Assembly (NCBI GenBank): GCA_015272325.1
Contig: JACYLU010000011.1
Location: forward strand, 62,001 to 126,000
Reading direction: 5' to 3'
Length of the DNA: 64,000 bases
Origin: Synechococcales cyanobacterium C42_A2020_086
GTDB taxonomy: Bacteria > Cyanobacteriota > Cyanobacteriia > Elainellales > Elainellaceae
This document shows, piece after piece, positions 1 to 64,000 of this stretch (its first letter is position 1; every line of letters begins with the position of its first letter). The notes beneath the pieces are model-generated. The model was not told where the DNA came from. It was given only the letters and a program-made list of their open reading frames with translations, and did not search any database. A program made the translations under genes and the position numbers.

Positions 1-279
1 CTGCGTCATGCCATCCATCAACGAGGCGCTCATGCGGATTTGCCCGTCGGATTGCAGCACCGACCCCGTTCCCGCATTGAAGCGCGGATCGTCTTCGAGC
101 AATTGGCAGCCGCGAATCACTGCCGATTTAGCATCGCTACCCGCTTGCAGCAGCTCGTATACCTCGATCACAACGTTGTAGAGCGAACGCCGCACCGCAT
201 CAGCTCCTTCCTTACCTTTCAGAGAGCTGCCGGCTCCACCATGGACAATCAGCTTGGGCTGAATGGGACCCATTGACAT
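1..279 (-). CDS. Isoaspartyl peptidase / L-asparaginase (Ntn-hydrolase), N-terminal part
   Basis: This is the first 93 codons of a gene that runs off the left edge. The visible protein begins MSMGPIQPKLIVHGGAGS and later reads DDPRFNAGTGSVLQSDG. Both are hallmarks of the alpha-subunit of plant-type asparaginases, which self-cleave before a catalytic Thr and hydrolyse isoaspartyl dipeptides and asparagine. The nucleophile Thr lies outside the window, so activity cannot be judged. I chose the ATG at 279 because an AAGGTG ribosome site sits about 9 bases upstream; an in-frame ATG at 273 is the alternative. The family assignment is firm and the substrate preference is inferred. Confidence 0.85.
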   Translation of the reverse strand, partial: MSMGPIQPKLIVHGGAGSSLKGKEGADAVRRSLYNVVIEVYELLQAGSDAKSAVIRGCQLLEDDPRFNAGTGSVLQSDGQIRMSASLMDGMTQ

Positions 280-525
280 AATTGATGACACCTTGTGAGA
301 TACAGAGAATGAACGCCAAAGAACCTGAGGCGACAACGGTCGCTGAACCTATTTTTGAACCTGTCTTTGCCGAGTCTTTGCCGGGGGTACACCAAATCTA
401 AGGAGCACCCGTCAGCGGCGAAAAGTCTGCCTCGTTTCAGGCGCTAGAGGCGAAGAGCAACCTTGAGCCTACCATTCACGAGGAATAAACCATTTAACAA
501 CATTTGACCATATCAGAATTGCCGC

Positions 526-699
526 TTAAGCGTCTGCCTGCTCTGAAGTTTTTGAAGCTGAGCGCCGCCGCCGACAGCGCTCTGAGCAGTATTTCACCTC
601 ATCCCAACAGTCTTCCCATTTCTTGCGCCATGTGAAGGGACGCTGACACACCGGACAAATCTTAGTCGGCAAATCGGATTTCGAACGGGCACGTCCCAT
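526..699 (-). CDS. DUF2256 small zinc-binding protein
   Basis: A 57-residue basic protein starting MGRARSKSDLPTKICPVC. It contains CPVCQRPFTWRKKW, then a Trp-rich WEDCWDEVKYCSERCRRRR. The Cys pairs (CPVC and C-x3-C) look like a zinc-binding site. This matches the conserved DUF2256 family, whose function is unknown. The open frame extends to 741, but the upstream 14 residues do not resemble the family, so I prefer the ATG at 699. It lies alone between the asparaginase and trmJ, and is divergent from trmJ. Confidence 0.75.
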   Translation of the reverse strand: MGRARSKSDLPTKICPVCQRPFTWRKKWEDCWDEVKYCSERCRRRRSASKTSEQADA

Positions 700-825
700 A
701 GAGCAGGATGATGGAGAAACCGTATAGAGATAGAGATCCAAATATTACAGATCCCAACGAGATCCCAATTTTTCTCTATCCTACAGTGCTGCAGTTTCTC
801 AATTAGGTTTAAACCTGATATTGCT

Positions 826-1647
826 ATGACGACTCGCCTTGCCCACATCCGCATTATTCTAGTGGAGCCTGCGGGTCCCCTCAACGTCGGCTCAGTAGCT
901 CGCGTCATGAAGAACATGGGGTTAGAGCAGCTCGTGCTGGTGAATCCGCAGTGCGATCCCGCAAGTGATCCGGCACGGCACATGGCGGTCCATGCGGCGG
1001 ACGTGCTGCTAGCGGCGCGGCAAGTGCCTACGCTACCCGATGCACTACAGGGCTGTCAGCGGGCGATTGCCACAACCGGACTGGATCGGACCACGCTAGC
1101 GGTCACCCTAGAACCGCCTCGGTCTGCCCTGCCGTGGCTGCTGTCGAGCGGCACTGAACCCCCACCTGCGGCTGCACTAATTTTTGGTCGGGAAGATCAC
1201 GGTCTGACGAAATCTGAGCTGAATTACGCCCAGCGATTTGTGCGCATTCCCACTAGCGCTGAATACCCTTCGCTGAATCTAGCCCAGGCCGTTGCCATCT
1301 GCTGCTACGAGTTGGCTTTGGCTGCCGCCGCGACCGAGCAGGTGCCAGCAGAGAATTTATCGCCAGCAGAGAATGATGACCTAGCGCTGCCCGATGTACC
1401 CGAGGCAAGGGCCCACGAGCTAGCTCCTCTGGAGGCTCTAGAGCAATACTATCAACAGCTCGAAGCCCTGCTGCTGCAAATTGGCTATCTCTATCCCCAC
1501 ACGGCAAGGAGTCGCATGGAGAAGCTGCGGCGGCTCTATAGCCGAGCCGAGTTGACCTCAACAGAAGTGGCGATGCTGCGGGGCATGGTGCGGCAGATCA
1601 ATTGGGCACTACAGACACCACAACCAGACAACCGCATCGAGGGCTGA
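826..1647 (+). CDS. trmJ: tRNA (cytidine/uridine-2'-O)-methyltransferase TrmJ family
   Basis: A 273-residue SPOUT-class RNA 2'-O-methyltransferase. The N-terminus carries VEPAGPLNVGSVARVMKNMG. The SAM-binding knot motifs follow as ALIFGREDHGLTKSEL and IPTSAEYPSLNLAQAVAI, which is the TrmJ/TrmH-group-1 pattern. E. coli TrmJ methylates position 32 of the anticodon loop; the same role is inferred here. The roughly 100 C-terminal residues after the knot match the helical extension of TrmJ in length. No strong ribosome site precedes the ATG. Confidence 0.88.
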   Translation: MTTRLAHIRIILVEPAGPLNVGSVARVMKNMGLEQLVLVNPQCDPASDPARHMAVHAADVLLAARQVPTLPDALQGCQRAIATTGLDRTTLAVTLEPPRSALPWLLSSGTEPPPAAALIFGREDHGLTKSELNYAQRFVRIPTSAEYPSLNLAQAVAICCYELALAAAATEQVPAENLSPAENDDLALPDVPEARAHELAPLEALEQYYQQLEALLLQIGYLYPHTARSRMEKLRRLYSRAELTSTEVAMLRGMVRQINWALQTPQPDNRIEG

Positions 1648-1946
1648 AGCAGAAATCAGACGCACGATAACTCACTCACCGGAGATGGCGATAGAATCTG
1701 GAGGTTAGTTGGGGTGCCGGGATGAGCTGCTCTACCAATGCCGGGCATTAGGGAAAAAGCAGCCTGGATTGCTGTGCTCAGCTGCTTCTCGTGGCAATTG
1801 TTTAGAAATATTAAGAATCCGTCTTAAAATCATCTGCTCAGACAAATTTTCGATACCGTCAGGAATCGAATTTGGGTCGATAGGGCTAGCCAACGGCTGC
1901 TTTTGATTGCTTGTGATTCAGTTAATTGCGTTTAGAGGTTTGCACT

Positions 1947-3686
1947 GTGCTGGAATTTAGTCATCGTTCGAGAAGATCGCAACGCCGCCCCCCGCGTCGG
2001 TCCTCGCAGGCGCGCCCCCGTCCAAACGCTCAAGACCCTAAGGGATCGTCGGAGCGAATTGAACACCTCCGCAATCATTCCCCGCGTCCTAAGCCCAACA
2101 CGGCACAATCCCAAGAGCAACCGCAGCCTGAGCCGTCGCGGCAACAATCAGCTCAGCGTCCAGTGGCTAAAACCTCAGACAAAGCGCCGGATCGGAAAGT
2201 AGAGCCGCTAGCGGATCGTCGGTCTAGCCGCAGATCCCGAGCAGGTCGTGCGTTGATTCCTAAGGTCGCCGGTGCCTCAGTCTTGGCGAAGCGACGCTTA
2301 GGCGAAGGCTCAGCTAACCGGGGTCAGCAGGGAACAACGGGGACCAACCAGGGCGAACGTCCAGCGGGGCAGCGGACCAAGGTGTCGCCGTTCGTGCATT
2401 TGCTGCGGCTGTTGATTTTGGGAATTGGTGTGGGCGCAATTGCCGGTACTGTAATCTCGATCTGGGATCCCAGTCTGCGCTCCCCGGCTGAGGCAAATCA
2501 AGCAGCCGATGGCGCTTCCTCAACACAGCCATCCAATCTAGTGCCTAGCCTTAATACCGACACCATCGTTACCGTGCAGATGGGGCGGGAAATGACCGAA
2601 ATGGCGACTAAGTTCACACCGTTGACCCAAAGCCTGACGGATCTGGTGCCCGGCGTGTTTGTCATGGATCTCGACAATGGCAACTTCTTTAGCTTCAACG
2701 GAGCCACCACCTTTTCGGCCGCCAGCATGATCAAGGTGCCGATTCTAGTTGCCTTCTTTCAGGATGTGGACGCCGGCAAGGTGCGCCTTGATGAGATGCT
2801 GACGATGCAGCAGACCGATCTGGCCGAAGGCTCTGGCGATATGCAGTACGATGCCGTGGGAACGCAGTACACCGCCTTGGAAACAGCCACGAACATGATC
2901 ATTACCAGCGACAACACGGCGACGAATATGATTATTCGCCGTCTGGGAGGCATTGAAGTTCTCAATCGTCGCTTTCAGCAGTGGGGGCTACAGCAAACCC
3001 TGCTGCGCAAGCCATTGCCCGACCTAGAAGGCACCAATACTACGTCCCCAAAGGAATTAGTGAGCTTGCTGGCGCTGATCAACAATGGCAAGCTGCTGTC
3101 GATGAAGTCCCGCGATCGCACCTTTGACATTATGCGGCGCACCCTCACCGATACATTGCTGCCCAGCGTCATTTCGTCTGGCTCCTCAGTAGCCCATAAA
3201 ACAGGAGATATTGGCTCTCTCGTGGGAGACACTGGCATTGTGGACTTGCCCAGTGGCCGCCGCTATGCAATTGCAGCCATGGTGAAGCGACCGCACAACG
3301 ATCCCCGAGCTCAAGAGTTAATTCGGCAAATGGCAGCTGTTGTGTACGAGCAGTTTGGCGGACAGCCGGTGATCCAACCCAGTCCTGTTCTCCCTGCGGC
3401 ACCGGGTGCCCCTCCCGCCGCAACTCCAGGTATCCCTCAACCGGGAACGGTCCCCTATGGTGTGCCGTCTCCAGGTATGCCCTATGCGCCAGGTAGCGGT
3501 CCACAGCAATCGGCCCCACCTGTCTATCCGACTGTTCCTCCTGCTGGAGCCATCGCTCCTGCCCCTCCCGTCGCCCCTGCTCCAACGGAAGCAGCTCCAC
3601 CCGCCGCACCTGACGCTACCCCTCCTGACGCAGAAGCCGCTCCAGAGACCGAAGCCAACTCGGGTGATGGCAACGATGAAGGATGA
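1947..3686 (+). CDS. Membrane-anchored serine hydrolase of class A beta-lactamase fold
   Basis: With the GTG at 1947 (AGAGG 8 bases upstream; a TTG at 1926 is an alternative) the protein has 579 residues. Residues 1-148 are Arg/Pro/Ser-rich and probably disordered. A membrane segment follows at about 149-171 (FVHLLRLLILGIGVGAIAG), then the hydrolase domain, then a Pro/Ala-rich tail of about 110 residues. The serine-hydrolase motifs are present: S260-M-I-K (SxxK), S321-D-N and K418-T-G. The region where class A enzymes carry the Glu166-x-x-Asn170 omega loop reads DLEGTNTTSP. It appears shortened and lacks a clear equivalent, so true beta-lactamase activity is doubtful. A periplasmic peptidoglycan-directed peptidase or esterase is a reasonable alternative. 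Confidence 0.8.
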   Translation: MLEFSHRSRRSQRRPPRRSSQARPRPNAQDPKGSSERIEHLRNHSPRPKPNTAQSQEQPQPEPSRQQSAQRPVAKTSDKAPDRKVEPLADRRSSRRSRAGRALIPKVAGASVLAKRRLGEGSANRGQQGTTGTNQGERPAGQRTKVSPFVHLLRLLILGIGVGAIAGTVISIWDPSLRSPAEANQAADGASSTQPSNLVPSLNTDTIVTVQMGREMTEMATKFTPLTQSLTDLVPGVFVMDLDNGNFFSFNGATTFSAASMIKVPILVAFFQDVDAGKVRLDEMLTMQQTDLAEGSGDMQYDAVGTQYTALETATNMIITSDNTATNMIIRRLGGIEVLNRRFQQWGLQQTLLRKPLPDLEGTNTTSPKELVSLLALINNGKLLSMKSRDRTFDIMRRTLTDTLLPSVISSGSSVAHKTGDIGSLVGDTGIVDLPSGRRYAIAAMVKRPHNDPRAQELIRQMAAVVYEQFGGQPVIQPSPVLPAAPGAPPAATPGIPQPGTVPYGVPSPGMPYAPGSGPQQSAPPVYPTVPPAGAIAPAPPVAPAPTEAAPPAAPDATPPDAEAAPETEANSGDGNDEG

Positions 3687-3735
3687 AGGAAAGGATGTGA
3701 TAGTTTGCACTGCTGGTTCCTAGCTGGGGAGAGCG

Positions 3736-4779
3736 CTAAGGCTGAGGCATAGTCAGCGATGCTGCCAGTGCTGGGTTTGCTACCTCATGGTCGAGAATTT
3801 GCCAGATCTGCTGTAGCAATGGTTCTATGCCAACATTGGCGACCGCCGAGATAGCAAACACCGGGTAGGCACTCAAGGAGCGAAGTTGACTGGCAATTGC
3901 GTCCACTACGGGGCTATCAGGCGGCAGTGCGTCGATCTTGTTGAGGGCAATGATCTGCGGCCGGTCTGTGAGACCTCGCCCGTAGGCTGCTAGCTCATCC
4001 TGAATGGTGTGGTAAGCCGCCAGCGGATCCTCCTGGGTGATGTCAACTAGGTGCAGCAGCAGCCGTGTCCGTTCGATGTGCCGCAAAAAGTCGTGCCCCA
4101 GCCCGGTGCCTAGATGCGCGCCTTCAATCAATCCTGGAATATCCGCAAAAACAGTACCATCACCGCTGGGGCGACGCACCACGCCGAGGTTGGGAATCAG
4201 CGTTGTAAAGGGATAATCGGCGATTTTGGGGCGGGCGGCCGAGAGGGTTGAAATCAGCGTCGATTTGCCGGCATTCGGCAGACCAATGATTCCCACTTCC
4301 GCCAGCAGCTTCAGCTCTAAACGAATGCAACGCTCCTCACCCGGCAGTCCTGGTAAAGCGCGTTCGGGGGCACGATTATGATTGCTGAGGAAATGCTTGT
4401 TGCCCAAGCCACCCTTACCCCCTTTAGCCACGCAGAGTTCTTGCCCTGGCTGCACCAAATCGCCCAGGATCGCTTCGGTCTCAGCATCGTAGACAACTGT
4501 GCCGCAAGGAACCTCAATCCGCAGGTCGGCTCCCGAGGCTCCAGTCATATTCTTGGGACCACCGCGCTTGCCGTCTTCTGCCTTGAAGTGATGGGCATAT
4601 TTGAAGTCCAGCAGCGTTTGCAGGTGCTCTACTGCTACTAGAATCACCGAGCCGCCATGGCCCCCGTTGCCGCCTGAAGGTCCCCCCGCTGGCACGTATT
4701 TCTCGCGACGAAAGGCGACCAAACCATCGCCCCCTTTGCCGCCCTGCACCTCAATATCCGCCTGATCAATAAACTGCAT
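3736..4779 (-). CDS. obgE: Obg family GTPase ObgE/CgtA
   Basis: A 347-residue protein with both Obg domains. The glycine-rich N-terminal Obg fold ([23 protein letters not shown]) spans about residues 1-158. The G domain carries GLPNAGKST (G1), DIPGLIEG (G3) and NKID (G4). Obg proteins associate with the 50S ribosomal subunit and link ribosome maturation to growth and the stringent response. The length fits the short form without the C-terminal OCT domain. The gene is convergent with the serine hydrolase and divergent from gmd. Confidence 0.95.
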
Positions 4780-5404
4780 GGCTCTCTATAGCGCTCTTAT
4801 CCCCTAGGTAACGCTTGATCCTTATCTTTACTGATACTAGGCGAGATACCTCAGAATCGACATGACAAATCAGTGAGCATGACAGACCGCATTCTGAGCC
4901 ACTACAGTGACAAAAGAGTGACAAAACTTACATTTACTGGTGCCGCCCATGGCGCTTGCTGCAGGTTGCTGTCGCGGGACCCCACCGAAACCCGCTTCAC
5001 GAAAACTTTACGAAAAACGGACTGCCGCTGAAATTCGGTTTTTCGACGCTTCTTTACCGTTCCTACATAGTTTCACGGAGTTTTCCTAGCAAAACTTTGT
5101 AGGTTAATCTGTTAGCTTGATGAAGAAATTTATAGAGGGTTCCCTGACTGTCGTCACGATCTGCTGAATACAGGTTTTAGCAGGACCACATTTAGCAGAA
5201 CCACAGGACCGAGTCATCTCGCAGGAGAGTCGGTGAATTGTGGAATCTTTATGGGAAAGCTACAGAATGACGTTCTCTTAACGACCTAGTCACGTTTCAG
5301 AGCATCTCTCAGACAGAGACACCCAAGGAGACCATACACTGCTTGCTTTTCCAAGCGGGATCTCTCCGTCTTTTTTACCCATGGATCATAGGGGATATTT
5401 AAGC
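4780..5404. other. Divergent intergenic region obgE / gmd
   Basis: A 625-base non-coding stretch that should carry the promoters of both divergent genes. I see no credible small gene. It contains a 15-bp tandem duplication with one mismatch (5176-5190 and 5191-5205; unit TTTAGCAGGACCACA) and AT-rich tracts. No operator could be assigned. Confidence 0.6.
5176..5205. repeat. 15-bp tandem duplication (one mismatch)
   Basis: Two adjacent copies, TTTAGCAGGACCACA and TTTAGCAGAACCACA, in the obgE-gmd spacer. It is one of a series of unrelated two-copy duplications in the spacers of this window. Confidence 0.85.
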
Positions 5405-6484
5405 ATGACACAACGGAAACGCGCGCTGATCACTGGTATCACGGGTCAAGATGGTTCGTATTTGAGCGAACTGCTGCTGGAAAAAGGGTACGAAGTTCAC
5501 GGTATCATCCGGCGAACCTCGACGTTCAATACCGACCGGATTGACCACATCTATGAAGACCCCCACGATGAGCAGGCTCGTTTGTTTCTTCATCACGGCG
5601 ACCTGACCGATGGCACCACGCTACGGCGCATCCTAGAGCAGGTTCAGCCCCACGAAATTTATAATCTGGGTGCTCAATCCCATGTGCGGGTTAGCTTCGA
5701 CTCCCCCGAGTACACCGTTGATGCGGTGGGTATGGGCGTGTTACGGCTGCTGGAAGCGATTCGAGACTACCAGCAGCGGACGAGCAACGAAGTGCGCTTC
5801 TACCAAGCTGGATCTTCAGAAATGTACGGTAAGGTGCAAGAAGTGCCCCAGCGCGAAACGACGCCTTTCTATCCTCGTAGCCCCTACGCTTGCGCTAAGG
5901 TGTACGGTCACTGGCAGACGGTGAACTATCGCGAATCCTATGGTCTGTTCGCCTGCAACGGTATTTTGTTCAACCACGAGTCGCCGCGCCGAGGTGAAAC
6001 CTTTGTGACACGCAAAATTACCCGTGCTCTCGCTCGCATCGTTGCCGGGCAGCAGAAAAAGCTGTTTATGGGTAATCTCGATGCTAAGCGCGATTGGGGC
6101 TATGCCAAAGACTATGTCCGCGCCATGTGGCTGATGTTGCAGCAAGAGCAGCCCGATGACTATGTAGTAGCCACCGGCGAAACCCACTCGGTACGCGAGT
6201 TCCTTGATCTGGCCTTTGGCTATGTCAATCTGCGCTGGGAAGACTACGTTGAGTTCGACGAGCGTTATCTCCGTCCGGCGGAGGTGGATCTGCTGATTGG
6301 CGATCCAGCAAAAGCCAAAGAGAAGCTGGGTTGGGAGCCGAGCGTCACCTTCGAGCAGCTTGTTGCCCTGATGGTAGAAGCGGACCTCAAAGCACTCGGT
6401 CTAGTGCCACTCAACGGCCATACGGTGCAGCCGGTGTTGGATCAGGCTACGGTGCGGCCAAGTGTTGCCGGTGCGTTGAGCTAG
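5405..6484 (+). CDS. gmd: GDP-mannose 4,6-dehydratase
   Basis: A 359-residue short-chain dehydrogenase that converts GDP-D-mannose to GDP-4-keto-6-deoxymannose, the first step of GDP-L-fucose synthesis. The NADP-binding motif is [10 protein letters not shown] near the N-terminus. The GMD-typical [13 protein letters not shown] follows. The active-site region reads SSEMYGKV, then [12 protein letters not shown] with the Tyr-x3-Lys pair. I chose the ATG at 5405 over one at 5381 because AGGGGA lies 9 bases upstream and the resulting length is normal. GDP-fucose synthase follows 213 bases downstream on the same strand, so the two probably act in one pathway for envelope polysaccharide. Confidence 0.95.
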
Positions 6485-6697
6485 ACTGAAGCGGTCAGTA
6501 GACAGAGTCTCTAGGGCTAGAATTCTGTATCGCACTCCTTAGAGGAATTCTCTCCACTGACCGCGTTTCGCCAGTTTTATCTGTAGCTTCTTAAGCTTCT
6601 TATTTAACTTACTCTAAGAAGCGGTTGCATTTGACTTGCTTTTGTCTGCCTGAGGCGCATCTTCCTGCCCTTCTATTTTTTGCGCAACCTCCCAACC

Positions 6698-7645
6698 ATG
6701 ACCTCCAAACTTGATCTCTCAAACCAGCGAATCTTGGTAACTGGCGGTGCTGGCTTTCTGGGTCGGCAAGTAGTGGACCAACTCTGCCAAGCCGGAGCCA
6801 ACCCCGAAAAAATTACCGTGCCCCGGTCGCGCGACTGCGACTTGCGCCAGATGGATGCCTGTCGGCGTGCCGTTGACCAGCAAGATATCGTGATTCACAT
6901 GGCGGCTCATGTGGGCGGCATCGGATTAAACCGCGAGAAGCCCGCCGAGCTATTCTACGACAACCTGATGATGGGCGCGCAGCTGATCCACGCAGCCTAC
7001 GAAGCGGGCGTCAAGAAATTTACCTGCGTCGGCACGATCTGCGCCTATCCCAAATTCACGCCACTCCCTTTTAAAGAAGACGACCTCTGGAACGGTTACC
7101 CCGAGGAAACCAACGCGCCCTACGGCATTGCCAAGAAAGCGTTGCTAGTGCAGTTGCAATCCTATCGGCAGCAGTACGGGTTTAATGGCATTTACTTACT
7201 GCCGGTGAACCTCTACGGACCTGAGGATAACTTTGACCCCCGCAGCTCGCACGTGATCCCGGCGCTAATTCGCAAGGTTCATGAAGCGCAGCAGCGAGGC
7301 GACAAGCAGATTCCGGTATGGGGCGATGGTAGCCCAACGCGGGAGTTTCTCTACTCCACCGATGCGGCCCGCGGCATTGTCATGGGAACACAGCTCTACA
7401 ACGAATCGGAACCCGTGAATTTGGGTACCGGCTATGAGATTTCGATCAAAGAGTTGATTACTCTGATCTGTGAGCTAATGGGATACGAGGGTGAGTTGAT
7501 CTGGGAAACCGATAAGCCCAATGGTCAGCCGCGTCGCTGCCTGGATACTCAGCGGGCCAAGGAGAAGTTCGGTTTTGTCGCCGAGATGGATTTCCGCCAA
7601 GGACTGAAAAACACCATCGACTGGTATCGGCAGCACGCAGCCTAG
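6698..7645 (+). CDS. fcl: GDP-L-fucose synthase (GDP-4-keto-6-deoxymannose epimerase/reductase)
   Basis: A 315-residue NADPH-dependent epimerase/reductase that finishes GDP-L-fucose synthesis. It shows the Rossmann motif [11 protein letters not shown], the family signature [12 protein letters not shown], and the catalytic Tyr-x3-Lys in [10 protein letters not shown]. The start is the ATG of [10 protein letters not shown]; an in-frame TTG 18 bases upstream is less likely. The 213-base gap after gmd lacks an obvious terminator, so co-transcription is possible. A hairpin downstream may end or stabilise the message. Confidence 0.94.
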
Positions 7646-8004
7646 ACGCTGCCCCTTTCCTGCCGCTTTACCAATCCACTTCTATCCCTGAGCTTCGCCG
7701 ATGGAGCTTGGGGATTGCCTTTAGTGGAATACAGCAAGCAGGAAGGGTGTATCTATCCGCGACCCCCAGCAGAGGCAATATCGCTCTTTGCAGTGGAGCC
7801 ATAGCTATTAGTCAGGACAGACCATGCTCTTTCGACCTGCTAGTGCCTCAGATTGTGCTGATGCTGACTCCAAAAATCGGCTTCAGGACTCACAGAGGCA
7901 GAGTAAGATGAGGTTCGTCTCGCCATCTGCTCAATCCTAAAGCGCACCCTGGAGCTAAGGGTAGGAAACCCACCCCTAGCCCTCGCAGCACTAAAGGTTA
8001 CCCT
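7646..8004. other. Convergent spacer fcl / EF-G-like
   Basis: A 359-base spacer between convergent genes. Apart from the hairpin at 7684-7715 I see nothing in it. A 67-codon open frame inside has no family resemblance. Confidence 0.55.
7684..7715 (+). terminator. Long hairpin downstream of fcl
   Basis: Read as plus-strand RNA, 7684-7696 pairs with 7703-7715 along 13 positions, including three G-U pairs, around a GCCGAU loop. There is no U-run after the stem, so it may be a 3'-end stabiliser or a weak terminator rather than a classic intrinsic terminator. The G-U pairs favour formation on the fcl strand. Confidence 0.45.
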
Positions 8005-10047
8005 CTAGCCATTGCCATTGCCATTCCCGACTTTTGCCAAGACTCGCTCAGCAATTTTGTCGGGCACTTCTTGCAGATGGTCAAACTGCCAGCGGAAGCT
8101 ACCCACCCCCATCGTCAGCGAGCGCAGTTCAACAATCAGCATCTGCATCTCGGCTTGGGGCAAATGGGCCTGCACTTCGTCCCAGCCACGCCAGTTCGGC
8201 TTCGCTTCATAGCCCAGCACCTGCCCCCGATGACCATTGATCAGCCGCAGCACGTTGGACGTGAATTCGCTGGGCACCGAGATCACGACAGCGAGGATCG
8301 GCTCTAGCAAACTCGGCTCGCACTTCTGCATTCCCTCCTGCATGGCAATCCGGGCGGCCTGCTTGAAGGCTTGCTCGGAGCTATCCACCGAGTGATAGGA
8401 ACCGTTCGTCAGCGTCACTGCTACATCGACTACTGGGAAGCCAAGGGGACCATGATTAAGAAATTCGCGCACGCCCATCTCGACACCGGGAATGTACTGC
8501 CGAGGCACGACTCCGCCAACAATGGTTTCGTTGAAGTTGAATCCGGTACCGCGCGGCAGAGGCTTGATGTCGAGGTAGACATCCCCAAATTGCCCATGAC
8601 CGCCGGTCTGCCGCTTGTAGCGCCCATGCACCGAGCTAGCCGAACGACGAATGGTTTCTTTGTAAGGCACCTGCGGCAGGTGAGTCGTCATCGGCAAACC
8701 ATACTTACGGCGCAAGCGGTCGAGGGCCACCTGCAAATGAATTTCGCCTTGCCCCCAGAGAATCACTTCATGGGTATCGCCATGCTGCTCCCACACAAGG
8801 GAAGGATCTTCCTCTAGCAGCTTACCCAGGGCACTGCTGAGCTTGACTTCATCGCTGCGCTTCTCGGGCATAATCGCCAGAGCATAAACCGGTTCTAGCC
8901 GCTCGGGTTTCGGTAACGCATCGAGGTACTGGGCATCGCTGCTGAGGACATCGCCGGTTTTGATGCCTTCCATCCGCCCCAACGCCACAATCGCCCCGGC
9001 TGTAGCCTGCTGCAGGGGTTGCTGCTGCTGCCCCATCAAGCGATAGATGCCGCCCGTGCGCACGCCGTTTAGGACTGCGTTTTCCGTCAGCGTGCCTTGC
9101 CAAACTCGCACCAGTGATAGCTTGCCGCCTTGCAGGGTGGAGTAAGTCTTCAGCACTTGCGCCACCGGAATCTGGCTATCTGCCGATAAACCGCGCCGCT
9201 CGGCCATGACTTCCGGTTCGGGAGCTTCCCGCAGCAACGCTTCTAGCAGCGGGCGCACGCCAAAATCCTGCTCGGCAATCCCGACCAGCACCGGCACAAT
9301 CAGATCGGCACCTAGCTCCATCTTCAGGTCGCGCAAGATTTCTTCCTGAGGCGGATCAATTTCTTCTAGCAGTTCTTCCAATAAATGATCATCAAAGTCG
9401 GCTAGGGTTTCCAGCATTTCGGCCCGAACCGCGTGTTCTTGTTCTCTCAATTCATCGGGCAGGGGAATCGGATCTGCGGGCGCACCGGGATGGTATTGAT
9501 AAGCTTGCTCGCTTACCAAATCAATAAAGCCAGTAATCGTCTCGCCCTGCCCAATTGGGTACTGGTGGGGCACTAGAGGGCGGCTCGACACCGCTTTCAA
9601 CGCCTGCAAGATGTCGGCATAGGATGCATGTGCCCGGTCCATCTTGTTAATAAAAACGAGGTGAGGAATCTCCCAATCATCTAGAAACTGAAACAGCGGA
9701 GCTAGCGTCAACACGCGATTGCAGTCTGGCTCGCACACCACAACGGCCGCATCCACGCCCACCAACGCATTGTAGGTTTCCTGAGCAAATTCTACCGACC
9801 CAGGACAGTCGAGAAACGTAAAACAAATGCCGCCATACTCAGCACTGGCGGCATTCACTTCCACACTCATTTGGCGATCGCGGGCTTCTGGGGAGGCATC
9901 TCCAACCGTGTTTCCGTCTACCACTCGACCTTTGCGAGAGGTCGCTCCAGTCACCGAGAGAATGCTTTCCAGCAAGGTCGTTTTGCCGCTCAGATAGGGA
10001 CCCACAATCGCCACATTTCGTGAGCCTGAGATCACTCTTTCATTCAT
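8005..10047 (-). CDS. Elongation factor G-like GTPase (EF-G paralogue)
   Basis: A 680-residue protein with EF-G domain order: GTPase, domain II, and the domain IV/V region (GRYKRQTGGHGQFGDVYL, then HGPLGFPVVDV). G1 reads GPYLSGKTTLLE and G4 reads NKMD. G3 reads DCPGSVEF in place of the DTPGHVDF of translocating EF-G, so the His that positions the attacking water is a Ser. The true EF-G gene is expected elsewhere. Cyanobacteria are known to carry several fus paralogues. The role may be specialised translation or ribosome rescue, but this is unproven. I prefer the ATG at 10047 over an open extension to 10134, because the MNERVISGSRNVAIVG context starts the domain directly. Confidence 0.88.
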   Translation of the reverse strand: MNERVISGSRNVAIVGPYLSGKTTLLESILSVTGATSRKGRVVDGNTVGDASPEARDRQMSVEVNAASAEYGGICFTFLDCPGSVEFAQETYNALVGVDAAVVVCEPDCNRVLTLAPLFQFLDDWEIPHLVFINKMDRAHASYADILQALKAVSSRPLVPHQYPIGQGETITGFIDLVSEQAYQYHPGAPADPIPLPDELREQEHAVRAEMLETLADFDDHLLEELLEEIDPPQEEILRDLKMELGADLIVPVLVGIAEQDFGVRPLLEALLREAPEPEVMAERRGLSADSQIPVAQVLKTYSTLQGGKLSLVRVWQGTLTENAVLNGVRTGGIYRLMGQQQQPLQQATAGAIVALGRMEGIKTGDVLSSDAQYLDALPKPERLEPVYALAIMPEKRSDEVKLSSALGKLLEEDPSLVWEQHGDTHEVILWGQGEIHLQVALDRLRRKYGLPMTTHLPQVPYKETIRRSASSVHGRYKRQTGGHGQFGDVYLDIKPLPRGTGFNFNETIVGGVVPRQYIPGVEMGVREFLNHGPLGFPVVDVAVTLTNGSYHSVDSSEQAFKQAARIAMQEGMQKCEPSLLEPILAVVISVPSEFTSNVLRLINGHRGQVLGYEAKPNWRGWDEVQAHLPQAEMQMLIVELRSLTMGVGSFRWQFDHLQEVPDKIAERVLAKVGNGNGNG

Positions 10048-10618
10048 AGCAACACTCACTTTTTGCTGATAACAACAAACAGCAAGATTGAGGCAGGGAA
10101 CTGTGCTATCAGTTCTTCCGGTGCCTCGGTGCAATGATAAAAAGCAATCAGCATTCGGTGAGCGACCAGCGACTGTGGAGCGCTAAAGCGAGAGCAATAT
10201 TGATGTAGAGGTGAACGGTGCTGTGCTCCGGGATGAATGCAAATCGCTTCGATTCATTCATCGATTCTTGCTGCAATAGATTTAGATTAACCTGGACCTA
10301 ACCTGGCTGGCCACCCTGTTCGTTAAAATTCATATCGCTAACCCGTTGTGACGTTTCGTTATAGTTCTCAATGTCGAGATTGAATAATGTCACCGCAGAA
10401 CAGGCGAATTCAGCCGAAAACCGAAAGGCAACAATAGATTAAGAATCTAAGAATCTGGCAATCTTTGAATGCAGCTCGCTACTATGCGACTTAATACTAT
10501 GCGGCTTAGGAGAACTCCATTGGTTCAGTGCAATCGCAGGCACAATTAAAATCAGGACGCTTCAAGCCATACCTGATGGACCATGCTGATAACATCATCT
10601 GACAACATCTAATCCCTC
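10048..10618. other. Divergent spacer EF-G-like / nuclease-like gene
   Basis: A 571-base gene-free region. It contains several imperfect tandem duplications: ACTATGCGACTTAAT/ACTATGCGGCTTAGG at 10481-10510, TAACCTGGACC/TAACCTGGCTG near 10287, and CTGATAACATCAT/CTGACAACATCTA near 10587. Promoters for both flanking genes should lie here, but I could not pick them with confidence. Confidence 0.55.
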
Positions 10619-11383
10619 ATGGAGCGATTTCCCACAGTTTTGCTTCCTTCAGCGCTTCAGTCTGTGAGTCGCGATTCGGAGCAGCGGTATCAGGTTCTCA
10701 ATCAAACCGTTCGTCCGGCTGCTGCCCACTCTCGTCCTCCGCGTGGCCATTCCGAGTCACAGTTTGAGCAAGATCTGTGGCGCTACTTTCCCGGCAAGAT
10801 CCACACCGGGATGATGATGATGCGAGCCGATGGCGCTACGCCCTATGTTCCCGATTTTGCCTATATCGATCCGGACTGCCATCTCCACATCGACATTGAA
10901 ATCGACGAACCCTACACCTACGACACCCGGCAGCCGTTGCACTATCTAAACTGCACCAAAGACCAGCAGCGCAATCAAGCGTTTTTAAATTGGGGCTGGG
11001 TGATCATTCGCTTCAGCGAAGCGCAGATTGTGCAAGCTCCGGCAAGCTGCTGCAAAACGATCGCCAGTCTAGTAGCTACCCTAACAGATGACAACTGCCT
11101 CATGAGTGCGTTTCGCTCGGTGCCCACCCTCAAACCTGAACACCGCTGGACTAAACTAGAAGCGCAGCAGATGGCAGCCGTCAACTATCGTGCCCGCTAT
11201 TTGGCTCCTCCGCAGCCAATTACCAAATCGCGAAAACGCAAGTCTCAGCCGTCGCCGCGTTCCCGGTCTGTTGTAACAACCCACTTTACTTTCTACTGTC
11301 CGGCTTGCGGTGAAGGACCGATTCGCTGGCAAGGGCACTATATTTGCTGCCCAAACTGCCGGTATGATGCCTTTGCTTTGTAG
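10619..11383 (+). CDS. PD-(D/E)XK nuclease-like protein with C-terminal zinc ribbon
   Basis: A 254-residue protein I cannot name. Residues 45-56 (SESQFEQDLWRY) give a helix with Glu46 and Glu50. Residues 78-97 give PDFAYIDPD, then HIDIEIDEP (Asp79, Glu94, Asp96). Residues 113-134 (TKDQQRNQAFLNWGWVIIRF) resemble the D..R...L...GW.V.RF tail of DUF559/Vsr-like nucleases, where E-x-D replaces E-x-K. A basic linker (about 201-216) leads to a zinc ribbon, Cys227-x2-Cys230 and Cys244-x2-Cys247. Nuclease fold and metal binding are inferred from motifs. Nothing in the neighbourhood (RidA, EF-G-like) explains its role. Confidence 0.72.
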   Translation: MERFPTVLLPSALQSVSRDSEQRYQVLNQTVRPAAAHSRPPRGHSESQFEQDLWRYFPGKIHTGMMMMRADGATPYVPDFAYIDPDCHLHIDIEIDEPYTYDTRQPLHYLNCTKDQQRNQAFLNWGWVIIRFSEAQIVQAPASCCKTIASLVATLTDDNCLMSAFRSVPTLKPEHRWTKLEAQQMAAVNYRARYLAPPQPITKSRKRKSQPSPRSRSVVTTHFTFYCPACGEGPIRWQGHYICCPNCRYDAFAL

Positions 11384-11426
11384 TAGGCTTTGCGGCAAAT
11401 CGTTCGCAGATCATTCAAACGCAGGA

Positions 11427-11846
11427 TTATTCAGACCCCCTGTCCGGCATATTGCCATCAGAATGAACGACCGCATCGACTTCGATTTCAACCAGCATCT
11501 CGGGTGTGGCTAGGCGACTGACTTCGACTAGAGTGTTGGCGGGACGAATCGAGCCAAAATACTCGCCGTGGGCTTTAGCAATCGCATCCCAATCGTTCAT
11601 ATTGGTGAGGTAGACGCGCGTTCGCACAACGTGAGCCAGCTCAGCATTGACGGCTATCAGCGCCGCCTCGATTTTTCTCAAGATGTATACCGCCTGCTCG
11701 TAGGGCTGCCCCGGATGCTGAATGGTGCCGCTAGCATCTGATGCAGTAGTACCCGCTACATAAACAAAGGGCCCCACCCGCACCGCCCGAGAGTAGCCGG
11801 CAATCGCTTCCCAAGGTGTACCGCTGGAAATCTGTTGGCGCTCCAT
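11427..11846 (-). CDS. RidA/YjgF/UK114 family protein
   Basis: A 139-residue protein with the RidA core: SRAVRVGPFVYVAGTTA, then AELAHVVRTRVYLTNMNDW, then LATPEMLVEIEVDAVV. RidA proteins hydrolyse reactive enamine/imine intermediates. The Arg in VVRTRVYL is at the position that binds the substrate carboxylate in deaminating members. It lies 361 bases past the end of the atzE-like gene on the same strand, with a short opposite-strand gene between. RidA-like proteins often accompany amidase or deaminase pathways, but linkage here is not shown. Confidence 0.85.
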   Translation of the reverse strand: MERQQISSGTPWEAIAGYSRAVRVGPFVYVAGTTASDASGTIQHPGQPYEQAVYILRKIEAALIAVNAELAHVVRTRVYLTNMNDWDAIAKAHGEYFGSIRPANTLVEVSRLATPEMLVEIEVDAVVHSDGNMPDRGSE

Positions 11847-11971
11847 CCGTAGAATCCACCTCTCTAGTCTTCACTCAATCTTTTTGAAATCCGAACCAAT
11901 ACGCTTCTCGAACTCCTTTAAGATCAGCAAGAGTATCCAGAATTGGCGTCGTTCTTCAACTTCATCTATCT

Positions 11972-12211
11972 ATGGGTAGAAAAAACAATCAGCTTTCTCT
12001 CACGATTGTCGTATGCAGCATTTTGGGCATCATCTTTGGCGCTACTGCCAGTCAGGCTGAAATTCATCAATGTTTGACCGATGATACTCCATCGAACCAA
12101 TGCCTGATGCAAAGCCCCACCGAGAAGCGGCTAGAAGGCATGTTCACTGGGCTGTTTGTGGGAGCCGGCGCAGCGATTGGTGCCACGTGGCAAGTCAGCC
12201 AGAAGCGTTAG
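11972..12211 (+). CDS. Small exported or membrane protein, unknown
   Basis: A 79-residue protein with an N-terminal signal-like segment (LTIVVCSILGIIFGATASQAE, with a plausible cleavage after SQA). It has a Cys pair in HQCLTDDTPSNQCL and a second hydrophobic stretch, GMFTGLFVGAGAAIGATWQ. I do not recognise a family. Its stop codon overlaps that of the convergent amidase gene by two bases. The signal-peptide layout argues that it is real. Confidence 0.55.
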   Translation: MGRKNNQLSLTIVVCSILGIIFGATASQAEIHQCLTDDTPSNQCLMQSPTEKRLEGMFTGLFVGAGAAIGATWQVSQKR

Positions 12212-13620
12212 GATTCAGCTCGATAAACCTGAGCCACAGGAGCAGCCACTACCCCCTCGGACTCCAACCAGGCCGCTACCCGCAAAATCCGAGCTTCCTG
12301 GTAGGGGGCGGCAATGATCTGTACTCCCATCGGCAGTTCGTTGGGGTGTACGACAGGCACCGATAGCACTGGCAGCCCTACAAAGGAAAGTGGCTGGGTA
12401 TACAGTCCCAAATTTGGACGTACCAGCACCTCTACGCCATCAAGCTGCATCGTCTGCTGCCCAATTTTGGGAGCAGGGCAGGGCGTTGTGGGAGCCAGAA
12501 TCACGTCCACCTGCTGAAAAATCTGCCGGAGCTGGTTGCGATACCACTGACGAAACCGCTGTGCCTGAAGATACCAGGTGTTGGGAATCATGGTGCCTGC
12601 CAAGAAGCGATCGCGGGTGGCGGGGTCAAAGTCTTGCGCCCGCGTTTTCAGATGGCCGAGATGGAGATTGCTGCCCTCGCTAGCGGTAATCACATAGGCG
12701 GCTGCTCGGGCCCGGTGGGCTTCAGGAATTGTTACAGTCTGGGTGACTCCTAGGGCCCGAGCTACAATTTCTACTGCCGCCATTGCAGCAGGCTCACTAC
12801 CTCGGGCAAAGTAGTCCTCTGCCACCGCGATGCGCAAACCCGCAATACCTTGATTAAGCTGTGGCAGCACCGGATCGGGCGGACGCGGGGTGCAGATCGG
12901 GTCGCGAGGATCGGGGCCCTGGAGCAAATCGAATGTGAAGGCAATGTCGCGGATCGAACGAGCAAAAGGTCCAATGTGATCCAAACTGCCTGAGAAGAGA
13001 TACACTCCAGCGCGAGATAGTCGCCCGTAGGTCGGCTTCAGGCCAAAGATACCGCAAAACGACGCCGGAACCCGGATCGAGCCATTTGTATCTGAGCCTA
13101 GCGTTAAGGGCACCAGACCCGCCGCCACCGCCGCCGCCGAGCCGCCCGAGGAGCCGCCTGCCACCCGCGACAGATCATGCGGGTTGTGGGTTGGTCCATA
13201 GTGGCTGTTTTCGGTGACAAAGCCATAGGCGTACTCATCCATATTGAGTGTTCCAATCAAGACCGCTCCAGCTCGTCTCAGCCCTGCCACGGCGGTTGCA
13301 TCTTGGGAGGCAGGCGGATTGTCGCGGTTAATTTTGGAGCCAGCTAAAGTAGTTAATCCAGCAACATCAAACAGATTTTTGACCGCAAAGGGAACGCCTG
13401 CCAACTCACCGGGGTCCTCGCCGCGCTCCAGGGCTTGATCGATCGCAGCAGCCTCTGCCAGGGCCTGTTCCGTCAGCACTGCCGTAAAGCTATTCAGAGC
13501 GTTGTCGTGACTAGCAACCCGATCTAAAGCCGCTTGAACGACGACTTGAGCAGAAACCACCCCAGTGCGAACGGCGGTTGCTGTGGCCACCGCATCTGCC
13601 CCGGCAAAATCAAACGTCAT
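12208..13620 (-). CDS. atzE: Amidase-signature enzyme, AtzE family (1-carboxybiuret hydrolase-like)
   Basis: A 470-residue amidase. The Ser-cisSer-Lys triad is visible: Lys81 in GVPFAVKNLFDVAG, Ser157 in GGSSGGSAAAVA and nucleophile Ser181 in GSDTNGSIRVPAS. The sequence resembles AtzE, the GatA-related catalytic subunit that removes ammonia from 1-carboxybiuret in cyanurate breakdown. A DUF4089/AtzG-like gene lies 62 bases upstream on the same strand, as in known AtzE-AtzG heterotetramers. No cyanurate hydrolase or allophanate hydrolase is in view, so the substrate in this organism may be another ureido or carboxy-amide compound. Confidence 0.85.
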   Translation of the reverse strand: MTFDFAGADAVATATAVRTGVVSAQVVVQAALDRVASHDNALNSFTAVLTEQALAEAAAIDQALERGEDPGELAGVPFAVKNLFDVAGLTTLAGSKINRDNPPASQDATAVAGLRRAGAVLIGTLNMDEYAYGFVTENSHYGPTHNPHDLSRVAGGSSGGSAAAVAAGLVPLTLGSDTNGSIRVPASFCGIFGLKPTYGRLSRAGVYLFSGSLDHIGPFARSIRDIAFTFDLLQGPDPRDPICTPRPPDPVLPQLNQGIAGLRIAVAEDYFARGSEPAAMAAVEIVARALGVTQTVTIPEAHRARAAAYVITASEGSNLHLGHLKTRAQDFDPATRDRFLAGTMIPNTWYLQAQRFRQWYRNQLRQIFQQVDVILAPTTPCPAPKIGQQTMQLDGVEVLVRPNLGLYTQPLSFVGLPVLSVPVVHPNELPMGVQIIAAPYQEARILRVAAWLESEGVVAAPVAQVYRAES

Positions 13621-13682
13621 AGTAGAACCCCGTTTCCCAACCAGTATCGGGCTTCAGTATACGGCGGACTGAGGGGCGAATC

Positions 13683-13901
13683 CTAGGGATCAAACACCGG
13701 GGCGATCTCAATTTCTTCGGGCAGTGGGAATTCCATCACGAGCTGAGCAATATCTGCCGTTCGCTGCAGGTTGGCGATCACGCCCGGACGGTAATCGGGT
13801 GCAATAGGCAACTGCAGCAGCTCGGCCATGAGGTCTACGAGCTGAGCGATATCCAGTGTCTCGCCTGACGTTAAATCCAAAGAATTCGCCATCGCGATCA
13901 C
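13683..13901 (-). CDS. atzG: AtzG-like small subunit (DUF4089)
   Basis: A 72-residue protein with the features of the AtzG/GatC-like small subunit: DIAQLVDLMAELLQLPIAP, then YRPGVIANLQRTADIAQLVM and a PLPEEIE tail. Such subunits wrap around the AtzE amidase. The GTG start at 13901 overlaps the TGA of the upstream ABC ATPase gene as GTGA, a four-base overlap typical of translational coupling. An ATG at 13892 is the alternative. The amidase gene follows directly. Confidence 0.8.
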   Translation of the reverse strand: MIAMANSLDLTSGETLDIAQLVDLMAELLQLPIAPDYRPGVIANLQRTADIAQLVMEFPLPEEIEIAPVFDP

Positions 13902-14689
13902 ACCGCTCCACCAGGACGATTTGCCTGCAGCATCCCATCTTCGATGTGAACAACCCGGTCGGCTTCTTCAATAATACGCGGGTCGTGGGTCACCATCACC
14001 ACGGTACGCCCTTGCTCTTTCGCTAAACGACGCAGCAGCGCCACCACCGCCTGACCGCTGCGGGAATCGAGGGCGGCCGTCGGCTCGTCGGCCATGATGA
14101 AGTGCGGATTGCCGGCCAAGGCTCGCGCAATCGCCACCCGCTGCTTTTGCCCACCCGAGAGGTCTCGAGGCAAACTGTCGGCTTTGCCGTCTAGCTCCAC
14201 CTCCGTCAAGAGCCGCAAGGCTTCCTGTCGCCCTGCCCGTCCCTTAACGCCCTTCATTTCTAGAGCCACCGCCACGTTTTCTAGAGCCGTCAGCGCCGGA
14301 AACAGATTGAATTCCTGAAAGATAAAGCCAATGTTTTTGAGGCGAAAGCGAGACAGCTGTGAGCGCGACATGCGCGTCAGATCCTGCCCGAGCAGCGTCA
14401 CACTGCCTGCCGTTGGCGTCAAAATACCTCCCAAGATCGACAGCAGCGTTGTTTTACCGGAGCCGGAGGGTCCCATTAACAGCTGAATATCGCCTCGATA
14501 GACATCTAGGTCAATGTTTTTCAGGGCATGGAAGCGTTGCGTTCCGCTCTGGAAGACCATTTCCACGCCTCTAGCAACAATGGCTCTGGCTCCCGCCTTG
14601 ACCGGATCGAGAGCTGCATCAGAGACCGAGTTCAACGTTCTAGCCGACTCCGTTAAATTGACTTGAAAATTGATTGGCGCAGCAGTCAT
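13898..14689 (-). CDS. devA: DevA-type ABC transporter ATP-binding protein
   Basis: A 263-residue ATPase of the LolD/MacB/DevA group. It shows Walker A GPSGSGKTT, the Q-loop in FIFQEFNLFP, the signature LSGGQKQRVAIARAL, Walker B FIMADEPTAALD and the H-loop in MVTHD. About 40 extra N-terminal residues precede the domain. DevA proteins power DevBCA exporters that move glycolipids or other envelope molecules through TolC. The permease gene lies 425 bases upstream on the same strand. The 3' end is coupled to the atzG-like gene. Confidence 0.88.
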   Translation of the reverse strand: MTAAPINFQVNLTESARTLNSVSDAALDPVKAGARAIVARGVEMVFQSGTQRFHALKNIDLDVYRGDIQLLMGPSGSGKTTLLSILGGILTPTAGSVTLLGQDLTRMSRSQLSRFRLKNIGFIFQEFNLFPALTALENVAVALEMKGVKGRAGRQEALRLLTEVELDGKADSLPRDLSGGQKQRVAIARALAGNPHFIMADEPTAALDSRSGQAVVALLRRLAKEQGRTVVMVTHDPRIIEEADRVVHIEDGMLQANRPGGAV

Positions 14690-15114
14690 GTTCTTGGGTA
14701 GGTAAGTGGCAGGGATTCTATAAATCTATCGATCTACGAAATTTATTACGTTGAATGACCCATCTTTATGCAGTATGAGAGGTTTTGTTCGGGATGGTCA
14801 GGAAATTGGCACAGTCATCCATCTGTCACAGTTACGCTGCGAAGCCTTAAAGCGGATGAACGCTGACAGTCGCTCGAGTCCAGTTGCATTTCTGTCTGAA
14901 TTGTGGTTCCAGTAGTTGAGTGTCGATGTAGTTGAATTCAAACCGATCGCTCCTGACTTCGGACAGCCGATCGGGGGGCTTGGCACTCTCATAGGGTCAC
15001 TCCTCATGGGTCAACTGGGTTAAACAAGGCATCCCATTCATGCTTTTACAAACCTCCACACCGCCATCGGATTTTCATTCAGACTTGCATTGGGATCACT
15101 GGCATTGAGATCGC
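14690..15114. other. Spacer between devC-like and devA-like genes
   Basis: A 425-base gap within a same-strand run. An open frame of 69 codons on the minus strand (14798-15007) has no recognisable features, and I do not accept it. The gap is long enough for a separate promoter for devA-atzGE. It holds one imperfect 16-bp duplication starting GTAGTTGA near 14910. Confidence 0.5.
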
Positions 15115-16356
15115 CTACGATTTGAACACAATGGCTGGATCGACCCGCGTAATCTTCTGGATGGCAAAAATGGCCGAGCCAACACACATAAAAATGGTTA
15201 GTCCCAGAATGCCGGTGGCCGTCAGCGGCGTAATCAAGATCATGATGCCTTGGGTTTGAAAGGTCCAGGCTCCAAGCGCAAGGCAGAGCGCCAAACTAGG
15301 CAGGTAGCCTAACACTCCCATCCATAGGGCTTGGCGGATGATGATGCCATACACAACGCGATCGGAAACGCCCATTGCTTTCAGGGTGGCAAACTCCTTC
15401 ATATGGTCAGAGACGGACGAATAGAGAATTTGTCCCACGATCACCACCCCTACAATCACCCCTACGGTGGCTCCTAAGCCCAGAATGAAGCCAATGCCCG
15501 TGCGCCGCACCCAGTAGTTGCGCGTACGGTTAGCCATTTCCGTTTGGGTATAGGCTTGGGTTTCGGGGAGAGCAGCTTCGAGGCGCTGCTTCAGCGTGTC
15601 TAGGTCTTGTCCCGGCTGCGCCCGCACCAGGATATAGCTGATGCCATCAGTAGCGGTCAGCGGCGAAGGGCGAGACGTAGCAGGGTTAGCATCGGGGGAG
15701 CGTTCGTACACATTAGTGCAGAGAAACTGTCCTGCTTCTAGACGGCAGTTGAGGTTAGCGGTAAGTCCGGCTGTCGCAAAGGCTTTGGCATTCTCGATCG
15801 AGGTGAATAGATAGGGGCTAGAAGCAATTGACTGCGCGCCTTCGCTCAACCCCACAACTCGCAGACTCAAAGAACCAAGCGTTGCTGTATCTCCGACCTG
15901 CTGAATGCCGAGTCCACCCATCACCGACTCATCTACCATGACGGTGTAAGGGTCTTGTAAGTTGCCGAGGCTGCCCTGGGTCATGCGAAAGGAGCTGAAC
16001 AATTGCCCGGTCGGCTCAAAGCCAAACACGCGCACCAAGTTGATTTCGCCGCTGGGACTGCGCCAAGTGCCGCCCCCCATCAGCAATGGCTCTGCCCGCT
16101 CGACCCCCTCAACTTGCCGCACTCGGTCTAGGTTGCCGGCAGGCATGGGCAGAGTCAACTCTAGTTGCACCATGTCACGATGGGCGATCCAGATATCTGC
16201 ATTCGACTGGTCAATCAACACCCCGACTGAGCGGATAAACCCACTGAGGACGCCCGTTTGGATGGTGACCAAGCTCACGGCAAACATAATGCCGGCCTGA
16301 GCCACTAAAAACCGAGGAATATCCTCGAAAAGATTTCGACGCGCAATGGAAGCCAT
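15115..16356 (-). CDS. devC: DevC-type ABC transporter permease (FtsX-like)
   Basis: A 413-residue permease with the DevC/MacB-FtsX layout. There is one N-terminal membrane segment (AGIMFAVSLVTIQTGVLSG), a periplasmic domain of about 230 residues, then three C-terminal membrane segments, including FILGLGATVGVIVGVVIVG and GLTIFMCVGSAIFAIQ. The motif YSSVSDHMKEFATLKAMG is typical of the family. DevB, the HlyD-like adaptor usually encoded just upstream, is absent: the 467 bases before this gene are non-coding. The adaptor may be encoded elsewhere. Confidence 0.86.
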   Translation of the reverse strand: MASIARRNLFEDIPRFLVAQAGIMFAVSLVTIQTGVLSGFIRSVGVLIDQSNADIWIAHRDMVQLELTLPMPAGNLDRVRQVEGVERAEPLLMGGGTWRSPSGEINLVRVFGFEPTGQLFSSFRMTQGSLGNLQDPYTVMVDESVMGGLGIQQVGDTATLGSLSLRVVGLSEGAQSIASSPYLFTSIENAKAFATAGLTANLNCRLEAGQFLCTNVYERSPDANPATSRPSPLTATDGISYILVRAQPGQDLDTLKQRLEAALPETQAYTQTEMANRTRNYWVRRTGIGFILGLGATVGVIVGVVIVGQILYSSVSDHMKEFATLKAMGVSDRVVYGIIIRQALWMGVLGYLPSLALCLALGAWTFQTQGIMILITPLTATGILGLTIFMCVGSAIFAIQKITRVDPAIVFKS

Positions 16357-16823
16357 GAGCCGTGCCCTTGCTAAACAGTGAGCGGCAACTCTACTTTACT
16401 TTGACGTTACTTTTAGGACGCTAAAGGACGGAAGTGGGTTGCCAAGAAAACGACGTGAGGAGGGAGGTAGTGCTTGAGTGATGAAACAGAAGGATGCCTT
16501 CATTGTTTAGAGTAAGCCTCAAGTTTATCTTCACCGGTTTGGGTGAGCCGATCGGGTATAGAACGGGGACAAATCAAGGGTTCCATGATTTCAACTGTGC
16601 CCTATGCTCAGATGGTCGTCTATAGAACTAAACCAAACGCGGCATGTCTTTACAAAATCATGTTGACGAAAAACTGCTGTATCCGTTGCACCAATCCTGC
16701 GGTCAAGCAAAATTGAGGTTCGGTGATGCTGTGAGCAAGCAACTGTGAGCGTTCATTCTTTCTTCATTATCTCCCACGGCTCTCCTGAAAAATAAATTCA
16801 GGGCAGCAAATCCATCTCGGTGC
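16357..16823. other. Spacer upstream of devC-like, downstream of MerA-like gene
   Basis: 467 bases without a gene on either strand. It should contain the devC promoter. An imperfect 10-bp duplication (AGGACGCTAA/AGGACGGAAG) lies at 16415-16434. A short inverted repeat CCTGAA/TTCAGG near 16785-16803 lacks a T-run. Confidence 0.5.
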
Positions 16824-18398
16824 TTACGCAAGTTTGCTGAGAAGCCTGAGCAAAAACCGGCTGCGAGGCGTCAGCAGCGTCCGGCGATAGGCATCTGCTG
16901 CTTTCTTGATCGCTTCTGCCTGGGTGGGATAGGGATGGATCACGGTGGAGAGCTGGCTCAACCCGATTTTACCGACCATAGCGGTTGTCACTTCGCTGAT
17001 CATCTCTCCGGCATGGCGAGCGACAATCGTGGCTCCCAGAATTTTGTCCTTGCCTTGGGGATGCAAAATCTTGATGAAACCGGTGGTTTCCCCGTCAGCA
17101 ATCGCCCGATCGACCGTGCTGAAGTCGATTTTAATTGTGTTTACTGCCATGCCTTGAGCCGTCGCCTCGTGTTCATATAGCCCTACATGGGCGACTTCCG
17201 GATCAGTATAGGTAACCCACGGCATGATGAGCTGGCTCAACTGCGAGCGTCCTAACCCCAGAGGGGCAAACAGAGAGTTTTTGATCACCAGTCGTGCAGC
17301 CGCATCGGCAGCATGGGTAAACTTCCAGTTCATGCAAATATCGCCTGCCGCATAGATATGGGACTGCGTCGTTTGCAAGTAGTCATTCACGCGGATGCCG
17401 TGGCGGTCGTACTCCACGCCGGCTGCCTCCAGGTTTAGCCCCTCCACATTGGGTGCCCGTCCTGCCCCCACCAAAATTTCATCGACGGTAATGGAGGCTG
17501 GCTGATGGTTCTCTAGAAAATGGATCACCTTGCCTGCCTCTGTTGGCTCGACACGCTGAATCTGGCTATTCAGCAGCAGATGCATGCCTTCGTCTAGAAA
17601 GGTTTGCTGCACAATCTCCGCGGCTTCGGCATCTTCCCGATTCAGCAGGTGCGGTCCTTTGTGAAATAGCGTCACCTGGGAGCCGAGCCGCTGAAACGCC
17701 TGAGCCAGTTCGCAGCCAATCGGACCACCGCCAATCACTGCGAGCCGAGACGGTCGTTCGGTCAGGGAAAAGACGGTTTCATTAGTCAGATAGCCGGTTT
17801 GCTCAAGGCCGAGAATATCAGGACGAGCCGCCCGTGCTCCGGTGGCGATTACTGCCTTGCGAAAGCGCAGCCGCCGCGTGCCCATGCCATCTGCCACCTC
17901 AATGGTTCGGGCATCGACAAAGCGCCCGTCGCCCAAGAACACATCCACCCCTAATTTTTGGAAGCGGCTGGCCGAATCGTGGTGGCTAATGCCGGCTCGC
18001 AGACGCCGCATCCGAGCCATGACTGCTGCAAAGTCAATATCTATCTCATTCGGTGGCTGAATGCCGAAGGGTTGGGCATTGCGAATATCAGCCACGACGC
18101 GCGAGGAGCGAATCACGCACTTCGAGGGCACGCACCCCACATTCAGGCAATCGCCGCCCATTAAGTGCCGTTCGATCAGCGCCACCTTCAGCCCCAGACC
18201 CAAGCCAGCGGCTCCAGCGGCCACGACCAGTCCAGCGGTGCCGGCCCCGATGACGACCAAGTCATATAGGTCTTGCGGCGTCGGGTTTACCCAATCGGGT
18301 GGGTGGACCTGGGAAACCAGGGTTTGATTGTACTCATCCATGGGCAGCACCCCAAAAGGAACCGCCGGCGAGGCAGCAGACGATAGGCGATTCGACAT
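16824..18398 (-). CDS. Mercuric reductase-like FAD-dependent disulfide oxidoreductase
   Basis: A 524-residue member of the dihydrolipoamide dehydrogenase/mercuric reductase superfamily. It has the FAD motif VVIGAGTAGLVVAAGAAG, redox-active disulfide GGDCLNVGCVPSK, NAD-binding VIGGGPIGCELAQAF, second FAD motif IYAAGDICMNWKFTH and the C-terminal HPYPTQAEAIKKAAD dyad region. The C-terminal Cys pair that binds Hg(II) in MerA is absent, since the protein ends LLRLLSKLA, so mercury reduction is unlikely. A TVP38 family membrane protein gene lies just upstream on the same strand, an arrangement I recall from other bacteria. The physiological disulfide substrate is unknown. Confidence 0.88.
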   Translation of the reverse strand: MSNRLSSAASPAVPFGVLPMDEYNQTLVSQVHPPDWVNPTPQDLYDLVVIGAGTAGLVVAAGAAGLGLGLKVALIERHLMGGDCLNVGCVPSKCVIRSSRVVADIRNAQPFGIQPPNEIDIDFAAVMARMRRLRAGISHHDSASRFQKLGVDVFLGDGRFVDARTIEVADGMGTRRLRFRKAVIATGARAARPDILGLEQTGYLTNETVFSLTERPSRLAVIGGGPIGCELAQAFQRLGSQVTLFHKGPHLLNREDAEAAEIVQQTFLDEGMHLLLNSQIQRVEPTEAGKVIHFLENHQPASITVDEILVGAGRAPNVEGLNLEAAGVEYDRHGIRVNDYLQTTQSHIYAAGDICMNWKFTHAADAAARLVIKNSLFAPLGLGRSQLSQLIMPWVTYTDPEVAHVGLYEHEATAQGMAVNTIKIDFSTVDRAIADGETTGFIKILHPQGKDKILGATIVARHAGEMISEVTTAMVGKIGLSQLSTVIHPYPTQAEAIKKAADAYRRTLLTPRSRFLLRLLSKLA

Positions 18399-18495
18399 GA
18401 GTTAAGACTCCCAATCTTGAGTGATGGTTAGGTAGAGGGATGGTTAGGCAAAGAAGTTGAGGCAGAGCAGAGTATAGCCAGCATCCAGATGTCGC

Positions 18496-19323
18496 CTAGT
18501 CTGACTTTTCGCCATCGGCAACCGAGGCAGACGCCAAGGCACGACGAGCGATTTGAGTGATCAAGATAGTCACGGCGAGCGTTGCCAGAAAGCCGACTAT
18601 CCGGATGGCCCACTGTATGGAGGTTGGAGGAGATTGGGCTGCGCCGAGCTGAGTTAAATCTCCAGCCAATACGCCCAAATAGACGTAAAGCAATGTGCCC
18701 GGTATCATACCAAGGCAGCCCAGTACGTAATCCCGCAGCGACACGCCCGTGATGCCATAGGCATAGTTGAGTAGATTAAACGGAAAGATGGGTGATAGGC
18801 GGGTCAGCAGCACAATTTGGAATCCGGACTGCCTAACGGCGTCATCAATGGCTTGGAATTTGGGGTTTTCGGCGACTTTCTGGGCAACCCAATCCCGTGC
18901 CCCATAGCGACCAACCAGGAACGCCAGGGTAGCGCCAAGAGTAGCGCCGATTAGAGCGTAGAGTGTACCCGGCAGCAGCCCAAAGATGACGCCTGCCCCC
19001 AAGGTTAGCAGCGAGCCGGGCAAAAACGCTACGGTTGCCAAACTGTACAGCCCGATAAAGGCAATTACGCCTACAGGTCCTAGGTTTTGAATGGCTTCCA
19101 AACCCTCTTGCAGCACGGTTTGGGGATGCAGTCCGTCCACAAGGTCCAGGGCTAAAGCTGGATGACTGGTGAACGTCCAGATGACTCCGCTGAACCCGAG
19201 GATCACTAGAGAACGAAGGATGCCGTGCTGAGTCGGCAAGGATAGCAACTGACGCATGATCAAGCTAGTAGAGAGCAGCGAGAAAACCGGAGCTGATGCA
19301 GATTCTGATCCTCCCTCCTTCAC
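18496..19323 (-). CDS. TVP38/TMEM64 family (DedA-like) membrane protein
   Basis: A 275-residue polytopic membrane protein. The conserved SNARE-associated/VTT core includes GLYSLATVAFLPGSLLTLGAG, LIGATLGATLAFLVGRYGARDWV and LLTRLSPIFPFNLLNYAYGI, the last being the family signature. DedA/TVP38 proteins are implicated in lipid scrambling or transport. The GTG at 19323 is the longest start. An ATG at 19257 (MRQLLSLPTQ) is also possible and would still include the N-terminal hydrophobic segment. The flavoprotein gene follows 97 bases downstream, so the pair may be co-transcribed. Confidence 0.85.
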   Translation of the reverse strand: MKEGGSESASAPVFSLLSTSLIMRQLLSLPTQHGILRSLVILGFSGVIWTFTSHPALALDLVDGLHPQTVLQEGLEAIQNLGPVGVIAFIGLYSLATVAFLPGSLLTLGAGVIFGLLPGTLYALIGATLGATLAFLVGRYGARDWVAQKVAENPKFQAIDDAVRQSGFQIVLLTRLSPIFPFNLLNYAYGITGVSLRDYVLGCLGMIPGTLLYVYLGVLAGDLTQLGAAQSPPTSIQWAIRIVGFLATLAVTILITQIARRALASASVADGEKSD

Positions 19324-19584
19324 TGTAAAGGGAAATATCAGGCAGCAGATGATCGGACGGTGAACCGGAGCTGAGGCGCTGCTGAGAAAGGATGGGCTGC
19401 TGGGGTGGCTCTCTTCCAGCCAACGATGAGTCGTTGATCAATCCGTTGACAAATATTTTGCTACTTCTAGCGCCTAAATGTGCGAGGATATGCCAAACTA
19501 CGCTACGTTTAGCCTACGGCTTCCAGATTAACCCTCTCGATTCCGGTTCTGTCTCTGCACCAACGTCACGTTCCCTAGTCGGCA

Positions 19585-21552
19585 ATGGACATTCCCCGCC
19601 TTCATCCCGATACCATCGATGCTGTGAAACAGCGAGTTGATATTGTCGATGTCATCTCCGAGCACGTAGTGCTGCGCAAACGCGGCAAAGATTTTACCGG
19701 ACTCTGCCCGTTTCACGACGACAAATCTCCTAGCTTTAGCGTTAGTCCCAGCAAACAGTTTTACTACTGCTTTAGCTGCGGGGCGGGCGGCAATGCCATC
19801 AAGTTTTTAATGGAAATCGGCAAGCAGTCTTTCTCGGATGTGGTGCTGGATCTGGCGCGGCGTTATCAAATTCCGGTGCAAACGCTAGAACCAGAGCAGC
19901 GGCAGGAGTTGCAGCGGCAGCTCTCGCTACGGGAACAGCTCTATGAAGTGCTGGCTCTGACGGCGAAATTCTTTGAACACGCTCTGCGCCAAAGCGATGG
20001 CCAAGCCGCGCTAGACTACCTACGCCAACAACGGCAGCTCAGCGAAGCCACGATTCAACAGTTCCAGCTTGGCTACGCGCCCGGAGGATGGCAGACGCTC
20101 TATGGCTATCTTGTCGAGCAGAAGCGCTATCCGGTAGAGCTGGTGGAAAAGGCAGGCTTGATTGTGCCCCGCTCGGAGGGAAAAGGCTACTACGACCGAT
20201 TTCGCGATCGGCTGATGATTCCGATTCATGATCTGCAAGGGCGGGTGATTGGCTTTGGTGGTCGAGCCTTGGGCGACGAGCAGCCCAAATACCTCAACTC
20301 ACCGGAAACTGAGCTGTTTGATAAGAGCAAAACCCTGTTCGCCCTCGATAAAGCCCGAGCGGCAATTGCCAAACACGACAAAGCCGTTGTCGTCGAGGGT
20401 TATTTCGATGTGATTGCCCTGCACGCGGCGGGCATTACCCAAGTCGTCGCGGCTCTGGGGACAGCATTGAGTGCGGTGCAGGTCCGGCAACTGCTGCGCT
20501 ACACCGAATCGAAGCAGATTGTCCTCAACTTTGATGCTGATGCGGCAGGCACCAAGGCGGCCGAGCGGGCAATTGGGGAGGTGGCAGAGCTAGCCTATCA
20601 GGGAGAGGTGCAGCTGCGGGTGCTCAACCTGCCGCAGGGCAAAGACCCCGATGAATTTTTGAAAACCCACACCGCTGAAGAGTACCAAACCCTGCTGCAG
20701 TCGGCTCCCCTCTGGCTGGATTGGCAAATTCAGCAGCGGCTGCTGGGTGTCGATCTCAACCAAGCCGATCAGTTTCATCAGAGCACCCAAGATATTGTGA
20801 AACTGCTGGGGCAACTCCCCAATGCTACCCTGCGCACCCACTACATCCATCGCTGTGCTGAGCTGCTGAGCCAAGGGGATGCCCGCCTGACACTGCGGAT
20901 TGAAGACGATCTACGGACTCAGGTTCGTGGTCAGCGCTGGCACGGTCGTTCGCAAAAATGGCAGCGCCCTGGCGACCGCACACTGCTAGAAGAATCAGAA
21001 GCCCAGTTGTTGCGGCTGTACCTGCACTTGCCCGAGTACCGCAGCCTGATCCGCGAGTCGTTAGAACACCGCGATTTAGACTTCAGCCTAGCTCATCATC
21101 GCCTGCTGTGGCAGCTCATTTTGCAGCTCGAATCAGCAGAGCCGCAAGCGTCACCAAACGCCCATCCTCTGGCTGCGACGGATCTGATCTCTCGCCTCTA
21201 CGACCGGGGAGAAGAATTTCCTGATCAGCTTCAGCAAGCCTACGCTCTATTTCAGCTCGACGAGAAAACCCAGCGCGACTTGCTGCGAGCGCCCTTGGTG
21301 ATTCGTGCTGCCACCGCCTGCATGGAGCGAATTATGTGCGAGAAGCGCTGCCGCCATTTTCTCAGCCTTTGGGAAAAACTCGACCACTCGGCCTCGGCTG
21401 AACTGCGGCAGTACTATCAGCAGCAAATTTATGCCGAGAAACAGCGCATTGCCGAACTCGACCGCGAGCAGCGGCAAGTCACATTTCATGATCTGGCTCA
21501 GTTACCCTGGGTAGGCGAGTTTCAGGCAGCATTAGAACAGATTCCGCAATAA
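19585..21552 (+). CDS. dnaG: DNA primase
   Basis: A 655-residue primase that synthesises RNA primers for replication. The CHC2 zinc site is Cys41-x2-His44 then Cys62-x2-Cys65 (CPFHDDKSPSF, YYCFSCGAGGN). The catalytic core follows with YYDRFRDRLMIPI, the TOPRIM motifs VVVEGYFDVIALH and LNFDADAAGTKAAERA, then the C-terminal DnaB-interacting helical region. The length is normal. It stands alone between the divergent TVP38 gene and the convergent pentapeptide-repeat gene. Confidence 0.96.
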   Translation: MDIPRLHPDTIDAVKQRVDIVDVISEHVVLRKRGKDFTGLCPFHDDKSPSFSVSPSKQFYYCFSCGAGGNAIKFLMEIGKQSFSDVVLDLARRYQIPVQTLEPEQRQELQRQLSLREQLYEVLALTAKFFEHALRQSDGQAALDYLRQQRQLSEATIQQFQLGYAPGGWQTLYGYLVEQKRYPVELVEKAGLIVPRSEGKGYYDRFRDRLMIPIHDLQGRVIGFGGRALGDEQPKYLNSPETELFDKSKTLFALDKARAAIAKHDKAVVVEGYFDVIALHAAGITQVVAALGTALSAVQVRQLLRYTESKQIVLNFDADAAGTKAAERAIGEVAELAYQGEVQLRVLNLPQGKDPDEFLKTHTAEEYQTLLQSAPLWLDWQIQQRLLGVDLNQADQFHQSTQDIVKLLGQLPNATLRTHYIHRCAELLSQGDARLTLRIEDDLRTQVRGQRWHGRSQKWQRPGDRTLLEESEAQLLRLYLHLPEYRSLIRESLEHRDLDFSLAHHRLLWQLILQLESAEPQASPNAHPLAATDLISRLYDRGEEFPDQLQQAYALFQLDEKTQRDLLRAPLVIRAATACMERIMCEKRCRHFLSLWEKLDHSASAELRQYYQQQIYAEKQRIAELDREQRQVTFHDLAQLPWVGEFQAALEQIPQ

Positions 21553-21572
21553 GAGCGAGCATAATGCCCACT

Positions 21573-22160
21573 TTAATAGCAGCCCAAAGATTCGCGAGTG
21601 TCCTGGCCGGTTGTGGGATTGGTACCTGTTGCCCGCTGACACAACTGCTTTTGCATGTCATCGCGCATTAACACATCAGTGAAGTCCGCCCCAGCAATTT
21701 CAGCACCGCTGAACTGAGTATTGAAGGCAAAGGCACCGGACAGAATCGCATTTTTTAGATTAGCGTTGACCAGTCGCGCTGAATCTAATGTGGCAAAACT
21801 GAGGTCGGCTCCCTCTAGGTTAGCCCCTTCCAGGTTAGCGCCAAAAAAACTGACGCCCTGCAGCTTGGAGCGGTTGAAGTTAGCACCTCGCAGATTGGCT
21901 TTGGTAAAGCTGGAGTCAGTCAAGTCACGTCCTGAGAAGTCAGCATTGACTAAAAATTCTTTGTTATAGTCGTATGCCAGAGCCGGGGTAGACAGCAGCA
22001 CCACCGCTAGCCCGAGGCCGCAGAGACCATACAGCCAGCGGAACAAAAATTGGCATCGAGCTAAACATTGAGCTAAATATTGAGCCAAATATCGAGCTAA
22101 ATGCTGAGCTAAATCTTGCCGCCATCCTGGATTAAACTCTCTGTACAGCTTCGCGATCAT
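21573..22160 (-). CDS. Exported pentapeptide-repeat protein
   Basis: A 195-residue protein with a membrane/signal segment (WLYGLCGLGLAVVLLSTPALA) followed by at least ten A(D/N)LxX pentapeptides, such as ANLRGANFNRSKLQG and ANLEGANLEGADLSFATLD. These form a right-handed quadrilateral beta-helix. The export signal suggests periplasm or thylakoid lumen, where several cyanobacterial pentapeptide proteins reside; this is inference. The C-terminus has two Cys (KQLCQRA and LGCY). The N-terminus before the signal is odd: it is built from five LA(Q/R)(H/Y/C) tetrapeptides encoded by a 12-bp tandem repeat. Confidence 0.85.
   Translation of the reverse strand: MIAKLYREFNPGWRQDLAQHLARYLAQYLAQCLARCQFLFRWLYGLCGLGLAVVLLSTPALAYDYNKEFLVNADFSGRDLTDSSFTKANLRGANFNRSKLQGVSFFGANLEGANLEGADLSFATLDSARLVNANLKNAILSGAFAFNTQFSGAEIAGADFTDVLMRDDMQKQLCQRATGTNPTTGQDTRESLGCY
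22057..22116. repeat. 12-bp tandem repeat, five copies, inside pentapeptide-repeat gene
   Basis: Five contiguous 12-bp units with consensus TGAGCTAAATAT on the plus strand, each differing by 0-3 bases. Being a multiple of three, the array keeps frame and encodes five LA(Q/R)(H/Y/C) repeats just before the signal peptide. Confidence 0.95.
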
Positions 22161-22376
22161 ACTTCACTCATCTCTCACATTACCTAGCTGGCAGTGACCT
22201 GATACCGGCTATTCCTGATACTAGTTATTCCTGTCAACTATTTCTGTCTACAAATTTGGTTGAACTGGAATGGCACTGGGCTAGATACTCTGATACTACC
22301 TGAATGTGCGATGCTCCATCGGGCAAAATGCTCGGGCTTGGGGCAAACTTCAGTTACGGGTTGAGTGAATCGTTAA

Positions 22377-22865
22377 ATGTCCGATCAGGATCGCATTACC
22401 AAAAAGCAACAGGCAATCACACTAGGAACGCTGGCGGAGGAACTGGTCGCTCAGTGGCTGATCGGACAAAGCTGGCAAATTGTGCAGCGGCGCTGGTACT
22501 GTCGCTGGGGCGAACTCGATTTGGTGGCTCATCGAGAGATGTCCTGCCTTGCGTTCGTAGAGGTCAAGGCTCGCCGCTGCCAAAACTGGGATCAGGGAGG
22601 ACTGCTGGCAATTACGCCTCAGAAATGCAATAAGCTCGCACAAGCCGCTGCTCTGTTTCTAGCAGACTATCCCGAGTTTGCCGCTCTTCCCTGCCGATTC
22701 GATGTGGCGCTGGTGCAGTACGGTGCTGTTTGCCGCTCATCTTCTGATGCACCGATTCAGTCAGATGGGATGCCAGTTCCCTCAGTACAGCTCAGGCAAC
22801 CTGTATGCGTTGCGGGCTATCAGTTGCTGCTCTACGACTATATCGAAGCCGCTTTTGAGCCATGA
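22377..22865 (+). CDS. yraN: YraN/UPF0102 family nuclease-like protein
   Basis: A 162-residue protein of the UPF0102 family. The N-terminus gives GTLAEELVAQWLIGQSWQIV, then RRWYCRWGELDLVA and LAFVEVKARRC. The Asp in GELDLV and Glu-x-Lys in FVEVKARR form a PD-(D/E)XK-type site. The middle KLAQAAALFLADYP is also typical. The family is widespread and its biochemical role is unsettled. The C-terminal third (about 111-162) is longer than in most members. Confidence 0.88.
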   Translation: MSDQDRITKKQQAITLGTLAEELVAQWLIGQSWQIVQRRWYCRWGELDLVAHREMSCLAFVEVKARRCQNWDQGGLLAITPQKCNKLAQAAALFLADYPEFAALPCRFDVALVQYGAVCRSSSDAPIQSDGMPVPSVQLRQPVCVAGYQLLLYDYIEAAFEP

Positions 22866-22899
22866 TGTTGCTCTGCTCATAAGGAATTGCCCACAACAG

Positions 22900-22926
22900 T
22901 CACAAGAAAGGGCGCGAAGCGCGCCC
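22900..22926 (-). terminator. Intrinsic terminator for the 22979-23368 gene
   Basis: GGGCGCG (22910-22916) and CGCGCCC (22920-22926) form a perfect 7-bp stem. Read on the minus strand it is followed by CTTTCTTG, so it fits termination of the minus-strand gene whose stop codon is about 50 bases upstream. It would also shield yraN from read-through. Confidence 0.65.
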
Positions 22927-22978
22927 GTCGTTCACCACCCAAAACTTAAATCCCGGACTCAGCAGCGGCATCCCCTAC

Positions 22979-23368
22979 TCAGGCTAAGGTTTCAGGGCAA
23001 TACCCTAACCCCCGCACAAACTGCCGCCGGAATTCTTCAATCTCGGTGCGATCCGGATGTCCATGGGACACCACTGCCACCTGATAGCGTCGCATCACGT
23101 CTACAGGCGTTTGCCCAGTTTCCAAGCCCCAGAGCGCCATCTGCACTCGAATTTCCGGCTGGTAGGGAATACCCATCTCGTTTAGGAACGCCCGTAGGTC
23201 ACCGTCTTCCTGAGCATCAAGCGAACGGCAAAGCTTAATTCGAACTACCCATCCGTCAATTTGATGAATTACAGTAATGAAGCGAACTGGCAGCCAGGGC
23301 ATTGCTTGAACGTGCTCAACAACCCTTAGAGTTAGACTGGCCGTCGCGAGGTAGTACATGTACTCCAT
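22979..23368 (-). CDS. Conserved-looking hypothetical protein
   Basis: A 129-residue soluble protein I do not recognise. It begins MEYMYYLATASLTLRVVEHV and is rich in hydrophobic beta-like stretches (PVRFITVIHQIDGWVVRIKL), followed by a helical second half containing LNEMGIPYQPEIRVQMALWG. AGGA lies 8 bases before the ATG and a good terminator follows the stop, so it looks like a real single-gene unit. Two GGGGA-N4-TCCCC dyads lie 60-98 bases upstream of its start. Confidence 0.6.
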   Translation of the reverse strand: MEYMYYLATASLTLRVVEHVQAMPWLPVRFITVIHQIDGWVVRIKLCRSLDAQEDGDLRAFLNEMGIPYQPEIRVQMALWGLETGQTPVDVMRRYQVAVVSHGHPDRTEIEEFRRQFVRGLGYCPETLA

Positions 23369-23427
23369 AGGGGTGATCCTGGCAAATGCTACACTTTCAT
23401 CTTCGCCGGATATTGAAACATCGACTA

Positions 23428-23466
23428 GGGGAGAAGTCCCCGACCTCTATTGGGGAATGTTCCCCA
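23428..23466. promoter_or_regulatory. Twin GGGGA-N4-TCCCC dyads
   Basis: Two inverted repeats of identical architecture: GGGGA-GAAG-TCCCC at 23428-23441 and TGGGGA-ATGT-TCCCCA at 23451-23466. Their centres are 24 bp apart. They lie between a minus-strand hypothetical gene and queA. They could be a paired operator, or two small RNA hairpins in a leader. I know of no named cyanobacterial operator with this consensus. Confidence 0.5.
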
Positions 23467-23604
23467 TCTTTAAAAGTGAACGTCAATAATGAACATAGAA
23501 ACAATCGAAATAGACCGTTGCAGGGTTTCACCATCGAGATACCAAGACTACTAAAAAACCATTAAAATGTGGACTCGAATTGAGCCACGTTTAGGTTTTG
23601 CTGC

Positions 23605-24771
23605 ATGACCGCCTTTCATTCTTCCGAAGCCAAGCCCACAGCCGAGAACGCTGCTCGATCAGCGGATGAGCTATCGCATCAGAGTGCAGCAGCACCTGAC
23701 CCAGAGGATTTATTGCTGTCTGCCTACGACTACTATCTACCCGAGGATCGCATTGCCCAAAATCCGGCCGTACCGCGTGACAGCTCGCGACTGCTGGTTG
23801 TCGATGCTTTTCCTGAGTACCGGCATCATCGTTTTCGAGATTTGCCTGAGCTGCTGCGTCCTGGTGATCTCCTCGTGCTCAATAATACGCGCGTGTTGCC
23901 CGCTCGCCTCTATGGGCACAAAGTTGGGCAGAACGCCGATGGAGCCAAAATTGAGGTGTTACTGCTGGAGGAGCAGCAGCCAAATTGCTGGCTGGCATTG
24001 GTCAAACCGGGGCGACGGCTCAAACCTGGCGCACTGATTGCCTTTGGGGAAGTAGAGCCACTTAGGGCTACCGTTCAATCTGTGGATGCAGCAACCGGTG
24101 GGCGACTCCTGCAGTTTCATCCCCCTGAGGGGCAATCTCTGCTCAGTCTCATTTCCCAGTTAGGTGAGGTGCCTCTACCGCCCTATATTACCGATACCCA
24201 GGCTGCCCCAGAACAATACCAAACCGTCTATGCGAGTCGTCCTGGCGCTGCTGCTGCCCCCACCGCTGGGCTACACTTTACGCCCGAATTGTTAGACCGC
24301 CTGCAAGCAACCGGCATTGACCAAGCCTTCATCACCTTGCATGTAGGGGTTGGAACCTTTCGCCCGGTAGAATCCGAGAACATCACCAGTCACACGATGC
24401 ATGGCGAATGGCTTGAAGTGCCCGCAGAGACGGTTGAGAAAATTCGGCAAACCCAAGCCCAAGGCGGTCGAATCATTGCCGTCGGCACAACCGTAGTGCG
24501 GGCCTTAGAAGGTGCTGCCCAATCCGGCACTCTTCAGCCTTATAGCGGCAAAACCGAGCTTTATATTTACCCCGGCTATTCCTGGAAGGTCGTCGAAGGA
24601 TTGATTACCAATTTTCACTTGCCGAAGTCGAGTCTCATGATGCTCGTCAGTGCCCTGATTGGGCGACGGCGGCTACTGGATCTATATCAGGTTGCGGTGA
24701 ATGAATCCTACCGCTTCTACTCCTTTGGGGATGCCATGCTGATTTTGCCTGAGGGACGTGTAACCCACTAG
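23605..24771 (+). CDS. queA: S-adenosylmethionine:tRNA ribosyltransferase-isomerase
   Basis: A 388-residue QueA that transfers the ribosyl part of SAM to preQ1-tRNA to form epoxyqueuosine. Family motifs are [64 protein letters not shown] and [16 protein letters not shown]. The N-terminal 35-40 residues are an extension beyond the usual start near YDYYLPED. The initiating ATG at 23605 was kept because no internal start fits better. Confidence 0.95.
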
Positions 24772-25026
24772 AGTGGATGAACTAAAAATCGCTTCGGCTA
24801 TAAATCTGTTAATAGCTTAAGTCCGGCTAGAGGTAGGTACGGAGTGATTTTCAGAGCAGGTTACGTGCCATCTCACTCAGCAAATATGAGTAAAAAACTA
24901 TCCACACCTATGAAAATCTTGGATTTAAGCTAATGCGCATAAAAACAGGATGGATGAAAACAAACCGATGTAAAAGCATCAAGTGGAAGCAACAGAAGAG
25001 AAGCAAAAAGTGAGACGTGAAAACGA

Positions 25027-27060
25027 ATGAGAATCAATCCAGCACTCATCGCGGGGGTTGTCTTTGGGGTTGAGCTAACAGCCGTTGCTCAGTTGCCTCA
25101 ACGCTCTCCTCAAAACCCCAATCCTATACCCGATCAGGTGATTGAGTGCGAGGCGCTGATTGCTGGCGGCGGCTTGGCCGGAGCGGCGGCAGCTTACGAA
25201 AGTTTGCTCGCGGGGCGAACCATCTGCCTCACAGAAATCACCGACTGGGTAGGCGGGCAAATTTCAGCTCAGGGGACCTCAGCCCTAGATGAACGCACAA
25301 CACAGCGCCAGCGAGATTTCTTTCCGCAGGGCTACAAAACATTTACCCAACGGCTGCACGAAGTATACCAGCAGCCAAATCCAGGTGACTGCTGGGTTAG
25401 CCGCTTTTGTTTTTTGCCTCGCGATGGTCATGCCATTCTCTTCGCAATGCTGCAAGAAGCGGCTGCACAGGGCAACGGCACATTGAAGTGGTTTCCCTCA
25501 ACGGTCGTCAAAGACTTAGACCTCGATGCTAGTGGCACCCAAATAGCAACCGCTACAGCTATTCAGCACCAGCCCGCTCCGGGAACCTCTCCGCTCAATA
25601 GCGAACCGCTGTCCCAAATTTTAGCCGATGCCTATCGCTATGAAGACAGTGAGCGCTTGACCAAGACCGTGATTCAGTTTGTGCCTCTAGCTGGCAACCA
25701 TACTGAGTCCGCTGAAGACCTACCAGCCTGGTACGTCGTTGATGCTACTGAAACGGGAGAACTAGTAGCGTTGGCAGATGTTCCCTATCGGGTTGGGATT
25801 GATCCGCTGACGGCGGCTGATCCGTCCTCTGCCAGTGCCACGGGTGACCCCTACTGCACCCAGGGCTACACCTACACCTTCGCGATGGAGGCCACTGCTG
25901 AGCCGCAGCCACAGATAATGCCGTCCTTCTACCCCCAGTACGAGCCTTACTACAGCTACGAACGCTCAGATTTGGCAGACTTTGACATTCTGTTTACCTA
26001 CCGCCGCATCTGGAGTCCTGAGCCGCGCCCCGAGCAGCGAGTGTTTGGCGTATCGGTGCCTAAGCCAGGCGATATTTCGATGCAGAACTGGACCTGGGGC
26101 AATGATTATCGTCCTGGGACAGCCGCCGACAACCTGATCTTGACCCGAAACCAGCTCCAGCAAACCGGGCAACTAGAGCCAAACGGCTGGATGGGCGGCT
26201 TACGTATCGAGAGCTTGCAGCGGGCGGAAGAGGCAGCCCTTGGCTTTTACTACTGGCTGGTAGCAGGTACCACCGATTCCCAGCTTGGCGCGGGCGTTAA
26301 GCAGCCTAATCCCAATAATCGCTTACTCACCGGGCTAGACTCCCCAATGGGCACTGAGCATGGGTTGTCTAAATATCCTTACATGCGGGAAGTGCGGCGA
26401 ATTATTGGACGACCGAGTCCTGGGTATGCCGCGGGCTTCACAATCGGCGAAACCGACATTACCCGCAACGACTTCACCGCCGAGCATTACAGTCAAACCC
26501 TATCCCCCCGGCTCTATCGCGATCTGGGAATTTCCTTGAGTGGACTAGACGCCATTGCCCGCATCCGCAGCAGCGATCCCCCCGATCCGCTGCGCCTCAG
26601 GACCCGCTCGCGCATCTACCCCGACTCTGTAGGGATCGGGCACTACAACATCGATTTTCATCCCTGTATGGCTCTGAGTCCACCGGAACTGCCGGGCAAT
26701 TATGAATATCCGGGCGTGCGGCAAGGGCAGGGAGAAACTTACCCGTTTCAGATTCCCCTACGCGCCATGATTCCCCAACAGCTCGACAATTTCTTGATTG
26801 CCGGCAAAAGCATTGCCACCAGCTACATTGCCGCCGCTGCGTATCGGGTGCATTCGTTCGAGTGGTCCGTTGGTGCGGCGGCCGGTACGCTCATCGACTA
26901 CGCTCTAGAGCAGTCTGTCGCTCCCTATGAACTCGTCAATGAGTTGCCACAGCGAGAGCCGCAGTTAGAAGACCTACAGCAACGGCTACACCGGGCAGGG
27001 AACCCGACAGCGTTTCCTGGTACGTCCATCTTTAACCTGGATTGGAGCGACTGGCGATAG
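25027..27060 (+). CDS. Exported FAD-dependent oxidoreductase (FAD_oxidored type)
   Basis: A 677-residue flavoprotein. A short hydrophobic N-terminus (INPALIAGVVFGVELTAVAQ) may be a signal. The FAD motif follows as CEALIAGGGLAGAAAAYESL with the downstream acidic position in CLTEITDWVGGQISAQGTSA. This WVGGQ segment is typical of PF12831-type enzymes. The C-terminal FAD contact is LDNFLIAGKSIATSYIAAAAYRVH. The substrate cannot be told from the sequence. It is transcribed alone, and convergent with the lipoprotein gene. Confidence 0.82.
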   Translation: MRINPALIAGVVFGVELTAVAQLPQRSPQNPNPIPDQVIECEALIAGGGLAGAAAAYESLLAGRTICLTEITDWVGGQISAQGTSALDERTTQRQRDFFPQGYKTFTQRLHEVYQQPNPGDCWVSRFCFLPRDGHAILFAMLQEAAAQGNGTLKWFPSTVVKDLDLDASGTQIATATAIQHQPAPGTSPLNSEPLSQILADAYRYEDSERLTKTVIQFVPLAGNHTESAEDLPAWYVVDATETGELVALADVPYRVGIDPLTAADPSSASATGDPYCTQGYTYTFAMEATAEPQPQIMPSFYPQYEPYYSYERSDLADFDILFTYRRIWSPEPRPEQRVFGVSVPKPGDISMQNWTWGNDYRPGTAADNLILTRNQLQQTGQLEPNGWMGGLRIESLQRAEEAALGFYYWLVAGTTDSQLGAGVKQPNPNNRLLTGLDSPMGTEHGLSKYPYMREVRRIIGRPSPGYAAGFTIGETDITRNDFTAEHYSQTLSPRLYRDLGISLSGLDAIARIRSSDPPDPLRLRTRSRIYPDSVGIGHYNIDFHPCMALSPPELPGNYEYPGVRQGQGETYPFQIPLRAMIPQQLDNFLIAGKSIATSYIAAAAYRVHSFEWSVGAAAGTLIDYALEQSVAPYELVNELPQREPQLEDLQQRLHRAGNPTAFPGTSIFNLDWSDWR

Positions 27061-27068
27061 CCGACCTT

Positions 27069-27102
27069 TTCACCAGCCTTTTCATTTCACCAGCCTTTTC
27101 AT
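27069..27102. repeat. 17-bp perfect tandem duplication
   Basis: TTCACCAGCCTTTTCAT occurs twice with no spacer, nine bases after the stop codon of the flavoprotein gene, in the convergent spacer. Confidence 0.95.
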
Positions 27103-27168
27103 AAGGTGGACCCGCTGGTGATGCAACGAGGTAAGCGAGCGAAGGATCTGTCGCTGTAAGGGGGAACC

Positions 27169-28911
27169 TTACGAAGGCTGCACCAGAGGCGGTGTGTCCT
27201 CGGGCGAGGTCGGCTCTGAATCGAGTGAAGGCTCGGGTGAAGGCGTTTCCGAAGGAGCTGGCGTTGTCGGGACCTGCGGTGTCGCTTCTTCCGCAGTCTC
27301 AACCGGCTCAGCAGTGGGCACGAGCAACGGTGTCTCAATGACAGGAGTGGGTTGCCGTCGCAACCTCTCAAAAAAGCCTTTTACCTGATCGAACAACGGC
27401 AATAGCCCTGAGGCTTCAGGTTGCTCAGGCACAGCATCTGGCAATGCTCCCGATTCAGCCGGAGGCACTGGCGCAGGCTCTAGACCAGAAGATTCGGCGC
27501 TTTCAGACTCAGACGGCACGACCTGTTCGGGAATCAGAGTCTTCAAAGGCTCAACGGGTTCGGCTTCGATTTCAACGGGTAGGGGCGACGGTGACATTAG
27601 CTCGGGCGGTCCTGGAGGTGCCGGTACTTCCTCGTCTGGCGTGACGTCCAAGATCACTGAAGTTGGCGATGGCTGAGTTTCGGGCTGACTAGGTGCTTGA
27701 ACTGGTGCGAGCAGCTTACCGGACTCATCCCCAGCCTCATCCACTGTTGGGGAGGCACGGTCGGGTTGAGAGGGAACCTCAGTCGCTTCTGACGGTTCCG
27801 CAACCGTCGGCTCAGTCTCGGCGGTGGTCGGCATCTCAGGCTCTGGTAGCTCTTGCTCTTCGGGAGGTTCTGGTACCAACTCTTGCTCTTCAAGAGGTTC
27901 TGGTATCAAGACGGGTTCCTCTTCAGAGGCCGCTGGTTCGGGTTCGGGTTCTGGCTCGGGCACATAGACATAGGTAGGATCTACAATGCTCCGGGCTAGA
28001 CGCGGCGTTAACTCTCCTCGAATCAGCTGAGAAAGGGGATCGCTGCCGCCCGGTTCGTAGGTGACTAAATGCACCGTGTTGTTGTAGGTGTTGGTAATGG
28101 CATTGCCGCGTTCGTCCAGCAGTTCCAGTTGGACCCAATTTTTGCCGGGTTTGAGTCCAGTCAAGTAGATTGGTTCCCAGCGATCAAAAGTAAAGCTTTC
28201 GCCATTGATGGTGCAGCGAATCTGCCAGTCCGGGATGTCGTCCTCGGCACTTTCCTGAGCTACCAGATGCAGCGGCACGTTGGTCAAGTAAAAATCTAGC
28301 AGCACAGGCTCTGCTCCAATCACGCCTCGGGGGGCATTGTAAGTCAGCAGGGGTTTGTTTGGATCAGGAGCGTTGTCGGGAGTAGGAGTAAAGACGTGAA
28401 ACGTAGTTTGAGCATAGGCTCCTTCATTTTTGAAGCTTTCCTCCCAGGGGCGCACCGCGAAAACTCGTAGGGTATGAGTTCCTGGAGTGAGATCCTCAAT
28501 GAGCAACGGCTGGCTGACATCATAGATTTCGCTGTAGGTTTGGTTGTCTAGCACGACTTGCAGATGGGGACCCAACCCGAAGCTGCTGTCCTGAAATAGG
28601 GGTAAGTCATTTACCTGCAAGCGAACAGTAACCTGAGTGTCTTGCAGAATTTCGTTGGCTCGAGGAGCAATAATCTTGACCTGGGGTTGATATCCAGCTA
28701 GCCATGTTTCCAACTCGCGAATCGTTGCCGGCGGAGCCACTTCAGCCAGCCGACTGAAAAAGGGTTTCTTGACGGTGCCTGGGGGGAGTGCAGCGCGTGG
28801 TGTTGAGCTGCAGCTCACTAGCCCAAAGGCAACTACTCCTACCATCAACACCGTGAGTAGCCTAGTGAATAGTCTGGCTATTCCTCTCCATCTCCTATTT
28901 ATCCCCAGCAC
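27169..28911 (-). CDS. Large lipoprotein with Glu/Pro-rich tail, unknown function
   Basis: With the GTG at 28911 (AGGAG 9 bases upstream) the protein has 580 residues. ATG 28935 and GTG 28947 are alternative starts. A basic, hydrophobic signal ends in a lipobox (VAFGLVSC), so the mature protein is probably lipid-anchored. An all-beta region of about 280 residues follows, containing PQVKIIAPRANEILQDTQVTV and GPHLQVVLDNQTYSEIYDV, reminiscent of Ig-like modules. The last 250 residues are Pro/Glu/Ser-rich and low-complexity. I recall similar uncharacterised cyanobacterial proteins but no function. Confidence 0.75.
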   Translation of the reverse strand: MLGINRRWRGIARLFTRLLTVLMVGVVAFGLVSCSSTPRAALPPGTVKKPFFSRLAEVAPPATIRELETWLAGYQPQVKIIAPRANEILQDTQVTVRLQVNDLPLFQDSSFGLGPHLQVVLDNQTYSEIYDVSQPLLIEDLTPGTHTLRVFAVRPWEESFKNEGAYAQTTFHVFTPTPDNAPDPNKPLLTYNAPRGVIGAEPVLLDFYLTNVPLHLVAQESAEDDIPDWQIRCTINGESFTFDRWEPIYLTGLKPGKNWVQLELLDERGNAITNTYNNTVHLVTYEPGGSDPLSQLIRGELTPRLARSIVDPTYVYVPEPEPEPEPAASEEEPVLIPEPLEEQELVPEPPEEQELPEPEMPTTAETEPTVAEPSEATEVPSQPDRASPTVDEAGDESGKLLAPVQAPSQPETQPSPTSVILDVTPDEEVPAPPGPPELMSPSPLPVEIEAEPVEPLKTLIPEQVVPSESESAESSGLEPAPVPPAESGALPDAVPEQPEASGLLPLFDQVKGFFERLRRQPTPVIETPLLVPTAEPVETAEEATPQVPTTPAPSETPSPEPSLDSEPTSPEDTPPLVQPS

Positions 28912-29534
28912 AGCGTCATACTCCTGAACACTCATACTCCTGACCACTGAAGACGTAACCCCTTGAAGACAAGGATCACACAGTTGGCTCCTAGGGCACT
29001 ATAACGGATTATGTCTCTTTCACCACTTGCAGCAAGCTTTGCTTAGAGATTGAACGCCCTGCTTGCTCAATCTTTAACTTTGAGTAACCTGAGTCACCTT
29101 AACTTTAGTAAATAGTCCTGAATAGCCCTGAGCAAGCAGTCCTGTGCCGCTCACTGCCCGCCAAGCAGGTAAATCAGTGATGAGTTGAGGTGAATTGGCT
29201 GACAGGAGAGCTACCCTGTGATTCTGATGAGCGCAACAGCAAGGGTAGACTTCCACAGTTTTACCGAGGAGAATCTTTTACTTTATCTGAAATCTATTGA
29301 TTGTATTAGCTGCTTCCTGGATATACTTCATAAAAATTCAATATCTATCCCGGCAGTTTTCTAGCGATATGGCAAGTGCCTTCTTCTATCTTGTTTTCAA
29401 CCATTTTCCTATTGTTATCATCGAATGTTTCGATTTGTAAAAAATTATAAATGGTGAGCATTTTACTTACTGATGATGCACGTGAAATGCTTGTGAATCA
29501 AGGATTTCCCATTTTAATTATTGTTAACTCGTCG

Positions 29535-29563
29535 TAAAACGGGGCGAAATACAGTTCTATAAT
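29535..29563 (+). promoter_or_regulatory. Probable psaA promoter (perfect -10 TATAAT)
   Basis: TATAAT at 29558-29563 with a poor -35 (TAAAAC at 29535-29540, 17-bp spacing) predicts a start near 29570, giving a leader of roughly 258 bases. As I recall, Synechocystis psaAB is transcribed from promoters a little over 200 bases upstream, which agrees. The TTAA-rich sequence just upstream (29511-29530) could be a degenerate RpaB/HLR1-type site, but it matches the consensus poorly. Confidence 0.6.
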
Positions 29564-29807
29564 GCTCGTCAGTACCTCAGCAGGTGGTGAAGGCTGCTCA
29601 AACTACCCAGAGTAGTCACAGTCTGTTTCCTCCAACACCGAGCGAGCAAAGTCTAGATTTCAAATAGACGCTCCCATCTGGTCTTATCCGCCTCGTTATC
29701 TGAAGTTTCTTTGCATAGGCAAAGAGATTGAGGGAGGAAGCAGCCGCACAAGCTCTACGAATAGTGTTTGTGCCCCACTTGCGCCATAGGCTACTCGTTT
29801 CCTTGTC

Positions 29808-29827
29808 TAGAGAGAGGAGAGTCTCTA
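29808..29827 (+). promoter_or_regulatory. psaA ribosome binding site inside a hairpin loop
   Basis: TAGAGA (29808-29813) pairs perfectly with TCTCTA (29822-29827), which abuts the ATG. The Shine-Dalgarno AGGAG lies in the 8-base loop. This decides the ATG at 29828 as the start, although the frame is open 60 bases further upstream. Confidence 0.6.
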
Positions 29828-32095
29828 ATGACAACTACCCCACGGGAGCGAGAGGCAGCAACCTCGAAGGTCAGAGTGGTGGTCGATAAGGATCCCGTTC
29901 CTACTTCTTTCGAGAAGTGGGCACAGCCTGGTCACTTCGACCGCACTTTAGCAAAGGGTCCAAAAACAACTGCTTGGATCTGGAACCTTCATGCCGACGC
30001 TCACGATTTTGATAGTCATACCAGTGACCTAGAAGATATATCTCGTAAAATCTTCAGCGCACACTTCGGGCACTTAGCCGTGGTGTTCGTCTGGCTGAGT
30101 GGCATGTATTTCCATGGCGCTCGTTTTTCAAACTATGAAGCTTGGCTGGCTGACCCCTTGAGCATCAAACCGAGTGCTCAGGTGGTTTGGCCCATCGTGG
30201 GTCAAGAAATTTTGAATGGTGATGTGGGTGGTGGTTTCCACGGCATCCAAATTACCTCTGGATTTTTCCAACTTTGGCGTGCTGCTGGAATTACGAATGA
30301 GTTCCAGCTCTACTGCACGGCGATTGGTGGCTTGGTGATGGCTGGTCTGATGCTGTTCGCGGGCTGGTTCCATTACCATAAGCGCGCTCCCAAGCTGGAG
30401 TGGTTCCAGAATGTGGAATCTATGATGAACCATCACCTGGCAGGTCTGCTGGGCTTGGGTTCTCTGTCTTGGGCGGGTCACCAGATCCACGTGGCGTTGC
30501 CGATTAACAAAATGCTAGATGCAGGGGTTGCTCCTCAAGACATCCCCTTGCCTCAAGAGTTCATCTTGAACCGTGATCTGATCGCGGACCTCTATCCCAG
30601 TTTTGCCAAAGGGCTTGTTCCTTTCTTCACACTCAACTGGGGTGAGTACTCAGATTTCCTCACCTTCAAGGGAGGATTAAACCCGGTCACGGGAGGGCTG
30701 TGGCTGTCGGATACGGCTCACCACCACTTGGCAATTGCGGTTCTGTTCCTGATTGCAGGTCATATGTACCGGACCAACTGGGGTATCGGTCATAGCATGA
30801 AGGAAATCCTTGAGAACCATAAGGGCCCCTTCACCGGTGAGGGTCACAAAGGTCTCTATGAAATCCTCACGACCTCATGGCATGCGCAACTGGCGATCAA
30901 CTTGGCTCTGCTAGGTTCGTTGACCATTATTGTGGCGCAGCACATGTACGCAATGCCGCCCTATCCTTATTTGGCAACCGATTACGCGACTCAGCTGTCC
31001 ATCTTTACCCACCACATGTGGATTGGTGGATTCCTGATCGTAGGAGCGGGTGCTCATGGTGCGATCTTCATGGTGCGGGACTATGACCCGGCCAAAAACG
31101 TCAATAACCTTCTGGATCGGGTGATTCGGCATCGCGATGCCATTATCTCTCACCTCAACTGGGTGTGCATTTTCCTTGGCTTCCACAGCTTTGGTCTGTA
31201 CATCCACAATGACACCATGCGTGCTCTGGGTCGTCCCCAAGACATGTTCTCGGATACGGCAATCCAGCTGCAGCCTGTGTTTGCGCAATGGATTCAAAAT
31301 CTGCACACGCTAGCCCCCGGCAATACGGCTCCCAATGCGATTGAACCGGCTAGCTACGCCTTTGGTGGCGGCATTGTAGCTGTCGGCGGTAAGGTCGCGA
31401 TGATGCCAATTGCCCTAGGTACGGCAGATTTCATGGTCCACCATATCCATGCCTTCACGATTCACGTGACGGTGCTGATTCTGCTCAAGGGCGTACTTTA
31501 TGCTCGCAGCTCGCGTCTGATTCCTGATAAGGCAAACTTGGGCTTCCGCTTCCCCTGCGATGGTCCTGGTCGAGGTGGTACCTGCCAGGTTTCTGGTTGG
31601 GATCACGTCTTCCTCGGTCTGTTCTGGATGTATAACTCGCTGTCGGTGGCTATTTTCCACTTCAGCTGGAAGATGCAGTCAGATGTGTGGGGTACAGTCG
31701 GCGCTGACGGCTCGGTTTCGCACATTACGGGCGGTAACTTCGCTCAAAGTGCTTTAACGATTAACGGCTGGCTGCGTGACTTCCTCTGGGCACAGGCAGC
31801 TCAGGTGATTGGCTCCTATGGTTCAGCATTGTCTGCTTATGGCTTGCTGTTCTTGGGCGCTCACTTTGTCTGGGCATTTAGCTTGATGTTCCTGTTCAGT
31901 GGTCGTGGCTACTGGCAAGAACTAATTGAGTCAATTGTTTGGGCTCACAACAAGCTACGGGTGGCCCCTGCGATTCAGCCTCGCGCTCTGAGCATTATTC
32001 AGGGTCGTGCGGTTGGCGTTGCTCACTACCTCCTTGGAGGTATTGTGACAACCTGGTCATTCTTCTTAGCTCGGATCATTGCAGTAGGCGGCTAG
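29828..32095 (+). CDS. psaA: Photosystem I P700 chlorophyll a apoprotein A1
   Basis: A 755-residue PsaA, one half of the PSI reaction-centre heterodimer in the thylakoid membrane. It has eleven expected membrane helices, many helix His ligands for chlorophyll (for example [16 protein letters not shown]), and the F_X cluster loop [13 protein letters not shown], which supplies two of the four Cys ligands. The start [20 protein letters not shown] agrees with other cyanobacterial PsaA. psaB follows 176 bases downstream and the two are normally co-transcribed. Confidence 0.99.
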
Positions 32096-32246
32096 TCGCT
32101 GTGAACTCCTCTCTAGGCGCTGGAGCATAGCGGTGAACTCAGGACTGCAGATGGCGCAGAGCTTGATTAGCCAATGGTCTTACTGTGATTCTGGGTTCGC
32201 CTGCTGGCATTCAGTACACTAGAGGCTGATGTGAAACGCTGCTAGC

Positions 32247-32265
32247 TAATTGAGAACTTCAATTA
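32247..32265 (+). promoter_or_regulatory. Hairpin before the psaB ribosome site
   Basis: TAATTGA (32247-32253) and TCAATTA (32259-32265) form a perfect 7-bp stem around a GAACT loop. The AGGA Shine-Dalgarno overlaps the base of the stem, and the ATG follows 6 bases after the stem. It could modulate psaB translation or mark a processing site in the psaA-psaB spacer. Confidence 0.45.
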
Positions 32266-32271
32266 GGACTT

Positions 32272-34500
32272 ATGGCAACAAAATTCCCTAAATTTAGCCA
32301 GGGTCTGGCTCAGGATCCGACCACTCGTCGGATTTGGTACGGGATTGCCACTGCCCACGATTTTGAAAGCCACGATGGCATGACGGAGGAAAATCTTTAC
32401 CAGAAGATTTTTGCTTCGCACTTCGGACATCTGGCAATCATCTTCCTCTGGACTTCCGGTAACCTGTTCCATGTCGCCTGGCAAGGCAACTTTGAGCAGT
32501 GGATCAAAGATCCGCTCAACACGCGTCCCATCGCCCACGCGATTTGGGATCCTCACTTTGGTCAGGCCGCTGTTGATGCTTTTACGCGCGCTGGTGCGAC
32601 CTACCCGGTTAACATTACCTACTCCGGGATCTATCACTGGTGGTACACCATCGGGATGCGGACCAACTCCGATCTCTACATGGGTTCCATCTTCCTGATG
32701 ATTCTGGCAGCTGTGATGCTGTTCGCCGGTTGGCTTCACCTGCAGCCGAAGTTTCGTCCTAGCTTGTCCTGGTTCAAGAACGCCGAGTCGCGCCTGAATC
32801 ACCATTTGGCAGGGCTGTTTGGTGTAAGCTCCTTGGCTTGGGCTGGTCACCTGATTCACGTGGCTATCCCTGAGTCTCGCGGTCAGCATGTAGGCTGGAA
32901 CAACTTCCTGTCTACGCCGCCCCACCCTGCGGGTCTGGCACCGTTCTTTACTGGTAACTGGGGTGTCTACGCTGAGAACCCAGATACAGCGAGCCATATC
33001 TTTGGTACAGCTCAGGGGGCTGGGAGTGCCATCCTAACCTTTGTGGGCGGCTTCCATCCGCAAACCGAGTCGCTCTGGCTCACGGATATGGCGCATCACC
33101 ATCTGGCGATTGCGGTGCTCTTTATCGTGGCAGGTCACATGTATCGCACGAACTTCGGCATTGGTCACAGCATTAAGGAAATGCTGGACTCCAAAGCCGG
33201 TCTGTTTGGCGGTCGCAGTGAAGGACAGTTCAACCTGCCCCACCAAGGGCTGTATGACACCTACAACAACTCCCTACACTTCCAGTTGGCATTCCACTTG
33301 GCTGCTCTGGGCGTGATTACCTCGCTGGTTGCCCAGCATATGTATTCGCTGCCGCCTTACGCCTTCATGGCGCGGGATTACACCACGCAAGCAGCGCTCT
33401 ACACCCATCACCAGTACATTGCTGGTTTCATTATGGTGGGTGCCTTCGCTCATGGCGCGATCTTCCTGGTGCGGGACTACGATCCGGCACAGAATAAAGG
33501 CAATGTGCTTGATCGCGTCCTGCAGCACAAAGAGGCAATCATCTCGCATTTGAGCTGGGTGTCTCTGTTCTTGGGCTTCCATACCCTGGGTCTGTATGTC
33601 CACAATGATGTTGTCCAAGCCTTTGGTACTCCTGAAAAGCAAATCCTGATTGAGCCGGTGTTTGCTCAGTTCATTCAGGCATCTCACGGTAAGCTGCTCT
33701 ACGGCTTCGATACCCTACTGTCGAATCCAGACAGCATTGCCTCCACCGCTTGGCCCAATCACGGCAACGTCTGGCTACCCGGCTGGTTGGATGCCATCAA
33801 CAGCGGTACAAACTCGCTGTTCTTGACCATTGGACCTGGTGACTTCTTGGTTCACCATGCGATCGCTCTTGGACTGCACACTACGACGCTGATCCTAGTG
33901 AAGGGCGCGTTGGATGCTCGCGGTTCTAAGCTCATGCCGGACAAAAAAGACTTCGGCTACACCTTCCCTTGCGATGGTCCTGGCCGCGGCGGTACCTGCG
34001 ACATCTCTGCTTGGGATGCCTTCTATCTGGCGATGTTCTGGATGCTCAACACGATTGGTTGGGTCACCTTCTACTGGCACTGGAAGCACCTAGGTATTTG
34101 GCAGGGCAACGTGGCTCAATTTAACGAGTCTTCGACCTACCTAATGGGCTGGCTACGGGATTACCTGTGGCTGAACTCCGCTCAGCTGATCAACGGCTAC
34201 AACCCCTATGGCATGAATGCTCTGGCGGTCTGGGCTTGGATGTTCCTGTTTGGACACTTGGTTTGGGCAACTGGCTTCATGTTCCTGATCTCCTGGAGAG
34301 GCTACTGGCAGGAGCTGATTGAAACGATTGTTTGGGCACACGAGCGTACCCCTCTAGCTAACCTCGTTCGCTGGAAGGACAAGCCCGTTGCACTGTCCAT
34401 CGTTCAGGCTCGCTTGGTTGGTTTGGCTCACTTTACGGTGGGTTATGTCCTAACCTATGCTGCCTTCTTGATTGCCTCAACGGCCAGTCGCTACGGTTGA
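32272..34500 (+). CDS. psaB: Photosystem I P700 chlorophyll a apoprotein A2
   Basis: A 742-residue PsaB, partner of PsaA in the PSI core. The protein starts [20 protein letters not shown] as in other cyanobacteria. The F_X loop [13 protein letters not shown] supplies the other two Cys of the interpolypeptide 4Fe-4S cluster. Membrane helices with paired His such as [12 protein letters not shown] and [12 protein letters not shown] are conserved. It is preceded by a small hairpin and ended by a strong intrinsic terminator. Confidence 0.99.
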
Positions 34501-34551
34501 TCAGCCTAGAGAGGCTCTACTTGATTAACCTTGATTAACTAACTCATTCAG

Positions 34552-34583
34552 TCCCCTGTCTCTGTGTAGGCGGGGGATTTTTT
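34552..34583 (+). terminator. Intrinsic terminator of psaAB
   Basis: Positions 34552-34561 pair with 34568-34577 over ten consecutive positions, two of them G-U, around a CUGUGU loop, followed by six T residues. It lies 52 bases after the psaB stop. Confidence 0.85.
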
Positions 34584-34600
34584 ATAGACAAAATCCAACG

Positions 34601-34625
34601 AAAAAAGCGGGTTAATTGCCCGCTT
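34601..34625 (-). terminator. Intrinsic terminator of the transaldolase gene
   Basis: AAGCGGG (34605-34611) and CCCGCTT (34619-34625) form a 7-bp stem. On the minus strand the stem runs into TTTTTT (34606-34601). It therefore serves the transaldolase gene, back to back with the psaAB terminator. Confidence 0.8.
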
Positions 34626-34631
34626 ATCTAT

Positions 34632-34659
34632 CCGTCTATCTAATTCCGTCTATCTAATT
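34632..34659. repeat. 14-bp perfect tandem duplication
   Basis: CCGTCTATCTAATT occurs twice without a spacer in the short interval between the transaldolase terminator and its stop codon. On the minus strand it would lie in the 3' untranslated region. Confidence 0.95.
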
Positions 34660-34713
34660 TCAGACTCACTCGCTAGGATGCTTAGGGTTGAATAACTGGC
34701 AGGACGTACATGG

Positions 34714-35892
34714 TTACGCTACCTTTGCCATCAGCACTGCCCCTAGGCCTGCTCCCATTTCCTCTGGGGTAATTTTGCCATCTTTATTGGCATCAAGTGC
34801 ATCAAAGACGGCATCGGTACCCAGCCACTCTTCCCGAGTAATAAAGCCATCGCCATCGAGATCGTACATGTGGAAGATATTTTCCGTTGCATGGCTAAAC
34901 GTTTCATCGCTTTCGAGCCGTGCCAACCGCTCCGCCAGCAGGGTCTCTAGCGTTTCCAGCGCCTTGGTGAAGCCCTTAATACCTTCATCCAGCTTCTCGG
35001 ACGCCATGCGGTCTTCGGCATGCATTTTGTCGAAGGTGGCCTTGTCCATCGGAATCTTCTCGATTGCCATAGCTGCAGCCTTGCTCGGATCAAGTTTGCG
35101 CACCAGCTCACCCTGAGTCGCCTGCAACTCGCCTAACAGTGCCGGCGAAATGGTCAACAAATCGCAGCCAGCTAGCTCGATGATCTCGCCGATGTTGCGG
35201 AAGCTTGCTCCCATAACTTCGGTGGTGTAGCCAAACTTCTTGTAGTAGTTGTAGATCTGAGTCACCGACTGCACGCCTGGGTCCTCGGCACCGCTATACT
35301 CCTTACCTGTTTCCTTCTTATACCAGTCGAGAATGCGTCCGACAAACGGCGAAATCAGCGTTACTCCAGCTTCGGCACAAGCAATGGCTTGGTGAATACC
35401 AAACAGCAAGGTCAAATTGCAGTGGATGCCTTCTTTCTCCAACACTTCAGCTGCTTTAATGCCTTCCCAGGTCGAGGCGATCTTGATCAAGATGCGTTCG
35501 CGGGAAATACCGGCTGCTTCGTACTGAGCAATCAGAGAGCGCCCTTTTTCGATTGTGGCTTCTGTATCGTAGGACAGGCGGGCATCAACCTCGGTGGAAA
35601 CCCGTTTAGGCACGATTTCTAGAATCTTTAAACCGAAGGCAACGGCCAAGCGATCAAACGCTAGGCTGACAATATCTTGACTGGTTGCATCTGGGCCAGC
35701 ATCTTGCTTTGCCTGCTTCAAGGTTTCATCTACAATTCCCTGATATTCCGGCATTTGGGCAGCGGCAGTAATCAGTGAGGGGTTCGTTGTGGCATCTCGA
35801 GGCTTAAACTTTTGAATTGCCTGAATATCCCCGGTATCTGCAACGACGACCGTCATTTCCCGCAGTTGCTCCAACAAATTCTTCTCAGCCAT
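34714..35892 (-). CDS. tal: Transaldolase with C-terminal EF-hand pair
   Basis: A 392-residue protein. The first about 330 residues are a transaldolase of the E. coli TalB type: [32 protein letters not shown] (the Schiff-base Lys is in LIKIAS), then [18 protein letters not shown] and [12 protein letters not shown]. The C-terminus adds two EF-hands, [13 protein letters not shown] and [13 protein letters not shown], both with Asp/Asn at the calcium positions. The fusion is known from cyanobacteria and suggests calcium-responsive control of the pentose phosphate pathway, though I know of no proof. The ATG at 35892 has AAGGAT 7 bases upstream, so the longer frame to 35973 is rejected. Confidence 0.95.
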
Positions 35893-36284
35893 GGATTTAT
35901 CCTTAGAGTTGCTTGCTAATTGGGGAGGCAGAGCGTGATCGCGACCTGGTTTGATCAAATCCGTTTGATTCAACTAGTGTCGTTACCAGTGTCATCAGAC
36001 TATCAGACCAGTCCCGTGAGGCAACGTAGCCTAGTAAACCGCGTCGCCCTAGAGAAGCCAACCTGTTGATCTCAGTGTCATCCTAGCGCTGTTCATTCCA
36101 GGGACAGAGGAATTTTTCAAAGATTTTCAGATTGGGTAGAGTGTATTCTCCCTTCTACTGGGGCAAGAGAATTGCGAGGCAATCTAGCAAGGTGGCACAG
36201 GGCACTCCATTCCAGCAGCAACCTTGGCTAGAACGTTAAGTAGAACGTTGGATAGAATGACACTCCCTACAAGAAGGCATACCC
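35893..36284. other. Divergent spacer tal / acyltransferase
   Basis: 392 bases without a gene, expected to hold both promoters. It contains an imperfect 12-bp duplication, TAGAACGTTAAG/TAGAACGTTGGA, at 36229-36252 just before the acyltransferase. I see nothing else. Confidence 0.5.
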
Positions 36285-37493
36285 ATGTCGCGGCGCTCAT
36301 GTCCCTTTTATCCTCCAAAGCTCAATCCGCCCCTAGTGCGGCTGCTGCAAACGCTGGGGCCGACGGTTGTGCGATGGACTCATCAGCTAGAGCTGATCAT
36401 CAGTACTGAGTCAGACGTGCAGCTTTCGACTTTACAGAACCAGCCCTGTTTGCTGCTGTGCAACCATCCGACGTTTCACGATCCCATTGTGCTGTTTTTG
36501 TTTTCCGCGCGTTTGAGGAAGCCATTCTACTATTTGGCAGCTCATGAGCAATTTAGCGGCATTCAGGGTCAGCTCTATCAACGCTTGGGGGCTTACTCAG
36601 TGCGGCGGGGGCAACCTGATCGCGCTAGCGTCGCCCAAACGTTTCAGGTCTTGGCCCAGCCTGATTCAAAGCTGGTGATTTTTCCCGAAGGCGGCTGCTC
36701 GTTCCAGAACGATACGGTCATGCCGTTTCGCCCAGGAGCGGTGCAAATGGCCCTGCAGTCCCTAGCAAAGCAAGCTAGAGCAGGAACGGCGTCAGATCTG
36801 CTGGTGGTTCCAATGAGTCTTAAATACCGCTACACTCGCTCAATGACTGCCGTCATCGAACAAACGCTGAGCCAGTTGGAGCGGGCGACGGGTGCTTCGG
36901 GCATTGGAAATAGCTACCAGCGGCTGCGGGAAGTGTCAGGGCGGGTGATTCGGCAGTGTGAGCTGGAATATGGTCTGACGCCGCCCCCAACGGCCGATTG
37001 GAACCAGCGGATTACGAACATTAAAACGGAAATTTTGCAGCAGTGCGAACAGCGCCTTGGCGTCACCCCAATTCCTGGGATAGCCAATCGCGAACGGGTT
37101 TATCACATGCAACAGCTACTAGAAGACCGCTATAGCGTATTTTTGGCAGACGGCACGGATAGTTGGGAAGTGCTGCACAAAGCATTAGGACGAGTGCTGA
37201 ACTTCGATGCTATCTACGATGGCTATGTAGCTGAGAAACCAACGCCAGAGCGCTTTTTAGATACACTCGTACGCTTGGAACGAGAAGTGTTCAATATTGA
37301 TCAACCTACCCCCAAGGGCTATCGTCAGGCGTTTCTGCGAGTCGGCACTCCGGTTCCACTCAAGCCGTATCTCAACGATTATGCCAAAAATCGCGCTGCC
37401 ACCGTCAAAACCTTAGTGCATGAGCTGCAGCAGACCGTTCAAACCAATTTGAACCTGTTGTCTGAGGCTACCGCAAGAGGTATTTCATGGTGA
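36285..37493 (+). CDS. 1-acylglycerol-3-phosphate acyltransferase-like protein
   Basis: A 402-residue protein whose first about 220 residues are a PlsC-type acyltransferase. Block I is CNHPTFHDP, with the His61-x4-Asp66 catalytic pair, and block III is FPEGG at 133-137. The C-terminal 180 residues are not part of the usual domain and are mostly helical. The enzyme probably acylates a lysophospholipid or related acceptor in membrane lipid synthesis. Its last 26 bases overlap the end of the convergent DUF2141 gene. Confidence 0.85.
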   Translation: MSRRSCPFYPPKLNPPLVRLLQTLGPTVVRWTHQLELIISTESDVQLSTLQNQPCLLLCNHPTFHDPIVLFLFSARLRKPFYYLAAHEQFSGIQGQLYQRLGAYSVRRGQPDRASVAQTFQVLAQPDSKLVIFPEGGCSFQNDTVMPFRPGAVQMALQSLAKQARAGTASDLLVVPMSLKYRYTRSMTAVIEQTLSQLERATGASGIGNSYQRLREVSGRVIRQCELEYGLTPPPTADWNQRITNIKTEILQQCEQRLGVTPIPGIANRERVYHMQQLLEDRYSVFLADGTDSWEVLHKALGRVLNFDAIYDGYVAEKPTPERFLDTLVRLEREVFNIDQPTPKGYRQAFLRVGTPVPLKPYLNDYAKNRAATVKTLVHELQQTVQTNLNLLSEATARGISW

Positions 37494-37908
37494 TCGAGAC
37501 AACCGTCTGGTCGGGGCACAGTTCAAAAGCGGCGTGCTGAAACGGAGGTACTCCCTTCCAAATAGGCGGATTGCTAGAAAACCCGATACCCTCTTTGGGA
37601 ATCCCGAAGGCGTTGCAGTTGAGCTGACCATCTTGATTTTCGTCGTGATGAGCAGCGGCTGCGTAGTAGCCCCAAGGCAGATCAGGGAAAGTGATGATCA
37701 AGGGAATGTCTGAAATCTCAAAGCAGCTCGACCGCGTGGCTTTAGCAGCAGTATTTGGGTAACCATCGGGGTGGTTAAATAGAGCGACACACACTACCCC
37801 CTGCCGATTGCGCAGATTCGTCAATTCAACGGTGAGGGTTGCCCGCTCAGCGAGTTCTAGTGTTGAGCCAAGTCGATGCGGAAAGGGGGACGGTTCCACA
37901 GGGGTCAC
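37468..37908 (-). CDS. DUF2141 family protein
   Basis: A 146-residue protein matching DUF2141. It shows GVVCVALFNHPDGYPNTAAKA, then PDLPWGYYAAAAHHDENQDGQL, then FGIPKEGIGFSSNP. The domain is a small beta-sandwich usually found in exported proteins, but no signal peptide is evident here. Function is unknown. The HDENQDGQLNCN segment could bind a metal ion. It overlaps the acyltransferase tail by 26 bases in opposite orientation. Confidence 0.85.
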   Translation of the reverse strand: MTPVEPSPFPHRLGSTLELAERATLTVELTNLRNRQGVVCVALFNHPDGYPNTAAKATRSSCFEISDIPLIITFPDLPWGYYAAAAHHDENQDGQLNCNAFGIPKEGIGFSSNPPIWKGVPPFQHAAFELCPDQTVVSITMKYLLR

Positions 37909-38026
37909 TCCAGCAGAGAATGGGGGATGGAAACAGCAATGAAGTTGGGTAAAACGCCAAGATAGAGCGTCACAGCGCTATGCTCACTCTACCGCAACTC
38001 CAGCAGCCGATCCAACTGTCCCCAAA

Positions 38027-39388
38027 CTATACCTCAACTGGAGACTGATTGCTGGAGGAACCGCTGTAATTCTCCTCGGTCTTGGCTTCGAGTTTACCAA
38101 GTGAGGCTTCTCCGGTAATCAACCGCGCTCCTCGATGGCGCGTGAAATAATTCCAGCCCCATTGCAGCATCACAATCAGCTTGTTGTCATATTCAATTAA
38201 GTAGTAGATGTGGGCAAAGACCCAGATAAACCAGGCAATGGGTCCCCAAAGCTTCAGGCTTCTCAGCATCACAACCGCTTTGTTTTGCCCGATCACCGCC
38301 AAACTGCCCGCATCGTCGTAGCGGAACGGTGCCAGGGATTTGCCTTGTAGGCGAGATTTGAGCAACTTGGCCACATATTGCCCCTGCTGCACGGCCACGG
38401 GTGCTACACCCGGCAAGGGTTTATCATGCTGATGAGCATAGTGCGCTAAATCGCCGATGACAAAAATATTGGGGTAGCCTGCCAAGCTCAGATCTGGCTC
38501 AACAATCACCCGTCCTACTCGGTCTAGCTGCGCTCCAGTGCGCTGTTCCAGCACTTTGCCCATCACCGAGGCTTTAACGCCAGCCGCCCATAATACCGTG
38601 CGAGCGGCAATGTGCTCCTCGTGATCGCCGTGGCGAGCAGTAACGACATCGTTGTCGATATTCGTGACCATAGTTTTTGTGCGCACCGTCACGCCCAGAT
38701 CGGTCAAAGCTTCGGCAGCTTTGGCGGACAACTCTGGCGGGTAGGGCGGCAAGATCCGGTCTAGGCCCTCTAGTAGCAAAATTTGGGTTTCGGTGGTGTT
38801 GATGTTACGGAAGTCGCGCTTTAGAGTATTGCGAGCCAGTTCGGCAATGGCTCCAGCCAGCTCAACACCCGTTGGTCCTCCACCCACGATCACAAAGGTC
38901 AGCCAGGCTTTACGCTTTTCGGGATCAGGCTCTTTCTCGGCGGCTTCAAAGGCTATAAAGATGCGGCGGCGCATTTCTAGAGCATCTTCGACGGTTTTTA
39001 GCCCCGGTGCAGTCGGCTGCCAATGGTCGTTCCCAAAGTAGTGATGGCTGACCCCAGTTGCGATGATCAGGCTATCGTATTCAAGCGTGCCCTGATGCAG
39101 AATCACCTGCTGGCGCTCGGGGTCGAGATCAATCACTTCTTCCATTAAGACCTGGGTGTTGCGGTTGTTGCTCAAAATCCCTCGCAGTGGCGAAGAGATA
39201 TCAGCAGGCGACAGGGTTCCTGTAGCCACCTGATAGAGCAACGGCTGAAACAGATGGAAGTTGCGTTTGTCGATCAGGGTCACCTGCACAGGAGCTCTTC
39301 CGAGTTCTTTAGCAGCATACAAACCAGCAAAGCCACCCCCGACAATAACTACGCGATGAGCAGATCGATGATTCGCTGGCTCAACCAT
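38027..39388 (-). CDS. ndbA: Type II NADH dehydrogenase (NDH-2)
   Basis: A 453-residue two-dinucleotide-domain flavoprotein. FAD binds at VVIVGGGFAGLYAAKELG and NADH at FVIVGGGPTGVELAGAIAEL. The quinone-side motif includes FVIGDLAHY and VAVQQGQYVAKLL. The C-terminal WFIWVFAHIYYLIEYDNK is the membrane-associating helix of NDH-2. It oxidises NADH with plastoquinone without pumping protons; in cyanobacteria such enzymes are thought to sense or adjust pool redox state. Which of the ndb paralogues it is cannot be told here, so the symbol is tentative. Confidence 0.9.
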   Translation of the reverse strand: MVEPANHRSAHRVVIVGGGFAGLYAAKELGRAPVQVTLIDKRNFHLFQPLLYQVATGTLSPADISSPLRGILSNNRNTQVLMEEVIDLDPERQQVILHQGTLEYDSLIIATGVSHHYFGNDHWQPTAPGLKTVEDALEMRRRIFIAFEAAEKEPDPEKRKAWLTFVIVGGGPTGVELAGAIAELARNTLKRDFRNINTTETQILLLEGLDRILPPYPPELSAKAAEALTDLGVTVRTKTMVTNIDNDVVTARHGDHEEHIAARTVLWAAGVKASVMGKVLEQRTGAQLDRVGRVIVEPDLSLAGYPNIFVIGDLAHYAHQHDKPLPGVAPVAVQQGQYVAKLLKSRLQGKSLAPFRYDDAGSLAVIGQNKAVVMLRSLKLWGPIAWFIWVFAHIYYLIEYDNKLIVMLQWGWNYFTRHRGARLITGEASLGKLEAKTEENYSGSSSNQSPVEV

Positions 39389-39719
39389 TCCTCGTCACTC
39401 CTTTGTTTGGTGTGTTTGGTGCTTGTACGCTTGTGTTGGTGTATCTATTGGTGTATCGTTCTAGGCTCGTTAACTTGCCCGTTGACCTGTCTGTCCTAAC
39501 AAGAAAGTCACTCTGGCTTCAATAGAATTCCCGAAAACTTACTCCTCCTTCAATCAACTCTTTCTACCTTGAAGGTTCAGCAGAGATCCAGCCTCTACCC
39601 GCAGATTCTCAAAGAGCAAAAAGCAGCATAGCCTAGCAAAGTCTGCGTCGCATTTCTGTAGCTTACCGTGGGTATTTTATAATCTGGGTATTCATCGCTA
39701 CCGGGATCACAAACCATAG

Positions 39720-39741
39720 ATCACAGGCAATCACAGGCAAT
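39720..39741. repeat. 10-bp perfect tandem duplication
   Basis: ATCACAGGCA twice without a spacer, with the match running two bases into a third copy. Confidence 0.9.
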
Positions 39742-39745
39742 AGTT

Positions 39746-39779
39746 GTCAAAGAACAGTCAGAGTCAAAGAATAGTCAGA
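39746..39779. repeat. 17-bp tandem duplication (one mismatch)
   Basis: GTCAAAGAACAGTCAGA followed immediately by GTCAAAGAATAGTCAGA, ending five bases before the stop codon of the cystine lyase gene. Confidence 0.92.
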
Positions 39780-39784
39780 GTGCG

Positions 39785-40978
39785 TCAGAGCGTCCCAATG
39801 TTCTGAATAGCTGCAACTAGCTGCTCGATTTCGGCTTCGCTGGTGAAGTAGTGAACACAGGCTCGAACGCAGGTGGGATCGAGAATGGTTCGCAGCAGAA
39901 AGCCTTGCTGCTCTAACGCTTGCACGAAGCGCTCATGGGTGGCAGGGGTACAGTCGCCTATTTGAAACGAAACCAGCCCTGACTCTGGGGGAGCTGTCCG
40001 CAAACAGACGACCTGAGGCAAATCCCGCAGGCGCTGCCAGAGCAGTTGACTGAGATCAAGAATCCGCCGGTAGCGATTCTCGCCTGTTCCCCAAGACCGA
40101 TGAACGCCCAAAGCCGCTTTCAGTCCGGAGTAGAGCGCATAGTCTGAGGTGGCTATTTCGTAGCGACTGCCATCGGGTTGCCAGCCCGTCGGATGCCCCA
40201 TCGCATTTTTGGTAATGCTACGCCAGCCAATGAACGTAGGGCGTAACAACTCACGAGCGTCCGCCGACACGTACAATCCACCGACCCCAGCAGGACCACA
40301 GAGCCACTTGTGCCCAGTGAAGGCGTAGAAGTCCACATCTAAAGCATCGAGATCCAGCGGCAACATGCCCACCGATTGAGCCGCATCAACCAATACCCGC
40401 ACTGGGGTTGCTTGCGCCGTATGGCAGAGCTGCATGATCTCCCGCAGCGGCAGCACCTGCCCGGTGTTCCAGAGGATATGGCTAACAATCACCAGCCGAG
40501 TGGATGGGCGCAGATGGTCTGCCAAAACTGTGACCGGATCTCCCTGATTCAGCGTTGCCATCAGCGGGCAAACTGTCACTTCAACCCCAAAACGGCGGCT
40601 TATTTCGTGGGCAGCTGCAACGATGCCCGGATGCTCGCAGTCTGAGAGCAGCAGGTGATCACCCGATCGCCAGTCTAACCCCCAGAGAGCAATGTTGCAG
40701 CCTATCGAGACGTCCTCAGTTAGGGTCAGGGTGCTGGCTGGTATGCCGAGTTCAATTGCTAGCGCCTCGCGCAGTTGCTGTCCTTCCTGAACCACCCAGC
40801 GATTCACTTCTCCCGAAAAGGGACCTGCCTGCTGCATGTAATGGTGCGCCTGCTGGATTGCATTGATGGCAGACTGAGGCATCGGACCTTGACCGCCAAA
40901 ATTGAAATAGGCTTTGTTGGCAAGGGCAGGAAACTGCTGACGATGAACGTTTAGGGAAGGGTGGGTAGAAGCGGTCAT
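39785..40978 (-). CDS. L-cysteine/cystine C-S-lyase (C-DES type, aminotransferase class V)
   Basis: A 397-residue PLP enzyme. It strongly resembles Synechocystis C-DES as I recall it: ANKAYFNFGGQGPMPQSAI, GCNIALWGLDWRSGDHLLL, DCEHPGIVA, SHILWNTGQVLPL, VDAAQSVGMLPL and YAFTGHKWLCGPAGVGGLY, where the Lys of GHKW holds PLP. C-DES cleaves cystine to cysteine persulfide plus pyruvate and can feed Fe-S assembly. A SufS-like cysteine desulfurase is the alternative, but the GHKWLCGPAG context favours C-DES. The start is the ATG of MTASTHPSLN; a TTG at 41014 is possible. Confidence 0.85.
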   Translation of the reverse strand: MTASTHPSLNVHRQQFPALANKAYFNFGGQGPMPQSAINAIQQAHHYMQQAGPFSGEVNRWVVQEGQQLREALAIELGIPASTLTLTEDVSIGCNIALWGLDWRSGDHLLLSDCEHPGIVAAAHEISRRFGVEVTVCPLMATLNQGDPVTVLADHLRPSTRLVIVSHILWNTGQVLPLREIMQLCHTAQATPVRVLVDAAQSVGMLPLDLDALDVDFYAFTGHKWLCGPAGVGGLYVSADARELLRPTFIGWRSITKNAMGHPTGWQPDGSRYEIATSDYALYSGLKAALGVHRSWGTGENRYRRILDLSQLLWQRLRDLPQVVCLRTAPPESGLVSFQIGDCTPATHERFVQALEQQGFLLRTILDPTCVRACVHYFTSEAEIEQLVAAIQNIGTL

Positions 40979-41364
40979 GCCATTCTCTGCACAGGGGCGA
41001 TTGAATTGTAGCAAGTTCTGCTGGCTGCCGTCGGCGAGGCCTGGTGAGCCGAATGCCCCTGGCAGGAGTCGCTAGAGGAATGCGCATTGCCCTTAATTCA
41101 CCCGAACCTATCTAAGTGCGGCGAGATGAACCGGAATTGATGAGAAAAATCACTCAAAAGGTAAAAAATCAAGCTATCTTCGTAAGAAGAGTGTTACAAA
41201 GATACATCGCTTCCCTGAGGCATTGCAGCACCCTATGATCAGCATGATCAGTCAAATGATCAAGAGGCGACTGGTTAATTCCAATCATCTCCGATGTAGA
41301 CAGCCGCTGACTCAGCGATCTTGCTTAGCCATGCGTCTGATTCTCTCTGCCCACCAGGAGGCGC
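40979..41364. other. Divergent spacer cystine lyase / TM0106-type nuclease
   Basis: 386 bases without a gene. A 14-codon frame beginning at the ATG at 41331 (MRLILSAHQEALVC) ends just inside the nuclease gene and could be a translationally coupled leader, but evidence is thin. ATGATCAGC/ATGATCAGT lies near 41235. Confidence 0.45.
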
Positions 41365-42981
41365 TTGTCTGTTAGCCCCCATCGACCAAACATCCAAGGG
41401 GCTGAGGGAACATATTCAGCCTCGCTGTTTTTAGTGCCTAACTACTTATTTCCATTGCCCTCTGTTGCCACCCCGGTTCATACAGAGGGCATTTGGTTAA
41501 CAGACGATGTGCTGTTTAATTATCAGCGCTGCCACCGCCGCGCCTATCTTGATCTGCATGGCGATACAACTCGCCGCGACCCTCCAAACGACTATGTCCA
41601 AAAGTTGCGCCAAGATAGTCTGGCTCATCAGCTTGCTGTTTTGGCAGAGCAGCCCGCTCAGCAGCCAGTTTACAGCAAAGCCGATTGGCTCATGGGTGCC
41701 GCTGCCACACTAGAGCTAATGCAGCAGGGCGTAGATCGCATCGCCGAGGGTGTGCTGCTAGTGGATTTAGGCAACGGGGTTCGCCTAGTCAGCTGCCCAA
41801 ACCTTTTGATTAAACAGCCGGGACGCTCGATCTGGGGTGACTGGATCTATGTTCCGGCGGATATTCGGCTCGGCAAACGCCCCAAGCTCGACTACCAAAT
41901 CAGCGTCGCGTTCCATGCCTACATGCTGGCGATGGTTCAAGGAGCCTGGCCGGAAACCGCCTGGTTGATTCTGAGGCAGCGGGGTGCCTATACTGTCAAC
42001 CTAACCGATACGGTGCCGCGAATGCAGGAGATTTTGCAAGACTGCCTGCAAACACTGCTCCAACCCGAGGAACCTGAGGTTTTCATTGCTCATAACCGCT
42101 GCGATTTGTGTCAATGGTTCAGCCATTGCTATGGGCTAGCGCAAACTGACCGTCATCTATCGTTGCTGCCGGGCGTTACGCCTAGCCGCTACACCCACTT
42201 AAAGGCACTGCAATTCACCAGTCTCGAAGCCTTAGCAATGGCCAACCCCAAGCAGCTCGAGAATTTGCCGGGCTTTGGCTGGCAGGTGGCTCAGCGACTG
42301 GTGCGGCAGGCACAGGCAATGCTGCACAATCAAGCGCTAGCCGATTTAGAGGTAGCCATCGAGACGGGCGTTCCTCTGCTCTCGTTTGAAGAGTTGCCCA
42401 CCGCTCCGGTTGAGCTGTACTTTGACATCGAAGCTGCCCCTGAGCCAAATCTGGTTTACCTGCACGGTGTTCTAGTTGTCGATCGGCTCGCCCAAACCGA
42501 GTCCTTTTATCCACTGGTAGCCCATTCCCAGGCAGAAGAGGCGGTGATTTGGCAGCAATTTCTAGATCTGGTGTGGCGCTACCCCGAGGCACCGATTTTT
42601 CACTTCTGCCCCTACGAAGTGCAGACCGTTCGCCGCTTAGCCGAGTATTACGGCACGCCACCAGAGCGAGTTGACCCCTTGATCACGCGCTTTGTTGACC
42701 TACACGAGCGGGTGACTCGCGTGGCGATTTTGCCCGTTGAAAGCTATGCCCTCAAGCCAATTGCTCGCTGGCTCGGCTTCAACTGGCGCGATCCGGAAGC
42801 GAACGGGGCCCAGTCCATTTGCTGGTACGCCCAGTGGGTCGAAACCGGCGATCGCCGTTATCTAGAGGCGATTCTGCGCTACAACGAAGACGACTGCTGG
42901 GCTACCTACCGTATCAAAGACTGGCTAGTAGAGTTTTGCCAACATCGACAGGCGGGGCTGCTGCCGGAGAATTTGATCTGA
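41365..42981 (+). CDS. TM0106-family RecB-like putative nuclease
   Basis: A 538-residue protein of the TM0106/RecB-like type. The N-terminal half carries Cys56 in YQRCHRRAYLDLHGD and a later CDLCQWFSHC, together a likely 4Fe-4S site. A PD-(D/E)XK-like core is seen at IYVPADIRLGKRPK, with Arg where Lys is usual. A helix-hairpin-helix segment follows (ENLPGFGWQVAQRLV). The C-terminal half is an RNase H-like 3'-5' exonuclease (VELYFDIEAAP, then YNEDDCWATYRI). The start is a TTG preceded by a perfect AGGAGG only three bases away, so a start slightly downstream, such as the GTG at 41434, is possible. A DNA repair role is inferred. Confidence 0.85.
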   Translation: MSVSPHRPNIQGAEGTYSASLFLVPNYLFPLPSVATPVHTEGIWLTDDVLFNYQRCHRRAYLDLHGDTTRRDPPNDYVQKLRQDSLAHQLAVLAEQPAQQPVYSKADWLMGAAATLELMQQGVDRIAEGVLLVDLGNGVRLVSCPNLLIKQPGRSIWGDWIYVPADIRLGKRPKLDYQISVAFHAYMLAMVQGAWPETAWLILRQRGAYTVNLTDTVPRMQEILQDCLQTLLQPEEPEVFIAHNRCDLCQWFSHCYGLAQTDRHLSLLPGVTPSRYTHLKALQFTSLEALAMANPKQLENLPGFGWQVAQRLVRQAQAMLHNQALADLEVAIETGVPLLSFEELPTAPVELYFDIEAAPEPNLVYLHGVLVVDRLAQTESFYPLVAHSQAEEAVIWQQFLDLVWRYPEAPIFHFCPYEVQTVRRLAEYYGTPPERVDPLITRFVDLHERVTRVAILPVESYALKPIARWLGFNWRDPEANGAQSICWYAQWVETGDRRYLEAILRYNEDDCWATYRIKDWLVEFCQHRQAGLLPENLI

Positions 42982-43001
42982 GAATTTTTGATCTGAGAAT
43001 C
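42972..43001. repeat. 15-bp tandem duplication across the stop codon (one mismatch)
   Basis: TTTGATCTGAGAATT followed by TTTGATCTGAGAATC. The TGA stop of the nuclease gene lies in the first copy, so the duplication repeats the last codons of the gene. Confidence 0.9.
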
Positions 43002-43394
43002 TGATCTGATGAGTATTGGGGTGAGTAGCCTGCCGAAATCATCAATTCTGCGGCTTCTTGCCAGTGATCCCGATGTTGCAAAGTCTCAACTTCTGCAAAA
43101 TCAACTGAGTACATTACGCTCCTAGCAGAATGTAATCCACCAAGCTTGCGCTTAGTCATCTCAATTAATAAGGCGGTAATACTCAATTGAAGATTGTCAA
43201 CTCATTCCGCCGATTAGTTCAATTGCTTTCATAGCGGCTCATCAGATGGTTAAGCTCAATTGTTAAATCACCGATTAATTCATTCTCACAGATGACTTTA
43301 CAGCACTGCACTAACAATTGCAGCCGTACAACTAAAAAGCCGAGCAGATGGAACTCCGCTCGGCTTTTTGCATCTTTACTATACCTCGATGGTT
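42982..43394. other. Convergent spacer nuclease / ftsH
   Basis: 413 bases of AT-rich sequence with the ftsH terminator at its right end and the duplication above at its left. The middle contains scattered CAATTG and CCGATTA repeats but no gene. A 90-codon minus-strand frame (42914-43186) overlapping the nuclease tail has no family features. Confidence 0.55.
43334..43369. terminator. Bidirectional intrinsic terminator (ftsH)
   Basis: AAAAAGCCGAGC (43334-43345) and GCTCGGCTTTTT (43358-43369) form a perfect 12-bp stem whose A- and T-runs serve both strands. It lies 25 bases after the ftsH stop codon. Confidence 0.92.
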
Positions 43395-45281
43395 CTACAG
43401 CTTTGGCACGTATTGCTCTTTCTCGGGTACTGCCGTGTACTCAGCCACGATCTGCCGGAACTCTTCGCCGTCAATGGTTTCTTTCTCGATCAGCAAATCT
43501 ACCAGTCGATCCATGACTTCCCGGTTCTCGCGGATGATTTTGCAGGCTTGGTCATAGCAGTGTTCGGCAATTGACCGTACTTGAGCGTCAATACGAGCGG
43601 CAATTTCGTCGGAGTAGTCGGAGCGAGACATCCAATCGCGTCCCAGGAAGACTTCACCCTGCTGGCTCTCTAACGACAGGGGTCCTAAATCCGACATCCC
43701 GAAACGGGTCACCATCTGACGCGCCATGCCCGTGACCTGCTGCAAGTCGCCTCCCGCACCTGTGGTCACTTCGGCATCGCCAAAGATCACCTGCTCAGCC
43801 GCTCGTCCACCCAAGGCTCCGGTGATTCGAGCTAAAAGCTGGGCCCGCGAAATCAGACCTTGCTCTTCATTGGGCGTAAACCAGGTCAAGCCTTGAGCCT
43901 GTCCTCGCGGAATCAGCGTTACTTTTTGCACCGGATCGTGATCTTTCAGCAGCGTACCCACCAGCGCATGTCCCACCTCGTGATAGGCGATCAGGCGCTT
44001 GCTCTTGCTGTCTACGAGGGGCGTGCCTTCCATGCCAGCTACCACGCGATCCACAGCATCGTCGATTTCCAGCATCGTGATTGCGTCTTTGCGGCGGCGG
44101 GCAGTGAGGATGGCGGCTTCGTTCAGCAAGTTGGCCAAGTCCGCTCCGGTAAAGCCAGGCGTGCGGCGAGCAATCGCCTCTAGAGAGACGCTAGGGTCCA
44201 GCTTCTTGTTGCGAGCGTGGACTTTCAGGACTTCCAGACGGCCTTTAATATCCGGTGCATCCACCGTGACTTGGCGGTCAAAGCGACCAGGACGCAGCAA
44301 CGCCGAGTCCAACACATCCGGGCGGTTCGTCGCGGCAATGATGATGATGCCCGTGTTGCCCTCGAATCCATCCATCTCCGTCAGCAACTGGTTCAACGTC
44401 TGCTCCCGCTCGTCGTTGCCACCACCAATGCCCGCACCCCGCTGCCGCCCCACCGCGTCAATCTCATCGATGAAGATGATGCACGGCGCATTCTCTTTCG
44501 CCTTCTTGAACAAATCCCGCACCCGAGAGGCACCGACGCCCACGAACATCTCCACAAACTCCGAGCCGGAGATGCTGAAAAAGGGCACACCTGCTTCGCC
44601 GGCAATGGCTTTGGCTAGCAGGGTTTTGCCGGTTCCCGGTGGACCCACCAGCAGCACGCCTTTGGGAATCTTGGCTCCCACAGCGGTGAAGCGCTCGGGT
44701 TTTTTGAGGAACGAGACGACTTCTTGCAGTTCTTCTTTGGCTTCCTCGATGCCTGCCACATCATCGAACATCACCCCGGTCTTGGCTTCCATCATGAAGC
44801 GGGCCCGAGACTTGCCGAAGCTCATTGCCTGCCCCGGACCACCAGGCACATTGCTCGAACGCCGGAACAAGAAGAACAGTCCACCAATCAAGAGAATAGG
44901 GAAGATCAAGTTCCCTACCAGGCCCCAGATAGCGCCATCGTTGCGCGGCGGATGGACATCAAAACTAATGTGGTCTTGCCGCAATCTGGAAATCAGCTCC
45001 GGCGCATTGCCCGGCAAATCCACTCGCAAGCGCTGGATTCGACCATCTAGCTCCGGGTCTGTTGCTTCCACAATTGCTGTGCGCCCTCCTTCATAAAGGT
45101 CAACACTCATGATGCGACCTTGGTTGAGATAGTCGAGAAAGCGACCATAGGTCATGCGAGTGCTTGCCGTGTTGTTTCCGGTCGGCATGGGAGCCGTCGA
45201 GAAGGCACCTTGCCAGAGAAAAAAGCCAATGACCAGAATGGGCAATGTCCAGAGGAGGATCACTCTCCAGGAAAGTTTCAT
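43395..45281 (-). CDS. ftsH: ATP-dependent zinc metalloprotease FtsH
   Basis: A 628-residue membrane AAA+ protease. Two membrane segments flank a lumenal/periplasmic domain (about 6-24 and 117-138). Walker A is GPPGTGKT at 213-220, Walker B is [16 protein letters not shown], and SRH is [19 protein letters not shown]. The zinc site is His434-Glu-Val-Gly-His438. It degrades damaged membrane proteins; in cyanobacteria FtsH hexamers remove photodamaged PSII D1, and this could be one of the four usual paralogues. It is single-gene, with its own terminator. Confidence 0.97.
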
Positions 45282-45955
45282 AGTTTAAGTCGCCTCTTAG
45301 TTCGCGATACAGCAGCGCAAATGTCAAAACAAGAACAGCCGAGAAGCTTATAGACTCCGTGCGCCGGAGGTTAATTCGAAGGAAATAGAAACAGGGTAGG
45401 GCACTTCGCCTCCTGAGGTTGAATTCCCAGTGCTATGCCTCACTCAGAACTTAAGCAACCGGGCCCTATACAGATTTTGTTAACTGAGAACGAATCTTAA
45501 CTAAATTTAACTTAATTCAGGGACATAGGGCAACTCACACCGCAGCAACCTACTAATCATAGAACCGCAAACCTAGAACTCTAGGACGCTTCCTTACTCT
45601 ATGAAAGCACAAGGTCGGTGGGTTGAACCGCAGAGGGTATCGAGCTTGGCAGCGGTGAATCCTGAGAAGCTGCTAAGGTTGGAGGGCGTTCAGAAGTGAC
45701 AGGAGCCGGAGCTATTCCTCAGAATGGAACAGATGTATTATTAAAGAATAGGAATCTCCTACGGCTCTCCCCGCTAGCAAGCAGGCTGAGAAGTGTTGAT
45801 TTAGGTGTATTTCCCGACTCTTTTGCAAGGTAAGCGTTCTCGCGGGCTGATGCTGTCAGTTGCTGCATTTCGCGCAGCTTGACAATTTGGAGGTTTTCAA
45901 ACACGCTCTTAGCAGATTCTTTAGCAAAACTATTTGATAGAGGCAATTGAGCTCC
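45282..45955. other. Divergent spacer ftsH / parM-like
   Basis: 674 bases without an accepted gene. It holds AT-rich promoter-like sequence (TTAACTAAATTTAACTTAATT near 45500) and should drive both ftsH and the ParM-like gene. I looked for iteron-like direct repeats that could form a centromere and saw none. Confidence 0.5.
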
Positions 45956-47026
45956 ATGGCAGGCAGACAATCTCCTCCTCCCCCCAATGGCACCGTCTTG
46001 AGTGTTGATCTCGGCAGAACCTCGACTAAGGCATGCGTCACCCGCGATCCAGATAAAGTAATTCTGATCCCGGCAAACGTTGCCCATCTCACCGTCGAGC
46101 AGGTCAGGCGCGGCGGCTTTGAGTCGCAGCCCACTGATCCACTGCTGGATGTGTGGTTAGAGTTCCAGGGGCGAGGCTTCGCGATTGGGCAGCTCGCTGC
46201 TGATTTTGGAGCCAACCTAGGGGTGGGGCAATCCAAGGTCGAAGATGCACTCGTGAAGGTCCTAGCTTGCGTGGGCTTCTTCAACCTCAAGAATAAAATT
46301 TCGGTGGTGCTGGGGTTGCCGTACTATTCGCAGGAACAGTTTGATCGGGAAAAAGAGCAGCTCATAAGCTTGCTGCGCTCGCCCCATGTGATGAGCTATC
46401 GTGGTGAACTCGTCACGATCGACATCGATCGGGTGTGGGTCATGCCCGAAGGCTATGGCAGCCTGATTTGGTGCGAAGCTCAAGACAAAAAAACCACCAG
46501 CCCCGACTTCCCCAACCTTTCAGTCGCCGTGGTGGATATTGGGCATCAAACAACAGATTTTCTGATGGTGGATCGCTTCCGCTTTGCCCGAGGGGCTTCC
46601 AAGAGCGAACCCTTTGCCATGAGCCAGTTCTACGAACAGGTTGCCGCTCAAATTCAGGGAGCCGACAGCCAATCGTTGTCTCTGATTGCTGCTGTTAATC
46701 GTCCGGAAGGCGAGCGTTTCTTCCGTCCCCGCGGAGCGACCAAGCCAACTAACCTAGACGATATTCTGCCCAGCCTCCGCAAAAGCTTTGCCCGCGAACT
46801 CTCGGATCGTCTGGTTGCCTGGTTGCCTGAGCGCGTGACGGATGTGATTGTTAGCGGTGGTGGCGGCGAATTTTTCTGGAACGAGCTGCGTCCCCTGCTG
46901 CGCGATGCTCAGCTCAAAGGGCATTTGGCTAAACCCTCTCGCAAAGCAAACGCTCTCGGGCAGTATATCTACGGCGAAGCCCAATTGGCAGCTGCCAGTA
47001 AGCTGGTCGCGGCGCAAAGTTCCTAG
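45956..47026 (+). CDS. ParM/StbA-like actin-family protein
   Basis: A 356-residue protein with the actin/Hsp70 nucleotide-binding fold. Phosphate 1 is VLSVDLGRTSTKAC. The connect/phosphate 2 region is SVAVVDIGHQTTDFLMVD, and the adenosine motif is DVIVSGGGGEFFWNEL. The layout matches ParM/StbA proteins that form filaments to segregate plasmid DNA. Here it sits beside chromosomal housekeeping genes. A ribbon-helix-helix-like gene follows 276 bases downstream in the ParR position. The start is the ATG of MAGRQSPPPP. Confidence 0.8.
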   Translation: MAGRQSPPPPNGTVLSVDLGRTSTKACVTRDPDKVILIPANVAHLTVEQVRRGGFESQPTDPLLDVWLEFQGRGFAIGQLAADFGANLGVGQSKVEDALVKVLACVGFFNLKNKISVVLGLPYYSQEQFDREKEQLISLLRSPHVMSYRGELVTIDIDRVWVMPEGYGSLIWCEAQDKKTTSPDFPNLSVAVVDIGHQTTDFLMVDRFRFARGASKSEPFAMSQFYEQVAAQIQGADSQSLSLIAAVNRPEGERFFRPRGATKPTNLDDILPSLRKSFARELSDRLVAWLPERVTDVIVSGGGGEFFWNELRPLLRDAQLKGHLAKPSRKANALGQYIYGEAQLAAASKLVAAQSS

Positions 47027-47302
47027 GCTCAACCCTGCCCCGCTAGCTCATCCGCAGCATCTACCAAGAACGGCCTCATCAAGAGCCAATTGCACAGGGA
47101 ATCCCAATTGATCGACAATGGAGTGACAGGAGTGACAGCGCTTCATTGTCTTCGTCTCTTGCTATCTTGAGTTGTTTCCAACCCATCGGGACGGACAGAC
47201 TCATCTAGATGCTCTACTAAGATGTCCAACCCATTCCCTAAGCGATGGAGTCGTCTGTTTTCTGAATCTCTGATTCTCATATAGGTTTTCATAGAACGCC
47301 TA

Positions 47303-47731
47303 GTGACTTCCGATCGCAGCAAAATCAGCCGAGTTGTTAAGTTTGCCGCCACTGAAGCAGACCAGACATTGCTGCAATCCGTTGAGGCAGCACTTGCCCA
47401 GCGCCGAATAAGCTTCAGCGATTTGTGCAAGCAGGCACTGAGACAGCTATTGCTCGAATCCGAAACGGCTCCAACCACTCTTGCTTTGCTAGCAACGTTG
47501 GAACAGCAGCTCATGACCCTTCAGCTGCAAGTAATGCGGTTGGAGCAGCAATCGCAAGCGTCTCAAGCGTCCTACGCTCCTACCTTGCAGCAGTGGGAAC
47601 AGCAGCTACAGCAGTTAGAGGAGCGAGTAACCCGGTTAGAAAGTTCAGCATCACCTGCTCCCGAAGTGGCTGCAGAACCGGAACCTGACCCGCTGCTTGC
47701 TCGCCTAGCTCCACTGCTAGAGGATTTCTGA
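47303..47731 (+). CDS. Putative ParR-like ribbon-helix-helix / coiled-coil protein
   Basis: A 142-residue protein. Residues about 8-52 (SRVVKFAATEADQTLLQSVE, then RISFSDLCKQALRQLLL) look like a beta-strand followed by two helices, as in ribbon-helix-helix DNA-binding proteins. Residues about 60-113 are a Gln/Leu-rich coiled coil, and the tail is acidic (EPEPDPLLARLAPLLEDF). The order DNA-binding head, coiled coil, acidic tail and its place after a ParM-like gene suggest a filament adaptor. The GTG start at 47303 has no strong ribosome site. Assignment is by structure-like pattern only. Confidence 0.6.
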   Translation: MTSDRSKISRVVKFAATEADQTLLQSVEAALAQRRISFSDLCKQALRQLLLESETAPTTLALLATLEQQLMTLQLQVMRLEQQSQASQASYAPTLQQWEQQLQQLEERVTRLESSASPAPEVAAEPEPDPLLARLAPLLEDF

Positions 47732-47748
47732 CTGCCTTAATGCCAACA

Positions 47749-48258
47749 CTACGGCTGCTTCTGTCCGGTCATGCGAATCACGTAAGGATGGTAGGCATTC
47801 TCCTCGTAGGAGCCGATCCAAATTTGATAGGTTCCCGATAGCCATTGCCCGGCAATTCCTGGATTTTTCCCAGAGTAGTCATCGTTGCACCAGGTCCCGC
47901 CGGGTCCCCGTACGATCAAGGTTGTATCGTCTGTGCTTTGAATCTGCAAACTCAAGTAATTGAAAAATTGCGTCAGCTCGATTGTATGATCGGGCTGCTC
48001 ATCAACAAAGCCATTACAGGGTCCAGTTATCGTTTCTGCTCGCCCAGCAATATCCGTTGCAGTGAGCGGTCCGCCGCTAATGCCTCTAACCGTAGTGGGA
48101 TCGGGGGCAAAGTTGGGAGCCAACGTCACATTCTCAAAAATGGTCACGGGGGAAGGCTGGATATTCTGTGCCTGTGCAGGAACCGAAGCCCCAATGCTGG
48201 CGGCTAGCAGCAGGGCAATTGATTGTTTAGTGCCTGAATTTAAACCGTGAGTTTGCAT
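47749..48258 (-). CDS. Secreted protein of unknown function
   Basis: With the ATG at 48258 the protein has 169 residues and a clear signal peptide (IALLLAASIGASVPAQAQ). The mature part is beta-rich and contains HTIELTQFFNYLSLQIQS, DTTLIVRGPGGTWCNDDYSG and GTYQIWIGSYEENAYHPYVI. It resembles pre-peptidase-like beta-sandwich domains, with one Cys in GPCNGF and one in TWCND that could pair. I do not recognise a named family. The frame is open to 48312, but the extra residues do not improve the signal. Confidence 0.65.
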   Translation of the reverse strand: MQTHGLNSGTKQSIALLLAASIGASVPAQAQNIQPSPVTIFENVTLAPNFAPDPTTVRGISGGPLTATDIAGRAETITGPCNGFVDEQPDHTIELTQFFNYLSLQIQSTDDTTLIVRGPGGTWCNDDYSGKNPGIAGQWLSGTYQIWIGSYEENAYHPYVIRMTGQKQP

Positions 48259-48340
48259 AGGTTCTAAATAGTGCATGAAGTGGAATTGCAATAACTCGTG
48301 GATTAAGGTCAAGCCACGATGGGTTAGACATATGGGTCAG

Positions 48341-48364
48341 ACATATACCGATACATATACCGAT
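48341..48364. repeat. 12-bp perfect tandem duplication
   Basis: ACATATACCGAT twice without a spacer, upstream of the secreted-protein gene. A related AGACATAT pair precedes it. Confidence 0.95.
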
Positions 48365-48443
48365 ATCAAAGCATCAAACCATGCCCTGAGGAGCACACCC
48401 ATCTAAGCATACTCGCCCAGGTATCAACCTTATTGATTGTCGC

Positions 48444-48581
48444 TCAGCCTCTCCGACTGTCGCAACTCTCAATGGCTTGCTCAATTTGCTTGGCCGATTC
48501 TGACTCAGCGCCAATTGAATGTTCCTCTGGACTCAGCTCGGGTTCCTGATCGCCCTGACTGGGGTTAGTTGGGTTCTGTTC
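48444..48581 (-). other. In-frame open extension after the gltX stop codon
   Basis: Directly after the gltX TAG, the same frame stays open for 45 sense codons and ends at TGA (48446-48444). The encoded peptide is acidic and Gln/Glu/Ser/Pro-rich (EQNPTNPSQGDQEPELSPEE and so on). It contains no ATG, GTG or TTG in frame, so it could be reached only by read-through or as a relic. About one frame in nine would stay open this long by chance. Confidence 0.3.
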
Positions 48582-50027
48582 CTATCTGGCCAAGGATAGT
48601 GCTTGCTGGAGCCGAGGGCGATCGAGCTGATGGTGATGCAGGAGCAGCCAGGATTGCACCAGATCCGGGCCTTGCATGTCGCCAGTCAGAGCGGCCCGCA
48701 GCGACCGCATCACCAGCCCTTTTTTAACATGGGCAGCCTGCGCGCCCTGCTGAATCACCGACTGGACCGTATCAGCGGTCAGGGGAGTCGTCTCCAAAGC
48801 GGTGAGAATACTCTGCAGGGCAGCCGCCGTTCCCTCTTGCTGAAGTTGAGCGATAGCCGCTTCCGTGAATCCGACATCGGCAACGAACAGATAGCGCGTC
48901 ATCTCTACGGCTTCATCGAGACGAGACAAACTGGCAGCAATCAGCGCCGTTACTTGCTCCAGCCACTGCCGGTCGCCCGCTGCATCTAGCTCGTAGCCTG
49001 CCTCCTGCCAGTAAGGAATTAGCAGATCGGTGAGCTGGTCAATGGGCATATGATGCAAATACTGGCTGTTGATCCAGTTCAGCTTGTCCCAGTCGAATTT
49101 GGCTCCGGCTTTATTAACCCGTTCAAAACTGAATTGCTGGGCCGCTTCGCTGAGGCTAAAAATCTCGCTCATGCCTTCCGGCGGCGACCAGCCCAGCAGG
49201 GTCATGTAATTAGCAATGGCCTCAGCGGTGTAGCCCATACGCTGAAAGTCGGAGATCGAAGTGACCCCATCTCGTTTTGAGAGCTTGGCTCCAGCCTGGT
49301 TCAAAATCAGCGGCGTGTGCCCAAACTGCGGTACCGATGCTCCTAATGCCTCGTAGAGCAGAATTTGCTTAGGGGTATTGCCGATGTGATCTTCCCCACG
49401 AATCACGTGTGAGATCTGCATGTCGATGTCATCCACCACCACCACAAAATTGTAGAGGGGCTGCCCAATTTCATCTGCAGTAGCAGCGCGGGCGATCACC
49501 ATATCGCCGCCCAAATCGCGCCCTTTCCAGGTGACTTGCCCCCTTACTAGGTCGGTCCAGCTAATCTCGCGCTCGTCATCGATTTTGAAGCGAATCACAG
49601 GCTGGCGACCCTCAGCTCGAAAGGCAGCTTCCTGCTCAGGGGTGAGGTCGCGATGCCGGTTGTCGTACCGAGGAGCTTGATTGCGCGCCTTTTGCTGATC
49701 GCGCATTGCCTCTAGCTCTTCAGGTGTATCGTAGGCACGGTAGGCCAAACCTTTATCGAGCAGTTCCTGCACTTTCTGGCGGTAGAGGTCCATCCGCTTG
49801 CTTTGGAAGAAAGGACCTTCATCCCACGTTAGGCCTAACCAGGTCAAGCCATCCAGAATGTTCTGCGTATACTCTGGACGCGACCGCTCCACATCTGTGT
49901 CTTCAATTCGCAAAATAAAGCTGCCACCATGATGACGAGCAAACAGCCAGTTAAATACTGCAGTGCGAGCCGTGCCAATGTGCAAATTCCCAGTAGGGCT
50001 AGGGGCAATCCGAACGCGAACAGACAT
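48582..50027 (-). CDS. gltX: Glutamyl-tRNA synthetase
   Basis: A 481-residue class I synthetase. The HIGH motif is in [19 protein letters not shown], the Glu-specific region in [17 protein letters not shown], and the KMSKS equivalent is [10 protein letters not shown]. The length is normal for a discriminating or non-discriminating bacterial GluRS. In cyanobacteria it charges tRNA-Glu both for translation and, via glutamyl-tRNA reductase, for tetrapyrrole synthesis. The debranching enzyme gene lies upstream on the same strand. Confidence 0.97.
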
Positions 50028-50114
50028 AGAGGATCAAAATTTCAGGTAAAGTGATTGAGCGTCTAGAGCGGGGAGAGACAACTGCCTCAGCCCATCCTTA
50101 CCGATTCTAGCGAT

Positions 50115-50138
50115 TGATGGTTCATGTGATGGTTCATG
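50115..50138. repeat. 12-bp perfect tandem duplication
   Basis: TGATGGTTCATG twice without a spacer, four bases from the stop codon of the debranching enzyme gene and between it and gltX. Confidence 0.95.
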
Positions 50139-50142
50139 AAGC

Positions 50143-52299
50143 CTAGTCTAAGGACCACTGGCGAATCACTTCAGCAACAGACCAGGCTTGAGCAATAGCG
50201 CCTTTGGGGGCGTGGGGAGGATCTCCATCAAACATTTCGGAAATAGAGCCTAAACAGGCCTGATGCTGAACATGCTCGAGCAGGGGCTGCCAGTCAAACG
50301 GTATGGGTTCAGTCGGATAGAATCGCTGCCAGGCTCGCATAAACGGTCCGAGCAGCCACGGCCAGACTGTGCCCTGATGGTAGGAGCGATCGCGCTGCCA
50401 GATACCGCCCCGGTATTGTCCAACATATTGCCGATCGGCGGGATCAAGCGATCGCAAGCCATAGGGCGTCAGCAGTCGTTCGCGGGCAACCTGCACAACC
50501 TGCTGCCCAATCGCTTCCGGGAAACCACAGTGCTGTAAAGACAAGGCAATTACGGCATTCGGGCGGATGCTGCGGTCGGGATAGTCATCGGGTTTGATTG
50601 TGTCGTAAAGATAGCCCTGAGCAGGGTTCCAGAATTTTTGCAGTGATGCCTTAACCTGTTCAGCCTGCTCGGCATAGCGTCGCGCCTGATTGGCTAAAGC
50701 AACGGCATCCATATCGGGATGATGCTGCAACCGCTCTGCCCACTGCGCTGCCCAACCTAGGGCTGAATACCAGAGGGCATTGATCTCGATGGGCTTACCG
50801 CGTCGCGGCGTCACAGGTTCCTCAGCAACCACAGCATCCATCCAGGTCAGCGCTACATTGGGCGCATCCCAGGTCACTAGACCATCGACGGCATCGACCC
50901 GAATGCTGTAGAGCGTACCTGCCATTAGCCCCTTGTAGATTCGCCCCACAACTGGATACTGTTCACTTAGGAATTCCCAGTCCTGACTGGCTTCCAGATA
51001 CAATCCCAGGGTTTCGATCCACCACAGCGCCGCGTCAATACTGTTATAGAACGGTCGTGTGCCAGCATCGGGGAAGGCATTGGGGATCAGTCCTTGCTGG
51101 CAGTATTGCCCAAAGGTGTTCAGCAGTCCCTTCGCCACATCAAACCGTTTTGTGGCTAGGGCTAACCCCGGCAGAGCAATCAGCGTATCTCGCCCCCAAT
51201 CATTGAACCAGGGATAGCCCGCAATCACCGTAGGACCAGAGGTTGAGGCGCGATAAACGACAAACTGATCGCCCGCCCGTAAAAGTTGCGACCGCAGCAC
51301 TGCCCAGTGCGACCTAGACATTTCCGCCGGGTGGCTGGCAGCACTTACAGCATAAGTCTGATCCGCTGCAAAGGACTGCTGCAGGCGTTGTTGCTCTGCT
51401 GTCAGAGCTAGATCAAAACTGTGGGTGTCCAGCCGAGAGTGCTGGTAATGGCCGTCTGGGCAGCGCACCCGAGCTTCTAGCGTCACGCTTTCTCCAGGAG
51501 CGAGGAGCACCGTTAGGCAGCCTGGGCTGTAGAGATCTTCGGTATCGGCTAAGCCTCGCTGGGTTTCCTCGGGATAGCGATAGCCCCAATACCACAGGCC
51601 ATCGCTCTCATATTCGCCCTGGGTCCAGAAAAGCTGCCAGGAAGTGCCGACCCAATGCGGGCGCTTGGCTTGCAGCAGAATGCCTGATGACTCTATGAGC
51701 TGCACAAATTCCAGTTCGGGATCGGCTTGCTGCTGGTAGTGAAAGATGCGATCAGCAATCAAGGGGCGCAACCGGAGCACTGTTGGTCCCTGCCCCTGAT
51801 AGTGATACTGCACCAACAGCCGATGGCACCACTCAGCCGGCTGTGATGCCGTTAAGCCGTAAGGCAGGATCAGGCGGCGGGTGAGCTGCCAATCTTCTGT
51901 GCCCCAAACCCAAGTTGGCACTGGCTCAACAGCAAACGACTGCAGCAGCCGATAGCCCTGGGGGGAAATCGTACCGCTTTTCCAAAAATTGGCCCCCAGC
52001 TCAACACTCTGCCCAGCGATCTCCAGCACCGCGTCAATGTGCGAGAGCAGCAACGTCCGTTGCCCCGGCGGTTCCAGAGCCGCAATCAACCAACCGTGGT
52101 AGGTGCGGGTGTGGGCATCGCTAACGGTGCCGCTGGCAAAACTACCCAACCCATTCGTTAACAGCCATTCTCGTGTATCAATTTGCTCCATGGTCCTCCA
52201 AGGGAATGGCTGCGTACAGCTCAGAGCGGACACAGCAGGGCGGCACCGTAACTGCTCCAGTTCGGGATTTTCCATAGAACTGGAACTATTATTTTGCAA
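50143..52299 (-). CDS. Amylo-alpha-1,6-glucosidase (glycogen debranching enzyme, GH133)
   Basis: A 718-residue protein. The N-terminal domain has the family hallmark REWLLTNGLGSFASGTVSDA, then RTYHGWLIAALEPP. The C-terminal (alpha/alpha)6 catalytic domain has VIAGYPWFNDWGRDTLIALPG, EINALWYSALGWAAQW and YHQGTVWPWLLGPFMRAW. It removes alpha-1,6 branch residues during glycogen breakdown. The TTG at 52299 has AAGG 5 bases upstream; an ATG at 52275 is the alternative. The upstream region is shared with the divergent peroxiredoxin gene. Confidence 0.9.
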   Translation of the reverse strand: MQNNSSSSMENPELEQLRCRPAVSALSCTQPFPWRTMEQIDTREWLLTNGLGSFASGTVSDAHTRTYHGWLIAALEPPGQRTLLLSHIDAVLEIAGQSVELGANFWKSGTISPQGYRLLQSFAVEPVPTWVWGTEDWQLTRRLILPYGLTASQPAEWCHRLLVQYHYQGQGPTVLRLRPLIADRIFHYQQQADPELEFVQLIESSGILLQAKRPHWVGTSWQLFWTQGEYESDGLWYWGYRYPEETQRGLADTEDLYSPGCLTVLLAPGESVTLEARVRCPDGHYQHSRLDTHSFDLALTAEQQRLQQSFAADQTYAVSAASHPAEMSRSHWAVLRSQLLRAGDQFVVYRASTSGPTVIAGYPWFNDWGRDTLIALPGLALATKRFDVAKGLLNTFGQYCQQGLIPNAFPDAGTRPFYNSIDAALWWIETLGLYLEASQDWEFLSEQYPVVGRIYKGLMAGTLYSIRVDAVDGLVTWDAPNVALTWMDAVVAEEPVTPRRGKPIEINALWYSALGWAAQWAERLQHHPDMDAVALANQARRYAEQAEQVKASLQKFWNPAQGYLYDTIKPDDYPDRSIRPNAVIALSLQHCGFPEAIGQQVVQVARERLLTPYGLRSLDPADRQYVGQYRGGIWQRDRSYHQGTVWPWLLGPFMRAWQRFYPTEPIPFDWQPLLEHVQHQACLGSISEMFDGDPPHAPKGAIAQAWSVAEVIRQWSLD

Positions 52300-52382
52300 G
52301 CTGCCTTTAGGATCAGCAAGGGGGGAGCGAGCAACTATCTTGAATCCACTATCCTTAATCTTCTAAATGCCTACTCAAAATC

Positions 52383-52407
52383 GTTATGACTATGATATAG
52401 TCGTAAC
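52383..52407. promoter_or_regulatory. 25-bp dyad upstream of prxA
   Basis: GTTATGACTAT (52383-52393) and ATAGTCGTAAC (52397-52407) are inverted copies with one mismatch around GAT. The right arm overlaps TATAGT (52396-52401), a plausible -10. The site sits between the divergent debranching enzyme and peroxiredoxin genes, about 130 bases from the latter. It looks like a repressor operator; PerR- or Fur-type control would make sense for a peroxiredoxin but is not shown. Confidence 0.55.
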
Positions 52408-52536
52408 AGTTCGTAAATTAATCAGCGTTACGCCTTTGAGCAACAGCTCAAGGACGGTTAAACCCCGACGTAACGCCTGATACAACGGATACAACAATCG
52501 AAACATGTAGACGCATTCAGTTAAGGAGAGTCATTC

Positions 52537-53148
52537 ATGAGCTTGACCTACGATTCCCAGGGATGTCTTCGGGTTGGTCAACCTGCACCTGACTTCACAG
52601 CCACTGCTGTGTACGATCAGGAATTCAAAACCATTAAGCTGTCCGACTATCGCGGAAAGTATGTGGTGCTGTTCTTCTATCCGTTGGACTTCACTTTTGT
52701 TTGCCCCACGGAGATTACAGCATTTAGCGACCGCTACGATGAATTCAAGTCGGTCAACACGGAGATCCTGGGCGTTTCGGTAGATAGCGAATTCTCTCAC
52801 CTAGCCTGGACTCAGACTGACCGTAAATCCGGCGGTGTGGGCGACCTGAACTATCCCCTTGTAGCGGACATTAAGAAAGAAATTAGCGCTGCCTACAACG
52901 TACTCGATCCGGAAGCCGGTATTGCTCTGCGTGGTCTGTTCATCATCGACAAAGACGGCATCATCCAGCATGCCACGATCAACAACCTAGCCTTTGGCCG
53001 CAGCGTAGATGAAACCCTGCGCACCCTGCAAGCGATTCAGTACGTGCAGTCTCACCCCGATGAAGTCTGCCCTGCCAACTGGAAGCCGGGCGATGCTACG
53101 ATGAACCCCGACCCAGTGAAGTCGAAGGAATTCTTCGCGGCAGTGTAA
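52537..53148 (+). CDS. 2-Cys peroxiredoxin
   Basis: A 203-residue typical 2-Cys peroxiredoxin that reduces H2O2 and alkyl hydroperoxides using thioredoxin. The peroxidatic Cys56 is in [13 protein letters not shown] and the resolving Cys178 in [11 protein letters not shown]. The GGVG motif of oxidation-sensitive enzymes is present at 99-102, while the C-terminal YF motif is replaced by EFFAAV. AAGGAGA lies 10 bases before the ATG. A dyad is found upstream and an intrinsic terminator downstream. Confidence 0.97.
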
Positions 53149-53274
53149 GGATCTGCGAGTTGCCTGATTCGGCGTAAGCTGCTCCAGTTGGGTTAGGTCG
53201 CTTTGGAGGGGTCAGGATGGATTGTGCTTTGCGCGATGCCTCCTGGCACTATCCAAGTGATTGCAATAAATTGA

Positions 53275-53294
53275 AACGAATAGCAACGAATAGC
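53275..53294. repeat. 10-bp perfect tandem duplication
   Basis: AACGAATAGC twice without a spacer, upstream of the prxA terminator. Confidence 0.9.
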
Positions 53295-53326
53295 AGCTAT
53301 AGCCATAGATAGAACTGACATGACTT

Positions 53327-53350
53327 AGGTGGGCATTGGTCCACCTTTTT
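53327..53350 (+). terminator. Intrinsic terminator after the 2-Cys peroxiredoxin gene
   Basis: AGGTGG (53327-53332) pairs with CCACCT (53341-53346) around an 8-base loop, followed by TTTT. It lies about 180 bases after the stop codon, so the transcript would have a long 3' end. Confidence 0.7.
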
Positions 53351-53479
53351 AGTGCCAATTTAATGCCGATTTAATTTTGGAGCCAACACTATACTGAGAT
53401 TGTGAAGGCAAGCTGAACCTATTGCCTCCCATTTAAGCAGTTCTGGCGCTGCCTTCTTGCTGCTTTCTTTGCGCAACCT

Positions 53480-54046
53480 ATGCTTAGTCCCTTTGACCTC
53501 GACGGTTTGCTCACCGAGCGCTTTCTGAGAAACTTCCTGCCGATTCCGGCCACCCATCAATCGCCGTTGGGAGTGTTAGCTCCCCCTTTCGAACTGCTAA
53601 ACGTTGCCAGTGGTGAGAAGGTACGCTTGGCAGACTTCACCCGTACCTCCTGGGTCATCCTGGCTTTAACGCGCATTTTTACCGAAAAGCACTATTGCCC
53701 GCTGTGCTATCCCCACATCATGGAGATGAACGCCGCCTACAAGCAGTTTCGCGAGTATGGAGCAGAAGTGGTGATGATTACCAGCACGGACGCTCACCAG
53801 AGTCAGATTGTTCGGCAAGACCTAGAGCTGAAGATGCCGCTGCTCAGCGATCCGAGCTGTCGTGTTTTTCGGCAGTATCGAGTGGGGCAGGCGTTGGGCG
53901 CTCCGCTACCGGCTCAATTTGTGATTGATCCCCAAGGGCGGATTCGGTTTCGCCATTTATTTTCTTTTTTGGAACCGAATGCCAGCGTCGAACGACTCCT
54001 TGCCGTGCTCAAGGCTCAACGTATTCCCCCGATTGAGGCGGCTTAG
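53480..54046 (+). CDS. Peroxiredoxin-like AhpC/TSA family protein
   Basis: A 188-residue thioredoxin-fold protein. It has LGVLAPPFELLNVASGEKVRL as the usual AhpC/TSA entry strand, then KHYCPLCYPHIMEMNAAY with Cys73-x2-Cys76, and ends QFVIDPQGRIRFRH. The first Cys takes the peroxidatic place, but the CPLC pair is unlike standard peroxiredoxins and could make a thioredoxin-like disulfide. It follows the 2-Cys peroxiredoxin after 331 bases and a terminator. Its stop region overlaps that of pyk by four bases. Confidence 0.8.
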   Translation: MLSPFDLDGLLTERFLRNFLPIPATHQSPLGVLAPPFELLNVASGEKVRLADFTRTSWVILALTRIFTEKHYCPLCYPHIMEMNAAYKQFREYGAEVVMITSTDAHQSQIVRQDLELKMPLLSDPSCRVFRQYRVGQALGAPLPAQFVIDPQGRIRFRHLFSFLEPNASVERLLAVLKAQRIPPIEAA

Positions 54047-55827
54047 GTTGCCAGGACGGCATCGGTTTGAGTCGAGTTCACGCCTGAGTAAACCAAACCT
54101 CGCTGCATATCTAACGTCAAAATTGTACCGTCACGGATAATTTCAGTGGCATTTTGCACGCCAACAATCACCGGCACGCCCAACCGCAGCCCAATGACAA
54201 CTGCATGGCTGGTCAGGCTGTCTTCTTCTGTGACAATTCCCGCCGCTTTGCGAATGACATCCACATAGTCGGCATTTGTTTTGGGGACCACGAGAATTTC
54301 GCCTGGGTTGAAACTTCCTAGCTCTAAACTGCTATGGGCAACCCGCGCCCGACCGCTCACTGACCCCTGACCGATGCCCGTGCCTTTGCCGAGTACCGCC
54401 GTGACCAGTTCAACTTTGATCAGGTCGGTGGAACCAGCAACACCTTGCAAGGTGCCTGCCGTCATCACCACTAGGTCACCTTGCCGCAGTAGCCCTTTTT
54501 CCTGCGCTACATTCAGCGCTGCATGGAAGGTTTGCCCGGTCGAGGACAAATCCAGCACTAGCAGCGACCGCACCCCCCAGACGAGCTGAAGTTGCCGCGC
54601 CACGTCTACATGGGGAGTCACGGCTAGAATTGGTTTATTAGGACGAAACTTTGAGACATTGCGAGCGGTAGCGCCCGTTTTGGTGAGCGGCATAATTGCG
54701 GCAGCTTGCAACTGCTCAGCAATTCGCCCAACGGCTTGGCTGATAGCATTGGGAATCGAGCGCCCCGGTACTTCATCAAAAGCGCGGTGGGCAGGTTGCT
54801 CCCGCTCGATGCGTTCAGCAATGCGCGCCATGGTCTCTACGGCCTGCACCGGATATTTACCCACGGCCGTCTCATTCGAGAGCATCACGGCATCGGTACC
54901 ATCCAAAATAGCGTTAGCGACGTCAGAAATCTCGGCTCGGGTCGGGCGAGGGTTGCTGACCATGCTGTCTAGCATCTGAGTTGCAGTGATCACTGGGATA
55001 CCAAGTCGATTTGCCGTAGCAATGAGTCGCTTTTGCAGAATGGGCACATCTTCAGCAGGCAATTCCACACCCAAATCTCCTCGGGCCACCATCACCCCGT
55101 CGCACAGCGTCAGGATTGCCTCCATTTGCTCAATGGCCTCGTGCTTCTCGATCTTGGCGATGACCGGCACATTTTTGCCAGCGCTGGAGATCAGCTCTTT
55201 AATTTCCAGGACATCTTGGGGATTACGCACAAAACTAAGCGCCACCCAATCAACACCCTGATCCAACCCAAACATCAAATCTTCCTTGTCTTTGTCGGTC
55301 AATGCCCGAATCGACAGGTAGACCCCTGGAAAGTTGACCCCCTTATTGTTGGATAACACACCGCCTACCACGACTCGGCAGTGCAAATCGCGCTTCACCG
55401 GATCAACCTGCTCAACGCGCATCTCAACCCGTCCATCATCCAGCAGAATCGTTGCTCCCTCAGGCACTTCATCGGCAAGCGGTTCATAGGTCACGCAGCT
55501 GATCTCCTGGGTGCCGACCACAGGCCGGCTAGTGAGCGTGAAGGCATCGCCTTTCTGTAGGGTAATAGCTCCCTGCTCGAATTTACCGAGACGAATTTTG
55601 GGTCCCTGCAGATCTTGCAAAATTCCCACTGGCTGGTTCAGCTCAAATGAGACTTGTCGAATTAAGCGAATGTTGCGCTGATGATCGTCGTGGGTGCCGT
55701 GGGAAAAATTCAGGCGCAGCGTTGTGGCTCCCGCTTCAATCAGCTCACGCAACACTTCTGGGCTACTGGTAGCAGGACCAATCGTAGCTACAATTTTCGT
55801 CCGACGTAGGATGGGTTGAGATTGCAT
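54043..55827 (-). CDS. pyk: Pyruvate kinase with C-terminal PEP-utilizer domain
   Basis: A 594-residue pyruvate kinase. The barrel begins RRTKIVATIGPATSSPEVL; the K/Mg region includes LRLNFSHG and IAKIEKHEAIEQME, and MVARGDLGVELP is the family signature. The C-terminal about 100 residues add a PEP-utilizer mobile domain (EDSLTSHAVVIGLRLGVPVI), as in many Gram-positive and cyanobacterial enzymes. It converts PEP and ADP to pyruvate and ATP. The ATG at 55827 (MQSQPILRR) is preferred to an upstream GTG at 55866. Confidence 0.96.
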   Translation of the reverse strand: MQSQPILRRTKIVATIGPATSSPEVLRELIEAGATTLRLNFSHGTHDDHQRNIRLIRQVSFELNQPVGILQDLQGPKIRLGKFEQGAITLQKGDAFTLTSRPVVGTQEISCVTYEPLADEVPEGATILLDDGRVEMRVEQVDPVKRDLHCRVVVGGVLSNNKGVNFPGVYLSIRALTDKDKEDLMFGLDQGVDWVALSFVRNPQDVLEIKELISSAGKNVPVIAKIEKHEAIEQMEAILTLCDGVMVARGDLGVELPAEDVPILQKRLIATANRLGIPVITATQMLDSMVSNPRPTRAEISDVANAILDGTDAVMLSNETAVGKYPVQAVETMARIAERIEREQPAHRAFDEVPGRSIPNAISQAVGRIAEQLQAAAIMPLTKTGATARNVSKFRPNKPILAVTPHVDVARQLQLVWGVRSLLVLDLSSTGQTFHAALNVAQEKGLLRQGDLVVMTAGTLQGVAGSTDLIKVELVTAVLGKGTGIGQGSVSGRARVAHSSLELGSFNPGEILVVPKTNADYVDVIRKAAGIVTEEDSLTSHAVVIGLRLGVPVIVGVQNATEIIRDGTILTLDMQRGLVYSGVNSTQTDAVLAT

Positions 55828-56327
55828 GATAATTCCAGCAGTAAAACGGAAACCCGGATCGACCACCCTCTTATTGTGTGTGAAGCGGCAACAGGGATAC
55901 TACCATGTTTAGTGACTCCTGCATGCAATGCGGTTAGCCCCTAGTCCACCACTAATAAAAGTAACCGCGGGGCAACTCAAAAGATCCCTGCAAAGCCGCT
56001 CCGGATCCAACCAAGCAACTAGCCATGACAACGGTTGATCCAAACAGACTGCACCCGTTAGCCTAGAGGGAAGCAATTGTCGGCCAGCCAGCTAATTCTG
56101 GTTGTAGTCTACAGCGGCTCTAGACAACAACATGACGAGCAGAAAATCAAGCCGTTATCCGTCGAAGCAACCGAATCTAGGTTGGCTAGATGAGTCATGG
56201 TCCAGTTCATAGGCTCTACGGATACATGGGATATACGGTTCTAGGCTGATGGTACTTCAGGCTAATGGTATGGGCTGATGGACATTGACACATGTTGGAT
56301 CTCGGTGTGACAGGAGAACGTAAATTT
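55828..56327. other. Divergent spacer pyk / fatty acid hydroxylase-like
   Basis: 500 bases without a gene. An imperfect 16-bp duplication, AGGCTGATGGTACTTC/AGGCTAATGGTATGGG, lies at 56243-56274. AGGAG at 56312-56316 serves the downstream gene. Confidence 0.5.
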
Positions 56328-56819
56328 ATGATGTGGATGATTGCGATCGCATGTTTTGTAGCAGCGTTTGTGCTGGCTAGCCTGGTGGAATATTGGATGC
56401 ACCGGTTGATGCACGCCTCCCCCAAAATAGGAGAACGCCATCGAGATCACCATCGCCGTAATGAAGGACAGGGGGTACTCTGGGAGTTTTTAGATTACAT
56501 CAAAGGTAGTCTTATCGCGATGTGCCTGATGTTTTTTGTCTCCCTCTCTGCTGGAGTGGCATGGTTCCTGGGCGCTTTAGTGTACGCTGCTTTTTCTGCC
56601 TATGCCCATCAGTTGCAGCATGAAAACCCAACCAAGTGCTTCTGGATGAAAATGCCGGTTCATTATGTGCATCACAAATATGGCATGTGGCATCACAACT
56701 TCGGCTTAGCTGTAGATTGGTGGGATCATGTTTTTGGAACGTATAAGCCAGTAGACTGGCTCACCGAAGAAGAGTTGAGTCAACCCGAGCGAGGCTATCT
56801 CGAACTGCGCTGGTGGTAG
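56328..56819 (+). CDS. Fatty acid hydroxylase / sterol desaturase superfamily protein
   Basis: With the ATG at 56328 (AGGAG 11 bases upstream) the protein has 163 residues. Histidine boxes that bind a di-iron centre are visible: EYWMHRLMH (His25-x3-His29), ERHRDHHRRN (His38-x2-His-His), AHQLQH and PVHYVHHKYGMWHHNFG. Two hydrophobic spans (MIAIACFVAAFVLASLVEYW, and GSLIAMCLMFFVSLSAGVAW) anchor it in the membrane. Carotenoid hydroxylase CrtR or a fatty acid hydroxylase are possible roles; the substrate is not evident. An upstream in-frame ATG at 56292 lacks a ribosome site. Confidence 0.82.
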   Translation: MMWMIAIACFVAAFVLASLVEYWMHRLMHASPKIGERHRDHHRRNEGQGVLWEFLDYIKGSLIAMCLMFFVSLSAGVAWFLGALVYAAFSAYAHQLQHENPTKCFWMKMPVHYVHHKYGMWHHNFGLAVDWWDHVFGTYKPVDWLTEEELSQPERGYLELRWW

Positions 56820-56907
56820 TTCATTTATAGTGAGCTGTAGTGAGCCTGCTTTTACACACTGCAGCACACTAAACATCCGTATAAATCTGTATGAAACGAT
56901 AGAACCT

Positions 56908-56951
56908 GTAAAAAAGGTCCCCCTGACGCGCTAATCAAGGGGACTTTTTAC
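56908..56951. terminator. Bidirectional intrinsic terminator
   Basis: GTAAAAAAGGTCCCC and GGGGACTTTTTAC pair with one small bulge around a 16-base loop, giving A- and T-runs on both sides. It lies between the convergent hydroxylase-like and sugar transferase genes and can end both. Confidence 0.85.
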
Positions 56952-57000
56952 AAGGGAACTCAAGCGACTGATACAACCATCTATGCACATCTCATAGAGC

Positions 57001-57696
57001 TTAGTAGGCACCGTCTTTGATCAAGACAGCCTTGATAGTTTTCAGAATCAAGACAATGTCATAGAAAACCGTCCACTTGTGCTGATAAGCCACATCCATA
57101 CTGACGATTTCTTCAAAATCTTCCACATGGGAGCGACCGTTGGCCTGCCATTCACCAGTAATGCCAGGTTTGACGAGCAGACGCTGGAAATGATGCCGCT
57201 CATATTGCATCACTTCATCGACTGTGGGTGGGCGAGTTCCCACAAGACTCATCTCTCCCTTCAAAACATTCCAGAACTGAGGCAGCTCATCTAAACTGGT
57301 ACGCCGTAAAAATTGCCCCACACGAGTCACACGAGGGTCATTGCGATTCTTGAAAATATTGCCCTTCGCCTCGTTATCAACAAGGTGCTTTAGACGGTCT
57401 GCATTGACCACCATTGAGCGGAACTTCCAAATTTGAAATTCCCGTCCATAAAGCCCACATCGGGTTTGACGATAAAAAATGGGTCCGGGATTGTCGAGTT
57501 GAATCGCAACCGCCAAGGGAATGAACAAAACGGCAGTGATCGCTAGCCCGACCAGAGAACCTAAGATGTCAATCAAACGCTTGAATTTACTGGTTACGGA
57601 GGGATGCACCTGTGTAGGAGTGAGGAGGATCTCGTTTTGAGCAAACATAGACGAGGATTGTGATGAAGAATACATGAACTCAGAGGTCGTAATCAC
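57001..57696 (-). CDS. Polyprenyl-phosphate sugar-1-phosphate transferase
   Basis: A 231-residue member of the bacterial sugar transferase family (WcaJ/RfbP/EpsE type). It has one membrane segment (DILGSLVGLAITAVLFIPLA) followed by the catalytic domain: PGPIFYRQTRCGLYGREF, WKFRSMVVNAD, TSLDELPQFWNVLKGEMSLVG, TRPP and KPGITGEWQANGR. It loads the first sugar phosphate onto undecaprenyl phosphate to start exopolysaccharide repeat synthesis. The gmd/fcl pair 50 kb away could feed the same polymer, but that is speculative. A GTG start is used; an ATG at 57675 is possible. Confidence 0.92.
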   Translation of the reverse strand: MITTSEFMYSSSQSSSMFAQNEILLTPTQVHPSVTSKFKRLIDILGSLVGLAITAVLFIPLAVAIQLDNPGPIFYRQTRCGLYGREFQIWKFRSMVVNADRLKHLVDNEAKGNIFKNRNDPRVTRVGQFLRRTSLDELPQFWNVLKGEMSLVGTRPPTVDEVMQYERHHFQRLLVKPGITGEWQANGRSHVEDFEEIVSMDVAYQHKWTVFYDIVLILKTIKAVLIKDGAY

Positions 57697-58146
57697 AGTT
57701 CTCAGATGCTCCTTTACAGGTAAACCGCCTTGAAAGTGCTAGTCATCTACTGAAACTATAAGCGCCTCAATTGGGCTGAGCGAGCGAATCGGCAGGGGAT
57801 TTGCCTAATCTTTGAAGTAGCTATCCTTTTTGTGAAGTTCTAGCCTTAAAGGCTCAGCCTCTGCGGATTACAGCTTATCTACCCTATGCCTGAACTCCAC
57901 TCAGCTACGAAAGCAGCACGACAGAGAGCGCAGGATAGAAATCCTGACTCTGCTCAATGGCGACTGGCAAGCCGGCAAACAGGGAAGGGAGAGGTCGTGA
58001 TGCCCAAGACCTTGAACAGAGCGACCATGGGGATGCAACCCAGCAGATCAGATTGCCTGACGAAGATAACGTGTAGGACAACCTTTAAGGTCTTAAATGG
58101 TAATGACCTAGACTAGTTCAATCAGTTCCATCGGCTGATAGCTCGT

Positions 58147-58172
58147 GAAGATTGAAGACGAAGATTAAAGAC
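58147..58172. repeat. 13-bp tandem duplication (one mismatch)
   Basis: GAAGATTGAAGAC followed immediately by GAAGATTAAAGAC. A second weaker pair, GTATCTAGCC/GTATCTAGCT, lies at 58277-58296. Confidence 0.88.
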
Positions 58173-58440
58173 AAAGAGGGCACTCCCTTCGCTATCCCAC
58201 GAACAATTGCACCTATCTCCTCAGCTTCAACGGTGGAACCCATTCCATCACTCGTTCAATAGGCAATGAATTTGATGTATCTAGCCGTATCTAGCTAATG
58301 TCTTCAAGACAGCCGTTTTGTAATCAGGATGGTTTCAGCCTAGGGCAACAGGCAGCAACTCAAAAACTCAAAATAGACGGAGCAATGCTCAAGACATCCG
58401 TAGCGTCCTCGACGGGGTTTGACTGAGGTTTTACTGGGGA

Positions 58441-58470
58441 TTTGTAGCGTGATCATTTGTAGCGTGATCA
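58441..58470. repeat. 15-bp perfect tandem duplication
   Basis: TTTGTAGCGTGATCA occurs twice without a spacer in the gene-free region. Confidence 0.95.
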
Positions 58471-58635
58471 ATAGTAAGTCCCAGTGAATAACCGGACGAC
58501 CTGACTACCCGGCATTGCCAATGGCATTATTACGACTGTGCACCGCCTGTTGGATGATCAAAGCAGTTGGGCATCTTACAATGAGGAGCGCAAGCAGCAA
58601 AAGGCTCTCTAGGAAGTCTCTGCTGTGCCGGTCCG

Positions 58636-58667
58636 TATTTTGGGTGCTCGATATTTTGGGTGCTCGA
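58636..58667. repeat. 16-bp perfect tandem duplication
   Basis: TATTTTGGGTGCTCGA twice without a spacer, 35 bases before the start of the HpsJ-like gene and so probably in its leader or promoter. Confidence 0.95.
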
Positions 58668-58702
58668 TCCGTACCTCCTGCCCTGTATTTCTAAGCTCAT
58701 CC

Positions 58703-59503
58703 ATGAAAGCTGAACGTCTGTTCTTCACGCCCTCTATGGCGCTCATCCTCAAATTAGTAGGAACGCTGCTCATTGCGGCGACCCTGCTGGACTATCTTGT
58801 GGTGACCGTGCCACCAAACTTCCTCAACAGCGAATGGATAACGGATTGGATCAGCGAATGGGTGACGCGAGGACCCGTGCCACTGCTAGGGGTGAGCATT
58901 CTTTTTCTAGGAATCTGGATCGAGCGCAGCCATCCCTCGGAAACAGGTCGTGATTTGGGAGGGCTAGCGACTGCATCACTGATCCTATCAGGGATTCTAG
59001 GTGTTCTGTTCTTGGTTATGGCTCCGCTGTACTTCAACAACAGTCGCCTCACTAGTGCCGCGCAAACTCGACAGATCAATGAGCAGGCAGCCCGAGCAGA
59101 GCAAGTGCTGGATAATCTGCTGGTACAACAGCGCGACCGGGTCGATGCGCTACTGTCTGATAGCCAGCAGTTGGCCGCTTTGCAGCAACAGCTCGAAAAT
59201 GCCGACCTCTCCGAGGAACAGCAGGCAGAGCTAAGGCGCATCCAAACGACGCTACAGCGGGTTCAGTCCGATCCGGAAGCGCTGGATCAAGAAGTTGAGA
59301 AAGCTCGAGCAGAAGGACTCAAACAAATCGAGGATCGGCAGCAGCAAGCGCTAGATGCACTGCAATCCGAACAGCGACGAACGCGCTTTCAAACGACTGT
59401 ATCAAGCTTGCTCTTTGCTGCAGGCTACCTGAGCATTGCTTGGGCAGGGCTAAGCAGCACAAACCCCAAGGCATCCACCCGGACCAAATCCCGGAGGAGG
59501 TAG
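58703..59503 (+). CDS. HpsJ-like membrane protein with coiled coil
   Basis: A 266-residue membrane protein. The N-terminal segments are ILKLVGTLLIAATLLDYLVV, PLLGVSILFLGIWIE and LILSGILGVLFLVMAPLYF. A long Gln/Glu-rich coiled coil of about 110 residues follows, then a last membrane helix (TTVSSLLFAAGYLSIAWAG) and a basic tail. The pattern resembles HpsJ, a protein linked to hormogonium polysaccharide secretion in Nostoc, from memory only. The ATG at 58703 is chosen because the frame upstream runs through a tandem duplication. Confidence 0.6.
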   Translation: MKAERLFFTPSMALILKLVGTLLIAATLLDYLVVTVPPNFLNSEWITDWISEWVTRGPVPLLGVSILFLGIWIERSHPSETGRDLGGLATASLILSGILGVLFLVMAPLYFNNSRLTSAAQTRQINEQAARAEQVLDNLLVQQRDRVDALLSDSQQLAALQQQLENADLSEEQQAELRRIQTTLQRVQSDPEALDQEVEKARAEGLKQIEDRQQQALDALQSEQRRTRFQTTVSSLLFAAGYLSIAWAGLSSTNPKASTRTKSRRR

Positions 59504-59508
59504 GCTCC

Positions 59509-60225
59509 CTAGAGAGGATGCAAGAACTGTTCCAGTGCTTGCCGGACAATAGAGTAGCACTCGCAGGTGGCTGCCTCCAGATTCTCTCGGTTGAGCAGAC
59601 GAATTTCGCCCCGGCGGGCTTGAATCAGGCCAGCCGATTGCAATGTGCCCAAAGCAATAGTGACTGCTGGGCGACGTGCTCCAATCATGCCTGCCAGGGT
59701 ATCTTGAGTGAGCACTAGTCGGTCGGAGTTGGCTCGATCGCTAGCGGTGAGTAGCCAGCGGCAGAGTCGCGCTTCCACTGTGTGATAGCGATTGCAAGCA
59801 GCTGATTGGGCCAACTGCACCAAACCCGTGTGCAAAAATCGCAGGACTAGAGATTGCAGGATAGGGCATTGGTCAAACTCGGACTGGAAGCGATCGGCTG
59901 GCATAACCTGCGCCTCACCGGGAAGCTGAACTTCAATTTGAAAGGGCAGTGTGTCATCGCCCAGAACAACAGACGCTCCGACGATCCCTTCCCATCCAAT
60001 GATTCCAGTTTCTACTCGGTCTCCTTCTTGGGTGGTGGCAACCCAAGAGATGACTCCTGTCGTGGGAAAGAGCACTTGATCGATGGGCTGCCGAGCTGGA
60101 TACAGCAGTGTTCCCTGTTCTAGCCGGACCAGCCGCAGGTAGGGCAAGAGGTGGCTCAGTTCCTCCTCGGGCAACGAAGCCAGGATATAGTTATTAGAAG
60201 CTGGGCTTCCTGCCGCATCGGTCAT
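59509..60225 (-). CDS. Crp/Fnr family transcriptional regulator
   Basis: A 238-residue protein with an N-terminal cyclic-nucleotide-binding fold (LRLVRLEQGTLLYPARQPID, then GWEGIVGASVVLGDD) and a C-terminal winged helix (LVLTQDTLAGMIGARRPAV, then LQSAGLIQARRGEIRLLNRE). The Arg-Ser/Thr pair that binds cAMP phosphate is not obvious, so the ligand is unknown. It is convergent with the HpsJ-like gene (5-base gap) and divergent from the receiver-domain gene. Confidence 0.87.
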   Translation of the reverse strand: MTDAAGSPASNNYILASLPEEELSHLLPYLRLVRLEQGTLLYPARQPIDQVLFPTTGVISWVATTQEGDRVETGIIGWEGIVGASVVLGDDTLPFQIEVQLPGEAQVMPADRFQSEFDQCPILQSLVLRFLHTGLVQLAQSAACNRYHTVEARLCRWLLTASDRANSDRLVLTQDTLAGMIGARRPAVTIALGTLQSAGLIQARRGEIRLLNRENLEAATCECYSIVRQALEQFLHPL

Positions 60226-60262
60226 AGATCTTTAGGCAGAGATCTTTTAGTGGCTTTACTGT

Positions 60263-60292
60263 TTCTTTGGATCCCTGTTCTTTGGATCCCTG
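60263..60292. repeat. 15-bp perfect tandem duplication
   Basis: TTCTTTGGATCCCTG twice without a spacer, in the short divergent spacer between the Crp-family gene (38 bases away) and the receiver-domain gene. Confidence 0.95.
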
Positions 60293-60379
60293 CGTTCGCC
60301 AACGAACCGACGAATGCCGGGGCGATCGATTACAAGTGGTACTGGAACCACAATAAAGTACCTCCAATCTTGCCCTGAA

Positions 60380-60853
60380 ATGCCAATTTCTCGCAAATAT
60401 TCTCGCAAACAGATTCTAGTTGTAGATGATGATCCCGATTCATGCGAAATGCTAGCGGTGTTTTTGACCTCGCATGATTTTGATGTGGTGACGGCTGCAA
60501 CAGTCTCAGCAGGGTTGGCGCTAGTAAGGCAACATCGGTTTGATCTACATGTTTTGGACTGGCATTTCCCAGACGGGAATGGACCTGCCCTGTGCCAGCA
60601 GATGGGTGCGCTAGATACTCCCTTGGTGATCTGGTCCAGTGATGCTCAGGAAGAAACTCGGCAACAGGCGCTGTCCACAGGTGCCGCGGCCTTTTTCACA
60701 AAACCCATCGATCTCGATCGATTCCTGGTGGTTGTCCAGCAGCTGACTCAGGATGCAGGGCAGGCAATTGACTCAGCTACTCGACCGACACAAGAGCAGT
60801 GGTCGTATACTGCTTTTAATGCGTGGTGGGCACCAAGCCTAGAGTTCCGCTAA
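60380..60853 (+). CDS. Stand-alone response regulator receiver protein
   Basis: A 157-residue CheY-like protein without an output domain. The acidic pocket is VVDDDPD (Asp16-18), the phosphoacceptor Asp60 is in LHVLDWHFPDGNG, and the switch residues are in VIWSSDA and FFTKPID (Lys108). A 30-residue tail ends in WWAPSLEFR. It may relay phosphate in a multi-step pathway; no histidine kinase is nearby. The ATG at 60380 (MPISRKYSRK) is used. The frame is open upstream through the tandem duplication region but looks non-coding there. Confidence 0.87.
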   Translation: MPISRKYSRKQILVVDDDPDSCEMLAVFLTSHDFDVVTAATVSAGLALVRQHRFDLHVLDWHFPDGNGPALCQQMGALDTPLVIWSSDAQEETRQQALSTGAAAFFTKPIDLDRFLVVVQQLTQDAGQAIDSATRPTQEQWSYTAFNAWWAPSLEFR

Positions 60854-60900
60854 GGGGATGTTGGGTGATGTTGCGTGCTATCTAATTAGCAGCCTTCAAT

Positions 60901-63183
60901 CTAGGTATCCTCAACTTGGCTAACGCGGCGCAGTTGCAGCACATCACTCATCTTGCGAATTTGGGTAAAGATGCGTTCAAGCTGCTCATGATCTATGATG
61001 TCGATGCCTAGATTGATCACCGCCGTCTGTCCAGGAATGGTTTTCACCTGGGCACTTCGAACGTTGATGTTGTAGTCGCTCAGTCTCGAAAGAATATCCT
61101 TCAGCACACCCACTCGATCGATGACTTCGATCTGAATCTGCACCGGATAGGTTTGAGGACGACTGCGGGTGTCAGGGGCATTCCAGCTCACTGGGATCAA
61201 GCGATCACCCGGCACAGCTTCGGTATTGCTGCATCCTTGCCGATGGATCGAAATACCACGACTGCTGCCTAAGGTAACGACTCCAATAATGGGTTCCCCT
61301 GGCACAGGGTTACAGCAACCTGCTAGATTGTACAGCAGCCCCTCAACGCCAACGATGGGTGATCCCTTCGCTCCTCGAGCAGCAGGAGTAATAGCAGTGG
61401 TTGCCGAAGACGATGGGTGCACCAAGGTGTCGGGATCGTCTTTGGGAGCTGGAGCAATTGGCTGTCGTGCTTTAATTGCCTCTCGCAGCCGATTCAGGAC
61501 TAGATTCAGCGTGATTTCACCATAGCCAAGGGCAGCCAGTAAATCCTCGGGACTTTGATAGTTGCAGCGTTCGGCAGTGGCCTGCATTGGCTCCGACTTC
61601 AGCAGCGCTTCTAGTCCGCGCTTGCCCAAATCTTTTTCCAACAGTTCTCGCCCTCGGAGAATGTTGGCATCCCGATGGGACCGCTTATACCACTGGCGAA
61701 TTCGATTGCGCGCTCCAGTCGTCACCGCAAAATTCAACCAGTCTAGGCTAGGATGGGAGTTCTTCTGGGTGATGATTTCGACAATGTCGCCATTTTTAAG
61801 CGGCGTGTCGAGGGTCACCATGCGATCATTAACCCGTGCCCCCGCACAATGATTGCCAACCTCAGTGTGGATTCGGTAGGCAAAATCAATGGGGGTTGCC
61901 CCCTGCGCCAAAGCAATTACATCTCCGCTAGGCGTAAAAACATAGACATCATCATCGAACAGATTGCCCTTCACGCTTTCGAGGTATTCTTGGGCATCCT
62001 TGAGATCGCTTTGCCACTCTAGTAGCTGCCGCAACCAGGTAAATTTCTCGTCATCTGCAGTTAGTTTAGTGCTGCTAGATCCGCCCGTTTCCTTGTACTT
62101 CCAGTGGGCAGCAATCCCGTATTCTGCCACATGATGCATTTCTAGGGTTCGGATCTGGACCTCGATGGGGCGGCCCGTATTGCCAATGACTACGGTGTGC
62201 AGCGACTGATAGCGGTTGGGCTTGGGCAAGCCTATATAGTCCTTAAAGCGTCCAGGAATTGGACGAAAGGCGTCATGCACTACAGCGAGGGCACGGTAGC
62301 ACTCGTCATTCGTCTCGACGATGATCCGAATCGCCGCAATATCAAAGATTTCCTCAAAACTCTTTTGCTGCCGCTGCATCTTTTGGTAGATGCCATAGAG
62401 ATGCTTAGGGCGACCGCTGATGTCGTAGCAGTGGATGCCCAGCTGATCTAAGCGCTCACGCAGTGTCTCTGCCACTCGCTCTAGCCGGGCTTCCCGATCG
62501 GTCCGCTTATCGGAGATCAGCTGACGAATTTGCTGATATGCCTCTGGCTCCAGGTACTTAAAAGAGAGGTCTTCTAGTTCCCACTTAAAGCGACCGATCC
62601 CCAATCGGTTTGCCAAAGGCGCAAAAATCTCTCGCGTTTCCAGCGCAATCCGCCGCCGCTTGTCATCGGGGAGATGCTCTAGGGTACGCATGTTGTGCAG
62701 TCGGTCAGCCAGTTTAACAACGATGACGCGAATATCCTGCGCCATTGCCAAAAACATGCGGCGAAAATTTTCGGCAAGACGTTCGGTTTTGCTAGCAAAG
62801 TTGAACTTAGAGAGTTTGGTGACACCCTCCACCAGTCGTCGCACTTCGGACCCAAAGCGCTGCTCAATTTCTTCTGCAGTTACATCAGTATCTTCAATGA
62901 CATCGTGCAGAAAGCCAGCTGCAATCATCGCGGCACTGCCCCCCAAGTCCCGCAACAACCCCGCGACCGCAATAGGATGGGCGATATAGGGTTCTCCAGA
63001 AGCGCGTGTCTGCCCGCGATGCAGCTCATAGGCGAAGTCAAAGGCTTCGCAGACCAGATTCACCTCTGTGGGCGAAGAAGCAGATTCGTTGCAAGCCAGG
63101 GGAGATCGGTGCTCAATCAAACAGTCCTGAAGCCAGTCTGGCAGGGTTACATCGGTGGGAAGAGAAGGAGCAGCTACGTTCAT
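60901..63183 (-). CDS. spoT: Bifunctional (p)ppGpp synthetase/hydrolase (RelA/SpoT)
   Basis: A 760-residue long Rel. The HD hydrolase domain has SGEPYIAHPIAVAGLL and AAGFLHDVIEDTDV, with VVKLADRLHNMRTL. The synthetase domain has YDISGRPKHLYGIYQKM and FKDYIGLPKPNRYQSLHT. TGS (VYVFTPSGDVIALAQGATPI) and a C-terminal ACT domain (IDRVGVLKDILSRLSDYNIN) complete it. An intact HD motif indicates hydrolase ability. It governs the stringent response. No other rel gene is in view. Confidence 0.96.
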   Translation of the reverse strand: MNVAAPSLPTDVTLPDWLQDCLIEHRSPLACNESASSPTEVNLVCEAFDFAYELHRGQTRASGEPYIAHPIAVAGLLRDLGGSAAMIAAGFLHDVIEDTDVTAEEIEQRFGSEVRRLVEGVTKLSKFNFASKTERLAENFRRMFLAMAQDIRVIVVKLADRLHNMRTLEHLPDDKRRRIALETREIFAPLANRLGIGRFKWELEDLSFKYLEPEAYQQIRQLISDKRTDREARLERVAETLRERLDQLGIHCYDISGRPKHLYGIYQKMQRQQKSFEEIFDIAAIRIIVETNDECYRALAVVHDAFRPIPGRFKDYIGLPKPNRYQSLHTVVIGNTGRPIEVQIRTLEMHHVAEYGIAAHWKYKETGGSSSTKLTADDEKFTWLRQLLEWQSDLKDAQEYLESVKGNLFDDDVYVFTPSGDVIALAQGATPIDFAYRIHTEVGNHCAGARVNDRMVTLDTPLKNGDIVEIITQKNSHPSLDWLNFAVTTGARNRIRQWYKRSHRDANILRGRELLEKDLGKRGLEALLKSEPMQATAERCNYQSPEDLLAALGYGEITLNLVLNRLREAIKARQPIAPAPKDDPDTLVHPSSSATTAITPAARGAKGSPIVGVEGLLYNLAGCCNPVPGEPIIGVVTLGSSRGISIHRQGCSNTEAVPGDRLIPVSWNAPDTRSRPQTYPVQIQIEVIDRVGVLKDILSRLSDYNINVRSAQVKTIPGQTAVINLGIDIIDHEQLERIFTQIRKMSDVLQLRRVSQVEDT

Positions 63184-63652
63184 GCGTCAAGCCCAGAACG
63201 AAATGAAGAGTGAATGAAGAGTGGTCGGAGATGATTTTGCTGATTGTAAGGGATCTAGCGCGTAGTCTAGGCAGAAACCCATCTTGAGGGATAGAGTGAT
63301 GCTGTGATTCGTTCCAGTAACGAATGCTATTAGAGTGAAATGGGAACACAAAACCGGCGGCAATCCAGCACCGAAAAGGCAATAGCCACTGCAGCAAAAT
63401 CAATTTCGAATAATTCAAAAAGTGATGACAAACCCAACAGCTAGGAGCGCGGTTACTCAGCAATAGGGCTACCCCTAGGAGAGAAAGTATCGCGATTTAA
63501 AAATTATACATAGACTGTCTTAACACTACTTTAACCGATACCCGATCGACTGGTATAGATTATCGGCTTGATAAAGTTCATTCTGGTTCGCTGGCTTCAG
63601 AGCGGTTGCCCTGCCTGTAGAGTTTGCAAAATGCTGAGAGAAATATTAGAAG
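63184..63652. other. Divergent spacer spoT / patD-like
   Basis: 469 bases without a gene, expected to contain both promoters. A perfect 11-bp duplication sits just upstream of spoT (63202-63223). AT-rich sequence near 63495-63560 could hold the patD-like promoter. Confidence 0.5.
63202..63223. repeat. 11-bp perfect tandem duplication
   Basis: AATGAAGAGTG twice without a spacer, 18 bases upstream of the spoT start codon and probably in its 5' leader. Confidence 0.92.
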
Positions 63653-64000
63653 ATGGAATCGACCGACTACCAGCAGTCCTATCGTCGTTTACAGCAGATC
63701 TTGTGCAACCTACAAACTGCGCTAGATACAGCAAATCACGACCTAATTCAGGACCAGTTGCGAGAGGTACAGCAGACGTTTCAGGCTATCTTGAATCTTG
63801 ATTTGGCGTCACTGCCGACGTCTCAGGCCGTGCGGCTACAGTCCTACCAAACTGAGATCAACAAGCAACTGCGCCTTCTGAATACCGATCTGCTGTTTTG
63901 GCAGAGTGCTCGCCAGTCTGCAACCCAGCAACAGCGGCAAGCCCAGGCACAACACCGTTTGACCCTGCTGCTGCGCTATTGTGAGGCGATTCTGGGTGAA
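63653..64000 (+). CDS. patD: PatD-like protein (heterocyst frequency control family), cut by window end
   Basis: The visible 116 codons begin MESTDYQQSYRRLQQILCNL and include QTEINKQLRLLNTDLLFWQS, then RQQAQAQHRLTLLLRYCEA. The helical, Gln-rich pattern with EINKQLRLL-x-TD and the terminal RYCEA matches my memory of PatD, a small protein that interacts with FtsZ and tunes heterocyst frequency in Anabaena. PatD is about this long, so only a few residues may be missing. The presence of a homologue does not show that this organism makes heterocysts. Confidence 0.55.
   Translation, partial: MESTDYQQSYRRLQQILCNLQTALDTANHDLIQDQLREVQQTFQAILNLDLASLPTSQAVRLQSYQTEINKQLRLLNTDLLFWQSARQSATQQQRQAQAQHRLTLLLRYCEAILGE

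Follow-up and report, generated by a model that had tools for sequence, protein, structure and literature searches.

What is a ParM-like actin gene doing when it lies, together with a small adaptor-like gene, among the housekeeping genes of a cyanobacterial chromosome? The question is raised by a stretch of 64,000 nucleotides from Synechococcales cyanobacterium C42_A2020_086 (the window hereafter; contig JACYLU010000011.1, positions 62,001 to 126,000), in which the original prediction had seen a filament gene followed by an adaptor gene and had suggested that the pair may move something other than a plasmid, or control cell shape or the positioning of the chromosome. Two intact frames stand in tandem on the plus strand, at 45956-47026 (ATG start, 356 aa) and 47303-47731 (GTG start, 142 aa). 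They are separated by a 276-bp spacer (47027..47302), and a 674-bp gap lies between the first frame and the start of the divergently oriented ftsH; the frames and both distances agree with those predicted. The pair is very probably this organism's copy of FcmBC, a cell-shape system of the CorM type, with a membrane-filament mechanism. The system has already been described, as FcmBC and, in the PDB, as 'CorM', and the window provides an additional member of it.

The location is chromosomal. The contig that carries the pair is 310,517 bp long, in a genome of 5.9 Mb, and the pair lies beside ftsH (797.6 bits, NCBIfam cut-off 600) and gltX (579.8 bits, cut-off 289.95), which upholds the housekeeping site next to ftsH noted at the outset. 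The neighbours also include a glycogen debranching enzyme of archaeal type (381.8 bits) and a RecB-like nuclease of TM0106 type (558.7 bits), both above their NCBIfam cut-offs, and no Rfam family reached its gathering score within the window. Judging from the housekeeping neighbours and the shared synteny, the pair is not carried by a plasmid. Among named relatives, MAG RM1_2_2 comes nearest in its FcmB (90%, in its best segment), then an Oculatellaceae MAG (88%), followed by Drouetiella, Pegethrix, and Elainella (86-87%). The nearest named relatives of the organism are filamentous genera. Elainella has been assigned to Oculatellaceae, and the window adds to the known systems a member with a short and divergent adaptor from an Elainella/Drouetiella-type lineage.

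The first gene (45956..47026, plus strand) is an orthologue of fcmB (corM), encoding an actin-like ATPase. Its product scored 655 bits against the NCBIfam model NF052678 (cut-off 300), with a match that begins at model position 39, and exceeded the Pfam cut-offs for ALP_N (58.8 bits) and MreB-like_C (34.6 bits). A phmmer comparison gave an E-value of 7.1e-161 with PDB entry 9rmi, entitled 'Cryo-EM structure of the CorM filament in the presence of CorR from cyanobacterium Anabaena sp. PCC 7120'. The AlphaFold2 model (mean pLDDT 81.3; residues 1-10, 41-62, and 82-91 under 50) has a ParM-type actin fold by structure comparison. Its best structural match is 9rmi_A, the CorM of a different species (Z 38.8, rmsd 3.0, 327 aligned residues, 67% identity), followed by Ta0583, Alp7A, several ParMs, and actins at Z 22-28. 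The recognition of a ParM-type actin from the letters was therefore sound. The StbA_N profile matched nothing in the organism's own genome or in any control genome and is uninformative.

Conservation of the nucleotide-binding site was examined in an alignment of 29 FcmB proteins. In DLGRTSTK (46007..46030, plus strand), which we take to be the phosphate-1 loop, D18, L19, G20, R21, T22, and K25 are invariant and T24 is kept in at least 90% of the rows; in DIGHQTTD (46535..46558, plus strand), presumably the phosphate-2 loop, D194, I195, G196, H197, Q198, T199, and D201 are invariant. Identity of the whole protein amounts to 82-86% in ten close relatives. MreB is likewise actin-like and affects rod shape, but FcmB is encoded by a separate gene and its nearest structures are CorM, Ta0583, Alp7A, and the ParMs. 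The mreB of the same genome (495.9 bits) lies on another contig, and the fcmB locus is not among the five matches of the MreB model in this genome (E <= 0.001). Broken copies of fcmB were also observed in other genomes. In-frame stops occur in G408 and G394 of the phylum sample, the former having a single in-frame TAG in a 2.2-Mb genome (L106:2146-3186), and in the MAG loci L036, L070, and L072 the gene is split in two; both the TAG and the split genes may reflect decay or assembly error. In two of these MAGs, the close relatives at L036 and L070, a frame change is involved.

By homology and position, the second gene (47303..47731, plus strand) is assigned to fcmC (CorR-like). Residues 7-142 of its 142-residue product match the NCBIfam model NF052682 with an E-value of 6.3e-24 and 85.1 bits, 5 bits under the cut-off of 90 (80.0 bits in the genome scan). 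Since only six of the 19 FcmC proteins that adjoin FcmB in the window's family pass this cut-off and 13 fall under it, the threshold looks too strict for the window's lineage. The short head of the protein is followed by a long coiled coil and then by an acidic tail with LLEDF at its end. In the AlphaFold2 monomer (mean pLDDT 82.6, pTM 0.36), helices span residues 18-34, 38-115 (continuous), and 130-139, and the coiled coil (47462..47647, plus strand) corresponds to the second of them and is accompanied by weak matches to coiled-coil families in Pfam.

The coiled coil and the acidic tail had thus been correctly read from the sequence; the ribbon-helix-helix (RHH) head proposed along with them is weakly supported. 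The head (47327..47461, plus strand) shows an RHH-like order of an xVxF strand candidate, a helix, FSDLCK, and a second helix. The strand of an RHH fold forms only in the dimer. No strand was seen in the head of the monomer model, in which the order of helices fits RHH; the model would be compatible with such a head and is no proof of one. No Foldseek match of the model reached E <= 0.001; an RHH antitoxin stood second in rank (E 2.9). When ten FcmC heads were scanned against Pfam, the window's head had no RHH match, and two divergent orthologues had sub-threshold ones (RHH_1, 17.6 bits in L105, cut-off 20.5; RHH_8, 12.5 bits in L110, cut-off 25.4). Against the PDB, the head profile had no RHH protein among the matches listed, and the profile of the entire FcmC retrieved mostly coiled-coil and helical proteins, with no ParR in the best 60 of 104.

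Two short motifs are shared by nearly all FcmC proteins. FSx[LF]CK was present in 67 of 67 distinct sequences, and an ending of the DPLLxRLxxLLEDF type in 63 by a strict pattern; the remaining four comprise two with a final DDF behind a longer stretch, one with PEDF, and the FcmC of L054, whose frame extends to the contig end. Both the FSxLCK head and the C-terminal DPLLxRLxxLLEDF are kept in the window's protein, the latter within DPLLARLAPLLEDF (47687..47728, plus strand), the proposed FcmB-binding end, which contains helix 130-139 of the model. The conservation of this helix, together with earlier work on ParR and ParM, suggests that the C-terminal helix of FcmC may hold FcmB. Identity to the window's FcmC is only 28-54% in 39 relatives from named loci; these and the window protein make up the structure alignment, from which fused or cut frames (e.g., L031, L033, L035, L054, L056, and L059) and some near-duplicates were left out. 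An N-terminus with a tryptophan and basic residues, a possible membrane contact, was found in at least 40 of the 67 sequences and is absent from the window's. The orthologues of families f17 and f7 are also devoid of the N-terminal tryptophan, and this feature may therefore be a later gain elsewhere; a loss of the membrane peptide in the window's clade had been considered and was dropped for the same reason.

The original prediction had staked its reading on the two genes being kept together in related genomes, and on this point it was not refuted. In the window's family, FcmB exceeded the cut-off in 19 of 36 genomes, and FcmC adjoined it in all 19. In the phylum sample, FcmB exceeded the cut-off in 62 of 386 genomes and again FcmC adjoined it in every one (62/62), 57 of these FcmC proteins being above their own cut-off. 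The two sets comprise 80 distinct genomes (G000 counted once; counts read off tables), in all of which FcmC stands beside FcmB even where the curated FcmC model misses its cut-off. The gene for FcmC lies directly downstream on the same strand, an order kept in the relatives. Weak matches of the FcmC model in genomes with no FcmB above cut-off were seen in two members of the window's family, G015 (20.6 bits, model positions 17-86) and G034 (20.8 and 18.5 bits), and in eight more genomes of the phylum sample (20-24 bits, positions 41-156, mostly coiled coil). According to the mSphere report discussed below, FcmC was missing from a few of the species that have FcmB, for which low identity was suggested as a possible cause (PMC12645912); the 19/19 and 62/62 counts fit this suggestion.

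The neighbourhood is partly shared as well. Upstream of the pair, ftsH was found in 28 of 53 named loci, and gltX downstream in nine of 53, many loci being ended by contig ends. The 28 ftsH loci include all 15 with an FcmB identity of 79-90% to the window's protein; the other 13 are of Okeania, Trichodesmium, and Microcoleaceae type. The gap between the two genes ranges from -4 to 902 bp among 67 loci, measured to the first start codon (values of L018 and L019, where the fcmB frame is broken, were excluded). In several lineages, among them L012/L026 and the Okeania and Trichodesmium-type loci, the spacer is about 200-900 bp long. A further observation concerns a 187-aa protein downstream of fcmC (47749-48312, minus strand), which has a signal-like hydrophobic stretch near its start and no NCBIfam match at E <= 1e-5, and whose relatives are retained at the site in several strains.

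The function proposed for the window is based on work in Nostoc punctiforme, where FcmB and FcmC (Npun_R4472/R4471) were described as needed for rod shape (mSphere 2025, PMC12645912). According to the same report, deletion of fcmB or fcmC yields wider and rounder cells, FcmB forms membrane filaments around the cell in an FcmC-dependent manner, the two proteins interact in two-hybrid tests, and the system originates from plasmid partition actins (PMC12645912). These mutants fit the suggestion that the pair controls cell shape and does not move a plasmid. By orthology to the N. punctiforme pair, the same rod-shape function would be expected in the window's species. FcmB would bind ATP and assemble into filaments like those of actin; FcmC would serve as an oligomeric adaptor with a coiled coil, probably of ParR-type descent, that holds FcmB through its conserved C-terminal helix and anchors the filaments on the cytoplasmic membrane and not on plasmid DNA. 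The assignment of one end of FcmC to the membrane and of the other to FcmB is a proposal made here from comparison. Filaments ringing the cell might then favour a rod shape, by directing the synthesis of the side wall or through constriction. With an actin that once moved DNA now shaping the cell, the system offers a clear example of a cytoskeleton that has changed function.

The window's pair shares with that of N. punctiforme the gene order, the strand, the chromosomal place, and the actin fold, with the FcmB model passed widely and the FcmC model matched along almost all of its length. It differs in a shorter FcmC (142 aa versus a 159-position model) that scores under the cut-off and has no W-plus-basic N-terminus, in a shorter FcmB N-terminus, and in the 276-bp spacer, compared with 5-8 bp in the f6 loci L078-L090. 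The points against the FcmBC identity are the FcmC score and a head with neither a Pfam RHH match nor a significant fold match, to which the missing W-plus-basic stretch and the broken fcmB of two MAGs can be added.

Other explanations have to be weighed against these data. A working ParMRC segregation system, in which FcmC would bind a centromere in the flanks and FcmB would push copies of the chromosome or of an integrated element apart, would account for the ParM-type fold, with Alp7A and ParM structures among the matches, and for the ParM-ParR order of filament gene and then adaptor gene, which had been predicted and was recovered here; we nevertheless regard it as very unlikely. When the three non-coding stretches of the window (the flanks and the spacer) were scanned for repeats, the observed scores were reached by 31, 22, and 40 of 40 dinucleotide shuffles (22 for the spacer), and nothing was found in four relatives either. 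Thus, parC-like repeats are absent, as the prediction of no obvious iterons had it. Applied to eight control loci, the scan gave scores above all 40 shuffles upstream of the StbA-type gene in four and was negative in the other four (eight of the 14 StbA-type loci fetched, typed by sequence and some on megabase contigs), which means that it misses some parC sites. The spacer is not conserved: seven of 12 close relatives have one longer than 40 bp, and for these seven between 4 and 38 of 50 shuffles attained the same similarity to the window's spacer, the value of 4 belonging to the nearest, L036 (91 bp). FcmB is 25-31% identical to eight cyanobacterial StbA-type proteins and approximately 15-20% identical to the ParM and Alp7A structures listed, and FcmC gave no profile match to the proteins downstream of cyanobacterial StbA-type genes (probability 0.9%). 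In the N. punctiforme report, nucleoids of the mutants stained with DAPI showed no obvious change (PMC12645912). Because the pair is co-conserved, the ftsH site is shared, and parC-like repeats are absent, this is not a plasmid partition system. In the control set, the repeat arrays above all shuffles upstream of the StbA-type genes of L093, L101, L103, and L111 are candidate parC sites.

An origin from plasmid partition actins, as given in PMC12645912, could also mean that the pair is a relict of plasmid partition, left behind in the chromosome and now functionless and decaying. The fast evolution of FcmC and the broken fcmB copies in L036, L070, G408, and G394 would suit such a history, but the ATP-site residues are invariant or nearly so, FcmB remains highly similar among close relatives, both window frames are intact, and FcmC adjoins FcmB in every one of the 80 genomes; decay is thus extremely improbable. 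It is also most unlikely that FcmB has another partner or role here as a result of divergence of the window's FcmC, e.g., by loss of membrane attachment. The sub-threshold score and the N-terminus could be taken in that sense, but the conserved head motif and C-terminal ending are retained, and the tryptophan, missing from the f17 and f7 orthologues too, may have been added elsewhere and not lost here. The FcmBC reading, with a membrane-filament mechanism, is therefore preferred.

The distribution of FcmBC and an anchored form of FcmB are the parts of this analysis most worth specialist attention. Two genomes of approximately 3 Mb in family f17, G275 (a single contig of 3,049,282 bp) and G119, carry divergent FcmB and FcmC genes at L105:1582-3214 and L104:1729-3355, respectively. 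Their FcmB proteins are above the cut-off (506.2 and 502.5 bits) and 62% identical to the window's, and the adjacent FcmC proteins are under theirs (46.7 and 44.6 bits). Among eight genomes tested, urea carboxylase exceeded its cut-off only in G275 and G119, and no urease alpha was found in these two or in G070. The signature of urea carboxylase without urease carried by f17 is that of Gloeomargarita; f17 is probably this lineage, and G275 most likely belongs to it. Gloeomargarita is unicellular and forms a sister lineage of plastids. An rpoB tree with no rooted deep outgroup placed a long f17 branch beside f6 (0.959) and therefore gives no support for a deep position of f17; in the FcmB tree f17 is the first to branch off (0.93), although next to an outgroup whose branch is very long. 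We see an even chance that FcmBC predates filamentous growth or is not tied to it, and that at a later stage FcmB, without its FcmC, was also recruited into a modular membrane cassette in genomes of Nostocales type. The published account calls FcmBC "completely absent in unicellular strains" (PMC12645912); if f17 is Gloeomargarita, the view of a confinement to filamentous cyanobacteria needs revision.

A second FcmB above the cut-off was detected in two genomes of the phylum sample, G064 and G279; in each case the actin part is preceded by a hydrophobic helix at the N-terminus and a further stretch of about 130 residues. This anchor is present in 37 of 217 genomes of the Nostocales-type family that holds these fusions. 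Among 21 of the 37 that were examined, the anchor is continued by a complete FcmB-type actin in 14 and by a partial one in two, by a Dynamin_N GTPase in three of three proteins of approximately 900 residues scanned (L176, L179, L180), and by GUN4 in one (L168). At these last loci, listed together with L187:5381-6391, the anchored protein comes after one of approximately 336 residues. The FcmB-type fusions are those at L107:2332-3861, L108:1581-3161, L164-L166, L169-L172, L174, L175, and L181-L184. In 13 fusions checked, DLGRTSTK was exact in seven, DIGHQTxD was present in three, and GGGG[ED] in 12, and no FcmC was found beside the anchored fusions in the stretches fetched. The protein of approximately 336 residues, which by our own reading of its sequence may contain an HNH-like motif, had whole or partial matches in all 27 fusion or anchor loci fetched (23 distinct places). 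Pfam names nothing in it at E <= 0.01. Its relatives occur in 27 of 386 phylum-sample genomes from several families, and none was found in the window's genome at E <= 1e-10. As a guess, the cassette might be an exchangeable, membrane-anchored NTPase module of two genes; the PADLOC LeoBC model gave a weak match (E 6.9e-7) in one of two dynamin members scanned.
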